From assembly GCF_000143965.1 (NCBI RefSeq), contig NC_014365.1, forward strand, positions 124,001 through 188,000: a stretch of DNA of 64,000 nt. Reading direction: 5' to 3'. The translations under genes were made by a program, and so were the position numbers. The stretch is from Desulfarculus baarsii DSM 2075 (GTDB lineage: Bacteria > Desulfobacterota > Desulfarculia > Desulfarculales > Desulfarculaceae). The notes beneath the pieces were generated by a model, which saw only the letters and a list, made by a program, of their open reading frames with translations, searched no databases and was not told where the DNA came from. Positions 1 through 64,000 of the stretch are shown piece by piece (the first letter of the stretch is position 1; each line of letters starts with the position of its first letter).

Positions 1-71
1 GAATTCAAAAACCGAGTTGAGGCGTCCAAAGCGCCACTGATCATTTGCAACTAACCGTACAGGAGATTATG

Positions 72-707
72 ATGAAAAAACAAATCACCGCCACCGCCGA
101 AGCCCTTCACGCCACCGCCGGCCAGATCACGCGGGCCTGCCTGGCCCACGAAAAAGCCCAGGCCGCCATCTCGCCCGATCTGCGCCCGGAAGTGGCCAAG
201 GCCCGCCTTGGCGAAGCCCGCCAGGCCCTCGACGTGGCCGTCAAAGAACCCCTTTCCGCCATCCGCGAGGCCCGCCCGCAAGCCGAGGCCCTGCGCCAGC
301 GCTTGGGCGACGTCGAAGCGTGTTTGCTCCTGGCCGGCATGGCCGGGCCGGAACAGGCGGCCGTGAACGCCTCTGACTCGCTGCTGATCGCCGCCTTGGC
401 CAGCCTGACCACCGACAGCTTGCTTGACCTGGCCGGGCGCGGCAAGCCGCTGGTCGTGCTGCTGGCCCGCCAAGAGCTGGCCCGCCGCGTGGCAGACAAA
501 CACGCCCCCGTCGAACTCGTGGCCGCCTTCGACGCCACGGCCCTGGAGCGCTTCGGGCGGCCGGACCTTATCCGCCAGATTGCCGACGCCGAGCGTGAGG
601 CCCTGGCCGCCGAGCGCCGGCTTCTTGAGGCTCACGGCCCGGCCGGTGACGTGGCTGTCCGAAAGTTGGCCCTGGCCCACGCCGAGGCCGCCCTCCCCGC
701 CGCTTGA
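72..707 (+). CDS. Unknown alanine-rich helical protein
   Basis: I do not recognise this 211-residue protein. It is rich in Ala, Leu, Arg and Glu with long predicted helices, no signal peptide and no membrane segment. An AGGAG ribosome site at 61-65 lies 6 bases before the ATG at 72; a second in-frame ATG at 69 lies only 3 bases away and is less likely. A compact TTCG-loop terminator follows at 736-759, so the gene is monocistronic or the last of an operon entering from the left. Its position about 330 bases from the 3' end of a tRNA-Leu gene, a common integration target, would fit a remnant of an integrated element, but no integrase or repeat is visible. A structural coiled-coil or phage-like protein are both possible. 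Confidence 0.7.
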   Translation: MKKQITATAEALHATAGQITRACLAHEKAQAAISPDLRPEVAKARLGEARQALDVAVKEPLSAIREARPQAEALRQRLGDVEACLLLAGMAGPEQAAVNASDSLLIAALASLTTDSLLDLAGRGKPLVVLLARQELARRVADKHAPVELVAAFDATALERFGRPDLIRQIADAEREALAAERRLLEAHGPAGDVAVRKLALAHAEAALPAA

Positions 708-735
708 TCGCCTGACCGCGTCCACCAACCCCATG

Positions 736-759
736 GGCGGCCTTCGGGCCGCCTTTCTT
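736..759 (+). terminator. Rho-independent terminator
   Basis: A perfect 7-bp stem GGCGGCC/GGCCGCC (736-742 and 747-753) closes a stable TTCG tetraloop and is followed by TTTCTT. It sits 29 bases after the stop of the unknown gene ending at 707. Confidence 0.85.
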
Positions 760-1036
760 GTATCAACTCCCGATGATAGCCACCAGTTGCCATTCTGGCC
801 GCCAAATTGCCCCGTGGTGGCACGAGCGGCGTTTGGCCGCTGTCCAACATTGCCGAGGAAAGATCGTGGCTTGTGGTGGCTATTTGGAAGTCGGCCCAGG
901 CCAGCTTGGCCGTCGGAACCTGAACGACATACAACGGGCGCGGCTTTTCCTGCCGTTTGCTTCCTATATGCTTCCGAAAGCAAATCAGGCCATGTTTCGC
1001 GAGTAGGGCTAAAACGCCTAACATATTGTTTTTATT
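760..1036. other. Intergenic stretch without a recognisable gene
   Basis: I see no supported gene between the terminator and the tRNA. Short open frames exist but have no ribosome site or recognisable product. The stretch next to the tRNA 3' end (1007-1036) is AT-richer than its surroundings and holds a T-rich run. Confidence 0.5.
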
Positions 1037-1123
1037 TGGTGCCCGGGGCGGGAATCGAACCCGCACGCCCTTGCGAGCTGGGGATTTTAAGTCCCCTGTG
1101 TCTACCAGTTCCACCACCCGGGC
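1037..1123 (-). tRNA. tRNA-Leu (anticodon UAA)
   Basis: Read on the minus strand this is an 87-base tRNA with a GCCCGGG/CCCGGGC acceptor stem, the class-II long variable arm expected of leucine tRNAs, the TTCGATTC T-loop and an encoded CCA end (1037-1039). The anticodon loop is CTTAAAA inside a GGGGA/TCCCC stem, giving anticodon TAA. An extended -10 element, TGgTATCAT, lies at 1152-1160, about 30 bases before the mature 5' end. Confidence 0.97.
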
Positions 1124-1151
1124 GTATCCACAAGTTTGCGGACGGCTTTGG

Positions 1152-1160
1152 ATGATACCA
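1152..1160 (-). promoter_or_regulatory. Extended -10 element of tRNA-Leu
   Basis: The minus strand reads TGgTATCAT, matching the TGn-extended -10 form used repeatedly in this window. It lies about 29 bases upstream of the mature tRNA. No convincing -35 hexamer is present. Confidence 0.5.
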
Positions 1161-1261
1161 TTGTTTGCGGTTGGTGGGTAGGGTCGTCCGGGTGGGCGCT
1201 GGCGGCCTGGCAGAAATTGCCCACGCCGCCGAGCTTGGGGGATGGCGGCCGGGTATCACTT

Positions 1262-1270
1262 TGATATAAC
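1262..1270 (+). promoter_or_regulatory. Extended -10 element before the small gene at 1343
   Basis: TGaTATAAC, a good extended -10 with 5 of 6 matches to TATAAT, is followed by an AT-rich stretch. The predicted start of transcription is near 1277, about 65 bases before the chosen start codon. Confidence 0.5.
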
Positions 1271-1342
1271 GGATTAATTGCGTACAGAACATTTGGCATG
1301 CTTGCTGCAAAGATTAACGGCAACCCCAAATCGGAGCGCCAA

Positions 1343-1627
1343 ATGCAGCACAGCGACGCCACCACCACCGCCCCCGCCGAACAATTCGCCGCCGCACCCC
1401 TGCTGGCCCGGCCCAGGGTCGAGCTGTTGGCCGAGATGCTGCATCAGCGCCTGGAAAACGACCGTCAGCCCCAGCGGGTGATGCCCCTGCCCGCCGGCGT
1501 GGCGCGCGATCTGCGTCCCCATCTGCCCAACGCCAGCAACCTGGCCCTGGGCGTCTACATCAATCGCAAGATGGTCAACAGCTATCCGCTGTTGTTCACC
1601 ACCCTGGCCATGGCCAATCCCAACTAG
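1343..1627 (+). CDS. Small hypothetical protein
   Basis: The 94-residue product is not recognised. It has an Ala/Thr/Pro-rich start and a basic middle, and no signal peptide or membrane segment. The ATG at 1343 is chosen because GGAG at 1333-1336 sits 6 bases before it; an in-frame ATG at 1298 has no ribosome site but would add 15 residues. An extended -10 element at 1262-1270 supports expression. It converges on the phosphoglycerate kinase gene, leaving only 8 bases between the two stop codons. Codon use is typical of the neighbours, which supports a real gene. Confidence 0.6.
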   Translation: MQHSDATTTAPAEQFAAAPLLARPRVELLAEMLHQRLENDRQPQRVMPLPAGVARDLRPHLPNASNLALGVYINRKMVNSYPLLFTTLAMANPN

Positions 1628-1635
1628 GCGCGTTT

Positions 1636-2946
1636 TCAGCGCCGGCCGAAACGCTTGGCGTTTTCGATCAGCGCGGCCACCGGGGCCAAGCCGTAGGGCG
1701 AGCGTTCCTCGATGGCCTTGAGCACGCTGCCGCCGCCGGTAAAGAAATAGTATTGCGCATCGTCGAGCACCGAGAGGTACAACCCCGGGCAGAGGTCTTT
1801 GAACTCTTGCAGGGTGTCGCCGCCGCCGTATAGTTTTTTGGCCTGGCGGTTGGCGTCGATTGTCGTGTCCAAGGCCTGGCTGCCGCTGGTGAAGTGGGGG
1901 GTGAAGCCCATCACGGCGTTGACGAAGATCGTGCGGGCCTGGCCCAGGGCCTCGCGCACGGCCGGGTCGTCGAAGCTGGCCGCGTCGATATCCAGCACGT
2001 AGCCCAGGTGACGGCCGGGGGTCAATTCACTCAGCGGGATGGTGCGGAAGGCCCCTTCCTGGCGGCCCAGCACATCGCTTTCGACGATCAGCGGCAGCTC
2101 GACGATCTTGCCGGCGGCCTTGTCCTTTCGCACCAGTTCGCCGGCGGCGGCGATGTCTTCCTCGGCCACGCCCTGGATGCGCACGCCGTATTTGGCGCAC
2201 AGATAGGTGTTGTAGATCACCCCGCCCAGGATCAGCTTATCCACCTGGTCGTAGAGGGCGTTGATCGGGCCGATCTTGGTGTCGTACTTGGCCCCGGCCA
2301 CCACGGCCACGAAAGGCCGGGCCGGTTCGAGCACCTCGGCCAAGTGGCGGATTTCGGCCTGCAGCAGCCAGCCGGCGTAGGAAGGCAGGTGCTGGGTGAT
2401 GTCGACGGTGGAGGCGTGGGCCTGCCAAGAGCCAAAGGCGTCGTTGACGAAGATGTCGGCCAGGCCGGCCAGTTGCAGGGCAAAGGACTGGCGCTCGGGG
2501 CCCTTGCTTTCCTCGCCGGTGAACCAGCGGGTGTTGGGCAGATAGATGCCGGCGACCTCGCCGGCGCGCAGGCGTTTGATGGCCAGGTTGATGCTGGTGT
2601 CGATGGCCTGGATGCCCTGGGGGCCGGCGGGCAGGCTGGGCACCAGGAAGCGGCTGTGCAGCTTGCTTTCCAGGTAATCGACGATGGCGTCGACGGCTGA
2701 ATCGGGGCCGGTGTTGATCACGCCGGCTTTTTTGTCGAGGGGCCGGCCCACGTGGGTCATCAGGATGGGCCGGCCGCCGCGCACGACGATGTCGAACAGC
2801 GTGCCCAGGGTGCGGTCGATGCGGAACGGATCGATGATGCGGCCTTTTTTGACCACGTTGTGATCGAAGCGCACCAGCACGACCTTGCCTTGCAGGTCGG
2901 CGTCTTGCAGCAGGGGCAGGCCGGGGTGCGAGCCGTGGATGGTCAT
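1636..2946 (-). CDS. pgk: Divergent phosphoglycerate kinase
   Basis: The 436-residue protein aligns with phosphoglycerate kinase (ATP + 3-phosphoglycerate to 1,3-bisphosphoglycerate) along its whole length. Visible family blocks are the N-terminal VRFDHN (25-30, normally RVDFNVP), THVGRP (64-69), NTRWF (138-142), FVNDAFGSWQAHAST (166-180), AGAKYDTKIG (217-226), then GGGDT and TGGGS near the C-terminus. The normally near-invariant NGPMGVFE block reads NAVMGFTP. At 436 residues it is longer than the usual 390-400. GGAGG in the minus strand just before the ATG supports the start. An extended -10, TGcTACAAT, lies at 3008-3016. It is probably a second, specialised copy, because the substitutions are unusual for the housekeeping enzyme. 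Confidence 0.85.
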   Translation of the reverse strand: MTIHGSHPGLPLLQDADLQGKVVLVRFDHNVVKKGRIIDPFRIDRTLGTLFDIVVRGGRPILMTHVGRPLDKKAGVINTGPDSAVDAIVDYLESKLHSRFLVPSLPAGPQGIQAIDTSINLAIKRLRAGEVAGIYLPNTRWFTGEESKGPERQSFALQLAGLADIFVNDAFGSWQAHASTVDITQHLPSYAGWLLQAEIRHLAEVLEPARPFVAVVAGAKYDTKIGPINALYDQVDKLILGGVIYNTYLCAKYGVRIQGVAEEDIAAAGELVRKDKAAGKIVELPLIVESDVLGRQEGAFRTIPLSELTPGRHLGYVLDIDAASFDDPAVREALGQARTIFVNAVMGFTPHFTSGSQALDTTIDANRQAKKLYGGGDTLQEFKDLCPGLYLSVLDDAQYYFFTGGGSVLKAIEERSPYGLAPVAALIENAKRFGRR

Positions 2947-3007
2947 GGCGGTCCTCCGCGGGGTTGGGGGGATGATTTTGCCGGCCGTGACGGCCTGATT
3001 GCTAAAT

Positions 3008-3016
3008 ATTGTAGCA
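3008..3016 (-). promoter_or_regulatory. Extended -10 promoter of pgk
   Basis: The minus strand reads TGcTACAAT, with a weak TTTGGC at a 16-base spacer. The 12 bases ATATTTAGCAAT that begin inside and follow this -10 recur exactly downstream of the dnaJ-class gene promoter. Confidence 0.6.
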
Positions 3017-3057
3017 GGGCGCGGCCACGGCCAAACGACAATTGCGCGGCGGGCGGT

Positions 3058-3633
3058 TCAAAGGCCGGCGGCGGCCTTGGCCTTGGCGGTCAACGCGCCT
3101 AGGAAAGCGGCCTTGGCCTTGGTATAGGCGATGCGGTCGGCGGCGTAACGTTTGGCCAGGGTCAGCTTGAGCCGGGCGTAGCGTTTGGCCTCGGCGGGGT
3201 TTTCGCGGAGGTAATCGCGGGCCAGCAACCAGTCCCACTGGGGGAAATGGGCCTCGATCAGGTGGATGTGGTGGGTGCGGCGACCGGCGGCGTCGCGCTT
3301 GATGAACCAGGCGTAGTAAGGCGGCGTGTCGTCGCCGAAGCTGGGTCGCCAAAAGTAATCATAACCCTGGGCCTCCAGAATCGGCGCGACGACATCCCTG
3401 GCCGAGGCGGGGCCTGGCGTCAGGGCCAGGATGTCGATGATCGGCTTGGCCGGCAGGCCGGGCACGGCGGTGCTGCCGCAGTGGCTGAGGCGATCGATGG
3501 CGCCGTCGGGCAGGCAGGCCAGCAGGTGGGCCTTTTCCCGGGCGAAGAGCGCGGGCCAGCGGGGATCCGGGTCGACGATTTCCACTGGTTCGGCCACCAC
3601 GCGGGCGATTTTCTGGCGCAGTTGTTCGTCCAT
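3058..3633 (-). CDS. GrpB-family (UPF0157) protein
   Basis: The 191-residue product belongs to the GrpB/UPF0157 family, nucleotidyltransferase-fold proteins of largely unknown function. Diagnostic stretches are the N-terminal VEIVDPDPRWPALFAREKAHL, the HCGSTAVPGLPAKPIIDI block (the glycine-serine and aspartate of the nucleotidyltransferase fold) and the THHIHLIE segment. The ATG at 3633 is preferred over a TTG at 3642; neither has a strong ribosome site. Some members are fused to dephospho-CoA kinase in actinobacteria, but here the protein stands alone. It follows the lipoprotein gene on the same strand after an intervening hairpin. Confidence 0.85.
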   Translation of the reverse strand: MDEQLRQKIARVVAEPVEIVDPDPRWPALFAREKAHLLACLPDGAIDRLSHCGSTAVPGLPAKPIIDILALTPGPASARDVVAPILEAQGYDYFWRPSFGDDTPPYYAWFIKRDAAGRRTHHIHLIEAHFPQWDWLLARDYLRENPAEAKRYARLKLTLAKRYAADRIAYTKAKAAFLGALTAKAKAAAGL

Positions 3634-3660
3634 GGTCGGCAAGCGCTGGCCCGTGCGCGC

Positions 3661-3687
3661 GGGAGGCGGTTTTGGCGACCGCCTCCC
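3661..3687 (-). terminator. Hairpin terminator after the lipoprotein gene
   Basis: A perfect 10-bp stem, GGGAGGCGGT at 3661-3670 with its complement at 3678-3687, closes a 7-base loop 25 bases downstream of the lipoprotein stop. There is no U-tract, so it may act only as a 3' stabiliser. Confidence 0.5.
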
Positions 3688-3712
3688 GGCGTGTCATGCG
3701 TTCGATGGCTCT

Positions 3713-4696
3713 TTATTTACCGCGCCCACGGCCGGCCTTGCCCTTGTCGAGCTTGAGGGCCTTGGGCTTATGATCGTAGCCGGCCTCACCGATCAAGTCA
3801 ATGAAGACCTCCTTGCCGTCGGGGCCGAAGCTCTCGACAAAGGCGGCGTAGATGATGCCCAGGTTGTTGCCCGGCACGTCCTTGAGGGCCGGCTTGGTGC
3901 GACGCAGCAGGTCGATCAGTTCGTCGCGCTTGATGAGGTTGGTCTTGTAACGGCGGCCCCATTCGTCGCCCATGACCTTGAAGGTCTGGTGATATATTTC
4001 GGTCTTGAGCGACTGGGGGCTGGGGATGTCCAGCGCGCCCAGGGCGCGGCCTTTGCTGTAATCGAGGTAAAGCACCGTGCCGCCTTCGGAGGTCTGGGTC
4101 ATCCACGAGCCGCTGCGCAGGATCTCCTGGGTGGCGTCATATTTCTGGCGATAGATCACGGTGAAGGCGTTGATGAAGTCCTCGCGGTCGGCCAGGGAGC
4201 CCTCGGAGATGAGCACGATGAAGATATCCACGGCGTTCTTGAGGGTGCAGGCCCAGCCTTCCTCGAAGGCGGTGATCACATCGACGAAGTTGCGCGAGGT
4301 GTATTCACCGATCTCCGCGGCGGCCTTGCGGATGTGCGGGCCCAACACCAGGTCGGCGATGCGGTCTTCGTAGCCCAGGCGGAAGCCCTTCTTGAAGGCC
4401 TCCTTGAGGTCGGAGTGGACCTTGAAGTAGTCGAGGTTGTTGGGGTCGATCAAGGCGTGGACAAAGCTCATGTCCAGGGGCGAGGTGGGTTTGGTGCCCT
4501 GGGCCCAGAGCTTTTTGCCCCAATATTTGCCGGCCTGCTCGTATGACTCCAACGTGCGGGCCAGGCGCGGCGATTCGTTTTGGCCCGCGTTGGCCATCTC
4601 CAGGCCCTTGCAGCCGGCCAAGCCCAAAATCAGCGGCAACATGACGATGCAGGCCAAAAAGCCAAGTCGTTTTCGCGTGATGAGCGAATATGCCAT
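3713..4696 (-). CDS. Predicted lipoprotein of unknown function
   Basis: The 327-residue product begins with a basic n-region (TRKR), a hydrophobic core and the lipobox LAGC, placing the lipidated cysteine at residue 29. Position +2 is Lys, not Asp. The mature part is mostly helical and soluble and ends with a very basic Lys/Arg/Gly-rich tail. I do not recognise the family. The start at 4696 is set by GGGAGA on the minus strand just upstream; a longer frame to 4813 lacks a site and would bury the signal peptide. It lies between the SDR gene and grpB-like gene but with separate spacing, and a hairpin follows it. Confidence 0.8.
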   Translation of the reverse strand: MAYSLITRKRLGFLACIVMLPLILGLAGCKGLEMANAGQNESPRLARTLESYEQAGKYWGKKLWAQGTKPTSPLDMSFVHALIDPNNLDYFKVHSDLKEAFKKGFRLGYEDRIADLVLGPHIRKAAAEIGEYTSRNFVDVITAFEEGWACTLKNAVDIFIVLISEGSLADREDFINAFTVIYRQKYDATQEILRSGSWMTQTSEGGTVLYLDYSKGRALGALDIPSPQSLKTEIYHQTFKVMGDEWGRRYKTNLIKRDELIDLLRRTKPALKDVPGNNLGIIYAAFVESFGPDGKEVFIDLIGEAGYDHKPKALKLDKGKAGRGRGK

Positions 4697-4899
4697 GTAA
4701 ATCTCCCCCGGCGTGGATGCGGTTTGCCCGAGCCGCCACGGTTGTTGAGGCGTTGGCGGCCTTGACAGGATTGTACTAAAAATCGTCTGAATTTGGGGCA
4801 TTGTAACCCGCACGCGGCCGAGGGGTCAATCACGCGCTTGGGTGCGGCGTCTGGCCGGCGGGGCGTTGGCGCGCGGCCCGCCTCCGCCGGCCTTTGGCG

Positions 4900-5667
4900 T
4901 CAGAGCGGCTGGGTGATGGTCGCGCCGCCGTCGACGACGATGGTCTGACCGGTGATGAAACGCGCGCCCTGGCTGGCCAGGAACAGCACCGGGTGCACGA
5001 TGTCCTCGACCTCGGCGATGCGGCCCAGGGGAATGGTGGCCTCTATCTTGCAGCGCAGCTCGTCGTTGCCCCAGAACGGCGCGCTGAAGCCGGTCTTGAC
5101 CATGGCCGGGGCCACGGCGTTGACCTGGACGTTGTGGGGGGCCAGTTCGGCGGCCAACACCTTGGTCAGCATCTCGACGGCGGCCTTGGCCACGCCGTAG
5201 ACGGTCATGGCCGGGGTGGCGATGCGACCGGCCACCGAGGATATGCTGACGATCTTGCCGGAGTTTTGCCCGCGCATGATCGCCGCGGCCTTGCGCGAGC
5301 ACAAAAACGCGCCGTCCAGGTTGCTCTGGATGATCTTGGACCACAGGCCGTAGTCCAGGTCGGCCAATTGCGGCGACATCAGGTTCATGCCCACGTTGTT
5401 GACCAAAATGTCGAGCCGGCCGAATTTTTCGACGACGGCGGCGAACATGGCCTCGACCTGATCTTCCTTGGCGATATGGCAGGCCAGGGCCAGGGGTTGG
5501 CCGTCGATTGCCTGGGCCGCCTCGTCCAGGGTCTGCTGTTTGCGGCCGCAGATGACGACGTTGGCGCCCTCGGCGGCCATGGCTTGGGCCACGCCCAGGC
5601 CGATGCCCCGGCTGCCGCCGGTGATCAGGGCCACTTTGCCGTCCAGGCCGTATTTGATCTCGCTCAT
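4900..5667 (-). CDS. SDR-family oxidoreductase (FabG-like)
   Basis: This 255-residue classical short-chain dehydrogenase/reductase uses NAD(P)H to interconvert a carbonyl and an alcohol. Visible features are the TGGSRGIG nucleotide loop (16-23), NNVG (90-93), the catalytic Ser144, Tyr157 and Lys161 (YxxxK), and the C-terminal FITGQTIVVDGG. The overall look is that of 3-oxoacyl-ACP reductase or glucose-dehydrogenase-type SDRs; the substrate cannot be read from sequence. GGAG precedes the ATG at 5667. The gene is divergent from phosphoglucomutase and is followed by about 200 bases before the lipoprotein gene. Confidence 0.9.
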   Translation of the reverse strand: MSEIKYGLDGKVALITGGSRGIGLGVAQAMAAEGANVVICGRKQQTLDEAAQAIDGQPLALACHIAKEDQVEAMFAAVVEKFGRLDILVNNVGMNLMSPQLADLDYGLWSKIIQSNLDGAFLCSRKAAAIMRGQNSGKIVSISSVAGRIATPAMTVYGVAKAAVEMLTKVLAAELAPHNVQVNAVAPAMVKTGFSAPFWGNDELRCKIEATIPLGRIAEVEDIVHPVLFLASQGARFITGQTIVVDGGATITQPL

Positions 5668-5822
5668 GGGCAGTCTCCGTTGGTTGATGGGTCAAGAAAA
5701 ACCGCGCGGGGCGCGGGCCGGCTTCGCCTTGGTAAGAGCATTATCCACGGGCCGGGGCCCAAGCTCAAGGCCTGTCGGCGACGCGGACGTGGCTTGGCCT
5801 GGACAAACTCGTCACCGGGGTG

Positions 5823-5861
5823 TGGCAAAACTTGCCAAAAAGCGAAAATGCCTGCTAACCT
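5823..5861 (+). promoter_or_regulatory. pgm promoter with inverted repeat over the -35
   Basis: TTGCCA (5832-5837), an 18-base spacer and the extended -10 TGcTAACCT (5853-5861) form a plausible sigma-70-type promoter. The -35 is the right arm of an inverted repeat TGGCAA-AAC-TTGCCA (5823-5837), which could be a repressor operator. Transcription would start about 77 bases before pgm. Confidence 0.5.
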
Positions 5862-5944
5862 CAATGAGATGATGTCGACTTTCCCGAGGATTGGCCGGGC
5901 GTTCGCGCCACGCCGCCCTCTCCCCCCAACGCGAGGACGAGAAC

Positions 5945-7591
5945 ATGCATCCATTGGCGGGCAAACCAGCGCCCAGGGAGATCCTGATCGACACGCCGCG
6001 GCTGGTCAGCGCCTACTACACCCTGCGCCCCGAGGCCGACGACCCGGCCCAGCGCGTGAGCTTCGGCACCAGTGGCCACCGGGGCTCGTCTTTGGATGGC
6101 GCCTTCAACGAGGCCCACGTGCTGGCCATCAGCCAGGCCATCGCCGAGTACCGCGCCGGCCGGGGCATCGATGGCCCCTTGTTCATGGGCATCGACACCC
6201 ACGCCCTCAGTTGGCCGGCCTTTGTCACGGCCCTGGAGGTCTTCGCCGCCGCCGGCGTGACCACGATGATCCAGGACGGCTTTGGCCACACGCCAACCCC
6301 GGTGATCAGCCACGCCATCGTTTGCCACAACCGGGGCCGCGCCGACCACCTGGCCGACGGCGTGGTGATCACGCCCTCGCACAACCCCCCGGCCGACGGC
6401 GGCTTCAAGTACAACCCGCCCCACGGCGGCCCGGCCGACACGGCCGTCACCAAGTGGATCGAGGACCGCGCCAACCAGATCCTGGCCGACGGCCGCCGCC
6501 AGGCGCGACGCGTGGATTTCGCCAAGGCCCTCAAGGCCGACTGCGTCGTGCGCCACGACTACATCGGGCCCTACGTGGCCGATCTGGCCAACGTCGTCGA
6601 TCTGGAGGCGGTGGCCCAGGCCGGGCTCAAGCTGGGCGTGGACCCGCTGGGCGGCTCGACCCTGGCCTTTTGGGAGCCCATCGCCCGGCGTTATGGCCTG
6701 GACCTGGAGGTGGTCAACCCGGTGATCGACCCCACCTTCGGCTTCATGACCGTCGACAAAGACGGCAAGATCCGCATGGACTGCTCCTCGCCCCAGGCCA
6801 TGGCCGGCCTGATCCAGCACCGTCAGAGCTTCGACGTGGCCTTTGGCAACGACCCCGACGGCGACCGCCACGGCATTGTCACCCGCCAGGCCGGGCTGCT
6901 CAACCCCAATCATTATCTGGCCGTGGCCATCGGCTATCTTTTCGCCCATCGTCCGGGCTGGCCGGCCGGCGCGGCCGTGGGCAAGACCCTGGTCAGCAGC
7001 TCGATGATCGACCGCGTGGCCGCCGAGTTGGGCCGGCCACTCAAGGAAGTGCCGGTGGGTTTCAAGTGGTTTGTCGACGGGCTCATCGACGGCGGCTACG
7101 GCTTTGGCGGCGAGGAGAGCGCCGGGGCCTCGTTCCTGCGCCGCGACGGCGCGGCCTGGACCACCGACAAGGACGGCCTGATCATGGACCTGCTGGCCGC
7201 CGAGATCACCGCCCGCACGGGCAAGGATCCGGCCCAGCTCTACGCCGAGCTGACCCAGCGCCACGGCGACCCGGTCTACCAGCGCAGCGACGCCCCGGCC
7301 AGTCGCGAACAAAAGGCCGTCTTGGCCAAGCTTTCGCCCGAGATGGTCCCGGCCGACGAGCTGGCCGGCGAGCCCATCCTGGCCAAGCTGACTCACGCCC
7401 CCGGCAACGGCGCGGCCATCGGCGGGCTCAAGGTCGTCACGCAAAACGGCTGGTTCGCCGCCCGGCCCTCGGGCACCGAGGACATCTACAAGATCTACGC
7501 CGAGAGCTTCAAGGGCCGGCAACATCTGGCCCAGATCCAGCAAGAGGCCCAGGAAATCGTCGGCCAGGCCCTGGCCCGAGCCGGGGCCTGA
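5945..7591 (+). CDS. pgm: Phosphoglucomutase (alpha-D-glucose-phosphate specific)
   Basis: The 548-residue enzyme interconverts glucose 1-phosphate and glucose 6-phosphate for glycogen and nucleotide-sugar metabolism. It matches E. coli Pgm (546 residues) from end to end: TSGHRG at 42-47, the phosphoserine loop TPSHNPP with Ser145, the metal loop DPDGDR at 303-308, GEESAG for sugar binding, and the C-terminal RPSGTED phosphate loop. The ATG at 5945 is preceded by a purine-rich GAGGACGAG. The sodium symporter gene starts 6 bases after the stop, so the two may be cotranscribed, although the functions are not obviously linked. Confidence 0.95.
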
Positions 7592-7597
7592 ACGGCC

Positions 7598-9079
7598 GTG
7601 GCCGGCGAAATCTGGGGCTCGCGCGCCGGGTTCGTGCTGACGTGCATCGGCGCGGCGGTGGGCCTGGGCAACATCTGGCGCTTTCCCTACATGGCCTACC
7701 AAAACGGCGGCGGCGCTTTTTTGCTGCCCTATTTTTTCGCCGTGCTCACCGCCGGCCTGCCGATGATGATGCTGGAGTTTTCGCTGGGCGCGCGCACGGG
7801 CCAGACCGCGCCCCGGGCCATGGCCTGGCTGGGGCGCTGGGGCTGGCTGGGCTGGTGGCAGGTGGGGCTGCTGTTCATCCTGGCGACGTACTACTCGGTG
7901 GTGGTGAGCTGGTGCCTGTGCTACGTGGTGGTGGCCGTTTTCCAGGGCTGGGGCGGCGACGCCAACGCCTTTTTCTACGGCCGCTTTCTGGAGCTGGGCG
8001 CGTCGGGCTTCGACTTCGGCCGCTTTCGCTGGCCGATCTGGGGCGCTTCTTGCGCCTGCTGGGCCCTCTGCGCCGGGCTGACCTACCTTGGTTTGCAGCG
8101 GGGCCTGGCCCGGGCCAACCGGCTCATGCTGCCGCTGCTGCTCGGGCTGACCCTGTTCATGATCGGGCGGCTGCTGCTGGCCCCCGGCGCGCTGGAGGGC
8201 GTCAACTGGCTGTTCGAGCCCGATTTCGCCAAGCTGGCCAGCATTGACGTGTGGATATCCGCCTATGGCCAGGTGCTTTTTTCCACCAGCGTGGCCGTCT
8301 CGGCCCTGATCACCTACGCCAGCCGCCTGCCCAAGGGCTCCGACATCAACAACAACGCCGCCGTCACCGTGCTGACCAACTCGGGCTTTGACATGCTGGC
8401 CGGGGTGATGATCTTCGCGGCGCTGTGCATGATGGCGGCCAAGACCGGCCAATCGCTGGACAAAGTCGTCGATTCGGGCATCAGCCTGGCTTTCGTGACC
8501 ATCCCCGCGGCCCTCGACCTGACGCCCGCGCCGCGGCTGCTGGGCGTGTTGTTCTTTCTGGCGCTGTGCTGCGCGGGGCTCAGCTCGCTGGTGGCCATGG
8601 TCGAAGGCGTGGCCGCGCCGCTGAAGGATATCGTTGGCCTGGGCCGGCGCAAGGGGGCCATGCTGGTCTGCCTGGCTGGCCTGGCCGGCGGCACGGCCTT
8701 CGCCTTTGGCGACGGGCTGCGCCTGCTGGGCGCGGTGGATGGTGTGGTCAGCAACATCGGCATGACCTCGGGCGCGTTGTTGGAGGTGGTGGCGGCGGCC
8801 TGGTTCAGCGGCAAGCTGGGCCAACTTTGGCGTTCGGCCAACGCGGTTTCCGATTTCCCCGTGGGCGCGTGGTGGCTGTTCTGCCTGCGTTTCGTGACGC
8901 CGCTGTTTTTGGGGTTATTGTATATTTTCAACATAATCGAAAAAGTGCGGGAATACATCGCCGGCGGCCAGGACGCCGGCTTGATCGCCTGCGGCTGGGC
9001 GGCGTTGCTGGGCGCGCTGGCCTGGGCCCTGTGGCGGCAAAGCCGCGACGCCTCGCCGGGCCGGGAGTCCGCGCGATGA
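7598..9079 (+). CDS. Sodium-dependent NSS-family transporter (MetP-like)
   Basis: This 493-residue integral membrane protein belongs to the neurotransmitter:sodium symporter family. The first segment carries the hallmark GAAVGLGNIWRFPY unwound-helix motif for sodium and substrate binding, and about 11-12 hydrophobic helices follow. A GTG start at 7598 lies 6 bases after the pgm stop without a strong ribosome site, suggesting translational coupling. The stop overlaps the start of a 42-residue MetS-like membrane protein (ATGA), which is the arrangement of the MetPS methionine/alanine importer described in Corynebacterium. An amino-acid substrate is therefore likely. Confidence 0.9.
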   Translation: MAGEIWGSRAGFVLTCIGAAVGLGNIWRFPYMAYQNGGGAFLLPYFFAVLTAGLPMMMLEFSLGARTGQTAPRAMAWLGRWGWLGWWQVGLLFILATYYSVVVSWCLCYVVVAVFQGWGGDANAFFYGRFLELGASGFDFGRFRWPIWGASCACWALCAGLTYLGLQRGLARANRLMLPLLLGLTLFMIGRLLLAPGALEGVNWLFEPDFAKLASIDVWISAYGQVLFSTSVAVSALITYASRLPKGSDINNNAAVTVLTNSGFDMLAGVMIFAALCMMAAKTGQSLDKVVDSGISLAFVTIPAALDLTPAPRLLGVLFFLALCCAGLSSLVAMVEGVAAPLKDIVGLGRRKGAMLVCLAGLAGGTAFAFGDGLRLLGAVDGVVSNIGMTSGALLEVVAAAWFSGKLGQLWRSANAVSDFPVGAWWLFCLRFVTPLFLGLLYIFNIIEKVREYIAGGQDAGLIACGWAALLGALAWALWRQSRDASPGRESAR

Positions 9080-9204
9080 GTCTGGGGGCGATCATCACCA
9101 TGGTTTTGGGCTTGACCATAACCTGGGGCGGGGTGGCGTGGTGCCTGCGCCGGGCCATCAAGGCGAGCCCGCGCCGCCGCGCGCGCCGGAGCGACCAGTC
9201 ATGA
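9076..9204 (+). CDS. MetS-like small subunit of the NSS transporter
   Basis: This 42-residue protein is easily missed. It has one hydrophobic helix (about residues 3-26, with GLTITWGGVAW) followed by a strongly basic tail (RRAIKASPRRRARR), the layout of MetS, the obligate small partner of the MetP sodium:amino-acid symporter. Its ATG overlaps the transporter stop (ATGA at 9076-9079), and its own stop overlaps the start of the next gene (ATGA at 9201-9204). The double coupling argues that it is translated. Confidence 0.8.
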   Translation: MSLGAIITMVLGLTITWGGVAWCLRRAIKASPRRRARRSDQS

Positions 9205-9893
9205 AGCAGATCGACGAATTGGCCGTGGCCAGCGGCAGCGGCGCCATCAACGACCCCAAGCAACTGGCCGCCGCCCTGCGCGTGGGCCATCAGGTGATGA
9301 TCCAGAAGCAGGGGGCCAACGCCAGGTTCCGCGCGGTCATCGTCGGCTGGAGCGACGACCGCTACGTCATCGCCGAACTACCCCGCAGCCAGACCATCAG
9401 CGGCCACGTGGCCGCCGGCGACGAACTGGTGCTGCGCTACATCCTGCGCGGGGTGGTTTACGCCTTTGTCTGCCGGGTGATGCATGTCGCCTTCGACCCT
9501 TCGCTGGCCGTGCTGGCCTGGCCCGGCGGCATGAGCGCCCTGCCGCTAACCACCGAGCGCCGCCTGAGCGTGCAGATTCCGGCCACCATGGAGATCGACT
9601 CCGAGGAGACCGGCGGCGTGACCCTGCTGGCCACGGTCACCGACGTTTCCAGCGGCGGCTGCCAGGTGGAGGCGGTGACCGTGGGCGGCCCGGCCCTGAA
9701 CATGGACCAGGGCGTCCGGGCCAAGCTGCGCCTGTCGCTGGTCGGCAACCGCCGTGAAAAGACCGTCGAAACCGAAATCCGCAACGTCATGGTCAGCGCC
9801 GGCAAGGTTATCCTGGGCATGAGCTTCGTGGACAACGCCGGCCTGGACCTGCGCGAGCTGGCCGAGGAGTTTTTCAGCGCCGGCGGCCAGTGA
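9201..9893 (+). CDS. PilZ-like (YcgR-type) protein lacking the RxxxR motif
   Basis: The 230-residue soluble protein has an N-terminal YcgR-like beta domain (about 20-110, ending in VVYAFVCRVMHV) and a C-terminal PilZ-like domain (about 115-225). PilZ proteins bind cyclic di-GMP through RxxxR and (D/N)xSxxG. The second motif is present as DVSSGGC, but the first region reads TERRLSVQIP, with Val or Gln where the second Arg should be, so binding may be lost or altered. The ATG at 9201 overlaps the stop of the MetS-like gene, so it is the third cistron of the transporter operon, an unexpected partner for an amino-acid importer. Confidence 0.8.
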   Translation: MKQIDELAVASGSGAINDPKQLAAALRVGHQVMIQKQGANARFRAVIVGWSDDRYVIAELPRSQTISGHVAAGDELVLRYILRGVVYAFVCRVMHVAFDPSLAVLAWPGGMSALPLTTERRLSVQIPATMEIDSEETGGVTLLATVTDVSSGGCQVEAVTVGGPALNMDQGVRAKLRLSLVGNRREKTVETEIRNVMVSAGKVILGMSFVDNAGLDLRELAEEFFSAGGQ

Positions 9894-9901
9894 GGCCTTG
9901 G

Positions 9902-9931
9902 CGGCCGCGCGCCCGCCAAGGCGCGCGGCCG
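9902..9931. terminator. Hairpin between convergent genes
   Basis: A 12-bp stem CGGCCGCGCGCC (9902-9913) pairs with GGCGCGCGGCCG (9920-9931) around a 6-base loop, in the 50-base gap between the PilZ-like gene and the oppositely oriented binding-protein gene. It lacks a U-tract and could serve both directions. Confidence 0.55.
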
Positions 9932-9943
9932 TTGAAGCATGCC

Positions 9944-10903
9944 TCAGCGCAGGGCCCAGAGCCACTTGCCGACGATTTGCGGCCGTTCGATGACGCTGGA
10001 GTCGATGTAGAGCGGCAGGCAGTAGACCGGCGTCCGGCCCAGCTCGGGGTGCTTGGCCACGGTGGCGGCCAGGGCCTTTTGCACGGCCGCGCCGTCGCCG
10101 GTGATGACGATGGCCTGGGGCTGGATCGTGGCCAGGGCGTCGAGTTTGCGGATGGTCACGTGGCCCTTGTCGGGCGTCTGGCCTTTGGGGACAAGCCCAT
10201 CGCCCACGTTCTGGCAGCCCAAGGGCCCGAGGATGAACTTGTCGGAGTAGCCGCCGGGCGTCTCCACGCGGATGAAAGTCTTTGTCGTTTCAGGCTGATA
10301 GACGCCGTTGAGCACCACCACCCGCTTGCCGGGCTTGCCTTGGGCGATCTTGGCCTCCAGATCGGCCGAAGCCTTGGCGTAGGTGGCGGCCAGGGCCTGG
10401 CCGGCCTTTTTCTTGCCCAGCAGGGCGGCCGTCTGGACGATGGCCCCCTCGATCCCCTTGGAAAAATCGACATACTCCACCTTGACGTCGAGGCCCTTCA
10501 GGGCCGGGGCCACGTCGGTGGGTTTGACGTCGGGCTTGAGGATGCAAAAGGGGTCGGACTTTTCGATGATCACCAGCTTGACGTTGTTTTCGTTGATGAA
10601 ATCGATGAGGTTGTCCTGCTTGGCGTTGATCAGGCACTCCGGGCAACCCAGCGGCTTGGCCAGCATTTTTATCTTGTCGCACAGGGGCCAGATGGAACAT
10701 CTCACGCCCATGGCCGCCGGGTAGACGCCCAGGTTGTAGGCGATATCCACCACGCGGTCGCCAATGACGACGATGTTTTGCTTTTCCAGCTTGTGCCAGA
10801 CGCCGGCGGCCAGGGCCGCGCCGGCGCTGGCCAACAGCAGCGCGGCGCTCATGGCCAGGATCAGATGGATTTTCGCAACGTGTTTGGCGCGGTTGAAGCG
10901 CAT
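9944..10903 (-). CDS. Cysteine-rich periplasmic binding protein
   Basis: The 319-residue product has a cleavable signal peptide (about 1-33) and the layout of a class-III (BtuF/FepB-like) periplasmic binding protein: VVIGDRVVDIAYNLGV near the start, a central long helix and a second lobe. Unusually for a solute-binding protein it has cysteines at 69, 75, 87, 90 and 120, including a CPEC pair, which suggests metal or haem ligation. AAGGAAG precedes the ATG. It is the last gene of a TonB-receptor/membrane-protein/binding-protein set. No ABC permease or ATPase lies nearby. The ligand is unknown; a metal chelate, corrinoid or haem would fit. Confidence 0.75.
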   Translation of the reverse strand: MRFNRAKHVAKIHLILAMSAALLLASAGAALAAGVWHKLEKQNIVVIGDRVVDIAYNLGVYPAAMGVRCSIWPLCDKIKMLAKPLGCPECLINAKQDNLIDFINENNVKLVIIEKSDPFCILKPDVKPTDVAPALKGLDVKVEYVDFSKGIEGAIVQTAALLGKKKAGQALAATYAKASADLEAKIAQGKPGKRVVVLNGVYQPETTKTFIRVETPGGYSDKFILGPLGCQNVGDGLVPKGQTPDKGHVTIRKLDALATIQPQAIVITGDGAAVQKALAATVAKHPELGRTPVYCLPLYIDSSVIERPQIVGKWLWALR

Positions 10904-10922
10904 TCCCTTGCTTCCTTTCGCC

Positions 10923-10956
10923 CCGGCCCGGCGCGTTTGGCCGCGCGCCGGGCCGG
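10923..10956 (-). other. Long intercistronic hairpin
   Basis: A perfect 13-bp GC stem (10923-10935 with 10944-10956) around an 8-base loop lies in the 100-base gap between the small membrane-protein gene and the binding-protein gene. It may set relative transcript levels by attenuation or by protecting one mRNA segment. Confidence 0.5.
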
Positions 10957-11005
10957 AGCCACGTGATGAAAAACAAATCCGGGCCCCGCGGGGCGGCCGG
11001 GTTGA

Positions 11006-11599
11006 TCAGCCTGTTTGTTGGGTCAGTTTTTCGCTGGGCGAGAGCAACGTCTTGCCCACGTTGTGGATAAACAGCAGGCACGAAACCAGCAACATGGCCC
11101 CGCCGACGACCACCACCTGCTTGACCCCGCCGGCGATGGCGCGAAACTCCGGGCTGCCCTCGGAAAAACCGCTGGGGATGGCCACCACGCCCACCAGATG
11201 AAAGCCAATCGCCAGCGTGAGCACGCCCATCACCTGCAAGACCAGGTTGCCCAGGCAGAGCGGGGCCCGGTAACGGTTGCCGCCCTTGACGGCCTCGGCC
11301 GCGAAGTAGAACAGGCCCATCAGCCCGGTGGTGGCCCAGCCGACCAGGGCCACATGCACGTGGATCTTGCTGACGAAATTGCCGAAAAACGGCTTGATGT
11401 GCCGTGGCTCCAGGCCCAGTACGAAGGCGTAGAACTCCTGGAAGGCGAACTTGGTCGGGTGCATCAGGCCCTCGATGGTGCCCATGGCGAAAAAGAGCAT
11501 CGAGGCCAGCATGAAGCGGATGGCGGTGGTTTTGCCCAGGCTCGTTTGCGTCATCGCGCGCGCGCTTTCGGTCTGATCGACGTTGGTTAGAGTTCCCAT
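11006..11599 (-). CDS. Small haem-copper-oxidase-like membrane protein
   Basis: The product (197 residues from 11599, or 182 from the ATG at 11554) has about five hydrophobic helices. The segment KIHVHVALVGWATTGLMGLFYF resembles the histidine-bearing helix of the CcoN/NorB/subunit-I superfamily, and short stand-alone relatives exist. Only one helix pair is conserved, so it cannot be a terminal oxidase; a haem-binding membrane protein is more likely. If the 11599 start is used the gene overlaps the end of the TonB receptor gene by 13 bases, so the three genes probably form one operon. The role is unknown; electron delivery to a transported metal complex is one idea. Confidence 0.7.
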   Translation of the reverse strand: MGTLTNVDQTESARAMTQTSLGKTTAIRFMLASMLFFAMGTIEGLMHPTKFAFQEFYAFVLGLEPRHIKPFFGNFVSKIHVHVALVGWATTGLMGLFYFAAEAVKGGNRYRAPLCLGNLVLQVMGVLTLAIGFHLVGVVAIPSGFSEGSPEFRAIAGGVKQVVVVGGAMLLVSCLLFIHNVGKTLLSPSEKLTQQTG

Positions 11600-13512
11600 C
11601 TGAAGCCCAGGTAGACAAAGGCCGGCTGAATGTCGTAGGCGGCGACCTCGGTGTCGAAGATGTTTTTCATGCCGGCGTAGACCTGGGTGTTGGCCCAGAG
11701 GTCCTTGCCCAGCCAGGCGTCCAGGGTGGTGTAGTCGTCCAGCGAGCCGCCCAGGCCGTCCTCGGCCCCCGAGAACCAGTTGAAGGCCACGCGCGCCCGC
11801 AGGCCCAGGGGTTTGATGCTCCACTGGGCGTTGAGGTTGCCCTTGAACTCGGGCTGATCGGCCAACTGCTCGCCGGTCTGCTTGTTTTCGGTTTTCATGT
11901 AGGTGGCGCCAGCGCCCAGCCGCCAGCCGCAGGGCAGGTTGATGGCGGTCAACAACTCCAGGCCGCTGGTCTCGGCCTGGGCGATGTTTTCGTACTTGTA
12001 GGTGTTTTTCAGCGAACTGCCCGAACCGCGCGAGGACTGCAACACCGCCTCGATCAGGTCGTCGATGTCGTTATGAAAATAGGTCAGCTCCACATCCAGG
12101 CCCCGCGAGACGTCCAGGCTGCCCTGCAAGCCGATCTCGTAGGTCTGGGAGGTTTCCGGTTGCAGATCCTTGTTGGGCAGATAAGTGTCCTTGCCGCGCC
12201 GTTGATAGGTGGTCACGTAAAGCTCGTTGGCGATGGGCGCGCGGAAGCCGTGGCCGTAGCTGGCCTTGATGCGGGCGTAGTCGGTGAGGGCGAAGCTGGC
12301 GGCCACGCGGGGGCTCCACTCCGAGCCGAACTCGCTGTGATCGTCCACGCGCAGGCCGGCCACCAGGTTAAGGCGCTCGAAGAAGACCATGTCCACCTGG
12401 CCGAAACCGGCCTTGTTTTCGCTGTCGTACTCGGGCGAGACGTTGTCGGCGCCCCGCGAGTCCTCGCGCAGCTCGCCGCCCAGGGTGGCCGTGGCGAAGT
12501 CGGCGATCCTGGCCGAAAAGCGCCCTTCGTACTGGGTGCGCTCGTACTCCTCGTTGGTCAGATAGTAGGGGTCGGTGACGCGGGGGGTCAGGTCGATGTC
12601 GGTTTTGTACTTGGACTGATAGGCCTGGAGAAAAACGCCGTAGCGCTCGGCGAACGTGCCGTCGTAGTTGACGAAAATCTCGCTGTTGACGTCGGTGGCG
12701 TCGCGGTCGGTCAGGGCGTTCTGGATATCGCGCAGGCCCTGGCGCTTGAAGTCGTTGTAATAGCCGCCCAGGCTGAGGGCGTGATGCTCGCCCAGGTCCA
12801 CGGCGGCCTGGCCCGAAACATAGCCCTGCTTCAGGTCGTCGCCGTCGTCGGGGGCCACGCCGTCGTAATCCCAGCCGTTCTGGCCGCGGTAGGCCCCGCC
12901 GACGATAAAGCGAAACGGCGCGACGCCCAAGCCGGCGTAAGCCTGGGGCAAGACCTCGTCGCCGCCGCTGTGGGTGTTGGTCCCCACCTTGACATCCGCG
13001 CCGGCCACGGTTTTTTCCTTGGGCGGCTTGCGGGTGATGATGTTGACCACGCCGCCCAGGGCGTCGCTGCCAAACAGGGCCGACGACGGCCCGCGCACGA
13101 TCTCGATGCGCTCGATCATCGTCACGGGGATCTGGTTCAGGTCGGCCAGCCCGCGATAGCCCGGGGCCATGCGCCGGCTGTCGATGAGCACCAACGTGTG
13201 CAACGGCCCCGCGCCGCGGATCGACGGGCTGATCACGCGGCCCGATTCGCTCTCCAACACCAGGCCCGTGACCTCGCTCAGGGCCTGCGACACCGAGTCG
13301 GCGCCCATCATCTGGATCTGGGCCTGGTCCACCACCTGGATCGAAGCCGGGGCCCGCGAAAGCTTCTGCTCCGCCAAAGTGGCCGACACAACCATCGGTT
13401 CAAGCGTTTCGGCGTTGGCGCCAGGCCCGGCCTGATCGGCCAGGCCTGGGCCGGCGGCCAGGGCCAGGCACGCCGCCCCGGCCAGCATCGCCGTAATCAT
13501 CGATTTTCGCAT
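11587..13512 (-). CDS. TonB-dependent outer-membrane receptor
   Basis: The 641-residue protein has a signal peptide (about 1-25), a likely TonB box (ETLEPMVVSAT, about 35-45), an N-terminal plug with SIRGAG and RIEIVRGPSSALFGSDALGGVVNIITR, and a C-terminal beta-barrel ending in the aromatic-terminated FVYLGFRWEL. It resembles the BtuB/CirA/colicin-receptor group that imports corrinoids or catecholate siderophores. The ATG at 13512 is preceded by GGAGAG; earlier in-frame ATGs at 13527 and 13569 are possible. The 3' end overlaps the small membrane-protein gene. A very AT-rich upstream region with two 11-base direct repeats suggests tight regulation. Confidence 0.93.
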   Translation of the reverse strand: MRKSMITAMLAGAACLALAAGPGLADQAGPGANAETLEPMVVSATLAEQKLSRAPASIQVVDQAQIQMMGADSVSQALSEVTGLVLESESGRVISPSIRGAGPLHTLVLIDSRRMAPGYRGLADLNQIPVTMIERIEIVRGPSSALFGSDALGGVVNIITRKPPKEKTVAGADVKVGTNTHSGGDEVLPQAYAGLGVAPFRFIVGGAYRGQNGWDYDGVAPDDGDDLKQGYVSGQAAVDLGEHHALSLGGYYNDFKRQGLRDIQNALTDRDATDVNSEIFVNYDGTFAERYGVFLQAYQSKYKTDIDLTPRVTDPYYLTNEEYERTQYEGRFSARIADFATATLGGELREDSRGADNVSPEYDSENKAGFGQVDMVFFERLNLVAGLRVDDHSEFGSEWSPRVAASFALTDYARIKASYGHGFRAPIANELYVTTYQRRGKDTYLPNKDLQPETSQTYEIGLQGSLDVSRGLDVELTYFHNDIDDLIEAVLQSSRGSGSSLKNTYKYENIAQAETSGLELLTAINLPCGWRLGAGATYMKTENKQTGEQLADQPEFKGNLNAQWSIKPLGLRARVAFNWFSGAEDGLGGSLDDYTTLDAWLGKDLWANTQVYAGMKNIFDTEVAAYDIQPAFVYLGFRWEL

Positions 13513-13592
13513 CTGACTCTCCACCATGATCCAAAGAAAGTGCGGTTGTTCATGGCGGTTTGTTATCATCGAAAGAATATGATTTCCACAAA

Positions 13593-13622
13593 AAAATAAA
13601 TATTACCAAACAAAATAAATAT
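13593..13622 (-). repeat. Tandem 11-base direct repeats upstream of the TonB receptor gene
   Basis: On the minus strand ATATTTATTTT occurs twice, with a 19-base period (plus coordinates 13612-13622 and 13593-13603). They lie about 80-110 bases before the receptor start in an AT-rich island that contrasts with the surrounding GC-rich DNA. The spacing, close to two helical turns, fits a dimer-pair regulator site. Confidence 0.5.
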
Positions 13623-13689
13623 AAACTAATTTCCCTAGCGAACACATCGCCTATGCGGTGCTTTTGCCGGGAAGGGCCAGCAGATTAGC

Positions 13690-13980
13690 CTAAAAATTTA
13701 GTGTGGATGCTGGCGGCGCGAAGCGCCGGGCCAAGCGGCGGGAGGAGGCGACGGCCAGGGCCGCCAACGAAAAAGCGGGCCGTTGTCGTCGACGGCCCCG
13801 GGAACGCGCGAAAACGGCGTTGAGATCCGCCTGCCACCAATCCAGTTCGTCGTCGAGCGACCAATAGGCGTCGGCCCTGACGCCCGTGTTGGTTTAGACG
13901 TAGTCGTCGACCTCGCGGTTGTCGTAGCTCAGATAGCGGACGGCGGAATCCAGGGCCAGGCCGAACTGGCCCGTTGGGGG
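13690..13980 (-). pseudogene. Remnant of an outer-membrane beta-barrel protein gene
   Basis: Reading the minus strand directly after the stop of the acylase gene, the frame gives GQFGLALDSAVRYLSYDNREVDDYV, then a TAA stop at 13894-13896, then TNTGVRADAYWSLDDELDWWQADLNAVF and a basic tail ending at 13690. The alternating strand pattern and YDNREVDDY resemble the C-terminal repeats of beta-barrel outer-membrane proteins of the BBP2 or EpsL type. There is no start codon or ribosome site, and an in-frame stop interrupts it, so it is a decayed fragment. The rest of the gene is missing. Confidence 0.55.
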
Positions 13981-14014
13981 TGGCCCTTGGGCGTGTGGCG
14001 CGCGCGGCGGCCGG

Positions 14015-16189
14015 TCATTCCAGCAGCTTGTAGTTGCCGGCCAGCCAGTCTTGCACGCCGTTGACGTACCACGGGCCAAAGCGCCGGTCGCTGGGGCCGC
14101 CGGCCAGGGTCGAGTGCAACTGGCGGGTGGCCATGTCGCAGATGAAGCGCAGCGACGGGCTGAAGGTGGTCAGGCGGCCGGCGCTTTTGAAGATCTGGCC
14201 CTGGGGGATGGTGGCCCGACCGCCGGGCAGGGCGATGGGCCCATGGTCGAAGCCCAGCCAGGCCGGCAACTTGCCGCCAAAGAGCAGATGGCTCAGCATG
14301 ATCTGGCGGGTCTGGCCATAGGGCTTGACCGGCTGGGCCAGGCCTTCCTCCAGGGCCCGGCGCAGCAGCTCCTCGCGCGGCCGGCCGTCGAACCAGGCCG
14401 AGTCGGCCTTCATGATCACCTCGTCAAAGTTGCCGTAGTAGTCGTTGAACGCGCCGGTCTCGGTCAAAACGTAGTCGATGACCGGCCGGCCCATGCCGCC
14501 ATCGCCGAAAACGACGCGGATCATCGCCAGATAGACCGACTCGAAGGCCGTGGCCCCCAGCGAGTCGGCCTGGTAGGACAGATCCCAATCGGCCAGGAGG
14601 CGGCCCTGTTGGCTATCGGGCAACAACGGCCGCAGCAGGGTCATGAAGCGCTCGGCCTGCAACGAATGCAGGTCGAAGTGCATGGCCTTGAAATAATCCA
14701 CGCCCATCTGGCGGCCCTGGCGCAAGAGCTGGCTGATGCGGTTGGCCCGGTAGGGGGCCATGGGCAGGTTGATGGGCTTGGCCGTGCCCAGGTGGTTGAG
14801 GTCTTGGTTGGCGGTGACGATGAAGCCCTCGGCCGGGTTGTATTGGCTGGGCAGCTTGTGCTTGTCCACGTAGCCCTGGTGGTTGTGTTTGGCCTCCCAG
14901 CCGGGCATGGGCAGCAGGCCGCTGAGGCCGGGGGCGCGCTGGAACATGCGGCCGCTCATCTGGTAGCCGATGTTGCCGGAGTCGTCGGCGATGACAAAAT
15001 TGAAGGTGGCCGCGTCCAGCTCGCGGAAGCAGGCCATGGCCTGGGCCACGTCCTGGCAGCGCAAGAGGTTGAGCAGGCCGTTGAACTCGCCCGCGCCGCA
15101 GCCGTGGCGGGCCGACCAGCCCAGCACCAGCTTGTGGCCCTCGGCAAAGGGATCGCCCTCCAGCACGCCGTGCTCGTTTTCATAAACCGTGAAGCTGATG
15201 GGCTGGCCTTTTTTGACCTTGATGATCTCCTGGCGCGCGCGAAACTCGCGCCACTGCTCGCCCCGGCGATACTTGCCGCCCTGGCACTGCTCGATGCGAA
15301 AATCGAGCATGTCCATGAACGAATAGGTGGCGCTCCAGGCGATGCGGCTGGTGCGGCCCACGATCGGCCCCGGCGCGCCGGGGATGCAGGCGCCGATGAT
15401 CGTGTCGTCGGGCAGATGGGCGACGATCTCTTGCCAGATGGCCGGCAGGCGGTTGACCTCCAGATGGGGGTCGCCGCACAGAAAGGCCGCGCCCGAGGCG
15501 GTGTGCCGGCCGCTGACGGCCCAGTTGTTGCTTGCCTGGAACTTGGGCAGCTTGGCCAGCCACTTGACGGCCTCGGGCACAAGCGGCGGCGACAGCTCGA
15601 TCTTTTTGATCAGGTCGTAGTCGATGGGCTCGCTGAGGTAGGGGAACAACTCGCGGATCTTGGCCTCGGGCAGGTCGTTCTGGATCATCTGGATCAACAG
15701 GCGCTGGGCCCCCATCTGGGCGTCGACCAGGCCCACGAAACCGAAGGCCTTGCCCAAAAGCAGGCAATCGGCCACGCTCCAGGGGTCGGGCTTGTAGCCC
15801 ATCAGGCGCATTTCCCAGATCAATCCGCAATCGGCCAGGCCCTGGTTGAAGCCGGCGCAGTAGGAATCCAGCTCGGCGCGGACCTGGGGTTGGAGCTTGG
15901 CCATTTCGCCTTCGAGGTCGGCCTGGGGCAAAAAGTCCATCAGCCGCATGAACTTGTCGATCTCGATCAGCGCCGGATCGCCTTGCAGGCACTCGGCGGC
16001 CCGGCCGCGCAGCAGGACGCGCATCAAAAGCGCCTCCAACTGGCGGTCGGCGGCGTGGGTCCAGCCCAGGCCGAACTGCATGTCCCGCGTGGAGGCCGCC
16101 TCCAGCACCGGCACGCCACCCACGCCCCTGATGATTTCCACGGCCCCGTCGGCCCCGCGCAACGTGATCTTTTTGTGGCCCAGCTTCAT
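14015..16189 (-). CDS. Penicillin-acylase-family (peptidase S45) hydrolase, cytoplasmic
   Basis: The 724-residue protein is an Ntn hydrolase that would cleave an acyl amide after autocatalytic maturation. The new N-terminal Ser220 is in QASNNWAVSG, followed by the family's GAAFLCGDPHLE block; the predicted split gives chains of about 219 and 505 residues. Unlike typical penicillin G acylases it has no signal peptide, so it should work in the cytoplasm. Residue 219 before the nucleophile is Ala where Gly is common. GGAGAG precedes the ATG at 16189. The gene follows an enoyl-CoA hydratase relative by 38 bases, suggesting that an N-acyl compound is hydrolysed and its acyl chain processed. Confidence 0.88.
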   Translation of the reverse strand: MKLGHKKITLRGADGAVEIIRGVGGVPVLEAASTRDMQFGLGWTHAADRQLEALLMRVLLRGRAAECLQGDPALIEIDKFMRLMDFLPQADLEGEMAKLQPQVRAELDSYCAGFNQGLADCGLIWEMRLMGYKPDPWSVADCLLLGKAFGFVGLVDAQMGAQRLLIQMIQNDLPEAKIRELFPYLSEPIDYDLIKKIELSPPLVPEAVKWLAKLPKFQASNNWAVSGRHTASGAAFLCGDPHLEVNRLPAIWQEIVAHLPDDTIIGACIPGAPGPIVGRTSRIAWSATYSFMDMLDFRIEQCQGGKYRRGEQWREFRARQEIIKVKKGQPISFTVYENEHGVLEGDPFAEGHKLVLGWSARHGCGAGEFNGLLNLLRCQDVAQAMACFRELDAATFNFVIADDSGNIGYQMSGRMFQRAPGLSGLLPMPGWEAKHNHQGYVDKHKLPSQYNPAEGFIVTANQDLNHLGTAKPINLPMAPYRANRISQLLRQGRQMGVDYFKAMHFDLHSLQAERFMTLLRPLLPDSQQGRLLADWDLSYQADSLGATAFESVYLAMIRVVFGDGGMGRPVIDYVLTETGAFNDYYGNFDEVIMKADSAWFDGRPREELLRRALEEGLAQPVKPYGQTRQIMLSHLLFGGKLPAWLGFDHGPIALPGGRATIPQGQIFKSAGRLTTFSPSLRFICDMATRQLHSTLAGGPSDRRFGPWYVNGVQDWLAGNYKLLE

Positions 16190-16227
16190 TTGGCTCTCTC
16201 CCTCGCGCGGCCGGCCGCGGTCGCGGC

Positions 16228-16950
16228 TCAGTCCAAAACCATCAGGAACAACGCCTCGATATGCTTGACGTCCTCGGTTTCCATGGCCTGGATGATCTCG
16301 GCGTGCATGCGTTTTTTCATCTCGGCGAAGATGCCGCGTTTTTTCTCGAAGGTGGCGGCGTAGGCGATGGCCTGGCTCAGCAAAAGCTCCGGGTCGGCGA
16401 TGGCCTTGGTCACCACGCCCATCTTTTCCAGCTCGACGCCGCCCACCGGTCGGCCGCTGAGCAGCAGCTCGTTGAAATAGGCGTTGGGCATGACACGGCT
16501 GACGTACTTGATCATGCTGGGCAAAAACGGGATGCCCACGTTGATCTCGGGAAAGCAGAAATAGCCCCGGTCGGCGCGCATGAAGCGAAAATCGCAGCCG
16601 CAGGCCAAAATCGAGCCGTTGCCGTAGGCGTGGCCGCCGATCACGGCTATCGATGGGATTGGCAGCAAAAGCAGCGACTTGAATAGTTCGTTCATGGAAT
16701 ACATGAACTGCTTTATCGTCTGGGCGTCGCCGGCCTGCTGGCGCTCCAGCAGCCATTCAACGTTGACGCCCTGCGAAAAATTCTTGGCGTCGGCCGAGGT
16801 CAGCACCAGCGACGAGACTTCGGCGTCGGCCATGATCTCTTGCAGGCAGGCCAGCATGCGTCGGGCGAAATCAAGGTCTTGCTTGTTGGGCCCATCGTCC
16901 ATGGTCAACACGGCGACCTTGCCCTCTTTGCGCCAATGGGTTTTGGCCAT
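16228..16950 (-). CDS. Enoyl-CoA hydratase/isomerase family protein
   Basis: The 240-residue crotonase-fold protein should act on an acyl-CoA. The oxyanion-hole segments are NFSQGVNVEWL (58-67) and IGGHAYGNGSILACGCDFRFM (104-124). The usual catalytic glutamates of hydratases are not obvious at both positions, so an isomerase (3,2-enoyl-CoA type) is at least as likely. AAGGAG precedes the ATG at 16950, and a promoter (TTGTCA, 18 bases, TACTAT) lies at 16990-17019. It forms a two-gene operon with the penicillin-acylase-type hydrolase. Confidence 0.85.
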   Translation of the reverse strand: MAKTHWRKEGKVAVLTMDDGPNKQDLDFARRMLACLQEIMADAEVSSLVLTSADAKNFSQGVNVEWLLERQQAGDAQTIKQFMYSMNELFKSLLLLPIPSIAVIGGHAYGNGSILACGCDFRFMRADRGYFCFPEINVGIPFLPSMIKYVSRVMPNAYFNELLLSGRPVGGVELEKMGVVTKAIADPELLLSQAIAYAATFEKKRGIFAEMKKRMHAEIIQAMETEDVKHIEALFLMVLD

Positions 16951-16989
16951 GATCGGTTCTCCTTGGGGAATTGACGGCGTTGTCGGGCC

Positions 16990-17019
16990 ATAGTAACAAG
17001 AATCGACGGGCTTTGACAA
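16990..17019 (-). promoter_or_regulatory. Promoter of the ech/acylase operon
   Basis: On the minus strand TTGTCA (17014-17019), an 18-base spacer and TACTAT (16990-16995) preceded by TGt form a good promoter with an extended -10. Transcription would start about 35 bases before the ATG at 16950. Confidence 0.65.
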
Positions 17020-17092
17020 TCGCGCCGGCCGCCCGGCGCGCCTTTGCCCGGCCCACGGGTCATTTTTACCTGGCCAAGGGGTGGATTGATTT

Positions 17093-17101
17093 TGCTACAA
17101 T
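17093..17101 (+). promoter_or_regulatory. Extended -10 promoter of the first histidine kinase
   Basis: TGcTACAAT, identical to the elements before pgk and before the epimerase gene, lies about 50 bases before the ATG at 17150. No clear -35 is present. Confidence 0.55.
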
Positions 17102-17149
17102 TCCTCTAGGGGTGAGTCACCGGGGAAAGCAAGGACAAAATACGCCGCC

Positions 17150-19972
17150 ATGGACCAATCGCAAGAGGCATTGGCCGAACAACTGCGCCTGGCCAAAGAG
17201 AAAATAGCCGAGTTGGAGCGCCGCCTGGGCCAGGAGGAATCGCTTTTCCGCCAGGCCGTGGATCAGTCGCCCCTGGGCTTTTGGCAATGCCAGGCCAGCG
17301 GGCTCAAGGACGCGCTGGCCGCGCTGTGGCCCGGCTCCGAAGAGGGCCTGCGTCAACGCCTGCGCCAAGAGCCCGCCGCGCTGGACGGCCTGCTGGCCGC
17401 CTGTCGGCTGGCCCATGTCAACGAAACGGGCCTGCGCCTTTTTCAATCGCCCAGCAAAAAAGATTTCGCCCGCAACTTCAAACAGCTACTCAGCGTCCAC
17501 TCCCGCGAGGCCCTGATCGAATCCCTGGCGGCCATGGCCGCCGGCCGGGCCAACATGCTGCTGGAGACCAGCGTCCACGATCGCATGGGCCAAAAACGCC
17601 ACATCTCGCTGTTCTGGACCATCCCCGCCGCCCACGCCCACGACTGGTCGCGCCTGATGATCACCGTCGCCGACCAGACCACGCGCAAGGCCGCCGAGGA
17701 GGCCCTGCGCGAAAGCGAGCGCCGCTACCGCGTCTTGTTCCATGAAAGCCCCAACGTCATGTGGCTGGTGGACCCGGCCGACGGCGCGATCATCGACGTC
17801 AACCAGGCGGCCTGCGATTTCTACGGCTACCGCCGCCAGGAACTGCTGACCATGCGCGTCGGCCAGATCAACACCATGGGCGACCAAAGCCTGAACGCGG
17901 CCATGAGCGACGCCGTGCTGGGCGGCCAGAAGCGCTTCGAGTTTCGCCATCGCCTGGCCAACGGCCAAATCCGCGACGTGGAGGTCTACGCCGGGCCGAT
18001 CACCCTCGATCATCGCCGGCTGATCTACTCCACCGTCTACGACATCACCGCCAACAAGCAGGCCCTGGAGGCCCTCAAAAAGGCCGAAAACGACTATCGC
18101 GGCATCTACGAAAACTCCCAGGCCGGCATCATGCGCTCCTCGCCCGACGGTCGCCTGCTGGCCGCCAACCCGGCCATGGCCCGCATCTTCGGCTACCCCG
18201 ACGCCCAGACCATGGTCGCCGAAGTCGTCGACACCGCTCGCCAGCTCCACGCCGACCCGGCCCAGCGCCCGCTGTTGCTGGAGCGGCTGGAGCGCGACGG
18301 CCAGGTGCGCGATTATCTATTGCGCGCCCGCCGCCGCGACGGTTCCTTGGTCTGGTGCAGCGTCAACATGCGGGCCGTGCGCGAAAATGACGGCCGCCTG
18401 AAGGTCATCGAGGGCTTTGTCGAGGACGTCAGCGAAAGCGTCGAGGCCAAGGAGGCCCTGGCGCGCAGCGAGGCCCTCTACCGGGCCATCGTCGACAACT
18501 CGCTGTCGGCCATCTACATTTTTCAAGACGACGTCATGGTTTTCGTCAACCGCGCCTTTTGCCAGATGCTGGGCGCGGCCGAGCCCAGCCAGGCCCTGGG
18601 CCATCCGTTCTGGAAGTATATCCACCCCGCCGACCGCCAGTGGGTGGCCAACCGCGCCCGCCGCCGCGCCGAAGGCGAGGACATGCCGCCCCATTACGGT
18701 TTCCGTTGCGTGCGCCTGGACGGCTCGGTGATCTGGGTGGACATGCAGGCGGTGCGCATCGAGTATCAGGGCCGGCCGGCCGTGCTGGGCAACCTCATCG
18801 ACATCACCGAACGCAAGCTGCTCAACGAAAAACTGGCCCAGGCCCAAAAGATGGAGGCCGTGGGCACCCTGGCCAGCGGCATCGCCCACGATTTCAACAA
18901 TATTTTGCAAACCATCGGCAGCTACGTGCAGGTGGGCGCCGAAAATTGCGCCCCCGGCCCGGACAACGACGGCTGGCTCGGCCAGATCGACAGGGCCGTC
19001 GAGCGCGCCGCCGACCTGATCAACCGTCTGCTGGCCTTCAGCCGCAACATCCAGCCCCAGCTCCGGCCGGTCAACCTCAACGACGAAGTGACCCAGACCC
19101 TGCGCATCCTCGAACGCACCCTGCCCAAAATGATCCGCCTGGAAACGAACCTGGACCCCGACTTGCCCCTGATCAACGGCGACGCCATCCAGTTGGAGCA
19201 AGTCATCGTCAACCTGGCCGCCAACGCCCGCGACGCCATGCCCGACGGCGGCCGCCTGAAAATCAAGACCGCCGCCGTCGAGTTGGGCAAGGAATTCTGC
19301 GCCACCCGGCCGGGCCTGCGGCCCGGGCCCCACGTCATGCTCAGCGTCCGCGACAGCGGCCCCGGCATGGATCAAGCCATCCTCGAACAGGCCTTCGACC
19401 CCTTTTTCAGCACCAAGGAGATTGGCCAGGGCGTGGGGCTGGGCCTTTCGCAGGTCTACGGCACGATCAAAAACCACCACGGCCATATCGAGTGCGAAAG
19501 CGCCCCCGGCCAGGGCGCGCGGTTTGCGATCTACCTGCCGACCCTGATCGACGCCCCGCTGGAGGCCTCCCCGGCCCCGCGGCCGGCGCTCGAACCACCG
19601 GCCGGCCACAACGAAACGGTGCTCCTGGTCGACGACGAAAAGGCCATCCTGGAGGTGGGCCGGCACATCCTCGACGAAAACGGCTACGCCGTGCTCTGCG
19701 CCGAAAGTGGCGAGCGGGCCCTGGAGTTGCTGGCGGCCAACCCCCACGTGGCGCTGGTGGTGCTGGATCTGGGCATGCCGGGCATGGGCGGGCGCAAGTG
19801 CCTGGAAGAGATCAAAAAAGGCCGGCCCGACCAGCGGGTGATCGTGGCCAGCGGCTACTCCGACGACGGCAACCGCCAGCAGGCCCTGGCCGCCGGGGCC
19901 GCGGCCTTTCTGCCCAAGCCCTACCGCCTGCCCGAGTTGCTCAGACTGGCCCGCCAGGTGCTCGACGGCTAG
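17150..19972 (+). CDS. Cytoplasmic PAS-rich hybrid histidine kinase
   Basis: The 940-residue protein starts with a short coiled coil and a degenerate PAS-like region (about 1-185), then three PAS domains (about 190-305, 315-430, 440-550), a HisKA domain with the phosphoacceptor His580 in GIAHDFNN, a HATPase domain (N-box [25 protein letters not shown]) and a receiver domain with the phosphoacceptor Asp873 ([10 protein letters not shown]). No membrane segment is present, so it senses an internal signal such as redox state or a small ligand. No output regulator gene is adjacent. Its stop codon shares CTAG with the stop of the convergent plsC gene. Confidence 0.95.
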
Positions 19973-20727
19973 CCGGCGGCGGAGGCGACTTGGCGCTGGT
20001 CGTCGAACCGCTCGTCGGGCGGGTGGCCCAAAAGCTCCTGCACGGCCCGCCGGGTGGCTTGGGCCAGGCCTTCCAGATCGCCGGGGGCGAAGATCGTCGG
20101 GTCGACGGGCGGGCCGATGCGCAAATCGATGACGCCACTTTCGGGCAGCAGCGCGCCGGGCTTCATCAGGTCGGCCGAGCCGCTGATGGCCACCGGCACG
20201 ATGGGCCGGCCGGCGGCCTCGGCCAGCAAAAACGCGCCCTTGCGGAAGGGCAGCAGATGCTCGGGGGCGCGGTTGCGCGTACCCTCGGGGAAAATCACCA
20301 CCATGGCCCCGTCGCGGATTTTTTGCGCGCCGGCCTGCAAAAGCTTGGCCGTGTTGCCGGCCTTGGCCCGCGAAACCGGGATGTGCACCATGCGCAGGTG
20401 CCAGCCGATGAAGGGAACCTTCAGCAGCGAGGCCTTGGTCACCCAGCAGACGTCGCCGGGCAGCCCGGCCAGCACCACGGCGATGTCGGCCGCCGATTGA
20501 TGGTTGGAGGCCACCACGAAGCCGCCGCCGTCGCGGGGCAGGTTTTCCAGGCCGCTGACGCGCAGCCTGAAGCCGGCCATCCCGCACAGGCCCTTGCCCC
20601 AGGCCCGGGCGAACCAACGGGCCCCCCGCGGCCAGAACAACCCGGTGATCATCGACAAAAGGCCCAGCACGGACGTGCTGAGCACGAAGCCCGTGGCTTG
20701 CAACGCCTTCTTGAGAAAAAGTGGCAT
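19969..20727 (-). CDS. plsC: 1-acyl-glycerol-3-phosphate acyltransferase (PlsC family)
   Basis: The 252-residue membrane-associated enzyme transfers an acyl group to lysophosphatidic acid in phospholipid synthesis. It has one N-terminal hydrophobic helix (about 13-31), the catalytic NHQSAAD motif (His76, Asp81), the WVTKASLLKVPFIG block and FPEGTRN for phosphate binding. The ATG at 20727 gives a normal PlsC length; an in-frame ATG at 20799 would add 24 basic residues and cannot be excluded. The C-terminal stop overlaps that of the histidine kinase gene on the other strand. Confidence 0.9.
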   Translation of the reverse strand: MPLFLKKALQATGFVLSTSVLGLLSMITGLFWPRGARWFARAWGKGLCGMAGFRLRVSGLENLPRDGGGFVVASNHQSAADIAVVLAGLPGDVCWVTKASLLKVPFIGWHLRMVHIPVSRAKAGNTAKLLQAGAQKIRDGAMVVIFPEGTRNRAPEHLLPFRKGAFLLAEAAGRPIVPVAISGSADLMKPGALLPESGVIDLRIGPPVDPTIFAPGDLEGLAQATRRAVQELLGHPPDERFDDQRQVASAAG

Positions 20728-20908
20728 CGATTTCGCGCCCCGCCCGATCGGTTTTTCGCCCAAAAAAAGCCACGGCCGAAGAAATTTCACAAGCAACATT
20801 ACTTATTGAACGGGCCTCAGGCAAGGCCATTTTTACGATCGGACAAAGTCGAAAGGGCGTGGCCGCCGTCATGACATTTAATTTGGCCGATTGGCCGCCC
20901 GCCGCTAT

Positions 20909-20917
20909 TGTTATAAT
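20909..20917 (+). promoter_or_regulatory. Extended -10 promoter of the second histidine kinase
   Basis: TGtTATAAT is a perfect extended -10. TTGGCC at 20891-20896 could serve as a weak -35 at a 15-base spacer. Transcription would begin near 20924, about 72 bases before the ATG at 20996. Confidence 0.7.
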
Positions 20918-20995
20918 CACGAATAGAATTTTCGTTGTTCGCGCAACCACCATCGGCCGGCCCACCGCCGGTTTCGTCGCGCCTGGGGTTTGGCC

Positions 20996-23233
20996 ATGCA
21001 GAGCATCAAATCGGCCTCGGTCCGCATCTGGGCGGCACTGGGCCACGGCTGGCCCAACGAGCCCAACCAGCTCCAGGATCTGACCTGGTGGCGACGGCGC
21101 ATGGTCGAGGCCATTTTGCTCTTTGCCGTGGCCTGCGGTTTGATAGCCTATCTGCCCGGCGTCTACCTGGCCCTGCGCGAGGATCTGTGGTCGGTGGCGG
21201 CGGTGGACACGGCGGCCTACGCGGCGCTGATTTATATTTGGCGCAGCCAATTGATCGATTGGCGCATCAAGGCTGGGCTATTGCTTTTCGTGTCCTTCGC
21301 CCTGGGCGCGGTGTTGCTGGTGGCGGTGGGCTTTTACGGGGCGGGCTACCTGTGGCTGCTGGGCTTCTGCGTCTTCGCGGGGTTGATCTGGGGCCTGCGG
21401 GCGGCGGCGCTGAGTTTTGCCCTTAACCTGGCGGCCATGGCCCTGCTGGGCTACCTGCTGCACCTGGGCCTGCTGGACTGGGCCAAGCCGGTGGAAAACG
21501 CCCTGGCCAAATGGGTGGTCATCGCCACCAGCTTCCTGTTTCTTTCGGCGGTGCTCAGCGCCAGCCTGTCGGTGCTGTTCAAGGGCCTGCAGACATCGTT
21601 GTTCCAGGCCGTGGAGGCCCGCGGCGGGCTGGAGCGCTCCAACGCGATGCTACGCCAGGAGGTCATGGCCCGCGAGCGAACCGCCGCCGACCTGCAGGCC
21701 TCGGAAGAACGCTACCGCGAGTTGATCGAGAGCATCAGCGACTGCATCCTGACTCACGACCAAAACGGCGTGCTGCTTTCGATCAACTCCCTGGCCGCCA
21801 GTTCCCTGGGCTATCGGCCCGAGCAGTTGGTGGGCCGGCCCATCGCCGATTTCCTGCCGCCGACCTATCGCGAGCGTTTCGCCAACCACTACATGGCCCA
21901 GATCAACAAGGTCGGCCAGGCCATGGGCGTCATGGAGATCCAGGCCAGCGACGGCCAGACGCGCTATCTGGAGTATCGCACCGCCCTGGTGCGGCCGCCC
22001 GAGGGTGCGCCCTACGTCAGCGGCCTGGCCCGCGACATCACCCGCCGCGTGGAGGCCGACCGCCAGGTGCGCCGCCTACAGGAGCAACTGGCCCAGGCCC
22101 GCAAGATGGAGGCCCTGGGCACGCTGGCCGGCGGCATCGCCCACGATTTCAACAATATCCTGGCGGCGATCATGGGTTACGCCGAGATCTGCCAGGCCGC
22201 CGTGGCCGACGGCCAGGGCCAGGAAAACGACCAGCGCCTGGAGCTGATCATCAAAGCCGCCGAACGGGCCCGCGACCTGATCCGCCAGATCCTGACCTTC
22301 AGCCGGCCCAAGGGCAAGGACATGCGGCCCACCCGCCTTGGCCCGTTGATCGAGGAGGTGCTGGGCCTGTTCAGAGGCGGCCTGCCGGCCAGCATCGCCC
22401 TGAAAGCCGACCTGGCCGCCGGCCAGGCCGTGGTCGTCTGCGATCCGACCCAGATCCAGCAATTGCTGATGAACCTTTGCGCCAACGCCATGCACGCCAT
22501 GGAGCAGCGCGGCGGCGAAATCCGCGTTGGCCTGGAGGTGGTGGACCTGAGCGCCGGCCAGGACGGCCTGACGCCCGGCCGTTACGCCCGCCTGAGCGTC
22601 TCCGACGACGGCGACGGCATCCCCAAGGCCATCGCCGACCGCGTTTTCGACCCCTTTTTCACCACAAAGGCCGAGGGCAAGGGCACGGGCATGGGCCTGG
22701 CCGTGGCCCACGGCATCGTCGCCGCCCACAACGGACGCATCGGCTTCGAGAGCGCCCCTGGCGCGGGCGCGACCTTCCGTGTCCTGCTGCCCCTGGCCGC
22801 CGAGGGGCCCACCGTCGAGGCCGACCGACCGGCCCGGCCCGCCGACGAAACGCCCCTGGGCGGCTCGGAGCGGGTGTTGTTCGTCGACGACGAAAAACCC
22901 CTGGTCGACATCGCCCTCAGCGCCCTGGGCCGCCTGGGCTACCAGGTGCGCGGCTTCAGCGACCCGGCCCTGGCCCTGGCCGAGTTCCAGCGCGACCCCA
23001 CGGCCTTTGACGTGGTGATCAGCGATCAGACCATGCCCGGCATGAGCGGCCTGCAACTGATCCAGGCCCTGCGCGATCAGCGGCCAGGCCTGCCGGCCAT
23101 CCTCTGCACCGGTTACGGCGACATCGACGCCGCCGAGGCCGCCTCCCAGGCCCGGCCCGACATCCTGCTGCAAAAGCCCCTGGGGCGCAACCAACTGGCC
23201 CGGGCCCTGCGTCAAGCCCTGGCCCAGGGCTAG
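20996..23233 (+). CDS. Membrane-bound PAS hybrid histidine kinase
   Basis: The 745-residue protein has about six N-terminal transmembrane helices (about 36-200) with short loops and no large periplasmic domain, a coiled-coil linker, one PAS domain (about 235-350), HisKA with His383 in GGIAHDFNN, a HATPase domain (NLCANAMHAM, DDGDGI, GTGMGLAVA) and a C-terminal receiver with Asp677 (VVISDQTMPG). The membrane sensor is of the type that reads membrane state or a lipophilic ligand. The ATG at 20996 is preferred over a TTG two codons earlier. It has no neighbouring response regulator. Confidence 0.94.
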   Translation: MQSIKSASVRIWAALGHGWPNEPNQLQDLTWWRRRMVEAILLFAVACGLIAYLPGVYLALREDLWSVAAVDTAAYAALIYIWRSQLIDWRIKAGLLLFVSFALGAVLLVAVGFYGAGYLWLLGFCVFAGLIWGLRAAALSFALNLAAMALLGYLLHLGLLDWAKPVENALAKWVVIATSFLFLSAVLSASLSVLFKGLQTSLFQAVEARGGLERSNAMLRQEVMARERTAADLQASEERYRELIESISDCILTHDQNGVLLSINSLAASSLGYRPEQLVGRPIADFLPPTYRERFANHYMAQINKVGQAMGVMEIQASDGQTRYLEYRTALVRPPEGAPYVSGLARDITRRVEADRQVRRLQEQLAQARKMEALGTLAGGIAHDFNNILAAIMGYAEICQAAVADGQGQENDQRLELIIKAAERARDLIRQILTFSRPKGKDMRPTRLGPLIEEVLGLFRGGLPASIALKADLAAGQAVVVCDPTQIQQLLMNLCANAMHAMEQRGGEIRVGLEVVDLSAGQDGLTPGRYARLSVSDDGDGIPKAIADRVFDPFFTTKAEGKGTGMGLAVAHGIVAAHNGRIGFESAPGAGATFRVLLPLAAEGPTVEADRPARPADETPLGGSERVLFVDDEKPLVDIALSALGRLGYQVRGFSDPALALAEFQRDPTAFDVVISDQTMPGMSGLQLIQALRDQRPGLPAILCTGYGDIDAAEAASQARPDILLQKPLGRNQLARALRQALAQG

Positions 23234-23337
23234 GCGCGCGTTTTTTTGGCCGCGCCGACATCGTTTGCCCGCGCCAGCAGCCGCAATGTTTCATACAATG
23301 AAAAAAGAACGTTGCATCTCAAGCGCGGAGTGGGCCG

Positions 23338-24471
23338 ATGATCGTGGGCGTTTTGAAGGAAATCAAAAAGCAGGAAAACAGGGTGGCCATGACCCCGGCG
23401 GGCGTGGAGGTGCTGGCGGCCAACGGGCACCAGGTGCTGGCGCAGGCCGCGGCCGGGGCGGGCAGCGGCGTGGCCGACGAGGCCTACGCCAAGGCCGGCG
23501 CGGAGATCGTCCAGACGCCCGAGGAGATCCACGCCCGGGCCGAGATGATCATGCACGTCAAGGAACCGCAGGTCGCCGAACTGCCGCTGATCCGTCCGGG
23601 CCAGATAATTTTCACCTATCTGCACCTGGCCGCCGACGAGGCCCTGACCAGGGCGCTGATGAAAAGTCAGGCGGTGTGCATCGCCTACGAGACGATCCAG
23701 ACCGCCTGCGGGGCGCTGCCGTTGCTGACGCCCATGAGCGAGGTGGCCGGCCGCATGTCCATCCAGCAGGGGGCCAAATACCTGGAGATGACCCACGGCG
23801 GCCACGGCGTGCTGCTGGGCAGCGTGCCCGGCGTGGACCCCGGCGAAGTGCTGATCATCGGCGGCGGCGTGGTGGGGGCCAACGCGGCCAAGATGGCCTG
23901 CGGGCTGGGGGCCAAGGTCTACGTGCTCGACACCAACCTGGAGCGCCTGCGCCACCTCAGCGAGGTGATGCCGGCCAATTGCTTTCCGCTGATGGCCACG
24001 CCGGCGCTGATCCGCAAGCTCATCCGCGAGGCCGACGTGGTGGTTGGGGCGGTGCTGGTCACCGGGGCCAAGGCGCCCAAATTGATCACCCGCGACATGC
24101 TGCCGACCATGAAAAAAGGCGCGGTGCTGGTGGACGTGGCCATCGACCAGGGCGGTTGTTTCGAGACCTCGCGGCCCACCAGCCACGACGCGCCGACCTA
24201 CGTCGTCGACGGCGTGGTGCACTACTGCGTGACCAACATGCCCGGCGCGTTGCCGCGCACCTCTACCCTGGCCCTGACCAACGCCACCCTGCCCTACGCC
24301 CTGGCCATCGCCAACCTGGGCTGGCGCGAGGCCATGCGCCAGCGGCCGGACATCGCCCTGGGGGCCAACGTGGTCCACGGCCGCGTGACCTGCCGGGGCG
24401 TGGCCGAGGCCTTTGGCCTGGCCTTCACGCCCCTGGAGGAGCTGCTGGACCGGCCCGGCGTGGCGGCCTGA
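23338..24471 (+). CDS. ald: Alanine dehydrogenase
   Basis: The 377-residue enzyme catalyses the NAD-dependent interconversion of L-alanine and pyruvate plus ammonia. It matches the family in length and in residues: Arg15 (ENRVA), Lys75 (HVKEPQ), His96 (FTYLHLA), the Rossmann loop IIGGGVVGANAAKMA, and the VDVAIDQGG segment with the catalytic Asp near 270. GGAG lies about 10 bases before the ATG, and TACAAT at 23294-23299 is a possible -10. It could supply pyruvate when alanine is imported, possibly by the NSS transporter at 7.6 kb. Confidence 0.96.
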   Translation: MIVGVLKEIKKQENRVAMTPAGVEVLAANGHQVLAQAAAGAGSGVADEAYAKAGAEIVQTPEEIHARAEMIMHVKEPQVAELPLIRPGQIIFTYLHLAADEALTRALMKSQAVCIAYETIQTACGALPLLTPMSEVAGRMSIQQGAKYLEMTHGGHGVLLGSVPGVDPGEVLIIGGGVVGANAAKMACGLGAKVYVLDTNLERLRHLSEVMPANCFPLMATPALIRKLIREADVVVGAVLVTGAKAPKLITRDMLPTMKKGAVLVDVAIDQGGCFETSRPTSHDAPTYVVDGVVHYCVTNMPGALPRTSTLALTNATLPYALAIANLGWREAMRQRPDIALGANVVHGRVTCRGVAEAFGLAFTPLEELLDRPGVAA

Positions 24472-24565
24472 AACAGGGCCCGCGCCCGAACGGCGCGTTG
24501 CCCGCGCATCCTCAAAGACTGGCGGCCCGGAGCAAAAGCCGCGCCCGGTTTGCGCCGCCGCGCCC

Positions 24566-25009
24566 CTAACGGGCGATCAGCGTGGCGCAGGCGGCCCGCC
24601 GAGCCAGGCGCTCGGCCACCGAGCCGAACAAGATCAGGCCCATGCCGCTGAGGCCCTGGGAGCCGACCACCAGCAGGTCGGCCGGGTCTTGCTCCAGTTG
24701 GGCCACGATCTCCACCACCGGATGCCCTCGCCGCAGGACCATCTTCACCGGCAGGCCGCTCAGATCGGGGCCATAGCAGTTTTCCATGTGCTGGTGGCAG
24801 AGGTGGGCGACCTCGTGGTTGTCCAAGACCCTGGCGCTCTTGGCGGCCATCTGGGGCAGCACCGGCGCGCCGGGGGCCACCACGTGGACCAGGCTCAGGC
24901 GCGCGCCGTCCAGGCGGGCCTGCTGGGCCCCCACGGCCACGGCCCTGGCCGCGCCCGGCGAAAAATCGGTGCAGACCATGATGTGGCTGAAGGGCTGGGC
25001 CGGCTTCAT
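24566..25009 (-). CDS. Universal stress protein (UspA family)
   Basis: The 147-residue single-domain protein has the Usp fold with the ATP-binding motif GSQGLSGMGLILFGSVAE (Gx2Gx9GS) and the N-terminal HIMVCTDFSPGAARAV strand and loop. It probably binds ATP and responds to stress or starvation. Its ATG overlaps the stop of the upstream TetR-family gene (ATGA at 25006-25009), so the two are translated together. The gene converges on ald. Confidence 0.9.
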   Translation of the reverse strand: MKPAQPFSHIMVCTDFSPGAARAVAVGAQQARLDGARLSLVHVVAPGAPVLPQMAAKSARVLDNHEVAHLCHQHMENCYGPDLSGLPVKMVLRRGHPVVEIVAQLEQDPADLLVVGSQGLSGMGLILFGSVAERLARRAACATLIAR

Positions 25010-25581
25010 CGTTTCACCATGGCCACCACGGCCTCCTGCTGGCGGGCCAGGAAGTCGTCGAAACGCCGGCCGATTTTCTTGAAGTGCCAGCTTTTGAGCG
25101 ACCACATGTGGCCCATGATGACGATGTCGTAGGCCACCAGCCCGGTGTCCATGGTGCGGAAAGCGCCCTGGGCCACGCCCTCCTCGAGGATGCGGCGAAA
25201 GACCTCCACGCACTCCAACTCCAGTTGCATGATGCGCTTGCGGCCGGCGGCGTCGAGGGTGCGCGACTCGCGGTAGACCAAGAGCACCTTGGCCCGCTGC
25301 TGGTCGACGACGGTGTAAAACTGGGCCACCGCCTGGCGCAGCTTCTGTTCGGACGTGGCGTCGGCGGCGGTGTTGGCCGAGACGCCCTCGGCGAACTTGG
25401 CCTGCAGGTGCTCCATGATCACCAGCATGATGTCGGAGGGCTTGCGCAAGTGATGGGTGGTCACCGGCACGCTGACGCCGGCGGCGGCGGCGATCTCCTC
25501 CACCGTGGCCTGGCGGCCCTTGCGCTCGTAAATCTCGGACGCCGCCTCGATGATCTTCAGGCGAATGTCGTTGTCTGCCAT
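25006..25581 (-). CDS. TetR-family transcriptional regulator
   Basis: The 191-residue protein has an N-terminal TetR helix-turn-helix (about 8-55: IIEAASEIYERKGRQATVEEIAAAAGVSVPVTTHHLRKPSDI) and an all-helical ligand-binding domain, with a basic C-terminus. A very strong GGGAGGT site lies just before the ATG. It is cotranscribed and overlaps with the universal stress gene, so it may regulate itself and that gene. The ligand is unknown. Confidence 0.92.
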   Translation of the reverse strand: MADNDIRLKIIEAASEIYERKGRQATVEEIAAAAGVSVPVTTHHLRKPSDIMLVIMEHLQAKFAEGVSANTAADATSEQKLRQAVAQFYTVVDQQRAKVLLVYRESRTLDAAGRKRIMQLELECVEVFRRILEEGVAQGAFRTMDTGLVAYDIVIMGHMWSLKSWHFKKIGRRFDDFLARQQEAVVAMVKR

Positions 25582-25801
25582 CTGCACCTCCCCTGGTCTG
25601 GTTGGGCGAAAGATCCTCGTCCATTCCAGTTTAGTCCACCCGCCGCGCGGAAGTAAGAAAATGCTTGGCCCCGGCCGCGAAAACATGGCCGTCGGCCGCT
25701 TGCGCCACCGGAAAACGATATGCGAAAATAGATTTAGCATCGACCGACTGGGAGCTTGCCCCGCCCCCAACAAACCGCAACCCAAACAAAAGCGAGCGCG
25801 C

Positions 25802-26314
25802 ATGAAGAAAATCTTCGCCACCCTGGCCCTGTTGTGCCTGAGCGCCGGCTTGGCCACGGCCCAGGAGCAAGCCACCATCCAGGAAGTCTACGAGAAAGTG
25901 CAGGCCGCCGCCGCCGTGCTGGAGCAACTGGGCCCCGAGGGCCTGGCCGCCTTCAACGACCCCAAGGGCGAGTTCGTCTGGAAGGACTCCTACGTCTTTG
26001 TCATCGATTGTCAAAAGGGCGAGGTGGTGGCCCACCCCAACGCCAAGATCATCGGCGACAAGCTGGCCCAAAGCAAGGACAAGCCCGGCGACATCCGCCC
26101 GCCCAAGGCCCTGGGCCTGGAGATGTGCCGGGCCGCCGAAAACCCCAACGGCATCTGGATCGACTATTATTGGGAAAAGCTTGGTTCGGACAAGCCCCAG
26201 CGCAAGATCAGCTTCTGCATCGCCGTGGCCGGCCAGCCCTTCACCGCCGTGGCCGGCATCTACGATCAAACCACCAGCCTGGATGAGCTGAACAAGGGCG
26301 CCAAGGCCAAATGA
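25802..26314 (+). CDS. Secreted single-domain Cache protein
   Basis: The 170-residue product has a signal peptide (about 1-20, ending ATA) and one single-Cache-like sensor domain with the strand pattern DSYVFVIDCQKGEVVAHPN followed by IIGDKL and the closing FCIAVAGQPFTAVAGIY. No transmembrane helix or signalling domain follows, so it is a free periplasmic protein. Two similar proteins are encoded in tandem at 48.5-49.6 kb. Lone Cache proteins may act as ligand-binding partners for membrane sensors; the ligand is unknown. Confidence 0.85.
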   Translation: MKKIFATLALLCLSAGLATAQEQATIQEVYEKVQAAAAVLEQLGPEGLAAFNDPKGEFVWKDSYVFVIDCQKGEVVAHPNAKIIGDKLAQSKDKPGDIRPPKALGLEMCRAAENPNGIWIDYYWEKLGSDKPQRKISFCIAVAGQPFTAVAGIYDQTTSLDELNKGAKAK

Positions 26315-26323
26315 GGCGCCGGC

Positions 26324-26355
26324 CCGTTGGCCGCTTCCGCCCCGGCGGCCAACGG
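26324..26355 (+). terminator. Hairpin after the Cache gene
   Basis: A perfect 10-bp stem CCGTTGGCCG/CGGCCAACGG (26324-26333, 26346-26355) lies 10 bases downstream of the Cache stop, without a U-tract. Confidence 0.5.
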
Positions 26356-26488
26356 CGTCGAATATCCTTGCCACGGCCCGCCGATGCTGGTAAATCCTCA
26401 AACGGCGTCTCGCCACGCCGCCGTTTTCGGCTAACCAGGCCATATTGCTAACTAACGACATACGATCAACATTTTCGGCAGGCTGCAG

Positions 26489-28819
<2,331 letters not shown>

Positions 28820-28828
28820 GAGCCCACG

Positions 28829-28875
28829 CGCCCGGCCGGACGCCCTGGCCCCGTGGCAAGGCGTCTGGTCGGGCG
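28829..28875 (+). terminator. Strong hairpin terminator of tex
   Basis: A 16-bp stem (28829-28844 with 28860-28875), complete apart from two G-U pairs, closes a 15-base loop 9 bases after the tex stop and is followed by AAAAATGTTG. Confidence 0.75.
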
Positions 28876-29059
28876 AAAAATGTTGCCCTTTTCGCTGTTG
28901 CTTTTTGTTAAGATGGCGCTGTCCGAAAATATGCCGCCTTGCGTCTTTGTGCTTGGCTGATCGGCCAATCAGCGCCGTTCGGCCCAGGCGCGCGCGGCTG
29001 TCATATCGCCGGCAATGTCAACACGGCGCATCAGAATCACGCACTGGGAGGTTTTGAAA

Positions 29060-30805
29060 ATGGCGGTCAAACCGTGGCATCAATCCAGCAGATGGCCCGA
29101 AGGCGTCCCCTTTGACATCGACGGCTACAACAAACCAGTTTTCGCCATGTTGGACGACGCGGCGCGCAACTATCCCAACGCCACCTACACCATCTTCCAG
29201 GGCGGCATGCGCACCTTCGCCCAGGTCAAGGACACCGCCGACCGTTTGGCCAACTTCCTGGCCTCGCGGGGCATCAAGCACGAAGACCGCGTGGCCATCT
29301 TTTTGCCCAACATCCCTCAATACCCCGAGGTGTTTTTCGGCTCATCCAAGGCCGGCGCGGCCTGCGTGACCTGCAACCCCCTCTACACCATCGAGGAGCT
29401 CAATTATCAGCTCAAGGACTCCGGGGCCAAGGCCGTCTTTTGCATGGACCACCCCCAGTTCTACAAAACCACCTGCGAGGCCATCAAGGGCACCGACGTC
29501 CAGACGGTGGTCATCTGCAACATCAAGTCATATCTGCCCAAGATCAAAGGCTTTTTAGGTGGTCTGCTGGGCAAGCTGCCCAAGGCCGAAAGCCATGACC
29601 CCAGCCATTTCATGTACGACGACATCATCGCCTCCAGCCGGCCCGAGCCGCCCAAGGTCAACTTCGACGCCGAAAAAGACCTGGCCGTGATCCTCTACAC
29701 CGGCGGCACCACCGGCGTGCCCAAGGGCGCCGAGCTCAAGCACACCAACTTTTATTCCAACGTGGTGGCCCTCAACAAGTGGATCCGCGTGCCCAACCGG
29801 CCCGGCGAGCGGCCCGGCCCCATGGAGAGCGGCGGCGCGCACACCTTCCTGGGCGTGCTGCCCTGGTACCACAGCTTCGGCCTGACCGTGTGCATGCTGG
29901 GCTCGTGCTACTCGGCCAACCGCCTGGTCTGCATCCCCGACCCCAAGGCCGGCAATCCGCCCTTCACCGAGGTGCTCAAGGCCATCCAGGATTACAAAGT
30001 GACCATGACCGTGGCCGTGCCCACCATCTACACGGCCTTTGTCAACCACGCCCTGATCAAGAAGTTCGACCTGTCGTCCATGGCCGCCTGCTCCTCGGGC
30101 GCGGCGCCCCTGCCGCCCGAGGTCTTGAAGCGCTTCGAGGAGATCACCGGCGGCGTGATCTTCGAAGGCTACGGCCTGACCGAGACCACCCCCGTGCTGA
30201 CCACCAACCCCACCTTCGCCGACAAGCGCAAGATCGGCTCGGTGGGCATGCCCCTGCCCGGCACCGACATCAAGATCGTCGACCTGGACACCGGCCTGGT
30301 CGAGCTGCCCCACGGCGAGGACGGCGAAATCGCCGCCGCCGGCCCGCAGATCATGCGCGGCTACTGGCAGCGCCCCGACGCCAACGCCGAGGTCTTCCGC
30401 GAGATCGAAGGCAAGCGCTTCTTCCTCACTGGCGACATCGGCCACATCGACGAGGACGGCTTCGTGGTCATCACCGACCGCAAGAAAGACCTGATCCTGG
30501 TCGGCGGCTTCAACGCCTATCCCAAGGAGATCGAGGAAGTGCTCTACACCCATCCCAAGGTGGCCCAGGCCGCCGTGGTGGGCGTGCCCGACCCCTCCAG
30601 CGGCGAGGCGGTCAAGGCCTTTATCCAGCTCAAGCCCGGCGTCACCGCCACCGAAAAGGAGATCCTCGACTTCTGCAAGGATCACCTGGCCGGCTACAAA
30701 CGCCCCCGCGAGATCGAGTTCCGCGACGAGCTGCCCACCTCGGTGGTCGGCAAGATCCTGCGCCGCGTGCTGCGCAGCGAGGAACTGGAAAAGCGCAAGA
30801 AATAA
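29060..30805 (+). CDS. Long-chain acyl-CoA ligase (FadD-like)
   Basis: The 581-residue adenylate-forming enzyme activates a fatty acid to its acyl-CoA using ATP. All core motifs are present: the P-loop YTGGTTGVPKGAELKH, the EGYGLTETTPV block, the TGDIGHIDEDGFVVITDRKKDLILVGGFNAYP hinge and the C-terminal lysine segment VVGKILRRVLR. GGGAGG at 29046-29051 fixes the ATG at 29060. A complete terminator follows. Together with the crotonase and thioesterase genes it supports fatty-acid use. It contrasts with the degenerate relative at 39.7-41.2 kb. Confidence 0.94.
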   Translation: MAVKPWHQSSRWPEGVPFDIDGYNKPVFAMLDDAARNYPNATYTIFQGGMRTFAQVKDTADRLANFLASRGIKHEDRVAIFLPNIPQYPEVFFGSSKAGAACVTCNPLYTIEELNYQLKDSGAKAVFCMDHPQFYKTTCEAIKGTDVQTVVICNIKSYLPKIKGFLGGLLGKLPKAESHDPSHFMYDDIIASSRPEPPKVNFDAEKDLAVILYTGGTTGVPKGAELKHTNFYSNVVALNKWIRVPNRPGERPGPMESGGAHTFLGVLPWYHSFGLTVCMLGSCYSANRLVCIPDPKAGNPPFTEVLKAIQDYKVTMTVAVPTIYTAFVNHALIKKFDLSSMAACSSGAAPLPPEVLKRFEEITGGVIFEGYGLTETTPVLTTNPTFADKRKIGSVGMPLPGTDIKIVDLDTGLVELPHGEDGEIAAAGPQIMRGYWQRPDANAEVFREIEGKRFFLTGDIGHIDEDGFVVITDRKKDLILVGGFNAYPKEIEEVLYTHPKVAQAAVVGVPDPSSGEAVKAFIQLKPGVTATEKEILDFCKDHLAGYKRPREIEFRDELPTSVVGKILRRVLRSEELEKRKK

Positions 30806-30825
30806 CGCCGCCCACCCGGCGCGTT

Positions 30826-30860
30826 GCGGGGCTCCCCTGGGCGGGGGCCCCGCTTTTTTT
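30826..30860 (+). terminator. Rho-independent terminator of the acyl-CoA ligase gene
   Basis: GCGGGGC (30826-30832) pairs with GCCCCGC (30847-30853) and is followed by seven T residues (30854-30860). It lies 20 bases after the stop. Confidence 0.85.
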
Positions 30861-30993
30861 GCTGATGCGCCAAATTTCCCACATTTTTTGGGCCCTATTG
30901 CCAGCACGCCGTTCATGGGGTAGACAAATCATAATTAGGCTTGGCGGCCCGCCGGGCCCCATCAGCTTGCCAACATCAGCGAAAGAGGCGCCC

Positions 30994-32643
30994 ATGAAAC
31001 TAGTAATCATCGGAGGAGTGGCTGGCGGCGCGACGGCGGCGGCCAGGGCCCGCAGGCTCGACGAAAAAGCCCAGATCGTCATTTTCGAGCGCGGCGAATA
31101 CGTTTCCTTCGCCAACTGCGGCCTGCCCTACTATGTCGGCCAGGTCATCAAGGAGCGGGCCGAGCTGCTGGTCAGCACGCCCGAGACTTTCAAGGGCAAG
31201 TACAACATCGACGTGCGGGTGCAAACGGATGTGCTGGCCATCGACCGCCAGGCCAAGCGCGTGCGCGTGCGCGACCTGCAAACCGGCCAGAGCTTCGACG
31301 AGCCCTACGACAAGCTGATCCTCTCGCCGGGGGCCGAGCCCCTGCGGCCGCCGCTGCCCGGCGTGGACCTGCCCGGCGTGTTCAGCCTGCGCAGCATCCC
31401 CGACTCCGACCGCATCAAGGCCGTGGTCGACGCCGGCCAGGCCAAAACGGCGGTGGTCATCGGCGGCGGCTTCATCGGCCTGGAGATGGCCGACAACCTG
31501 GTCGAGCGCGGCCTGAAAGTGACCCTGGTCGAGGCCCTGGACCAGCTCATGCCGCCGCTGGACCGCGAAATGGCCGCCCTGGCCCACCAGAACGCCCGGG
31601 CCAAAGGCGTGGACCTGCGCCTTTCGACCAAGATCACCGGCTTTGCCCAGGCCCAGGGCGGCGGGCTGACCGTGGACACCGAAGGCGGCGGCCAGATCAC
31701 CTGCGACATGGCCATCCTCTCGGTGGGCGTGCGTCCCGAGAACGCCCTGGCCAAGGCCGCCGGCCTGGAGCTGGGCCCGCGGGGGCATATTTTGGTCAAC
31801 AACGCCCTGCAAACCAACGACCCCGACATCTACGCCGTGGGCGACGCCGTCCAGATCTGGGATTACGTCACGGGCCTGCCCGTGGCCATCGCCCTGGCCG
31901 GCCCGGCCAACCGCCAGGGCCGCATCGCCGCCGACAACGCCATGGGCCGGCTGAGCGTTTACCGCGGCTCGCTGGGCACGGCCGTGGTCAAGCTCTTTGG
32001 CCAGACCATCGCCAGCACGGGCCCATCGCAGAAATTCCTGGCCCAAAACAACGTGGCCCATCTGGTCAGCTACAGCCACTCGGCCAACCACGCCACCTAT
32101 TATCCCGGCGCGGAGACCATGTTGGTCAAGCTGATCTTCGCGCCCAGCAGCGGCCGGGTGTTGGGCGGGCAGATCGTCGGCGGCGAGGGCGTGGACAAGC
32201 GCATCGACGTGTTGGCCACGGCCATCCGCGCGGGCATGAGCGTCTTTGATCTGGAAGAGCTGGACCTGGCCTACGCCCCGCCTTTCGGCTCGGCCCGCGA
32301 TCCGATCAACGTGGCCGGCATGGTGGCGGCCAACATCATGCGCGGCGACGTCAAGGCCGTGCTGCCGCCGGCGGTGGCGGCCATGGACCCTGAGCGCGAC
32401 GTGCTGATCGACCTGCGCTTCAAGGAAGAGCTGGACGAAGCCGCCACGATCCCCGGCTCGCTGCACATCCCCTTGCCCATGCTGCGGGCGGCCCTGCCGG
32501 GGCTGGACAAGTCCAAGCGCTATATTCTCTATTGCGCCATCGGTCTGCGGGGTTATCTGGGCTATCGGATCATGAGCCAAAGCGGCTTCGAGGCCGTCAA
32601 CCTCGGCGGCGGCTATGGTCTTTACACGCCCTGGATGAGCTAG
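30994..32643 (+). CDS. CoA-disulfide reductase with rhodanese domain
   Basis: The 549-residue flavoprotein has an FAD-binding start (VIIGGVAGGATAAARAR), the redox Cys42 in SFANCGLPYYVG, an NADH-binding domain (VVIGGGFIGLEMADNLVERG), a dimerisation domain and a C-terminal rhodanese domain with Cys514 (YCAIGLRG). This is the CoADR-Rhd/Npsr arrangement, in which CoA persulfides or polysulfides are reduced with NADH. The rhodanese loop keeps the catalytic Cys. AAAGAGG precedes the ATG. The enzyme suits an anaerobe that handles sulfur or polysulfide. Confidence 0.93.
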   Translation: MKLVIIGGVAGGATAAARARRLDEKAQIVIFERGEYVSFANCGLPYYVGQVIKERAELLVSTPETFKGKYNIDVRVQTDVLAIDRQAKRVRVRDLQTGQSFDEPYDKLILSPGAEPLRPPLPGVDLPGVFSLRSIPDSDRIKAVVDAGQAKTAVVIGGGFIGLEMADNLVERGLKVTLVEALDQLMPPLDREMAALAHQNARAKGVDLRLSTKITGFAQAQGGGLTVDTEGGGQITCDMAILSVGVRPENALAKAAGLELGPRGHILVNNALQTNDPDIYAVGDAVQIWDYVTGLPVAIALAGPANRQGRIAADNAMGRLSVYRGSLGTAVVKLFGQTIASTGPSQKFLAQNNVAHLVSYSHSANHATYYPGAETMLVKLIFAPSSGRVLGGQIVGGEGVDKRIDVLATAIRAGMSVFDLEELDLAYAPPFGSARDPINVAGMVAANIMRGDVKAVLPPAVAAMDPERDVLIDLRFKEELDEAATIPGSLHIPLPMLRAALPGLDKSKRYILYCAIGLRGYLGYRIMSQSGFEAVNLGGGYGLYTPWMS

Positions 32644-32668
32644 CGGCCCGGCGCCGGCGGGCGGATGG

Positions 32669-33850
32669 TCAGCCGACCTCCGCCTGGCCGGCGGCTTGAC
32701 GATAGGTTTGCAGCAGGCGCTCCATGAGGGCCTGGGGGTCGAAGCGGCTTCGGCTGACGGCCATGCCGTGGCGGCCCATGGCCTGGCGGGCGGCCTCGTC
32801 TTGGTCGAGGGCGTTGGCGGCGTCGGCCAGGGCCTGGGCGTCGCCGGGCGGCAGCAAGCGTCCGGCCAGGCCGTCATCCAGCCAATCGGCCACGCCGCCC
32901 ACCCGCGCCGCCAGCACCGGCACGCCCAGATGCAGGGCCTCCAGGCCCACGATGCCAAAGGGCTCGGCCCACAGGCTGGGCAGCCACAGGCCGCGCGCCC
33001 CGGCCAGCAGGCGGCTCATGCCCGGCCGATCGGCCCAGCCGGCGAAGATAATCCGCCCCTTCGAGCGCGCCGCGCCAGCAGCGACCTCCGCTTCCAGCGG
33101 CCCCGTGCCGGCCACGACCAGCGGCCACGGCCCGGATAGCATCTCGGCCGCGGCCAAGGCCACCCGCACGCCCTTGCGGCCCACCAGCCGGCAGGCCAGC
33201 AGATGATGGGCCGCTGGCGTGGTTTCGGCGGGCGGCGCCACGCCCTGGACAAACGGCGGCAAGACCGTGGCCAGGCCCTGGGGCAGGCCGGCCCGCTCCA
33301 ACTCGGCGGCCATGTAGCCCGATAGCACCAACACCCGGCCCATGGCCGCCAACGCCGCCAGGCGGCGCTGGGTCAGCTCCAGCAAGCGCTGGCCATATTC
33401 CCGGTCATCGAAGCAGGCCAGGCAGTTTGGCCCCATGACTTGCCCGCAGGGGCGGCCGTGGGCGTCCATCTTGCCGCGCCCTGGGCAAAAATGACGGTGA
33501 TCCTGCACTGTTATCACGCTGGGGGCCAGTTGGGCTGCGCGGGCCAGCAGGGCCGGATCGACCACGTTGTGGATATGGATCAGCTCTGGCCGAAAATCCC
33601 GGGCCAGGCGCTCCAGCCGCGCCACGGCCGCGCCTTGGCCCCGTGGCGACAGCCCGCCCCGGTCCAGGCCCTTGAGCCGAACAATCGGCCCGATCATGGC
33701 CCGCTCGGCCGGCGGCAGGCTGCCATCGTCGCGGCCCACGGCCAAAAGCGTGCGCGCCCGGCCTTGCAGGCGCTCCAGCACGGCGATCATGTGGCGGTCG
33801 GCCCCGCCCCAGGCCGAGAGCCGATCGGCCAGATGCAGCACCCGCAACAT
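32669..33850 (-). CDS. GT4-family glycosyltransferase
   Basis: The 393-residue GT-B-fold enzyme carries the family-4 signature AEPFGIVGLEALHLGVPVLAARVGGVADWL (E-x7-E), the N-terminal VLHLADRLSAWGGADRHM glycine-rich loop, and a cluster of cysteines with a histidine (HFCPGRGKMDAHGRPCGQVMGPNCLACFDD) that may hold zinc. It would transfer a sugar onto a lipid or polysaccharide at the cytoplasmic membrane. The ATG at 33850 lies 7 bases after the stop of the upstream YkgJ-family gene, so it closes the ubiX/ykgJ/GT operon. The acceptor is unknown. Confidence 0.9.
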   Translation of the reverse strand: MLRVLHLADRLSAWGGADRHMIAVLERLQGRARTLLAVGRDDGSLPPAERAMIGPIVRLKGLDRGGLSPRGQGAAVARLERLARDFRPELIHIHNVVDPALLARAAQLAPSVITVQDHRHFCPGRGKMDAHGRPCGQVMGPNCLACFDDREYGQRLLELTQRRLAALAAMGRVLVLSGYMAAELERAGLPQGLATVLPPFVQGVAPPAETTPAAHHLLACRLVGRKGVRVALAAAEMLSGPWPLVVAGTGPLEAEVAAGAARSKGRIIFAGWADRPGMSRLLAGARGLWLPSLWAEPFGIVGLEALHLGVPVLAARVGGVADWLDDGLAGRLLPPGDAQALADAANALDQDEAARQAMGRHGMAVSRSRFDPQALMERLLQTYRQAAGQAEVG

Positions 33851-33857
33851 GGCCGCT

Positions 33858-34592
33858 TCAGCCGAAAAGCACTTGGCTCAGCCAGTCCTGGCCCAACTCC
33901 AGCAGCGATTCATCGGCGCGCAAGGCCTTTTTGACGCGGGCCTTTTCCAGGCCGGCCCGTTTGGCAAAAGCCGGGTCGCGGACCTGCTGGCGAAAGACGT
34001 CCAGGTTGTAGAGGGCGGCCAGGTAGGCGTGGGTCTGGGCCGGGGTCAGGGCCAGACGGGCCGGTCGGCGGGGATGCATCAGCAGGCCCAGCAAACGGTT
34101 GTTGGCCGCCAGATAGGGCCCCATGCCCTGATCGGCCAGCCACTGGCCCTGATCGAGGGCGCGGGGTTGCCCCAGGCCCAGGCAGGCCGGGGCGTCTTGG
34201 ACGATGAACACCTGGCGGGGCTGGCCGCCGCCGATGGCCGGGGCCACGGCCCGGGCCAGGGGATAGATGCGACAGCACAGCGGCCGGTGGGCGTAGACCT
34301 GGCAGCCACCGCCAGGGCCGGAAAACGGGCAGCGGCCGTCGGCGTTCAGGCGCAGGCGCAGGGCCGGCCAGCCCGAGCGCGGGTCGGTCTCCAGTTCGAC
34401 CAACTCGGCCAGAATGTCTTGGGAGGGCCGGGCCAGGGCGCGGCGCAGGCGCAGCAGGTCGTAGGGCCACAGGGGCAGGCGCTTGTCGGCGCAGCACGAG
34501 CCAAAGCAGGCCAGATCGGGACCGCAACGAAACGCGAAGCCCTGGCCCGGCGCCAGCGGTCGGCCGCCGATCTCCTCCAGGGTCTCGATCAT
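33858..34592 (-). CDS. YkgJ-family cysteine-cluster protein
   Basis: The 244-residue protein has the conserved pattern of the YkgJ (CxxCxxxCC) family: FRCGPDLACFGSCC near residues 21-34 and CPFSGPGGGCQVYAHRPLCCRIYPL, which probably bind zinc or an iron-sulfur cluster. The function is unknown in all members. Its ATG overlaps the stop of ubiX (ATGA at 34589-34592). The C-terminal helical half is not conserved in the shorter members. Confidence 0.88.
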   Translation of the reverse strand: MIETLEEIGGRPLAPGQGFAFRCGPDLACFGSCCADKRLPLWPYDLLRLRRALARPSQDILAELVELETDPRSGWPALRLRLNADGRCPFSGPGGGCQVYAHRPLCCRIYPLARAVAPAIGGGQPRQVFIVQDAPACLGLGQPRALDQGQWLADQGMGPYLAANNRLLGLLMHPRRPARLALTPAQTHAYLAALYNLDVFRQQVRDPAFAKRAGLEKARVKKALRADESLLELGQDWLSQVLFG

Positions 34593-35170
34593 GACGCCGG
34601 GCCGCGCCAGCGGGGGGTCATGTCGTGCTCCAGGCCCAGCACGTCGAGCACGCGGCCCACGGTCTGGGCCACGATGTCGGCGGCCGTGCGCGGGGCGTGA
34701 TAAAAGGCCGGCACCGGCGGCATGATCACCGCTCCCAGGCGGGCGCAGCGCAGCATCAGCTCCAGGTGGCCGGCGTGCAAGGGCGTTTCGCGCACCAAAA
34801 GCACCAGCGGCCGCCGCTCCTTGAGCTGGACGTCGGCGGCGCGGGTGAGCAGGTTGTCGGCCTGGCTATGGGCGATGGCCGACAGGCTGCGCATGCTGCA
34901 CGGGGCCACGACCATGCCCGCCAGGCGGTGCGAACCGCTGGCCGGCGGGGCGGCCACGTCGTCGACGTCATAGGCCTGGTCGGCCATTTTGGCCACATCG
35001 GCGGCGTCGTATTTGGTCTCCAACTCGATGGTGCGGCGGGCGGCGTGGCTGATCACCACCGCCGTGGGCGCGCCGTGAGCGCGCAGGGCGCGCAGCAGCT
35101 CTATGCCATAGACCGCGCCGCTGGCCCCGGCAATGCCCACCAACACTGGTTTTTGCCCGAAGTTTTCCAT
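34589..35170 (-). CDS. ubiX: Flavin prenyltransferase (UbiX/Pad1 family)
   Basis: The 193-residue enzyme attaches dimethylallyl phosphate to FMN, making the prenylated flavin used by UbiD decarboxylases. It has the N-terminal GIAGASGAVYGIELLRAL loop, VVAPCSMRSLSAIAHSQADNLLTRAADVQLKERRPLVLLVRETPL and PPVPAFYH, the core of the family. The ATG at 35170 follows GGAG closely; an ATG at 35182 is an alternative start. No ubiD lies nearby, so the cofactor must serve an enzyme elsewhere. The gene leads an operon with ykgJ and a glycosyltransferase. Confidence 0.92.
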   Translation of the reverse strand: MENFGQKPVLVGIAGASGAVYGIELLRALRAHGAPTAVVISHAARRTIELETKYDAADVAKMADQAYDVDDVAAPPASGSHRLAGMVVAPCSMRSLSAIAHSQADNLLTRAADVQLKERRPLVLLVRETPLHAGHLELMLRCARLGAVIMPPVPAFYHAPRTAADIVAQTVGRVLDVLGLEHDMTPRWRGPAS

Positions 35171-35224
35171 GGCTCCTGTCATACCCCAACCAAGCGGCGA
35201 TGTAAATCACCGCCGGACGCCGAA

Positions 35225-35257
35225 CAAAAAAACAGCGGCCCGCCACTGGCGAGCCGC
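35225..35257 (-). terminator. Rho-independent terminator of the arginine decarboxylase gene
   Basis: On the minus strand a 10-bp stem (35235-35244 with 35248-35257) with one G-U pair closes a 3-base loop and is followed by TGTTTTTTTG. It begins 26 bases after the stop. Confidence 0.9.
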
Positions 35258-35282
35258 CTGGAGAACGCCCAAGGGGACGCGG

Positions 35283-35855
35283 CTATTTGATGGCCGGCGG
35301 GGCGACCCACTGGGTGATCATCACCGCGGCGGCCACGGTGGTCAGCCACTTGCCGTCCTTGGGGCCCACGCCGGTCTGGGTGATGTTGGAGGTCTTGATG
35401 ATCTTGCCCGACATCAGGAAGGCCTGCTTTTTCTCGTCCCAGCTCTGGTCGACGTTGAAGTCGATGCCCAGGGTGCTGGCCAGCATCTCGGCGGCCAAGT
35501 CCTCGGCGTAATCGCCCGACTGGGTGGCGTTTTCGCCAAAGCCCTTGTGCTCGGAGAGATAGCCGTGCACCGAGTGATCGGCGGGCATGGCCAGGCCGAT
35601 GGACGAGGAGATCAGGCGGTGGGGCTCGTTGGTCTGGTTGCGGGCCAGCACGCAAAACAGAATCTGGCCGGGCACCAGGAGCTTTTCGCCCTTGGGCCGC
35701 GAGACGAGCTGGGCATGGGGCGGATAAATACTGGAAACCTCGACGATATTCTGGGCGGCGATGCCGGCGTCGCGCAGAGCGGCCTCGAAGCTGGCCAGCT
35801 TCTCTTTGTGCTCGCCCTTGCCTTTGGTCAAATATATATATTTAGGTACTAACAT
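35283..35855 (-). CDS. pdaD: Pyruvoyl-dependent arginine decarboxylase
   Basis: The 190-residue proenzyme decarboxylates arginine to agmatine for polyamine synthesis after self-cleavage that makes a pyruvoyl group. NIVEVSSIYPP has Asn36 and Ser42 six residues apart, matching Asn47 and the pyruvoyl-forming Ser53 of the Methanocaldococcus enzyme; Glu102 in GYLSEHKG corresponds to Glu109. The N-terminus MLVPKYIYLTKGKGEHKEKL is typical. A promoter at 35862-35890 predicts transcription starting at or one base before the ATG, and no ribosome site is seen, so the mRNA may be leaderless. A strong terminator follows. Confidence 0.94.
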   Translation of the reverse strand: MLVPKYIYLTKGKGEHKEKLASFEAALRDAGIAAQNIVEVSSIYPPHAQLVSRPKGEKLLVPGQILFCVLARNQTNEPHRLISSSIGLAMPADHSVHGYLSEHKGFGENATQSGDYAEDLAAEMLASTLGIDFNVDQSWDEKKQAFLMSGKIIKTSNITQTGVGPKDGKWLTTVAAAVMITQWVAPPAIK

Positions 35856-35861
35856 GGCCCG

Positions 35862-35890
35862 GTTTTATCCGCCTTTGGCCGTTTGGTCAA
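35862..35890 (-). promoter_or_regulatory. Promoter placed for a leaderless mRNA
   Basis: On the minus strand TTGACC (35885-35890), a 17-base spacer and TAAAAC (35862-35867) are followed by six bases and the ATG. The usual start point 6-7 bases after the -10 coincides with the start codon. Confidence 0.6.
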
Positions 35891-35941
35891 GGCTAGTTTG
35901 GGCCAAAATGGCCGCCACGACGATTTTTTCCACAATTACGT

Positions 35942-35981
35942 CAAGGCCCCGCCCGGCGCGCGCAAGCCGAGCGGGGCCTTG
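35942..35981 (-). terminator. Long hairpin after the tail-chaperone-like pair
   Basis: A 15-bp stem with one G-U pair on the minus strand (35942-35956 with 35967-35981) begins 21 bases after the stop at 36003. There is no U-tract. Confidence 0.55.
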
Positions 35982-36002
35982 GGGGTTGCGGGCCGCCAAT
36001 GA

Positions 36003-36323
36003 TCAATCGGCGCTGTTGTCCTCGGCCCGGTTGAGTTGCGCCGCGGCCATCAGGCGCAGTTTGATGGCCGTGGGCAGGCGCAGCTTGTTTTCGCGGGTGC
36101 AGGGGGCGGGCGCGTCGCCCAGCGAGCTGGTGACGCCCTGCCAATCCTGGATGATGTAGTCCAGGGCGTCGTCGGCCACGGCCTGCTTGTCGGCCCCGCC
36201 ACGGTGGCGGCGTTCCAGGGCCATGGCCGTGGCCGAATCCAGGCGGCGCACGACAAAGGCCGCGCCCTCCAGGTTAATGGTGAAGCGCTCCTCGGGGTCG
36301 ATGATCTGAATGCCTTTGCTCAT
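36003..36323 (-). CDS. Phage-tail-chaperone-like protein B
   Basis: The 106-residue protein resembles small tail-assembly-chaperone-type proteins of tailed phages: an N-terminal beta hairpin (IQIIDPEERFTINLEGAAFVVRRL), a central helix and a WQGV turn followed by CTRENKLRLPTAI. It is a divergent copy of the protein encoded immediately upstream, with which its ATG shares ATGA (36320-36323). AGGAG precedes the start. No other phage gene is visible near it. The family call rests on pattern only; it could be a host-adapted module. Confidence 0.6.
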   Translation of the reverse strand: MSKGIQIIDPEERFTINLEGAAFVVRRLDSATAMALERRHRGGADKQAVADDALDYIIQDWQGVTSSLGDAPAPCTRENKLRLPTAIKLRLMAAAQLNRAEDNSAD

Positions 36324-36676
36324 GATTGACTCCTGGGTATGCGTATGTCCATGGCCGCCGCGGCCAGCCTTGCCCGCGCGCCGGCGGGCAACAGGTCCAC
36401 GAGCCCCGGCGCGCAAGCCGCCGGCCGGCCGGCCGCGTCGACCACGCCGCGCCAATCCAACAGGGCGTGGCGGCAGATGGCCGTTTCCAAGGCCGCCGGC
36501 GGGATGACCTGGCGGGGCCGGCCGTCCTGGTCCCGGACGATCAAGGCCTGCTGACGCTCGATGGCGGCCAGGGCGGCCAGGCTCAGGCGGCGATAAAAAA
36601 ACGTGGCCCCGTCGATGGCCAGGGGCCAACGCTCGTCGGGGCTGACCAGGGCGATATGTCGGTCGTCGGCGCTCAT
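36320..36676 (-). CDS. Phage-tail-chaperone-like protein A
   Basis: The 118-residue protein parallels its downstream neighbour: IALVSPDERWPLAIDGATFFYRRLSLAALAAIERQQ matches the neighbour's IIDPEERFTINLEGAAFVVRRLDSATAMALERRH, and LLDWRGVVDAAGRPAACAPGLVDLLPAGARARL matches its WQGV...LRLPTAIKLRL region. The W-x-GV-x-D-x-G pattern is common in small phage structural accessory proteins. The ATG at 36676 has no strong ribosome site; an upstream ATG at 36733 is possible. It overlaps the downstream gene and stands in otherwise chromosomal DNA. Confidence 0.55.
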   Translation of the reverse strand: MSADDRHIALVSPDERWPLAIDGATFFYRRLSLAALAAIERQQALIVRDQDGRPRQVIPPAALETAICRHALLDWRGVVDAAGRPAACAPGLVDLLPAGARARLAAAAMDIRIPRSQS

Positions 36677-36751
36677 GGGCCAATGGTGGCGCGCGCGCCG
36701 GCCGGCGGCCAGGGAAGGGCCTCGGCAAAGCATGACCCCGCCGCGCGGCTG

Positions 36752-36760
36752 TGCTACAAT
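36752..36760 (+). promoter_or_regulatory. Extended -10 promoter of the epimerase gene
   Basis: TGcTACAAT is identical to the elements before pgk and the first histidine kinase gene. It lies 33 bases before the ATG at 36794. Confidence 0.6.
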
Positions 36761-36793
36761 CGGCCATCAAGAACTCAAAGCGGGATGGGGCCG

Positions 36794-37732
36794 ATGAAAA
36801 TCCTTCTGACCGGCGGCGCGGGCTTTATCGGCAGCCACGTGGCCGAGGCGTTTTTGGGCCAGGGCCACGCGGTGACGATCGTCGACGACCTCAGCTCGGG
36901 CCGGCCGGAAAACGCGCCCGCCGGGGCCGAGCTGGCGGTGATGGACATCGCTTCGCCCCAGGCGGCCGAACTGATGGCCAGCGGCGGTTTTGACGTGCTG
37001 TGTCACCACGCCGCCCAGATCTCGGTGCCTTTTTCGGTGGAGGATCCCCAGGCCGACGCCAGGGTCAACATCCTGGGCCTGCTCAATCTGTTGGAGGCCG
37101 GCCGACGCGGCGGCCTGCGGCGGGTGATCTTCATCAGCTCGGGCGGGGCGGTCTACGGCGAAATTCCCGACGCGCCGGCCGACGAACAACGCCCGGCCTT
37201 GCCGCTGTCGCCCTACGCCGTCAGCAAGCTCTGCGGCGAGACCTACCTGGCCTACTACGCCGCCAACTTCGGCCTGGAGGCGCTGACCCTGCGCTACGCC
37301 AACGTCTATGGCCCGCGCCAGACGCCCCACGGCGAGGCCGGCGTGGTGGCCATATTCATGAACGCCATCGCCGCCGGCCGGCCGCCGGCCATCTATCGCC
37401 ACCCCGAGACGCCCCGGGGCATGGAGCGCGACTACGTCTACGTGGCCGACTGCGCCCAGGCCAACGTCCTGGCCCTGAGCGCCCCGCCCGGCGTCTACAA
37501 CATCGCCACCGGCCTGGCCACCACCACCCTCGACCTGTGGCTGGCCGTGCGCCGGGCCGCCCAAAGCGATCTGGGCCACTCCTTCGGCCCGGCCCGCGCC
37601 GGCGACCTGCGGCGCAGCGTCCTCGACGCCGCCAAGGCCGCCTCCATCCTGGGCTGGCGGCCCGAGCGCGACTTGGCCGCCGGCCTGGCCGAAACCTGGG
37701 CCTGGCGACGGGCCCTGGAGGCCGGGGCATGA
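36794..37732 (+). CDS. NAD-dependent sugar epimerase/dehydratase
   Basis: The 312-residue extended SDR resembles UDP-glucose 4-epimerase. It has the TGGAGFIGSHVAEAFL nucleotide loop, the catalytic Ser/Tyr/Lys (ISSGGAVYG, SPYAVSKLCGE), LRYANVYGPRQ and RDYVYVADCAQAN. The likely role is nucleotide-sugar interconversion for cell-surface glycans. Its stop overlaps the start of the next gene (ATGA at 37729-37732), so a PLP-dependent enzyme is cotranslated, an unexpected pairing. The exact sugar cannot be read. Confidence 0.92.
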   Translation: MKILLTGGAGFIGSHVAEAFLGQGHAVTIVDDLSSGRPENAPAGAELAVMDIASPQAAELMASGGFDVLCHHAAQISVPFSVEDPQADARVNILGLLNLLEAGRRGGLRRVIFISSGGAVYGEIPDAPADEQRPALPLSPYAVSKLCGETYLAYYAANFGLEALTLRYANVYGPRQTPHGEAGVVAIFMNAIAAGRPPAIYRHPETPRGMERDYVYVADCAQANVLALSAPPGVYNIATGLATTTLDLWLAVRRAAQSDLGHSFGPARAGDLRRSVLDAAKAASILGWRPERDLAAGLAETWAWRRALEAGA

Positions 37733-38793
37733 ACCATCCGGCGTTGTTCGATGCCTTCCCGGCCCTGGCCCAGCGCCTGGCCCGCGCGCCGCTGCTGGAA
37801 GGCCCCACGCCCCTGCAACCGCTGGCCCAGGCCAGCCAGAGCCTGGGCGTGGAGGTCTGGGTCAAGCGCGACGACCTCAGTTCGACCGTTTATGGCGGCA
37901 ACAAGCCGCGCAAGCTGGAGTTCATTCTGGGCCGGGCCCTGGCCGAGGGCCGGCGCGAGCTGGTGACGATGGGGGCCATGGGCACCAACCACGGCCTGGC
38001 CACGACGATCCACGGCCAGCGCCTGGGCCTGACGACGTCGCTGGAGCTTTTTCCCCAGCCGCTGACATCGGTGGTGCTACGCAACATCAAGCTGTTCCAA
38101 CATTTCGGGGCCCGGATCAACCTCAGCCCGACCATGGAGCGGGCGTTTTTGCGTTTTCGCTATTGGCAACGCCTGCGCCGGCCGGGGGCCTGCTTCATCC
38201 CGGCGGGCGGCTCCAGCCCCCTGGGCGCGGTGGGCTACGTCAGCGCCGGGTTGGAGCTGGCCGGCCAACTCGCCGCCGGCCAGGGGCCCCGGCCCCAGGC
38301 CGTGTTCGTGGCCGCCGGCACCCTGGGCAGCCAGGCCGGCCTGCGCCTGGGCCTGCTGCTGGCGGGGCAGGACATTCCGGTGATCGGCGTGGCGGTGGTG
38401 CCCCTGGCGGCGGCCAACGCCAAGGCAGCGTTGAACCTGGCTCGGCGAACTCTGGCCCTGCTGCGCGCGGCCGACCCCTCCGTGCCCGAACTGACGCTGG
38501 CGGCCGAGGATTTCGTCATCGACCCCGGCCAGCTTGGCCCCGGCTACGGCCAGCCCACGCCGGCGGCGCTGGCGGCCATGGACCTTTTGTCCCGCCAGGA
38601 GGGCCTGAGCCTGGAGCCCACCTACACGGCCAAGGCCTTCGCCGGCCTGTGCGCCTGGGCCCAGGAGCGGCCCGGCCAGGGTCCGCTGCTATTTTGGCAC
38701 ACCTACAACTCGGCCCGGCTGGACCATCTGGCCGACCAGGTCGATCCGGCCGGCCTGCCCGAAGCCCTGCGCAAGTACTTCCTGGCCCAATAG
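37729..38793 (+). CDS. PLP-dependent D-cysteine desulfhydrase/ACC deaminase family protein
   Basis: The 354-residue type-II-fold PLP enzyme has the family start TPLQPLAQASQSLGVEVWVKRDDLSSTVYGGNKPRKLEFIL, where the Lys of GGNKPRKLE is the likely Schiff-base residue, then TMGAMGTNHGLATTIHGQRLGL, FIPAGGSSPLGAVGYV and VAAGTLGSQAGL for phosphate binding. Such enzymes cleave D-cysteine to pyruvate, sulfide and ammonia or deaminate aminocyclopropane carboxylate. With residues 60-70 alone I cannot choose; D-cysteine desulfhydrase is more common in this group. Confidence 0.88.
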   Translation: MNHPALFDAFPALAQRLARAPLLEGPTPLQPLAQASQSLGVEVWVKRDDLSSTVYGGNKPRKLEFILGRALAEGRRELVTMGAMGTNHGLATTIHGQRLGLTTSLELFPQPLTSVVLRNIKLFQHFGARINLSPTMERAFLRFRYWQRLRRPGACFIPAGGSSPLGAVGYVSAGLELAGQLAAGQGPRPQAVFVAAGTLGSQAGLRLGLLLAGQDIPVIGVAVVPLAAANAKAALNLARRTLALLRAADPSVPELTLAAEDFVIDPGQLGPGYGQPTPAALAAMDLLSRQEGLSLEPTYTAKAFAGLCAWAQERPGQGPLLFWHTYNSARLDHLADQVDPAGLPEALRKYFLAQ

Positions 38794-38907
38794 CGCCGCC
38801 CCCCGGCTTGCTTCCGGCCGCCGGCCGTGGCACCCTGTAATTATCGCTGACAATCAGCCCCGCGCGCCGGCGCGGGTGGCCCGTGTTTTTAGCGGGCGGA
38901 GGATTGC

Positions 38908-39735
38908 ATGGAACAGGCGCTTACGGAAATCAAAACCTGGCTGGCCCTCTATGGCCTGAACCTCTTGGGCGCGGCGGTCATCTTGGCCCTGGGCCTGGCG
39001 GCGGCGGGTTATCTGAGCCGGCTGGTCAGGGCGCTGATGCAAAAAGCCAAGCTGGATCAATCACTGGTGGGTTTCGTGGCCAGCCTGACCCGCGTGGCCC
39101 TGATCGCCGTGGTGATCATCGCCGCCCTGAGCCAGGCCGGCTTCCAGACGGCCTCGTTGATCGCGGTGCTGGGCGGCGCGGTCTTCGCCGTGGGCCTGGC
39201 CTTGCAGGGCAACCTGTCCAGCCTGGCCTCGGGGGTGCTGATATTGGTCTTCCGGCCGTTCAGGGTGGGCGAGGTGATCGAGTGCGGGGCGGTGATCGGC
39301 GCGGTGGAGCGCATCGACATCTTGCACACCACCATCAAGTGCGCCGACGGCCGCACGGTGGTCATGCCCAACATCAAGCTGACCTCCGAGGCGGTGATCA
39401 ACTACTCGTCGCGGCCGATCATGCGCGCCGACGTGACCGTGGGCGTCGGCTACGGCGACGACATCGCCCGGGCCAAGGCCATCGTCGGCGAGGTGGTGGC
39501 CGGCTACGACAAGGCCCTGGCCGAGCCGGCGCCGCAGATCCTGGTCAGCGAGCTGGCCGACAGCAGCGTCAACCTGGCCGTGCGGGTCCATGTGGGCAAG
39601 GATGATTATTGGCAGGCCAAGGCCGACCTGCTGGAGCTGATCAAGCTGCGTTTCGACCGCGAGGGCGTGACCATCCCCTACCCGCAGCGCGAGGTGCATC
39701 TGCGCGGCGGCCAGGCCTCGGCGGCGGTGAATTAA
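38908..39735 (+). CDS. mscS: Small-conductance mechanosensitive channel (MscS family)
   Basis: The 275-residue protein has three N-terminal transmembrane helices, with the pore-lining TM3 stretch VLGGAVFAVGLALQGNLSSLASGVLILVFRPFRVGE, and the cytoplasmic beta and alpha/beta domains that form the vestibule. It opens on membrane tension to release solutes during hypo-osmotic shock. GGAGG lies just before the ATG. Its TAA stop overlaps that of the convergent AMP-binding gene (TTAA at 39732-39735). Confidence 0.95.
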   Translation: MEQALTEIKTWLALYGLNLLGAAVILALGLAAAGYLSRLVRALMQKAKLDQSLVGFVASLTRVALIAVVIIAALSQAGFQTASLIAVLGGAVFAVGLALQGNLSSLASGVLILVFRPFRVGEVIECGAVIGAVERIDILHTTIKCADGRTVVMPNIKLTSEAVINYSSRPIMRADVTVGVGYGDDIARAKAIVGEVVAGYDKALAEPAPQILVSELADSSVNLAVRVHVGKDDYWQAKADLLELIKLRFDREGVTIPYPQREVHLRGGQASAAVN

Positions 39736-41204
39736 CCCTCCGCCGAGGCCGCCCTGGCCCTTTCCGGGGCGGGGCACAGGCGCAGGTGCACCCGCGAGGC
39801 CTTGGGCGCGGGCCGATCGTCGGCCGGCAACGGCCGGGGCTGGGCCGCGAAATCCTGGGTGCGGCCCAGGACGCTCAGCAGGCCGTCCTGGTCCAGGCGG
39901 CCCAGGTCGCCGGTGGGCAGCCAGCCGTCGCGCAGGATCTGATCGTCGGGCCGGCCGCCGGTCTGGTAGCCGCTCATCAGGCCGGGGCCGCGCAGGCATA
40001 TTTCACCGGCCTGGCCCGGCGCGACGGCCTGGCCGTCGGGGCCGGCGATGATCATTTCCACGTCCATCAGCGGGGCCAAGGCTCCGCTGCGCCGCTGGCC
40101 GCCGGGCGGGGTGGCCGCGACCATGGCCCCGGCCTCGGCCAGGCCATAGCTTTCCATCAGCGCCGCGCCGGTCAGTTCCCCCACGCGCTCGGCAAAGTCG
40201 GCGGCCGGGGCCGGCCCGTCGCAGATCACGGCGGCCAGGTGGCCCTTGGGCAGCTTGCGCGCCTCGGGCAGGTCGGCCAGGGCGGCCAGTTGGCCGGGCT
40301 CGGCGGCCACGAAGCGGGGCTTGCGCCGGGCGATGGCCGAAAGGGCGGCGCGGGGGCCCTCGTGGGAGGGCAGGATCAGGCAGCCGCCCTTGACCAGCGC
40401 CGCGCCCAGGCCCAGGCACAGGCCCAGCCCACGGATCAACGGGCCCAGCACCAGCACGCCGTCGCCGGGGTTCAGGCGCAGCCAAGCCGCGGCCTGACAG
40501 AGGTTGGCGGCCAGGGCGCGGTGGGACAAGACCACGGCCCGCGGTTGGCCGCCGGCGCCCCTGGTGTGGACGATGACCGCCGGGGCCTCCAGGCTCAGCA
40601 CCGGCCGTTGGGGCGGCTGGGCGTTTTCCTTGAGCAGGCGGCCAAAGCGCTCCACGCCGGCCTCGCGCACGACCCGGCAATCGGGGGCTGACGGCCGCAG
40701 CCGCCGCCTGAAGGCCTGGGCCAGGCGCACCGAGGGGCCGAGCCCGTCGAGTTGGCCGGCGCAGACGATCAAATCCAGGCCCAGCTTGTTGCGCAGGCCC
40801 GAGAGCGATTCGGGCAGGCAGTTCTGCACGATCAGACCCATGGCCCCGCATTGCCGCGCCCTGGCGATCAACTCGTCGGCGTCGTCGATCAACGGCGCAA
40901 GCACCGGGACCGCGCCCATGCGCAGCAAGGCGAAAAAGGCCACCGCCATCTGGGGGCTGTTGGGCGTCATGATGATCACCCGCGAGCCCTTGTGCGCGCC
41001 GCGACGCGCCAGGGCCCCGGCCAGGCGTTCGATCTGGTCCATGAGCTGGGCGTAGGTGATTTTCGCGCCCATGAAGGAGATGGCCGGCTTGTCGGGTTGC
41101 TGGTTGGCGGCCCCGCGCAGCAGGGCGAAGACGTCTTGGCGCGGATAGCCGAGGTTATGCGGGACCAGGCTTCCGTAATGAGTCAGCCAGGGGGGGGTGG
41201 CCAT
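39732..41204 (-). CDS. Degenerate AMP-binding (acyl-CoA synthetase-like) protein
   Basis: The 490-residue protein is related to acyl-CoA synthetases, with the large N-terminal domain intact in fold (LMESYGLAEAGAMV, LPTGDLGRLDQDGLLSVLGRTQDF). Key catalytic parts are changed: the P-loop reads VHTRGAGGQPRAVVLSH, so the usual TTGxPKG lysine is replaced by Arg, and the protein ends soon after the hinge with a Pro/Arg-rich tail, so the C-terminal domain with the catalytic lysine is absent. It probably does not make acyl-CoA. GGGGAG fixes the ATG, and a good promoter lies at 41279-41308. Confidence 0.85.
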   Translation of the reverse strand: MATPPWLTHYGSLVPHNLGYPRQDVFALLRGAANQQPDKPAISFMGAKITYAQLMDQIERLAGALARRGAHKGSRVIIMTPNSPQMAVAFFALLRMGAVPVLAPLIDDADELIARARQCGAMGLIVQNCLPESLSGLRNKLGLDLIVCAGQLDGLGPSVRLAQAFRRRLRPSAPDCRVVREAGVERFGRLLKENAQPPQRPVLSLEAPAVIVHTRGAGGQPRAVVLSHRALAANLCQAAAWLRLNPGDGVLVLGPLIRGLGLCLGLGAALVKGGCLILPSHEGPRAALSAIARRKPRFVAAEPGQLAALADLPEARKLPKGHLAAVICDGPAPAADFAERVGELTGAALMESYGLAEAGAMVAATPPGGQRRSGALAPLMDVEMIIAGPDGQAVAPGQAGEICLRGPGLMSGYQTGGRPDDQILRDGWLPTGDLGRLDQDGLLSVLGRTQDFAAQPRPLPADDRPAPKASRVHLRLCPAPERARAASAEG

Positions 41205-41278
41205 GGCAATCTCCCCGGTCTGGGCGCGACGCCCGTTGGTCGGCCGAGGCCGTTCAGGTTGCAGTGCTTGTTCCTATA

Positions 41279-41308
41279 AGGATACAGCCAAAGGCAACAT
41301 ATTGTCAA
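41279..41308 (-). promoter_or_regulatory. Promoter of the AMP-binding gene
   Basis: On the minus strand TTGACA (41303-41308), an 18-base spacer and TATCCT (41279-41284) form a strong promoter 75 bases before the ATG. Confidence 0.75.
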
Positions 41309-41537
41309 CACTACAAAAAACGAAACAGCACCTGTGCCGGAAACAGCACGGAGCGCCACCGTGGCCGCCGCCCCGATTCACCATTGAGACCAAACCCTTC
41401 GCCACGAAAAATCACAGATGTGGCATGCCGCGCCCCCGCGTCGCCACGGCAACCCCGCTCCCCTAATTATTGCCCGATATCCCATGGGTCATTTATACTA
41501 AATTCATCGTCGCCAACACTCGGCTCTCATTTTTTAC
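41309..41537. other. Intergenic spacer between divergent promoters
   Basis: The 402-base gap 41205-41606 holds the AMP-binding gene promoter on one side and the hcp promoter and operator on the other. In the middle I see no gene, RNA or repeat; base composition is lower in G+C than in coding regions. Confidence 0.5.
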
Positions 41538-41578
41538 TTGACGTCGTGCATTTTTATTGTATTCTGGTACCAGAATAC
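41538..41578 (+). promoter_or_regulatory. hcp promoter with a 20-bp perfect palindrome
   Basis: TTGACG (41538-41543), a 16-base spacer and TATTCT (41560-41565) form the promoter. A perfect palindrome, GTATTCTGGT followed by its reverse complement (41559-41578), covers the -10 and the likely start point, the position of a repressor operator. The CTGGT/ACCAG core resembles operators of FadR-type GntR regulators more than the TTGAC-based HcpR sites reported in deltaproteobacteria. Confidence 0.75.
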
Positions 41579-41606
41579 TGATTAACTCAACCCAACGGAG
41601 GTTTCC

Positions 41607-43247
41607 ATGGACCAGATGTTCTGTTATCAATGCGAACAAACCGCCAAAGGCTCCGGCTGCACCGTGGGCGGCGTCTGCGGCAAGAATCCTCAAGTGGCCG
41701 CCCTGCAGGACATGCTCACCTACGCCGTCATCGGCCTGGGCCAGGTGGCCCACGCAGCCCGGCAAAAGGGCGTGATCGATCCCGAGGTCGACCGCTTTGT
41801 CTGCGCCGGGCTGTTCGCCACCCTGACCAACGTCGATTTCGACCCCGACCGTTTCGTGGTCTGGATCGGCCAGGCCGTGGCCCTGCGCAAGGCCCTGGCC
41901 CAGAAGGCCGGCGTGGGCCCGCTGCCCGGCCCGGCCTCCTTCGAGCCCGCCGCCGACGTGGCCGGCCTGGAGGCCCAGTCCAAGATTTGGGGTTTCGCGC
42001 CGTTGGAGGGCCAGGATCCAGACGCGCGCAGCCTGATCCACCTGACCATTTTCGGCCTGCGCGGCGTGGCCGCCTACGCCGATCACGCGGCGATCCTGGG
42101 CCAGGAAGATCCCGAGCTCTACGCCCAGATCCACGCCGCCCTGGCCGCCACCCAGGATACGACCCTGGGCGCGGCCGAGTTGACCGCCCTGGCCCTGAAG
42201 GTGGGTGAAATCAACCTGCGGGCCATGGAGCTGCTCGACGCCGGCAACACCGGCCGGTTCGGGCATCCCGTGCCCACCAGCGTGCCCCTGGGCCACAAGG
42301 CCGGTAAGGCCATCTTGGTCTCGGGCCACGACCTGGAAGACCTGGCCCAACTGCTGGAGCAGAGCGCCGGCAAGGGCATTTTCGTCTACACCCACGGCGA
42401 GATGCTGCCCACCCACGGCTATCCCGAGCTGAAGAAGCACCCCCACTTTTATGGCCATTACGGCACGGCCTGGCAGAACCAGGGCAAGGAGTTCCCCGAG
42501 TTCCCCGGGGCCATCCTGATGACCACCAACTGCATCCAGCGGCCCAAGGGCGACACCGGCGAGAAGATCTTCACCACCGGCCTGGTGGGTTGGCCCGGCG
42601 TGCCCCACATCGCCGAGGGACCGGGCGGCAAGAAGGACTTCGGCCCGGTGATCGAAAAGGCCCTGGCCCTGCCCGGTTTCGCCGCCGACGAGGACAAGGG
42701 TTCGGTGATGGTGGGCTTTGCCCGCAACGCCGTGCTGGGCGTGGCCGACAAGATCATCGAGGCGGTCAAGTCCGGGGCGATCAAGCATTTCTTCCTGGTG
42801 GCCGGCTGCGACGGGGCCAAGCCCGGCCGCAACTACTACACCGAGTTCGTCGAGAAGACTCCGGCCGACACGGTGGTGCTGACGCTGGCCTGCGGCAAGT
42901 TCCGCTTCTTCGATAAGAACCTGGGCGACATCGGCGGCATCCCGCGCCTGCTGGACGTGGGCCAATGCAACGACGCCTATTCGGCCATCCAGATCGCCGT
43001 GGCCTTGGCCGGGGCCTTCAACTGCGGGGTTAACGACCTGCCGCTGTCGATGGTCCTGAGCTGGTACGAACAGAAGGCCTGCGCCATTTTGTTGACCCTC
43101 TTGCACCTGGGCATCAAGGGCATCCGCCTGGGGCCCTCGCTGCCGGCCTTCATCAGCCCCAACGTGCTCAAGGTGCTGGTGGACAACTTTGACATCAAGC
43201 CCATCTCCGCCAGCGCCGACGAGGACTTGAAGGCCATCCTGGGCTGA
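41607..43247 (+). CDS. hcp: Hybrid cluster protein (hydroxylamine/NO reductase)
   Basis: The 546-residue class-I hybrid cluster protein begins with MFCYQCEQTAKGSGC and VCGK, giving Cys6, Cys9, Cys18 and Cys24 for the N-terminal cubane cluster, as in Desulfovibrio. The hybrid-cluster ligands are in the C-terminal half (VAGCDGAKPGRNYY, LACGKFRF, DVGQCNDAY). It reduces hydroxylamine in vitro and is thought to remove nitric oxide in vivo. CGGAGG fixes the ATG. No hcr or HcpR regulator gene lies next to it. The upstream palindrome suggests induction by relief of repression. A hairpin follows. Confidence 0.97.
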   Translation: MDQMFCYQCEQTAKGSGCTVGGVCGKNPQVAALQDMLTYAVIGLGQVAHAARQKGVIDPEVDRFVCAGLFATLTNVDFDPDRFVVWIGQAVALRKALAQKAGVGPLPGPASFEPAADVAGLEAQSKIWGFAPLEGQDPDARSLIHLTIFGLRGVAAYADHAAILGQEDPELYAQIHAALAATQDTTLGAAELTALALKVGEINLRAMELLDAGNTGRFGHPVPTSVPLGHKAGKAILVSGHDLEDLAQLLEQSAGKGIFVYTHGEMLPTHGYPELKKHPHFYGHYGTAWQNQGKEFPEFPGAILMTTNCIQRPKGDTGEKIFTTGLVGWPGVPHIAEGPGGKKDFGPVIEKALALPGFAADEDKGSVMVGFARNAVLGVADKIIEAVKSGAIKHFFLVAGCDGAKPGRNYYTEFVEKTPADTVVLTLACGKFRFFDKNLGDIGGIPRLLDVGQCNDAYSAIQIAVALAGAFNCGVNDLPLSMVLSWYEQKACAILLTLLHLGIKGIRLGPSLPAFISPNVLKVLVDNFDIKPISASADEDLKAILG

Positions 43248-43278
43248 TCGCGCCCACGCCCGCGGAAAAACCCACCCC

Positions 43279-43306
43279 GCCCCGGAGCCGGCCCAGGCTC
43301 CGGGGC
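43279..43306 (+). terminator. Hairpin terminator of hcp
   Basis: An 11-bp perfect stem (43279-43289 with 43296-43306) closes a 6-base loop 31 bases after the hcp stop; a clear U-tract is lacking. Confidence 0.6.
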
Positions 43307-43387
43307 CTCTGCTTGCGCGGAGGCCAGCGCTCGTGCATAATTGAGGCCGGTTCATGTCACCGTCACCATCGGCCGGAGCCTTGCCCC

Positions 43388-43798
43388 GTGGAAGAAAAAT
43401 CCCTGCAACAACGCCTGGACCACGCCCGCCACACCGTCGGCGGCGATCCCTGGGCCAAATTCATCGACATCCGCATCGATGAAGTCGAGGAGCGCTACGC
43501 CAAGGTCAGCATCCTGCCCGAGGCTCGGCACTTGAACGCCCTGGGCATGGTCCACGGCGCGGTATTCTACGCCCTGGCCGACCAGGCCTACGCCGTGGCC
43601 TCCAACACCGCGCCCAGCCCGGCCGTGCTCATCGAGGCCAACCTGAACATCCTCAACGCCGGCAAGCCCGGCGTGCGGCTGTGCGCCGAGGCCAGGGCCA
43701 GGGACGTCAAACGCAAGCTGACCACCTGGGACGTGGAGATCAAAGACCCCGACGGCAAGCTGATGGCCGTGTCCAGAGGGATCACCTACTCGCTGTGA
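43388..43798 (+). CDS. PaaI-type hotdog thioesterase
   Basis: The 136-residue hotdog-fold protein carries the PaaI/4HBT motif HLNALGMVHGAVFYALADQAYAVASN (Asn, Gly, HGA and Asp aligned with the catalytic block). It would hydrolyse an acyl- or aryl-CoA thioester. A GTG at 43388 is chosen, preceded by GGAG at some distance. The stop overlaps the GTG of the next gene (GTGA at 43795-43798), tying it to a transporter and a phosphoesterase. Confidence 0.85.
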   Translation: MEEKSLQQRLDHARHTVGGDPWAKFIDIRIDEVEERYAKVSILPEARHLNALGMVHGAVFYALADQAYAVASNTAPSPAVLIEANLNILNAGKPGVRLCAEARARDVKRKLTTWDVEIKDPDGKLMAVSRGITYSL

Positions 43799-44724
43799 GC
43801 GCCGGCCCGCGACCGGCCGACTGGGCCCTGCTTCTGGCGGCCATGGGCGGCTTGGCCGCGGGCTGGCTGTGGCCCAGGGCGGGGATCATCATCGCCCCAT
43901 ACCTGGCCTGGTGCATGGCCGGGGTGTTGTTCCTGGCCTTTTTGCGGCTGGATTTCGCGGCGCTCACGCGCGTGGACCGGGCCTCCCTGGGCGGCCTGGC
44001 CACCTGGACGACGCTCAAGCTGATCTTGCTGCCGCTGGCGGCCTGGGCCGTGACGGCGATTCTGGCCCCGCGCTGGGCCTTGGCGGCGTTGGTGCTCAGC
44101 GGCGTCAGCGCCGGGGTGACCTCGCCGTTTTTTGCCGGGCTGCTGGGGGCCGACATGGCCGGGGCCCTGCGCCTGGTGATGGCCAGCTCGCTTTTGGCCC
44201 CGCTGAGTCTGCCGGCGCTGGTGGAGCTTTTGGCCGGCCGCCACATGAGCGCCTCCTTGACCGACATGGCCGCCATGCTGGCGGCGGTGATCCTCTCGCC
44301 GCTGCTGCTGGCCAGGGTCTGTCGCCTCTTGTGGCCCCGGGCTGCCCTGGCCGTGGCCGCGCGCGGCCTACCGCTGAATCTGGCCATCATCTTTTGCGCC
44401 AACGCCGGGGTGATGGCCAAATACGGCCAATATCTGCGCGGCCGACCGCTGGAGCTGCTGGCCGCCCTGGGCTTGGCCTGTTTGCTGGCCCTGGCCTACG
44501 CCGGGATCGGCCTGGGCCTGGGCCGGCTGAGCAATGGGCGGCTGGACGGCCTGACCGGCGCGGCGGGCCTGGCTTTTTGCAACAATATCCTGGCGCTGGT
44601 CTTTGCCGAGCGCTTTTTCGGCCCCTTGGAAGCCCTGTTGTGCGCGGCCTACACCGCGCCCTACTTTTTGGTGCTGATCCCCTTGCGCCTGGCCGCCGGC
44701 CGGGCCGGCAGGAGCGAACGATGA
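43795..44724 (+). CDS. BASS-like (bile acid:sodium symporter family) transporter
   Basis: The 309-residue protein has nine or ten hydrophobic helices and inverted-repeat character resembling the bile acid:sodium symporter and arsenical-resistance superfamily, with a helix-breaking SGVSAGVTSPFFAGLLG near the middle and GAAGLAFCNNILALVFAERFFGP near the end, where the crossing unwound helices usually lie. The GTG start overlaps the thioesterase stop, and the stop overlaps the next ATG. It probably moves an organic anion with sodium; the substrate is unknown. Confidence 0.75.
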   Translation: MSAGPRPADWALLLAAMGGLAAGWLWPRAGIIIAPYLAWCMAGVLFLAFLRLDFAALTRVDRASLGGLATWTTLKLILLPLAAWAVTAILAPRWALAALVLSGVSAGVTSPFFAGLLGADMAGALRLVMASSLLAPLSLPALVELLAGRHMSASLTDMAAMLAAVILSPLLLARVCRLLWPRAALAVAARGLPLNLAIIFCANAGVMAKYGQYLRGRPLELLAALGLACLLALAYAGIGLGLGRLSNGRLDGLTGAAGLAFCNNILALVFAERFFGPLEALLCAAYTAPYFLVLIPLRLAAGRAGRSER

Positions 44725-45818
44725 GCTGGCGGTTTCTGCTTTTCATCTCGACGTTTTTCGCCATCTACGGCGGGGCCAACGCGCTGATCTTCCGCTGGCT
44801 GCGGCCGGTGCTGCCGGCGGCCGGCCCGTGGCGGTTGGGGCTGATGCTGTGGTTTGGCCTGATGGTGCTTTCGCCGGTGATCAGTCGCAACCTGGAGTCG
44901 TGGGGCTGGCTGCGGCCGGCGGCGGTCTTCGACGTGGTGGGCTATTATTGGATGGGCCTGGTTTTCGTGGGCATCTTCTTGCTGGGCCTGGCCAAGCTGG
45001 CCGGCTGGCTGTTGCCCATCGGCCCCAAGACGGCCGTGTGGCTGGGCCTTTTGGCCACGGCGGCGGCCTTTGCCTATGGCTATTACGAGGCGGCCAATCC
45101 GGGCCTGAGCTTTGTCACGGTCGAAGCCAAACTGCCGCCGGGCGTCAAACGCATCCGCATCGCCCAGATCGCCGATCAGCACCTGGGCTACACCATCAAC
45201 TCCGACCGCCTGGCCAACGTCTGCCGCCTGGTGGCCAGCCAAAAGCCCGACATCGTCGTCAGCACCGGCGATCTGCTGGAAAACACCATGGCCGACCCCG
45301 CCGCCGTGCTGGAGCCCCTGCGCCGCCTGGACCCGCCCCTGGGCAAGTGGGCCGTGCTGGGCAATCACGAGTTTTACATGGATTTGAACGCGGCCTTGGA
45401 GTATCACCGCATGGCCGGCTTCGAGCTGCTGCGCGGCCAGGGCCGCGCGCTGCCCGGCGCGCTGAGCCTGGCCGGCGTCGACGACCGGCCCCAGTCCGAC
45501 GGCCCGGCCGAACGGGCCATGCTCCAGGCCCTGCCCCAGGACATGCCGGTGGTGTTTCTGAAACATCGGCCCGACGTCACCGACGAAAGCCGGGGGCGCT
45601 TCGACCTGATGCTCTGCGGCCACACCCACGGTGGGCAGATGTTTCCTTTTGGGTTGATCGTGCGGCGGGTCTTCCCCATGCTGGAGGGCCTGCACCAACT
45701 GCCCGGCGGCGAAAAGGTCTTCGTCAGCCGGGGTTCGGGCCTGTGGGGCCCGCCGCTACGCATCCTGGCCCCGCCCGAGGTGGTGATCATCGACCTCGTG
45801 CCGGCCGGGGCCAAGTAG
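44721..45818 (+). CDS. Membrane-anchored metallophosphoesterase (YkuE/YaeI-like)
   Basis: The 365-residue protein has about four N-terminal transmembrane helices (1-120) and a calcineurin-like phosphoesterase domain with IADQHLG, STGDLLEN, GNHEF and GHTHGGQMFPFG metal motifs. The usual first motif is DxH; here it is ADQHLG, giving D-Q-H, so the dinuclear site is intact. Relatives hydrolyse UDP-diacylglucosamine or phospholipid head groups. Its ATG overlaps the BASS gene stop (ATGA at 44721-44724). Third gene of a tightly coupled operon. Confidence 0.9.
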   Translation: MSWRFLLFISTFFAIYGGANALIFRWLRPVLPAAGPWRLGLMLWFGLMVLSPVISRNLESWGWLRPAAVFDVVGYYWMGLVFVGIFLLGLAKLAGWLLPIGPKTAVWLGLLATAAAFAYGYYEAANPGLSFVTVEAKLPPGVKRIRIAQIADQHLGYTINSDRLANVCRLVASQKPDIVVSTGDLLENTMADPAAVLEPLRRLDPPLGKWAVLGNHEFYMDLNAALEYHRMAGFELLRGQGRALPGALSLAGVDDRPQSDGPAERAMLQALPQDMPVVFLKHRPDVTDESRGRFDLMLCGHTHGGQMFPFGLIVRRVFPMLEGLHQLPGGEKVFVSRGSGLWGPPLRILAPPEVVIIDLVPAGAK

Positions 45819-45915
45819 CGCCGCGCGCCAACTGGCCGGGCCACGCCAAGCGCCCCAGCCACGCGCCAGCGCGACGTTCCACGGCCCCCGACCGCGACCC
45901 CCTCGGCCCACGGGC

Positions 45916-46248
45916 CTAGCAGGCCTTCAGGGCCTCTTCCTTGGTGGCGAAGAGGGGAATGATCTTGGTGAAGCCGGCGATCTCAAAGACCTGCTTGACC
46001 TCGGGACGCGGCGCGAACAGGGCCAGCTTGCCCTTGCGCGCGGCCATCTCCTTGGCCCGCATCAGCAATATGCGCAGCCCCGCGCTGCTGATGTATTCCA
46101 GCTCGCTCATGTCGCACAGCAAGAGTTTGTCGTCCTCGGTCAACTGGCCCTGCATGGCTTGATCGACCATCGGGCTGGAGCTGGCGTCGAGCCGCCCGAC
46201 CAACTTGCAGATAAGCGCGCCGCCTTCGCGGACAGACGTGACTTCCAT
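45916..46248 (-). CDS. STAS-domain anti-sigma-factor antagonist
   Basis: The 110-residue protein is a single STAS domain with the phosphorylatable serine region DMSELEYISSAGLRILL, as in SpoIIAA/RsbV. It would bind an anti-sigma kinase and switch with phosphorylation. AAGGAG lies 8 bases before the ATG at 46248, and a promoter with a perfect TTGACA lies at 46283-46310. No kinase or phosphatase partner is encoded next to it. Confidence 0.92.
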   Translation of the reverse strand: MEVTSVREGGALICKLVGRLDASSSPMVDQAMQGQLTEDDKLLLCDMSELEYISSAGLRILLMRAKEMAARKGKLALFAPRPEVKQVFEIAGFTKIIPLFATKEEALKAC

Positions 46249-46282
46249 CGCATAACTCCTTGGCACGAGGCGTCGAAGGCGA

Positions 46283-46310
46283 TTTTTACAGCAAACGCCG
46301 GCAATGTCAA
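46283..46310 (-). promoter_or_regulatory. Promoter of the STAS gene
   Basis: On the minus strand TTGACA (46305-46310), a 16-base spacer and TAAAAA (46283-46288). Transcription would start about 30 bases before the ATG. Confidence 0.65.
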
Positions 46311-46369
46311 ACACAACCAACGCCGGGGCGCCAACAGCCGCGCGGCTCGATCGATCGGCCATTTTATCC

Positions 46370-46399
46370 TTGGCCGCCGGCCCCGGCTCTGGCAATAAT
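46370..46399 (+). promoter_or_regulatory. Possible promoter of the CoA-transferase/GNAT gene
   Basis: TTGGCC (46370-46375), an 18-base spacer and AATAAT (46394-46399) precede the gene by about 80 bases. The match is weak. Confidence 0.35.
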
Positions 46400-46478
46400 C
46401 TAAGGAATATGCGGCGGCCCACCCACGCCATCATTACGCAGCAACCGACCACCGACCGCTTCCGCCGGAGAAGACTTG

Positions 46479-48386
46479 ATGCGCAGCCACAAAAACACCT
46501 ACTGGCCCGATGACTACCAGTACAAGAAGTACAATGTCACCCAGGCCATCAGCCGCATCCGGCCTGGCCAGCGCGTGTTCATCGGCTCGGGCGCCGGAGA
46601 GCCCCAGGCCCTGGTGCGCGAGCTTTCCAAAAGCTCCAGCCATTTCACCGACGTGGAGATCGTGCGCCTGTTGGGCCTGGAAAGCTCGCCCCTGGCCCCC
46701 ATCGCCATGCGCACCTCCGGCCACAGCCTCAACGTGCGCTATTTCTACCTGGGCTCGGCCAAGACCCAGACCCTGGCCGCCTCCAAGCGCTTTTTCACGC
46801 CGATCAACCTCTCGGCCGTGCCGCGCCTGTTCAAAACGCGCCAACTGCCCATCCACGTGGCCCTGATCCAGTGCTCCGAGCCAGACGACTTCGGCTGGAT
46901 GAGCCTGGGCGTCAGCGTCGACGTGACCCTGGCCGCCGTCCAGGCCGCCGACATGGTCATCGCCCAGGTCAACCCCAAGATGCCCCGCGTCCTGGGCCAC
47001 GGCTTCGTCCACGTCAACGACGTCGACATCATCGTCGAGCGCGAGGAAGAACTGATCTACCTCGAGCAATCGCCCAACTTCGAGTCGGCCAACCTCATCG
47101 CCAAACACGTGGCCAAGCTCATCGACGACGGTTCGACCCTGCAAATGAGCCTGGGCGCCACGCCCCAGGCCATCTGGCTGGGCGTCTCCAGCAAAAACGA
47201 CCTGGGCGTGCACACCCAGTTTCTCACCGACGGCGTGATGAAGCTCTTTGCCCAGGGCGTGATCAACAACAAAAACAAAGGCTTCAACAACGACCGCATG
47301 GTCGCCAGCGCCGCCCTGGGCTCGCGCAACCTCTACGAGTTCATCAACGACAACCCGGCCGTGGAGTTCCACCCCTCCGACTACGTCAACGACCCGGCCA
47401 TCATCGCCCGTCACAACAAGATGGTCTCGGTCAACGTGGCCATGGCCATGGACCTCACCGGCCAGGCCGCCGCCGACGCCCTGCCCTACAACCACTACTC
47501 CGGCGTCAACGGAACCATGGACTTCATCCGCGGCGCGCAAAATTCGCCCGGCGGCAAAAGCATCCTCATGCTGCCCAGCACCACCCTCGACGGCCAGGCC
47601 AGCCGCATCACGCCCTCCCTCGATGGCATCCCCGTCGTCGTGCCCAGGGCCGAGGTGCAATACGTGGTCACCGAATACGGCGTGGTCAACCTCTTCGGCA
47701 AGACCTTGCAGGAAAGGGCCATCGCCCTGATCAGCGTGGCCCACCCGGACTTCCGCGACGAACTATACGAAAAAGCCAAGGATATCGGCCTGCTGGCCCC
47801 GGAGCGCACCTTCGCCGACACCATCCGCAGCGTCTATCCCCTCAAGCTGGAGGAAAAACGCATCATCGGCGGCCAGGAGATCTTCTTCCGCCCGGCCCGG
47901 CCCACCGACGAACGCAGCATCCAAGAGCACTTCTACAACCTCGACCACCGCGACGTCGTGCGCCGCTTCATGGCCGAAAAAAGCTCCTTCCTGCGCGAGG
48001 ATCTGGCCGGCATGTATCAGGTCGACTACATCCACGACATGACCATGGTCGCCTCCACCGGCGAACTGGGCTTCGAAAAGGTCATCGCCGTGGGCGGTTA
48101 TTTCCTCAACCCAGCCACCAACGTGGCCGAAGTGGCCTACAGCGTCAGCAAGGAATGGCAAGGCAAGGGCATCAGCTCGGTCATCCAGGAAAAACTGGCC
48201 GTCGCCGCCCGCGAACACGGCATCGCCGGCTTCGAGGCCTTCACCTTCCCCCACAACAAGAGCATGATCGCCTTGTTTGAAAAGCTGCCCTTCAAGGTCA
48301 CCAGCCGCCTGGCCGACGACACCTTGATCCTCGTCTGCCGCTTCGACGAGCCCAAACCGCAAAAAGAAGAGCAGACCCGCGCCTAA
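46479..48386 (+). CDS. Acetyl-CoA hydrolase/CoA-transferase fused to a GNAT domain
   Basis: The 635-residue protein joins an acetyl-CoA hydrolase/4-hydroxybutyrate CoA-transferase-type domain (about 1-455) and a C-terminal GNAT acetyltransferase domain (about 465-625). The first domain has GSGAGEPQALVREL and VVTEYGVVNLFGKTLQERAIALI, with the Glu that would form the glutamyl-CoA intermediate. In the GNAT part, SVSKEWQGKGISSVIQEKL gives the acetyl-CoA pyrophosphate loop (QGKGIS). GGAG lies 8 bases before the ATG; a TTG one codon earlier is possible. It may couple CoA transfer to acetylation of a protein or itself. Confidence 0.9.
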   Translation: MRSHKNTYWPDDYQYKKYNVTQAISRIRPGQRVFIGSGAGEPQALVRELSKSSSHFTDVEIVRLLGLESSPLAPIAMRTSGHSLNVRYFYLGSAKTQTLAASKRFFTPINLSAVPRLFKTRQLPIHVALIQCSEPDDFGWMSLGVSVDVTLAAVQAADMVIAQVNPKMPRVLGHGFVHVNDVDIIVEREEELIYLEQSPNFESANLIAKHVAKLIDDGSTLQMSLGATPQAIWLGVSSKNDLGVHTQFLTDGVMKLFAQGVINNKNKGFNNDRMVASAALGSRNLYEFINDNPAVEFHPSDYVNDPAIIARHNKMVSVNVAMAMDLTGQAAADALPYNHYSGVNGTMDFIRGAQNSPGGKSILMLPSTTLDGQASRITPSLDGIPVVVPRAEVQYVVTEYGVVNLFGKTLQERAIALISVAHPDFRDELYEKAKDIGLLAPERTFADTIRSVYPLKLEEKRIIGGQEIFFRPARPTDERSIQEHFYNLDHRDVVRRFMAEKSSFLREDLAGMYQVDYIHDMTMVASTGELGFEKVIAVGGYFLNPATNVAEVAYSVSKEWQGKGISSVIQEKLAVAAREHGIAGFEAFTFPHNKSMIALFEKLPFKVTSRLADDTLILVCRFDEPKPQKEEQTRA

Positions 48387-48402
48387 GGCGCTTGGCCCGC
48401 CA

Positions 48403-48445
48403 AAAAACAACGCCCCTCGCCATCACTGGCCGGGGCGTTGTTTTT
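48403..48445. terminator. Bidirectional Rho-independent terminator
   Basis: AAAAACAACGCCCC (48403-48416) and its exact complement (48432-48445) form a 14-bp stem with A and T runs at the ends, between the convergent CoA-transferase and Cache genes. It should work on both strands. Confidence 0.88.
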
Positions 48446-48455
48446 GCCACAGGCG

Positions 48456-48992
48456 CTATTTCTCGACGTAGACCCCAGAGCCAATGAAATAATCCGTGCC
48501 CGGGACGGGCTCCACGTAGCCCCGCTTGAGGTGCGCGCCGCCCATGCCCGGCCGCGCCCAATAAAAATCGAAAAACCCGCCGCCCTTTTTGGCCACGGCC
48601 ACCGCCTCGCGCACGGCGTATTTGCCCTTGGCGTCCTTCAAATCTCGCAGATTGACGCCCACCAGCTCTGGCTGGGCCGCGTGGGCGATGTTGCGGCAAT
48701 TCATGTCGTAAACATAAAGATAGCCCGAGCCGTCATCATAAAAACGGATCGGCGCGATGAAGTTGCGGATCAAGGCCATCCGCGCCCGCTCGTCGGGCTG
48801 GCCCTCCAACAGGGCCGCCAACCCCAACGCCGCCGCGTGCACCACCGCCCTGACCTCGCGCTCGGCGCAGTCAAGCGCCGACGAAGCCGCCGCCGGGCCA
48901 GACCACGGGCCCAACACCACGCCAAAAACCATCAGCCCCGCGACCAGGCCCGCGCCGAACACGCCACCCCTCGCGCCACTTCTCGCCATCAT
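48456..48992 (-). CDS. Secreted single-domain Cache protein (tandem copy 1)
   Basis: The 178-residue product has a signal peptide (about 1-37) and a single-Cache domain: ERARMALIRNFIAPIRFYDDGSGYLYVYDMNCRNIAHAAQPELVG, then GGGFFDFYWARPG and PGTDYFIGSGVYVEK. Nothing follows the domain, so it is a free periplasmic protein. The ATGATG at 48989-48992 is preceded by a purine-rich site. It is followed upstream on the same strand by a close paralogue; the conserved Cys and His (DMNCRNIAHAAQP) are shared by both copies. Confidence 0.87.
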   Translation of the reverse strand: MMARSGARGGVFGAGLVAGLMVFGVVLGPWSGPAAASSALDCAEREVRAVVHAAALGLAALLEGQPDERARMALIRNFIAPIRFYDDGSGYLYVYDMNCRNIAHAAQPELVGVNLRDLKDAKGKYAVREAVAVAKKGGGFFDFYWARPGMGGAHLKRGYVEPVPGTDYFIGSGVYVEK

Positions 48993-49086
48993 TGGCCGCC
49001 CCTTCTCCCATCTTATGAACGACGGCGCGGTAAACGCCGCCAAAACCAATCAGTGCTCGACCACCTGCCAACGCCGCCGGGCCGCG

Positions 49087-49602
49087 CTATTTAACGGCGC
49101 GATATACGCCCGAGCCGATGAAATAATCCGTGCCCGCGATAGGCTCGGCATAGCCGACCTTGGGCGTGATCTCCTTGGTGTCGGGGCGCGGCCACCAGAA
49201 ATGATAATACCCCCCACCCTTTTTGCCGGCCTCCACCGTCTGGCGCACCGGATGATTGCCCTTATCGTCGACAAGGTCGGCAAGCTGCTTGCCCACCATC
49301 TGCGGTTGGGCCGCGTGGGCGATGTTGACGCAGTTGGAGTCGTAAACAAACAAATAGCCGGAATTATCGGATAAAAAGCGGATCGGCGCGATGAATTTGC
49401 GCAGCAACGCCACCCGCGCCTCATCGTTGGGCTGATCCTTCAGCAACGGCGCCAAACCCTGGGCCAAGGCGTGCACCACCGCTTTGATCTCGCGCTCGTC
49501 GCAGCTGCGCCCGTCATCGGCCGCCCAAGCCGAACCCAGGCCCAACGCCAGGCACATCAGCGCCGCGCCACAGATCTTGCCCAACAAGCTACCTTTGCCC
49601 AT
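49087..49602 (-). CDS. Secreted single-domain Cache protein (tandem copy 2)
   Basis: The 171-residue product has a signal peptide (about 1-27) and the same domain as its neighbour: DEARVALLRKFIAPIRFLSDNSGYLFVYDSNCVNIAHAAQPQMVG, GGGYYHFWWPRPD and AGTDYFIGSGVYRAVK. GGAG fixes the ATG at 49602. The two genes are about 95 bases apart and likely arose by duplication. A looser relative lies at 25.8 kb. The NCxNIAHA motif seems characteristic and may contribute to ligand binding. Confidence 0.88.
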   Translation of the reverse strand: MGKGSLLGKICGAALMCLALGLGSAWAADDGRSCDEREIKAVVHALAQGLAPLLKDQPNDEARVALLRKFIAPIRFLSDNSGYLFVYDSNCVNIAHAAQPQMVGKQLADLVDDKGNHPVRQTVEAGKKGGGYYHFWWPRPDTKEITPKVGYAEPIAGTDYFIGSGVYRAVK

Positions 49603-49634
49603 TGCTCTCCGCTCCTCTCGCCGGACCCCGTGGC

Positions 49635-50528
49635 TCACTCCCGCCGGATTTCGGGATCCATGTGCACGATTACCTGATCCAAGCCTTCGATATCACGCAG
49701 CAAACAAAGCTCAACTGTCTTGGCGATGGCGTGGCCCTCGGCCACGGTCATCTCCGCCGGCACCACCACGTGCACCTGGGCCTGGTGCAGCCCGCCCGAG
49801 CTGCGCACGCGCAGATCGTGAAAGCCACGCACGCCAGGCACCGTGCGCACGCACTCCTCGATGCGGCTGGTGATCTCCGCCGGGGGCGCGGCGTCGGAAA
49901 GCTCGCGCAACGCCGCCCACAACACCCGCCAGCCCGCCGCCAGGATCATCAGCGCCACCACCAGCGTGGCCAGCGCGTCGGCCCAGTCCAGCCCAGGCCA
50001 GATCATCGCCACGCCCACCCCCGCCAGCACCGCCACCGAAGACAACGCGTCCGAACGATGATGCCAGGCGTTGGCCCGCACCGAGGCGCTGTGAATCCGC
50101 CGACCCACCGCCATCGTCACCTGAAAAAGCATTTCTTTGGCTAGGATCGAAACCGCGGCCACCGCCAAGGCCAAGCCAGTCGGCGCGCCGGCCGCCGGCC
50201 GGCCCAGCGAAAGCACGGCGTCATAACCCAATAACGCCGCCACCGCCGCCAACGTCAGCCCCACCACCGCCGCCGACATCGTCTCCAAACGGGCGTGGCC
50301 AAAATGGTGATTGCTGTCGGGGCCCTTGCCGCGCATGCGTAGGCCCCACAACACCACCACATCACTGAATAAATCGCTGATGGAATGCACCGCGTCGGCG
50401 ATAAGCGCCTGGCTGCGGCCCAACACGCCGCCCAAAACCTTCAGCGCGATCAACGCCACATTGACCCAAAGCCCCAACCAGGTTATGCGCCTGCCGGACA
50501 AATCGCCTCTGTCATGATCAGTGGGCAT
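49635..50528 (-). CDS. Cation diffusion facilitator (CDF) transporter
   Basis: The 297-residue protein has six transmembrane helices and a C-terminal cytoplasmic metal-binding domain. Transport-site motifs are ADAVHSISDLFSD and WHHRSDALSS (HxxxD on TM2 and TM5), typical of divalent-cation exporters for zinc, iron or cobalt. The ATG at 50528 has a poor ribosome site; an in-frame ATG near 50567 would add 13 residues. It ends 32 bases before the second Cache gene on the same strand, so cotranscription is possible. Confidence 0.92.
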   Translation of the reverse strand: MPTDHDRGDLSGRRITWLGLWVNVALIALKVLGGVLGRSQALIADAVHSISDLFSDVVVLWGLRMRGKGPDSNHHFGHARLETMSAAVVGLTLAAVAALLGYDAVLSLGRPAAGAPTGLALAVAAVSILAKEMLFQVTMAVGRRIHSASVRANAWHHRSDALSSVAVLAGVGVAMIWPGLDWADALATLVVALMILAAGWRVLWAALRELSDAAPPAEITSRIEECVRTVPGVRGFHDLRVRSSGGLHQAQVHVVVPAEMTVAEGHAIAKTVELCLLRDIEGLDQVIVHMDPEIRRE

Positions 50529-50748
50529 CGTCGATGACCACCCTCGCTTGCCTGCTGTTGGATACATTGCGCCATGATGACCGACAGCGCGGGGCTCTGG
50601 CTGGATGATCGGTCCCCAGGGTCGGGCGCTTGGTTCATGATAACGCAAAGCGCCCCGCGGCGCGAGGTGTTGGATGAGGTGGTTTTGCAATGAGCGCCGG
50701 GCTGGGGAAGGCACGGAAAAGAGAAGAGGGAATCGGCCTGCGGGACGA

Positions 50749-50788
50749 GGCGGGGGCTCTTTTGCCTCGCGGCGGCGGAGCCCCCGCC
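50749..50788. repeat. GC-rich inverted repeat
   Basis: GGCGGGGGCTC (50749-50759) pairs with GAGCCCCCGCC (50778-50788), an 11-bp stem around an 18-base loop in non-coding DNA. Confidence 0.55.
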
Positions 50789-50856
50789 CAGGGGCCATCG
50801 AGGGTAGGCGCCAATCTGGCATGGTCGGCCCGCTCTGCCTGACCGGGCGCCGGCCT

Positions 50857-50883
50857 CTTTTTCTTTGGGCGCAAAAGAAAAAG
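50857..50883. repeat. REP-like inverted repeat with a CTTTTTCTTT stem
   Basis: CTTTTTCTTT (50857-50866) pairs with AAAGAAAAAG (50874-50883) around GGGCGCA. This looks like dispersed extragenic elements in GC-rich proteobacteria and lies downstream of mgtC, where it could act as a terminator. Confidence 0.5.
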
Positions 50884-50919
50884 CTCCCCCCCGCGTCTTG
50901 CGCTGGCCGTAGCCCGGCC

Positions 50920-51615
50920 TCAGGGCACGTCGGCCTCGTGCCAGGAATAGCAGGTCACGTCCGGCACTTGTTCCAGTTCATCCAGCATCGTCGCCCACTT
51001 GGCGCCCGAGATGATGCGCAGCCGGAAGGTGGCCGAGACGGTGTCGCTTTCCAGGCAACGATTTTTGCCCAAAAAGATCAGATGCGCGCCGTAGTGTTTG
51101 AGCAGATCGCGCACGCCATCGACGGCCTTGCGTGAATCGGCCTCGAGGCTGAGCACGACCAGTTGTTCCTTGGGCAGCAGGCGCGCCAGCGTGGGGAAGA
51201 AGGCCAGCGCGACAAACGTCAGCGCCACCACCACGAAGGCTGGCAGATAGAGCCCCGCGCCCACCGACAGGCCCACGCCGGTCAGCACCCACATGGCCGC
51301 GCCGGTGGTGACGCCCCAGGCCGAACGCCGGCCCTGGATGATCGCGCCAGCGCCCAAAAAGCCCATGCCGGCGATGGCGTATGACGGCAGGCGGCCGGGA
51401 TCCATGCGGATCATGCTGTCGTTGGCGTTGGAGGCGAAAAGTTGGGTGAGGTAGAGCGACAGGCTCATCAGCAGGGCGCCGGCCATGCACACCAGGATGC
51501 ACGAGCGCAGGCCTGCGGCCTTGCTGTGGCGTTCACGCTCCAAGCCGATGATCATGCCCAAGGCCCCGGCCATGGCGATGCGGGCGACCATTGTTGTTTC
51601 ATCTAGATAGACCAT
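50920..51615 (-). CDS. mgtC: MgtC/SapB-family membrane protein
   Basis: The 231-residue protein has four or five hydrophobic helices with the MgtC signature IAMAGALGMIIGLERERHSKAAGLRSCILVCMAGALLM and YAIAGMGFLGAGAIIQ, and a C-terminal ACT-like cytoplasmic domain (about 150-231). MgtC proteins affect magnesium homeostasis and inhibit ATP synthase in some bacteria. AAGGGGGG precedes the ATG at 51615. It lies after lemA on the same strand with a 70-base gap. Confidence 0.92.
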   Translation of the reverse strand: MVYLDETTMVARIAMAGALGMIIGLERERHSKAAGLRSCILVCMAGALLMSLSLYLTQLFASNANDSMIRMDPGRLPSYAIAGMGFLGAGAIIQGRRSAWGVTTGAAMWVLTGVGLSVGAGLYLPAFVVVALTFVALAFFPTLARLLPKEQLVVLSLEADSRKAVDGVRDLLKHYGAHLIFLGKNRCLESDTVSATFRLRIISGAKWATMLDELEQVPDVTCYSWHEADVP

Positions 51616-51683
51616 GGGCCCCCCTTTTTTGCTTGGCCACGCCGCCGGCGGGGCGTCGGCCACCCCGCCGGCGGCGTTTGCCG

Positions 51684-52250
51684 TCAGAACTTGACCTGAG
51701 GCGCTTGCTGGGCCTGGGCCGCCGCCTGGAACGGCTCGATGCGTTCGAAGCCCATCAGCCGGGCCAGGATCATCGTCGGCAGGGTTTCCACCGCCAGGTT
51801 GTATTCCTTGACCGCCGCGTTGTAGCGCGTGCGGGCCACGGTGATGCGATTTTCGGTGCCTTCGAGTTGGGCTTGCAGGTCGCGGAAGTTTTGGTTGGCC
51901 TTCAACTCGGGGTAGCGTTCGACCACCACCATCAGCCGGCCCAGGGCGCTTTGCATGGCCTGATCGGCGGCCAGCTTGCCGCCGATGTCGCCGGCCTGGG
52001 TGAACTGCCGCCGGGCCTCGATGACCCCTTGCAGTGTCTCTTTTTCATGGGCGGCGTAGCCCTTGACCGTCTCGACCAGGTTGGGGATCAGGTCGTAACG
52101 CCGTTGCAGGTCGGTTTCCACGTTGGCCTGGGCCTCGCGCACGTTTTCGCGCTGGGCCTTGAGGGTGTTGTAGGGGCTGACGAACAGCCACAGAAAACCC
52201 AACAGCGCGACCAGGCCCACTCCGATGGCGATTTTTGCTCCCTTGCTCAT
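51684..52250 (-). CDS. lemA: LemA-family protein
   Basis: The 188-residue protein has one N-terminal transmembrane helix (about 6-25) and a long four-helix LemA domain with YNTLKAQRENVREAQANVETDLQRRYDLIPNLVETVKGYAAHEKETLQ. LemA is anchored in the membrane and is often next to a TPM-domain protein, as here with one gene between. Its role is not settled. GGAGG at 52261-52265 on the minus strand lies 10 bases before the ATG at 52250; an upstream ATG at 52271 adds seven residues. Confidence 0.93.
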   Translation of the reverse strand: MSKGAKIAIGVGLVALLGFLWLFVSPYNTLKAQRENVREAQANVETDLQRRYDLIPNLVETVKGYAAHEKETLQGVIEARRQFTQAGDIGGKLAADQAMQSALGRLMVVVERYPELKANQNFRDLQAQLEGTENRITVARTRYNAAVKEYNLAVETLPTMILARLMGFERIEPFQAAAQAQQAPQVKF

Positions 52251-52304
52251 GCGCCCCATTCCTCCAGACAAATTATGTTAGACCTCGAAAAAAAGCTCGT
52301 TTGG

Positions 52305-53030
52305 TTACATTTGATCCAGGCGCTGGCCCAGTTGGCCCAGTTGCTCCACGGCCCATTCCAGCAGTTCGGTCAGCTCCTTGGCCTTGGGCGAGAGCCGGCC
52401 GGCGCGCACGGCGGCCATGCGCCGGAACGACTCCACCGGCAGGCCGGCCGTTTCGGCGCGCTCCAGCACTTCCTGGCGGTCGAGGGGATAAGCGCCGGTG
52501 AAGAGCTTCAGGCAGCCTTGCAGGATGGCCGTCATGGCCGGCGCGGCCTCGATCACACTGTGGCGCAGCTCTTTTTCGTCGCCGCCGCAGGCGATCAGCC
52601 GTCCTTGCAGGGCCATCAGCTTGGCCTTGACCTCGCGCTCCAGTTGCAGGCGCAGCCGCCGATCGTCGATGACCAGGCCTTCCAGCGGGTCTTCGCCGTG
52701 GATGCATTTGTGGGCGGCGGCCATGGTCATCAGCTCCAGCGGAAACACGTCCAGGCTGGTGGCGATGTAGGCCTTGTTCATGACCAGGGGCGCGGCCAGG
52801 CCGGCCGGAGCCCATTTGCGATAAAAGCCGCTCAGGCGCGAGGCCGTGGCCTTGGCCTCCTCGGCCACGACCACCAGCAGGTTGATGTCGCTGCGGCCCT
52901 TGACGTAGGCCCCCCTGGCCGCCGAGCCAAAGAGGCAGACGCCGTGCAGGTCGGTGCCCAGGGCGTTGGAGAGGTCGGTGATCAGTTCCGGGAAGATGTC
53001 TTCCGGTTTGTCGGGTGCTTTTTTGGCCAT
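52305..53030 (-). CDS. Nucleotidyltransferase-like protein with altered metal motif
   Basis: The 241-residue protein has the nucleotidyltransferase fold: CLFGSAARGAYVKGRSDINLLVVV gives the GS and the first Asp, but the second acidic residue of the DxD pair is Asn. A helical C-terminal half (about 120-240) resembles the substrate-recognition region of aminoglycoside-adenylyltransferase relatives. With the metal site incomplete it may be inactive or use another residue. It lies between lemA and the TPM gene and is probably cotranscribed with them. Confidence 0.85.
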   Translation of the reverse strand: MAKKAPDKPEDIFPELITDLSNALGTDLHGVCLFGSAARGAYVKGRSDINLLVVVAEEAKATASRLSGFYRKWAPAGLAAPLVMNKAYIATSLDVFPLELMTMAAAHKCIHGEDPLEGLVIDDRRLRLQLEREVKAKLMALQGRLIACGGDEKELRHSVIEAAPAMTAILQGCLKLFTGAYPLDRQEVLERAETAGLPVESFRRMAAVRAGRLSPKAKELTELLEWAVEQLGQLGQRLDQM

Positions 53031-53051
53031 GACCGATCCGTGTGATGGTTG

Positions 53052-53852
53052 CTAGAAATCGCCCGAGGCCCCGCCGCCGCCACTGAAGCCGCCACCGAAG
53101 CCGCCAAAGCCGCCGCCGCCGAAGCTGTCGAAACCGCCGCCGCCGTGACGGCCGCCGCCCAGCATCGAGCCCAGCAGCATGCCCGTCAGCAGCGCGCCGC
53201 CGCCACCGCCACGCCCGCCGCCGCCCCGCCGGCCCAGCCGGCCCAAAACAATGAAGGCCACGATCATCAGAATCAGCGGGATCAGGCCAAAGGCCTTGCC
53301 GCCCGATGATTTGTCCGGCCGTTCGGGCAGGCCGGTGAGCGTGACCCCTTTGTCCTTGGCGATGACGCCGGCCGCAGCGGCCACGCCGGCCAGCAGGCCC
53401 TGGTCGTAGTCGTTTTGCTTGAGGTGGGGCCGCATGGCCTGGTCGCGGATGCGCGCGGCGATGGCGTCTGGGATCAAGCCCTCCAGGCCGTAGCCCACCT
53501 CGATGCGCAGGCGGCGATCCTTGACCGCCACCAGAAACAGCAGACCCTCGTCCTTGCCCTTTTGGCCCACGCCCCAGCTTTGCATCAGCTCCACGGCCAG
53601 GCTCTCGATGGTCTGGTCCGGGGGCAGTTCGGGCACGGTGGCCACCACGATGGCCGCGCCGGTTTTTTGCCACAGCTCGGTGGAAAGCCCGGTGATGGCC
53701 CGCTGGGCCTGGGGCGAAAGCACGCCGGCAAAATCGGCCACCGGGCCCTTGGGCCGAGGCCATTGCTCGGTCGCCGGGGCCACGCCGGCCAGCAAAAACA
53801 CAAACAGCGCCGCCAAAACCAGCGACGCCGTCGTTTTGATCGAAAACTTCAT
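53052..53852 (-). CDS. TPM-domain (YgcG-type) membrane protein
   Basis: The 266-residue product has a signal peptide (about 1-27), a TPM domain (about 35-160: VADFAGVLSPQAQRAITGLSTELWQKTGAAIVVATVPEL, GLLFLVAVKDRRLRIEVGYGLEG), one transmembrane helix (about 187-206) and a glycine-rich tail of about 55 residues with GGGGFGGFGGGFSGGGGASGDF. TPM proteins face the periplasm and are implicated in stress or photosystem assembly in plants. The gene begins 1 base after the DnaJ-class stop and heads the set with nucleotidyltransferase and lemA. Confidence 0.92.
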   Translation of the reverse strand: MKFSIKTTASLVLAALFVFLLAGVAPATEQWPRPKGPVADFAGVLSPQAQRAITGLSTELWQKTGAAIVVATVPELPPDQTIESLAVELMQSWGVGQKGKDEGLLFLVAVKDRRLRIEVGYGLEGLIPDAIAARIRDQAMRPHLKQNDYDQGLLAGVAAAAGVIAKDKGVTLTGLPERPDKSSGGKAFGLIPLILMIVAFIVLGRLGRRGGGGRGGGGGALLTGMLLGSMLGGGRHGGGGFDSFGGGGFGGFGGGFSGGGGASGDF

Positions 53853-53853
53853 C

Positions 53854-54822
53854 CTAGAGGCCTTCCTGGGCCAGTTGCTCCAGCAGTTCTTTCTGGCGCG
53901 AGGTCAGCCGCCCGGGCACCTCGACCTGCAACCGCACGTAAAGATCGCCGTGGCCGCCGCCCCGGAACAGGGGCAAGCCCTTGCCCTTGACGCGCAGGCG
54001 CGCGCCGTTTTGCGAGCCCCTGGGCGCCTTGACCTTGAGGGTCTTGCCGTCGATGGCCGTCAGCTCCACGTTGCCGCCCAGGGCGGCGGTGGAAAAGCTG
54101 ATCGGCGCGATCACCTCCAGGTCGTCGCCGTGACGCGTGAAGCGCTCGTCGTCGAGCACGCGGATTTTGATGAACAGGTCGCCGGGCTGGCCGCCGTGGC
54201 CCGGGGCGTCGTCGCCCTTGCCGGCCAAACGCAGCTTCTGGCCCGTGGCGATGCCCGGCGGCACCTTGACGCTGACCCGCTCCATGCGGCCGCTACGGCG
54301 GTAGGAAACCATCTTTTCCGCGCCGTGAAAGACCTCGGCCAGGCTGACGGGCAGTTCGTAGACCAAGTCCGCGCCCTTGTTGGGCCCGGCCCCGGCCGCG
54401 CCGAAATCGAACCCGCCCATGCCCGGCGCGGCCCCGGTGGGGCCAAAACCGCCCATGCCGCCGTTGTTGACGGTGTAGGCGCGGTAGCCGCCGCCTCGCC
54501 CGCCGAAGATGCGCGAAAAGAAATCACCGCCCAGGCCCATGTCGCGCAGGATGTCGTTGATGTCCGATCCGCGGTAGATGTCTTCCTGGCTATAGCGCTG
54601 CTTGAAGCCGGCGCTGCCGAAGGTGTCGTATTGCTTGCGCTTTTCGGGGTCGGACAAGACGGAATAGGCCTCGCTGACTTCCTTGAAGCGCTCCTCCGCC
54701 GCCTTGTCGTCCTGGTTGCGGTCGGGGTGATACTTCATGGCCAGCTTGCGGTAGGCCTTTTTGATGTCCTCGACCGAGGCGCCTTTTTCCAAGCCCAGAA
54801 CTTTGTAGTAGTCTTTGGCCAT
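53854..54822 (-). CDS. DnaJ-class chaperone (CbpA type, no zinc domain)
   Basis: The 322-residue protein has a J domain (1-68 with HPD at 32-34), a Gly/Phe-rich linker (about 75-150) and the two DnaJ C-terminal beta domains, but no CxxCxGxG zinc-finger repeats, which makes it CbpA-like rather than DnaJ. It would stimulate Hsp70 ATPase, presumably the DnaK encoded 7 kb away. The start has no good ribosome site, but the promoter at 54923-54951 is near-consensus. It heads a possible operon DnaJ/TPM/nucleotidyltransferase/LemA. Confidence 0.93.
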
Positions 54823-54922
54823 GTCCGTCCATTCGCACGCCCGGCGGGGCGGCTTTCCTCCTGCATTGCCTGAAATACCCCCCCGGCCGCCCGTGTAAGC
54901 GGCCTGGGACGGGCTATTGCTA

Positions 54923-54951
54923 AATATAAGTCGCCCGCGGGGGGGTGTCAA
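54923..54951 (-). promoter_or_regulatory. Near-consensus promoter of the DnaJ-class gene
   Basis: On the minus strand TTGACA (54946-54951), a 17-base spacer and TATATT (54923-54928). The bases ATATTTAGCAAT (54916-54927), overlapping the -10, recur exactly at the pgk promoter. Confidence 0.8.
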
Positions 54952-54968
54952 GGAAGGCTGTCAGAGAT

Positions 54969-56873
54969 TTATTTTGTATTGCCAAGCAGTTGTAAACGCG
55001 GCGACTCCAGGGCCTTGCGCGGTTGCGCGGGCGGGGCGGCCTGGCGCGCGCCGTTGACCAAGCCCTCCAACTCTCCGACCACCTCGCGCAGACTGCCGGT
55101 CTGGGCGGCCATCTCCTCGGCGGAGGCGGCCATTTCCTCGGCGGTGGCGGCCGAACTTTGCGTGATCCGGTCCATCTGGCCCACGGCCTGGTTGATCTGC
55201 TCCACGCCCTGGGACTGCTCGTGGGAGGCCCCGGCAATGAGCGCCACCAACTCGGCCACCCGCGAGGCGCTTTGCCGCACCTCGGCGAAAATCTGGTCCA
55301 TCTGGGCGGTCAGGCTGGAAAGCGAGGCGATTCGGCCGCCGCTGTCCTCGATCATGCCCGTGGTTTCCCTGGCCGCCGCCGCCGCGCGCAGGGCCAGCGA
55401 GCGCACCTCCTCGGCCACCACGGCAAAGCCCGCCCCGGCCTCGCCGGCCCGGGCCGCCTCCACGGCGGCGTTCAGGGCCAGCAGATTGGTCTGGAAGGCG
55501 ATCTCGTCGATGGTCTTGATGATCTTGGCCATCTTGGCGCTGTTGGCGGTGATGGTCGTCACCGCCTGCTCCAGGCTCTCCAGGGTCTGGCCGGCCTGGC
55601 CGACCACGCGCTTGGCCTCGATCATCAGGCCGTCGGCGTCCTGGGCGTGCTGGGAGTTGGCCTGGGCCATGGCCGCCAACTGCTCCAGCGAGGCGCTGGT
55701 CTCCTCCAGCGAAGCCGCCTGCTCGCTGGAGCCCTGGGCCAGGCCTTGGCTGGAGCCGGCCACCTGCCCGGAGGCCACGGCAATCTGCCTGGCGCTGTCA
55801 CCCAGCGTGCGCGCCAGTTGACGCAAAGAGCCAATGGCCCGGCGCACCACCAGGCCGCTGGCCAAAAGCGCCGCCAGGATGGCCGCGCCGGCCGCCGCGC
55901 CGACCAGCATCACCGTGGTCAGCAGCTCCTGGGCCGCCTTTGATTCGCTGACCACCTCGGCCAGGTCGATCTCGGCCAAAATGGCCCAGCGCAACCCGCC
56001 GAAATCCAGCGGCGCATAGGCCGAAAGAACCTGGTTGCCGTTGTAGTCGGCGATGATCTCCTCGCCGCCTTGGCCGGCCAGGGCCGCCCGGCTGGCCTGG
56101 GTGTCCACCGCGCCCTTGACCGGATCGGCGAACGAGGCCCGCACGGAATGACCCGTGGCGTCGAGGAACGAATCCGAGCGCATCAGCTTGTCCGGCCCCA
56201 CCAGATAGCTCTCGCCGGTCTGGCCCATGCCCGAGCGTTCCTGCATGATCTTGTTGACCTGCTCGATGGATATCTGCGCGGCCACCGCGCCCGCCCCGGC
56301 CCGGCAGGCCAGAAAGGCCGCCGGCTCGCCCTTGGACGGCGCGTAGGGCGCGAAATCGGCGATGGTCGCTTTTTCGGCCGAGGCCGCGGCCAGGGCCTGG
56401 GCCAGGCTGGAGCCGGCCAGGGGCCCGCCGCGCAGGTTTTGGCCCAGGTCCGGCTCTTGGGCGACGCTGTAGACGATGTCGCCGTTTTGATTGATCAAAA
56501 AGATATCATAATAGCCATAGGCCTTTTGATAACGGCTCAGCCACGGGCCATACTGGCGCTGGGCTTCTTGCCAGAGCGGACCGCCCACCCGGCCGCCCTC
56601 CTCGGCAAAGGCCCGGCCAAAGGCCGCCAACGCCGCCAGGGCCTGGGGGTTGGCCGCCAGCACTTCCATGTCGCGCTGGCGCTGGCCCAGATAATCAATG
56701 ATCTGGTTGGCCTTGATCTGGCGGATGGAGCGCAGTTGCTCGAATTTTTGCTGAACGAACGAATCGCGGGCGGCGTCCACGGCCGTCACGGCCAGGACGA
56801 TCAACGGCGCGATGGCCGCCAGGGCTAGCGCCGTCAGGACGACGGCCATTTTTTTGCCGAAAGACAGACCCAT
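54969..56873 (-). CDS. Methyl-accepting chemotaxis protein with a large periplasmic sensor
   Basis: The 634-residue chemoreceptor has two transmembrane helices (about 8-32 and 310-335), a double-Cache-type periplasmic domain between them ([28 protein letters not shown]), and a long cytoplasmic MCP domain with the kinase-contact tip [40 protein letters not shown]. The sequence after TM2 has a short, HAMP-poor linker. The ATG at 56873 is preceded by GGAGA. Two palindromes lie upstream. No che operon is in the window. Confidence 0.95.
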
Positions 56874-56904
56874 GCTGTTCTCCACGAGGATGACGCTGTT
56901 TTTC

Positions 56905-56927
56905 AATCATAAACCAAGTTTATGATT
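56905..56927 (-). repeat. Inverted repeat upstream of the chemoreceptor gene
   Basis: AATCATAAAC (56905-56914) and its exact complement GTTTATGATT (56918-56927) flank CAA. The minus-strand TATGAT inside it (56906-56911) may be a -10, so the repeat could be an operator. Confidence 0.5.
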
Positions 56928-56971
56928 ATTTTGCCGCGACGGCCAGCGGTTGCCAAAAAAGTATTGAGCTT

Positions 56972-56987
56972 GTAACAAATTTGTTAC
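56972..56987. repeat. 16-bp perfect palindrome
   Basis: GTAACAAATTTGTTAC is a perfect palindrome in the gap between the HDOD gene stop and the chemoreceptor gene, about 100 bases before its ATG. The GTAAC/GTTAC half-sites resemble those of some CRP/FNR-family regulators. Confidence 0.55.
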
Positions 56988-57012
56988 GCCGAGGGGCAGG
57001 CCGCGCGGGGCC

Positions 57013-57849
57013 TCAGATGCTCAACGAACCAGGCTGGTCGACGAGCTTTTCACACATGGCGTCGATGATGTTGCGCAGCTTTTGGCTGTCGAGGCCCAGG
57101 GCCTTGAGGGCCGCGCGGTCCAGGGGCGGCACCCAGGGGTCGCCGCCGTCGCCGTAGCCATAGCCCCGGGCCAGGATGTCGGCGAAGTGGACCACGGCCG
57201 TGGCCAGGGGGGCCTTGCGCGAGGCCTCGGGCTGATGATGCCAGCGCAAGGGCTCGGTGAGCTGCTCGGGCAGCTTCCAGGCCTCGGCCAGCCACAGGCC
57301 CACGTGGGTGTGGTCAAAGCCCAGCACCTCGCGCTCGGCCTGGCGCACGGGCATTTCCTCCACCTCCACCAACTCGCTGATCGAGGCGTGATCCTCGGGC
57401 ATGTGGGCCCGCAGCACCACCTTGCCCAGGTCGTGCAGCAAGCCGGCCAGGCCAACCTCCTCCACGTCGGCCATGCCGATCTCGCTGGCGATGATGTTGC
57501 TGACGGTGGCCACGCCCATGGAGTGCCGCCACAGCTCACCCGATTGGTCCTTCATCAAGTCGAAGACGCTGGAGGTGAGAATCAGGCCCTTGACCACGTC
57601 GAAGCCCAGCAGCACCAGGGCCTGGGTCAGCGAGCCGACCTTGCGCGAAAAGCCGAAAAAGGCGCTGTTGGCCAGCTTGAGCACCTTGGCCGTGAGCACC
57701 TGGTCTTTGCTGATGAGCTTGCCGATATCGGCGGCCGAGAAGCGCTTGGAGTCCACCGCCCGGCTGATCATGTCGATCATGCCCGGCAGGGTGGGCAGGT
57801 TTTTGATGAGCTGGACTTTCTTTTTGGCGGCGACGCGATCGGTGACCAC
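57013..57849 (-). CDS. HDOD-domain protein
   Basis: The 278-residue protein is an HDOD domain (about 12-210): LIKNLPTLPGMIDMISRAVDSKRFSAADIGKLISKDQVLTAKVLKLANSAFFG and the HD-like GLAGLLHDLGKVVL, where the metal-binding HD is retained in form. HDOD proteins are linked to signalling and stress. It starts at a GTG with GGAGG nearby, 2 bases after the stop of a small upstream gene, so the two form an operon. Confidence 0.9.
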   Translation of the reverse strand: MVTDRVAAKKKVQLIKNLPTLPGMIDMISRAVDSKRFSAADIGKLISKDQVLTAKVLKLANSAFFGFSRKVGSLTQALVLLGFDVVKGLILTSSVFDLMKDQSGELWRHSMGVATVSNIIASEIGMADVEEVGLAGLLHDLGKVVLRAHMPEDHASISELVEVEEMPVRQAEREVLGFDHTHVGLWLAEAWKLPEQLTEPLRWHHQPEASRKAPLATAVVHFADILARGYGYGDGGDPWVPPLDRAALKALGLDSQKLRNIIDAMCEKLVDQPGSLSI

Positions 57850-57851
57850 GG

Positions 57852-58247
57852 CTAGGCGCCTCCGTCCGGGCGGCCGGTTTTTTTGAGCAGCTTGCCCGAG
57901 TCGTCGATGGTGGGCGCGCCCGGCTTGGGCCCGCCGAAGACGCAGCCGGCCCGCAGCTTGGCCCGCAGCAGCTCGCGGATGGCCTTCAGCACCGGGTCGT
58001 CGGCCACCCGGCTGAAACGGTGGTCCAGGGCCTGCTCCATGAGCTGCTGGTAGGCCTGGCGCTCCTCGTCGGAGGCGAAGGCGTCGCCTTCGACGACCAC
58101 GGCCTCGACCTGCAAGCGGCCCAGCAGGTTGATCACCTCGGCGGTGATCTGGCGGCCCTTGGTCATCAGCACCACGCCGTCGTCGCGCACCACGTCCTGG
58201 GCCAGCACCTGGCCGTCGCTGAGCTTGTCGACCGGGACTTTGATCAT
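57852..58247 (-). CDS. Small partner protein with an HD-associated N-terminal domain
   Basis: The 131-residue protein begins MIKVPVDKLSDGQVLAQDVVRDDGVVLMTKGRQITAEVINLLGRLQVEAVVVEGD, which resembles the N-terminal beta domain found before HD-GYP or HDOD domains in other signalling proteins. A helical region and a Gly/Pro-rich end follow. It appears to be the same module encoded as a separate protein beside the HDOD gene. GGAGG lies before the ATG, and a promoter with an extended -10 is at 58267-58295. Confidence 0.8.
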   Translation of the reverse strand: MIKVPVDKLSDGQVLAQDVVRDDGVVLMTKGRQITAEVINLLGRLQVEAVVVEGDAFASDEERQAYQQLMEQALDHRFSRVADDPVLKAIRELLRAKLRAGCVFGGPKPGAPTIDDSGKLLKKTGRPDGGA

Positions 58248-58266
58248 CGCCAGCCTCCCGCCATCA

Positions 58267-58295
58267 ATCGTAGCAAAGCGCGGCCCCGTCCACAA
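58267..58295 (-). promoter_or_regulatory. Promoter of the HDOD operon
   Basis: On the minus strand TTGTGG (58290-58295), a 17-base spacer and TACGAT (58267-58272) preceded by TGc give an extended -10 promoter 20 bases before the ATG. Confidence 0.65.
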
Positions 58296-58311
58296 GCGCC
58301 GGCCTTGGCGT

Positions 58312-58938
58312 TCAGCGTTCTTCCTCGGCCAAGGCCACCGCGCCCTGGCGCAGCACCTTGGCCCGCCGGCCACTGGCCAGCACGATCGTGCTGGGCGCGC
58401 CGCCGGGGCAGGGGCCGCCGTCGAGCAGCAGGTCGATCCGGGCCAGCAAGGCCGGGTCCAACGCCTCGGGCCTGGCTTGGGCCGGCCGGCCGGCCAGGTT
58501 GGCGCTGGTGGCGGTGACGGCCCGGCCCAGGGCCAGGGCCAGGCCGGCGGCCACCGGGTGCGAGCTGAGACGCAGGGCCACGCCGCCCTGGTGGGTCAGT
58601 TCGGGCGGCAGGCCCGGCGCGGCGGCCAGGACAATCGTCAGCGGGCCGGGCCAATGGGCGGCCATCAGCCGCCGGGCCAGGGGCGTGAGCGTCGCCGCCA
58701 AGGGCGCGATCTGCCCCTCCGCGCCGATGATCAGCGGAAAAGGCTTGTCGTCGGGGCGCTCTTTCAGCGCCGCCAGCCGGGCCAAGGCCCGGTGGTTGGC
58801 CGCGTCCACGGCCAGGCCATAGAGCGTCTCGGTGGGGAAGGCCACCACCGCGCCCTCGGCCAGCAGCGCCGCCGCCCGGGCCAGGACGTCCGGCGCGGGC
58901 GCGGCGGCGTCGACGGGCCAGATCAGCGGCTCAGGCAA
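58312..58938 (-). CDS. Sua5/YciO/YrdC-family threonylcarbamoyl-AMP synthase
   Basis: The 208-residue protein has the YrdC fold motifs: [29 protein letters not shown] (KxRxxxKP loop), [12 protein letters not shown] and PSTIVLA. It makes threonylcarbamoyl-AMP for the t6A modification of tRNA. No ATG lies in a suitable place; a TTG at 58938 that overlaps the end of the purD-purE gene is the likely start, so translation is probably coupled. The family may also include related YciO proteins of unknown function. Confidence 0.88.
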
Positions 58939-60700
58939 AGAGCTTTTTCTCGGCCGCGGCCACCTCGGCGGCCATGTCCCGACGCTGCTGGGCCAGGCCC
59001 TGGGCCAGCGCGGCGTCGCCCAGGGCCAGAATCTGGGCGGCCAGCACGCCGGCGTTCCTGGCCCCGCCCGCGCCAATGGCCACCGTGGCCACGGGTATGC
59101 CCGGCGGCATCTGCACGGTGGAAAGCAGGGCGTCCAGGCCGTTAAGCTGGCTGGAGCCGATGGGCACGCCGATGACGGGCAGCACCGTCTGGGCGGCCAT
59201 GGCCCCGGCCAAGTGGGCGGCCCAGCCGGCCCCGGCGATGATCACCTTGAGCCCGCGTTCGGCGGCGCTGGCGGCGTATTGGGCGGCCTGGCCGGGGGTG
59301 CGGTGGGCGCTGAGCACCCGCGCCTCGTGGGGCACGCCCAGTTCGGTCAGGGCCTTGGCCGCCGACTTCATCACCTCCCAGTCGTTGGGCGAGCCCATCA
59401 CGATGCCCACCAACGGCCGGTTTTTCAGCCGGGCCAGGGCCCGGTGGCCGATGTCGCGGCGCAACAGCATCCCCTGCCACCAGATCTTGCCGCAGGCCTC
59501 GTAGGCCCGTTCGATGGCCTGGGCGATGTCGACGCCGGTGGCGCACACGCCCAAGACCCGGCCGCCGGCGTTGACCAGCTTGCCGTCCTTGAGGGCCGTG
59601 CCGGCGTGAAAGACCCGCGCGCCCTCCACGGCGTTGGCCTCCTCCACACCGCTGATCTCGAAACCCTTGGCGTAATCGCCGGGATAGCCGCCCGAGGCCA
59701 GCACCACGCAGACGGCCGGATCGGCCTTCCACTCCACCTCGGCCTCGGCCAGGCGGCCCTGGGCCAACAGTTGCAGGATCTCGGCCAGATCGCTATCCAG
59801 GCGCATCAACAACGGCTGGCACTCCGGGTCGCCGAAGCGCACGTTGAACTCCAGCACCTTGGGCTCGCCGGCCTTGTCGATCATCAGCCCGGCGTAGAGC
59901 ACGCCCTTGAACGGCGCGCCGCGACGCTTCATCTCGGCCAGGGTCGGTTTGATCACCCGCTCGATGACCGCCGACTCCAATGCGGGGCCCACCACCGGCG
60001 CGGGCGAATAGGCCCCCATGCCGCCGGTGTTGGGGCCGGTGTCGCCCTCGCCCACGGCCTTGTGGTCCTGGCTGGAAGGCATGGCCGCGATGGCCTGGCC
60101 GTCGGTGAAGACCAGGAAGCTGGCCTCCTCGCCCTCCAGCCACTCCTCGATGACCACGCGCTCGCCGGCCTGGCCAAAGGCGCGCTCTTCCATGATCCGC
60201 TCGCAGGCGGCCATGGCCTCGCCGGCCGTGCGGCACATGATCACGCCCTTGCCGGCGGCCAGGCCGTCGGCCTTGACCACCACCGGCCCGCCCAGGTTGC
60301 GGCAATGGTCCTTGGCCTGGGCCGCGTCGTCGAAGATCCGGCACTGGGCCGTGGGCACGCCGGCGGCCTCCATCACCTCCTTGGCGAAGGCCTTGGAGCC
60401 CTCCAGCCGGGCGGCGGCGGCGCTGGGCCCGGCCACCAGCAGTCCGGCCTGTTCGAAAACGTCGGTCAGGCCGGCCACCAGCGGGGCCTCGGGGCCGACC
60501 ACGGTCAGGTCGATGTGGTTGTCGAGGGCAAAGGCCTTGAGCCCGGCTATATCATCGGGGTCGATGGTCAGGCAGGTGGCCAGGCCGGCCATGCCGGGGT
60601 TGCCGGGGGCGCAGAAGATGGCCTGGACCTTGGGGCTCTGGGCCAGCTTCCAAACAATGGCGTGCTCGCGGCCGCCGCCGCCGATCACCAGGATTTTCAT
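58931..60700 (-). CDS. purD-purE: PurD-PurE fusion protein
   Basis: The 589-residue protein joins two purine enzymes in one frame. Residues 1-420 are phosphoribosylamine-glycine ligase (PurD): [25 protein letters not shown], the ATP-grasp [14 protein letters not shown] and [14 protein letters not shown]. Residues about 428-589 are N5-CAIR mutase (PurE): [49 protein letters not shown]. The join is a short linker [12 protein letters not shown]. It would catalyse two non-adjacent steps of de novo IMP synthesis. It is 31 bases downstream of the IMP cyclohydrolase gene. Confidence 0.95.
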
Positions 60701-60731
60701 CGAGTCGATGCTCCCGCGCCCAGGGCGGCCG

Positions 60732-61334
60732 TCAGCGGGCCAGGCGCTTTTCCATGTAGTCGGCGATGGCGCCGTCGTATTGGTTGGTCAGGCGGAAGGC
60801 CTTGGCCGCCAGCCGGGCCCTGGTCTTTTCGCCCACGCCGCCGCCAAGCTCGGCCATCTCGGCCAACACGGCGTCGTAGTCGGCCGGGTCGGTGACCACC
60901 ACCACGCCCTGGTGGTTTTTGGCCGAGGCGCGGATCAGGCACGGTCCGCCGATGTCGATGTTTTCGATGGCGTCCTCGAAGGAGCAGCCAGGCTGGGCCA
61001 CGGTGGCCTCGAAGGCGTAGAGGTTGACGCAGACCAGGTCGATGGGGGCGATGTGGTGCTCGGCCAGTTGGGCGCGGTGAGACTGGTCGTCGCGCCGGGC
61101 CAGGATGCCGCCGTGGATGCGCGGGTGCAGGGTCTTGACCCGGCCGTCAAGCATTTCGGGAAAGCCGGTGACCTCGGCCACGTCGCCGACCTTGAGCCCG
61201 CCCTGGCGCAGGGCCTTGGCCGTGCCGCCGGTGCTGATGAGCGTCACGCCCATCCGGGCCAGGCCCTGGGCGAACTCGACCACGCCGGCCTTGTCGGTGA
61301 CGCTGATCAGCGCCCGCATGATCTTGCGGTTCAT
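60732..61334 (-). CDS. Stand-alone IMP cyclohydrolase (PurH N-terminal domain)
   Basis: The 200-residue protein is only the MGS-like IMP cyclohydrolase half of Pur[65 protein letters not shown] and [30 protein letters not shown]. The AICAR transformylase half is absent and not encoded next to it, so another gene must supply that step. GGAGG fixes the ATG, and a promoter with an extended -10 is at 61367-61395. It leads the operon with the PurD-PurE fusion and YrdC. Confidence 0.94.
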
Positions 61335-61366
61335 GTGCTCCTCCGCGGTTTTTGGCGTTTGGCCCT

Positions 61367-61395
61367 GTTCTAGCACGGACGGCCCGCCGGCACAA
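61367..61395 (-). promoter_or_regulatory. Promoter of the purine operon
   Basis: On the minus strand TTGTGC (61390-61395), a 17-base spacer and TAGAAC (61367-61372) preceded by TGc. Transcription would start about 26 bases before the ATG. Confidence 0.65.
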
Positions 61396-61487
61396 GGGGG
61401 CGACCAGCTTGCCCGCCCCCAAAAGAAACCGCCCGCCAGGGCCGGGCGGCCGCGACGGGCGGTGGAGGAAAAGCCCCGCTGGGGGTT

Positions 61488-63398
<1,911 letters not shown>

Positions 63399-63498
63399 CA
63401 GATTATTCCTCCCGAAGTTTATTTGCTCCGCCGGCAAAGGCGGCGGGCTGGTATCGATCGCACGCGAGCGGGGCCGCGAGGGCCCCTTCTGATCATGG

Positions 63499-63526
63499 AA
63501 GTTAAGACCGGGCGCGGCCAAGTCAA
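63499..63526 (-). promoter_or_regulatory. Possible promoter of dnaK
   Basis: On the minus strand TTGACT (63521-63526), a 16-base spacer and TAACTT (63499-63504). It is not a sigma-32-type promoter and no CIRCE element is seen. Two hairpins (GGGGCC/GGCCCC and CCGCCG/CGGCGG) lie between it and the ATG. Confidence 0.5.
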
Positions 63527-63610
63527 GGGCAGCCCAGGGCAAATCAGGCCCGGCGGGTAATTTTTTCGCGGCAAACGACCACCCGCCGCACCCCGGCTGG
63601 CAAATTTGGT

Positions 63611-63640
63611 TTGACGCAAAACTTTATTCGCTGCTATGCT
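63611..63640 (+). promoter_or_regulatory. Promoter of the MarR-family gene
   Basis: TTGACG (63611-63616), an 18-base spacer and TATGCT (63635-63640) preceded by TGc, about 25 bases before the likely TTG start. Confidence 0.7.
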
Positions 63641-63664
63641 GAAAGCCTGAAAGCGAGAAGCCAA

Positions 63665-64000
63665 TTGGAGCGCAAACCAGAAAACATCCTCGCGCTGGCG
63701 GCCAGACTGCGCGAAAAATCCAACCGCTTCCTGGTCGACCAACTGGCCCGGCGCGGCGTGCAAGGCTTCATCCCGGCCCACGGAGACCTGATGGTCGCCC
63801 TTTTTCGCCACGGCCCCCTGCCCATGAAAGACCTGGCCAAGCTCATAGACCGCGACAAATCCACGCTCACGGCCCTGGTCGACAGGCTGGTCGAGCGCGG
63901 CCTGGCCCAAAAGCAAAAAGACCACGCCGACAGCCGCGTCACCCTGGTTTCGGCCACGCCAAGCGGCCTGGCCCTGAAGCCGCTGTTCATCGAAGTCGGG
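63665..64000 (+). CDS. MarR-family transcriptional regulator (partial)
   Basis: At least 112 residues are encoded from a TTG at 63665 to the window edge with no stop, so the 3' end is missing. The sequence GFIPAHGDLMVALFRHGPLPMKDLAKLIDRDKSTLTALVDRLVERGLAQKQKDHADSRVTLVSATPSG is a MarR winged helix-turn-helix: recognition helix with KSTLTALVDRLVERG and the DSR wing. A good promoter lies upstream. It would bind DNA as a dimer and respond to a small molecule; its targets are unknown. It is divergent from dnaK. Confidence 0.85.
   Translation, partial: MERKPENILALAARLREKSNRFLVDQLARRGVQGFIPAHGDLMVALFRHGPLPMKDLAKLIDRDKSTLTALVDRLVERGLAQKQKDHADSRVTLVSATPSGLALKPLFIEVG

Follow-up and report, generated by a model that had tools for sequence, protein, structure and literature searches.

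In Pseudomonas, the FpvGHJKCDEF system releases the iron of TonB-delivered pyoverdine in the periplasm by means of binding proteins and a membrane reductase (PMC6954188). The XusABC system of Bacteroides combines a TonB receptor and an inner-membrane reductase in one operon that includes no dedicated ABC permease (PMC13142918), and S. maltophilia provides a precedent for a TonB receptor plus the Feo route (PMC9047314). Small membrane cytochromes are also known from iron metabolism, as a DUF4405 protein and FezC have been shown to bind haem b (PMC10979944). Delta-proteobacteria, for their part, have been described as having many feoAB copies and lacking siderophore ABC transporters (PMC545781). 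Iron acquisition from complexes by strict anaerobes is poorly known, and the gene set analysed here suggests a concrete, testable route from a TonB receptor to FeoB. No description of this set was found in the open-licence literature searched.

Desulfarculus baarsii is a sulfate reducer. Its genome consists of one contig (C1) of 3,655,731 bases, and the window, that is, the whole 64-kb stretch that was analysed, corresponds to C1:124001-188000. An earlier note on this DNA had pointed to three adjacent genes, for a TonB receptor, a small membrane protein resembling haem-copper oxidases (HCO) and a periplasmic binding protein; they are present as it described, all on the minus strand (Table 1). 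The receptor and HCO-like genes are separated by 32 nt, and the HCO-like and binding-protein genes by 102 nt. As a PilZ-domain gene lies downstream in convergent orientation, and a penicillin-amidase-like gene lies upstream on the same strand beyond a 445-base gap, the transcription unit is probably limited to the three genes. The start of the HCO-like gene was picked from homologues, and an alternative upstream ATG at 11599 would give a 13-nt overlap with the stop of the receptor gene. In the receptor, both Pfam domains score above the cut-off (Plug, 90.5 bits; barrel, 163.8 bits), and the true start, with its signal peptide, is probably an internal Met such as that at 13512.

Table 1. Features of the three-gene operon (window coordinates)
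Feature	Position	Strand	Basis or remark
Exported PF01497-like (class III) binding protein, 319 aa	9944..10903	-	PF01497, family profile, homologue's model
Small HCO-like four-helix membrane protein, 182 aa, H65-x-H67 and H119	11006..11554	-	PF00115, profile, AF2, Foldseek
TonB-dependent outer-membrane receptor, 660 aa	11587..13569	-	Pfam Plug and TonB_dep_Rec barrel; NCBIfam below cut-off
Candidate delta-proteobacterial FUR box AGAATATGATTTCCA, weak, 3 mismatches	13574..13588	+	A short way upstream of the receptor gene's first ATG

The membrane protein contains HVHVALVGW at residues 65-73, that is, the HVHxxLVGW helix that had been recognised previously. Its Pfam match to PF00115 (COX1) has an E-value of 8.6e-6, below the cut-off, and no PepSY match was found in it with Pfam. 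When a profile of the family (13 members) was compared with the PDB, it matched residues 384-499 of ba3 oxidase, covering helices X-XII (E=2.7e-8), cbb3 CcoN (E=1.3e-5), and residues 48-155 of NorB, covering helices I-IV and including the haem-ligand region of helix II (E=7.6e-8). The subunit I fold of haem-copper oxidases has pseudo-three-fold symmetry, and a double match to the C-terminal helices of ba3 and to helices I-IV of NorB is, therefore, what would be expected for a single subunit I repeat. The AlphaFold2 model has four long helices (pLDDT 88.7), and its best Foldseek matches are cbb3, ba3 and NorB, with a probability of 1.00 and a TM-score of ~0.6 on the query, at E-values of only ~0.01 and above. 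Profile and model together identify the membrane protein as a single four-helix repeat of the HCO subunit I fold. Seven residues (E28, K35, K54, H65, H67, N103 and H119) are invariant in the 13 family members; H65 and H67 constitute the HxH haem-ligand motif of helix X, with H65 aligned with His384 of ba3 in the profile. With 182 residues and four helices, the protein has neither the twelve-helix architecture of a catalytic oxidase or NO reductase nor the catalytic-metal ligands that helices VI-VII contribute there. The predicted helix limits are most simply read as giving a protein whose two ends are cytoplasmic and whose three histidines sit at about the same level in the membrane, closer to its periplasmic face; the bias in loop charge behind this topology is modest.

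In 395 genomes of the phylum, true members of the family score above 270 bits with its profile, whereas the next best sequences, full-length oxidase subunits, reach at most 52 bits, so the family can be considered distinct; small HCO-like proteins of 139 aa score below even these subunits. A plasmid search with the HCO-like protein gave no match. As no other PF00115/COX1-like sequence is present in the D. baarsii genome, the protein is not part of a respiratory oxidase. The possibility that it is the remnant of a full oxidase was rejected on the same ground and because its key residues are conserved.

The binding protein has an apparent signal peptide and a PF01497 match (E=1.3e-4) below the curated Pfam cut-off. 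Its family profile recovers IsdE (E=1e-7) and FeuA (E=4e-5) from the PDB, and on this evidence and that of a homologue's predicted structure it is a distant PF01497 member with the corresponding fold. The AF2 model of this homologue, a fusion protein from locus L037 (see below), has a pLDDT of 91.3. Among 34 homologues, the invariant residues include a GDR motif, Trp72, Cys87 and Glu114. The five cysteines that had been listed earlier (Cys69, Cys75, Cys87, Cys90 and Cys120) are exactly at those positions, with Cys230 and Cys295 in addition. Of the five, only Cys87, which belongs to a GCP motif, is invariant in the homologues; the remaining four are commoner in HCO-linked binding proteins. For instance, Cys69 is found in 12/12 HCO-linked and 10/22 other proteins, and Cys75 in 9/12 and 6/22, respectively.

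Searching genome contigs with a single sequence gave no match, and the loci were found by an alignment-based search. The binding protein is present in 5 of 297 genomes of the phylum and strong HCO members in 3, the same 3 being found in the set of 395; additional surveys gave 4 of 63 genomes of the class and 2 of 85 of another order. In total, the HCO surveys covered ~510 distinct Desulfobacterota genomes (the sets of 395, 63 and 85) and produced seven genes in six genomes. The earlier note had held that its proposal would fall if the three genes rarely occurred together. The proposal withstands this test: in these surveys, the HCO gene adjoins a TonB receptor in 7/7 cases and the binding protein in 6/7 (three of these six adjacencies were recognised via contig coordinates matching L019, L020 and L024). 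In the seventh (L078), a DUF4405 cytochrome gene follows, in the place of the binding protein. Together with the profile match to ba3 oxidase, the recurrence of the gene order in other genomes makes the observation more than chance. Desulfocarbo indianensis and Dethiosulfatarculus sandiegensis are named relatives with the operon.

A GTDB-wide search for the binding protein gave 33 loci. The neighbour tally comprised 35 loci, all retrieved by way of the binding protein, so that only the genome surveys described above are unbiased; many of these loci come from metagenome bins, and errors are possible in some taxon labels. An HCO gene was found in 13/35 (that of L048 being reduced to a fragment), and a TonB receptor was seen in 12 of these 13, the contig of L032 ending ~300 bases upstream. 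In the other 22/35 the binding protein occurs without an HCO gene, and the HCO protein is consequently not always needed or is replaced by something else. On the tree, the association with the HCO gene is clustered: five gains or losses are enough to explain it, and 0 of 500 shuffles gave so low a number. In L032 and L037 a single open frame encodes the HCO domain and the binding domain, with a signal-like helix and a possible cleavage site between them, so the fusion product may be processed; the two fusions may derive from a single event, as they are sisters on the tree.

Iron genes recur around these loci. FeoB or an HMA_2 P-type ATPase is near 13/35, with FeoB in the fetched stretches of 8/35 against ~0.4 expected (P ~7e-9 in a simple binomial that ignores relatedness; 2e-6 with generous rates) and HMA_2-type ATPases, which we tentatively read as FezB-like, in 6/35. 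Genes for ExbBD, TonB and DUF4198 proteins are also recurrent. The second Desulfocarbo locus contains FeoAB, a TonB receptor, an HCO gene, a DUF4405 protein and a FezB-like ATPase. A TAG apparently inside the second Desulfocarbo copy was rejected as a disruption, as the stop is upstream of the start and outside the gene.

Taken together, the presence of a membrane protein in the place of a permease, the HCO/binding-domain fusion and the iron neighbours led us to propose, with about an even chance of being right, that the operon encodes a TonB-fed system for periplasmic iron acquisition and release that has no ABC permease of its own, in which an HCO-like haem protein would give electrons and iron would leave via FeoB. 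The gene layout of the reductive iron-release kind, with a TonB receptor, a membrane protein and no operon permease, is present, the role of the membrane protein as reductase being putative. As we infer the process, the periplasm would be supplied by the TonB receptor with an iron complex, either a ferric chelate of the siderophore type or a tetrapyrrole of the haem type, which the binding protein would capture. The HCO-like protein, held beside the latter at the inner membrane, would probably have H65/H67 and H119 as ligands of a haem b located in the membrane's periplasmic half, in a site formed by one monomer or shared within an oligomer. It would then pass electrons, for which menaquinol is the most likely source, to the bound complex, and the freed Fe(II) could enter by the FeoAB system, its storage perhaps being aided by FezB-type ATPases. 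The metal is most likely iron rather than copper, nickel or cobalt. Some observations speak against this model, among them the 22 loci in which the binding protein has no HCO partner. The FeoAB genes of D. baarsii, with DUF4198 and two HMA_2-type ATPases, are at C1:615-630 kb and not beside the operon, and in a sulfate reducer sulfide could reduce iron chemically. Moreover, no convincing FUR box was obtained: the delta-proteobacterial box gave 3 matches in the 64-kb window versus 0.51 expected and none at the three feoB regions of the genome, and canonical and delta-proteobacterial boxes revealed no consistent site upstream of 12 receptors.

Other explanations of the operon have to be weighed against this one. 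The PF01497 fold, and the presence of four FecCD permeases elsewhere on the contig, would suit an orphan binding protein that feeds one of these distant permeases in trans, the HCO-like protein being incidental. The earlier note found no ABC permease or ATPase in the operon, and we can confirm that no FecCD permease is present there and that neither a permease nor an ATPase gene is linked to it. It also held that its proposal would fall if the binding protein belonged to an ordinary ABC system elsewhere in the genome; this test, too, is withstood, all four FecCD permeases adjoining other PF01497 proteins. Additionally, two acidic positions, which we take to be permease-docking residues as established for BtuF and FhuD, are unconserved in the 34 homologues (N/K/D/E and D/A/T/K), whereas the D. 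baarsii binding proteins linked to FecCD, used as a control, carry acids at both. Considering also the fusion of the binding domain to the HCO domain in two loci, import in trans seems rather unlikely. That fusion could be read differently, as a mirror of fusions between binding domains and permeases; the HCO-like protein would then itself be a translocase, a channel for haem or an iron complex on which the binding protein docks, and its being a polytopic membrane protein where a permease would be, with conserved Lys and Glu, is consistent with this. However, the HCO fold serves electron transfer and catalysis and is not known to act in transport, the protein has only four helices, and a DUF4405 cytochrome replaces the binding protein at one locus. 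We thus regard a translocase as improbable.

With regard to the ligand, the strongest rival is a refinement of the iron-release model in which the complex would be a tetrapyrrole such as haem, with the HCO-like protein reducing the haem for a dechelatase, resulting in anaerobic extraction of haem iron and no siderophore stripping. The closest solved folds to the L037 model include the haem binders BhuT, HmuT and IsdE, although siderophore binders score about equally, and the invariant Cys-Pro motif of the binding protein would fit a haem ligand. The FRAP and NPNL boxes of haem receptors usually flank a conserved His, but none was found in the TonB receptors of these loci. Tetrapyrrole-methylase-like proteins with apparent signal peptides are encoded in two HCO loci (L021 and L037), and in L031 a member of the CobN family, likewise with an apparent signal peptide, is encoded close to the triad together with ExbB, recalling the HmuS dechelatase of the Bacteroides hmu operon (PMC12583661); such genes occur, however, in a minority of loci. 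On balance, this variant appears unlikely. Corrinoid uptake by a BtuB-like receptor and a BtuF-like protein can be suspected from the best NCBIfam match of the receptor, TonB-B12, although its 231.5 bits fall far short of the 599.7-bit cut-off; TonB-hemin, at 205 bits, is likewise well under its own. Against it, iron genes are the neighbours, and no cobalamin riboswitch was found in the 64-kb window or, at nine other loci, ahead of the triad (a single one was detected, at L021:17877, but downstream of the triad and before other genes), which makes corrinoid uptake very improbable.

The iron-release model retains the central idea of the earlier note, in which a metal complex would be processed in the periplasm and a membrane haem protein would stand where an ABC permease is expected; the constant adjacency of the HCO gene to the receptor, the fusion, the iron neighbours, the missing permease and the lost docking acids fit this idea. 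The part in which the cysteines hold the metal found no support, Cys87 being the sole invariant one. We would go further, with somewhat less than even confidence, and suggest that the free-standing four-helix HCO unit is a haem-b membrane electron carrier for reductive iron release from a complex on a cysteine-bearing binding protein, possibly a homo-oligomer whose subunits jointly rebuild an HCO-like bis-His haem site. It might also serve as a model for the ancestral unit of the pseudo-three-fold oxidase. If this is true, the HCO fold would have been put to a non-respiratory use, iron uptake, in an organism without any such oxidase.

Compared with the described systems, the operon shares with FpvGHJKCDEF a TonB receptor, which here would deliver an iron complex, a binding protein and a membrane protein that is a putative reductase. 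It differs in that the Fpv reductase, FpvG, is of the PepSY type and not HCO-like, Fpv iron leaves by an ABC transporter and the Fpv binding proteins are different. With XusABC it has in common a TonB receptor, an inner-membrane protein (again, a putative reductase) and the absence of an operon permease; by contrast, XusC is of the PepSY type, and XusB is a surface lipoprotein and not a periplasmic PF01497 protein. The HCO-like protein resembles subunit I of ba3, cbb3 (CcoN) and NorB in its four-helix repeat with the HxH motif, but is without the other eight helices, the CuB ligands, the catalytic site and a respiratory operon. Similar to FezC and the DUF4405 cytochromes of ferrosome and flavinylation systems (PMC10979944), it is a small membrane protein beside iron transport genes, its haem being predicted, although it belongs to a family different from theirs (PF14358). 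The binding protein shares its fold with the class III proteins IsdE, BhuT and FeuA and has distant sequence similarity to IsdE and FeuA; unlike them, it has an invariant GCP cysteine, no conserved permease-docking acids and no permease gene. As we see it, a putative HCO-type haem unit in the place of a PepSY reductase would be what sets the operon apart from FpvG/C/F and XusABC.

At five of the loci fetched through binding-protein homologues (L029, L034, L035, L040 and L042), the haem-copper oxidase (HCO)-like gene is absent and a PF13557-type outer-membrane protein (family F17) precedes the binding protein, a gene order suggesting that this partner may provide another route across the outer membrane. 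At L048, where a fragment of the HCO-like gene remains, either gene decay or an assembly error would explain it. Small frames resembling the stand-alone protein of L107 are present in many genomes of the phylum. In D. baarsii, the gap upstream of the TonB receptor gene is likely the promoter region.

Features of the operon and of the fetched loci
Feature	Location	Remarks
Stand-alone HCO-like protein, 139 aa	L107:1360-1779	full-length oxidase subunit gene nearby
HCO-like gene fragment	L048:5350-5655	only HxH segment left; TonB and binding-protein genes intact on either side
Tetrapyrrole methylase family protein	L021:14414-15286	PF00590, 156 bits; in or beside operon
Tetrapyrrole methylase family protein	L037:8347-9282	PF00590, 141 bits; in or beside operon
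CobN/Mg-chelatase family protein	L031:17594-20998	1034 bits; apparent signal peptide
Gap, TonB receptor to penicillin-amidase-like gene	window 13570-14014	AT-rich in part; genome GC-rich
Second Desulfocarbo locus	L078:722-13792	single stretch: FeoAB, TonB receptor, HCO-like, DUF4405, HMA_2 P-type ATPase, small FezC-like protein
D. baarsii own-genome cluster	L073:4259-14926 (C1:619-630 kb)	FeoAB, DUF4198, two P-type ATPases

Some neighbours are related to tetrapyrroles. The PF00590 protein of L021 carries an apparent signal peptide and, as the export of a SAM-dependent enzyme would be odd, it is perhaps a tetrapyrrole binder. Near the CobN/Mg-chelatase family gene there are ExbB-like, DUF2162 and TonB receptor genes; its product is possibly a Desulfobacterota haem dechelatase resembling HmuS of the Bacteroides hmu operon.

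Two of the stretches are iron-gene clusters. In L078, the DUF4405 protein matches PF14358 (58.8 bits), and no binding-protein gene was found adjoining the HCO-like gene. The L073 cluster, in D. baarsii itself, is ferrosome-like.
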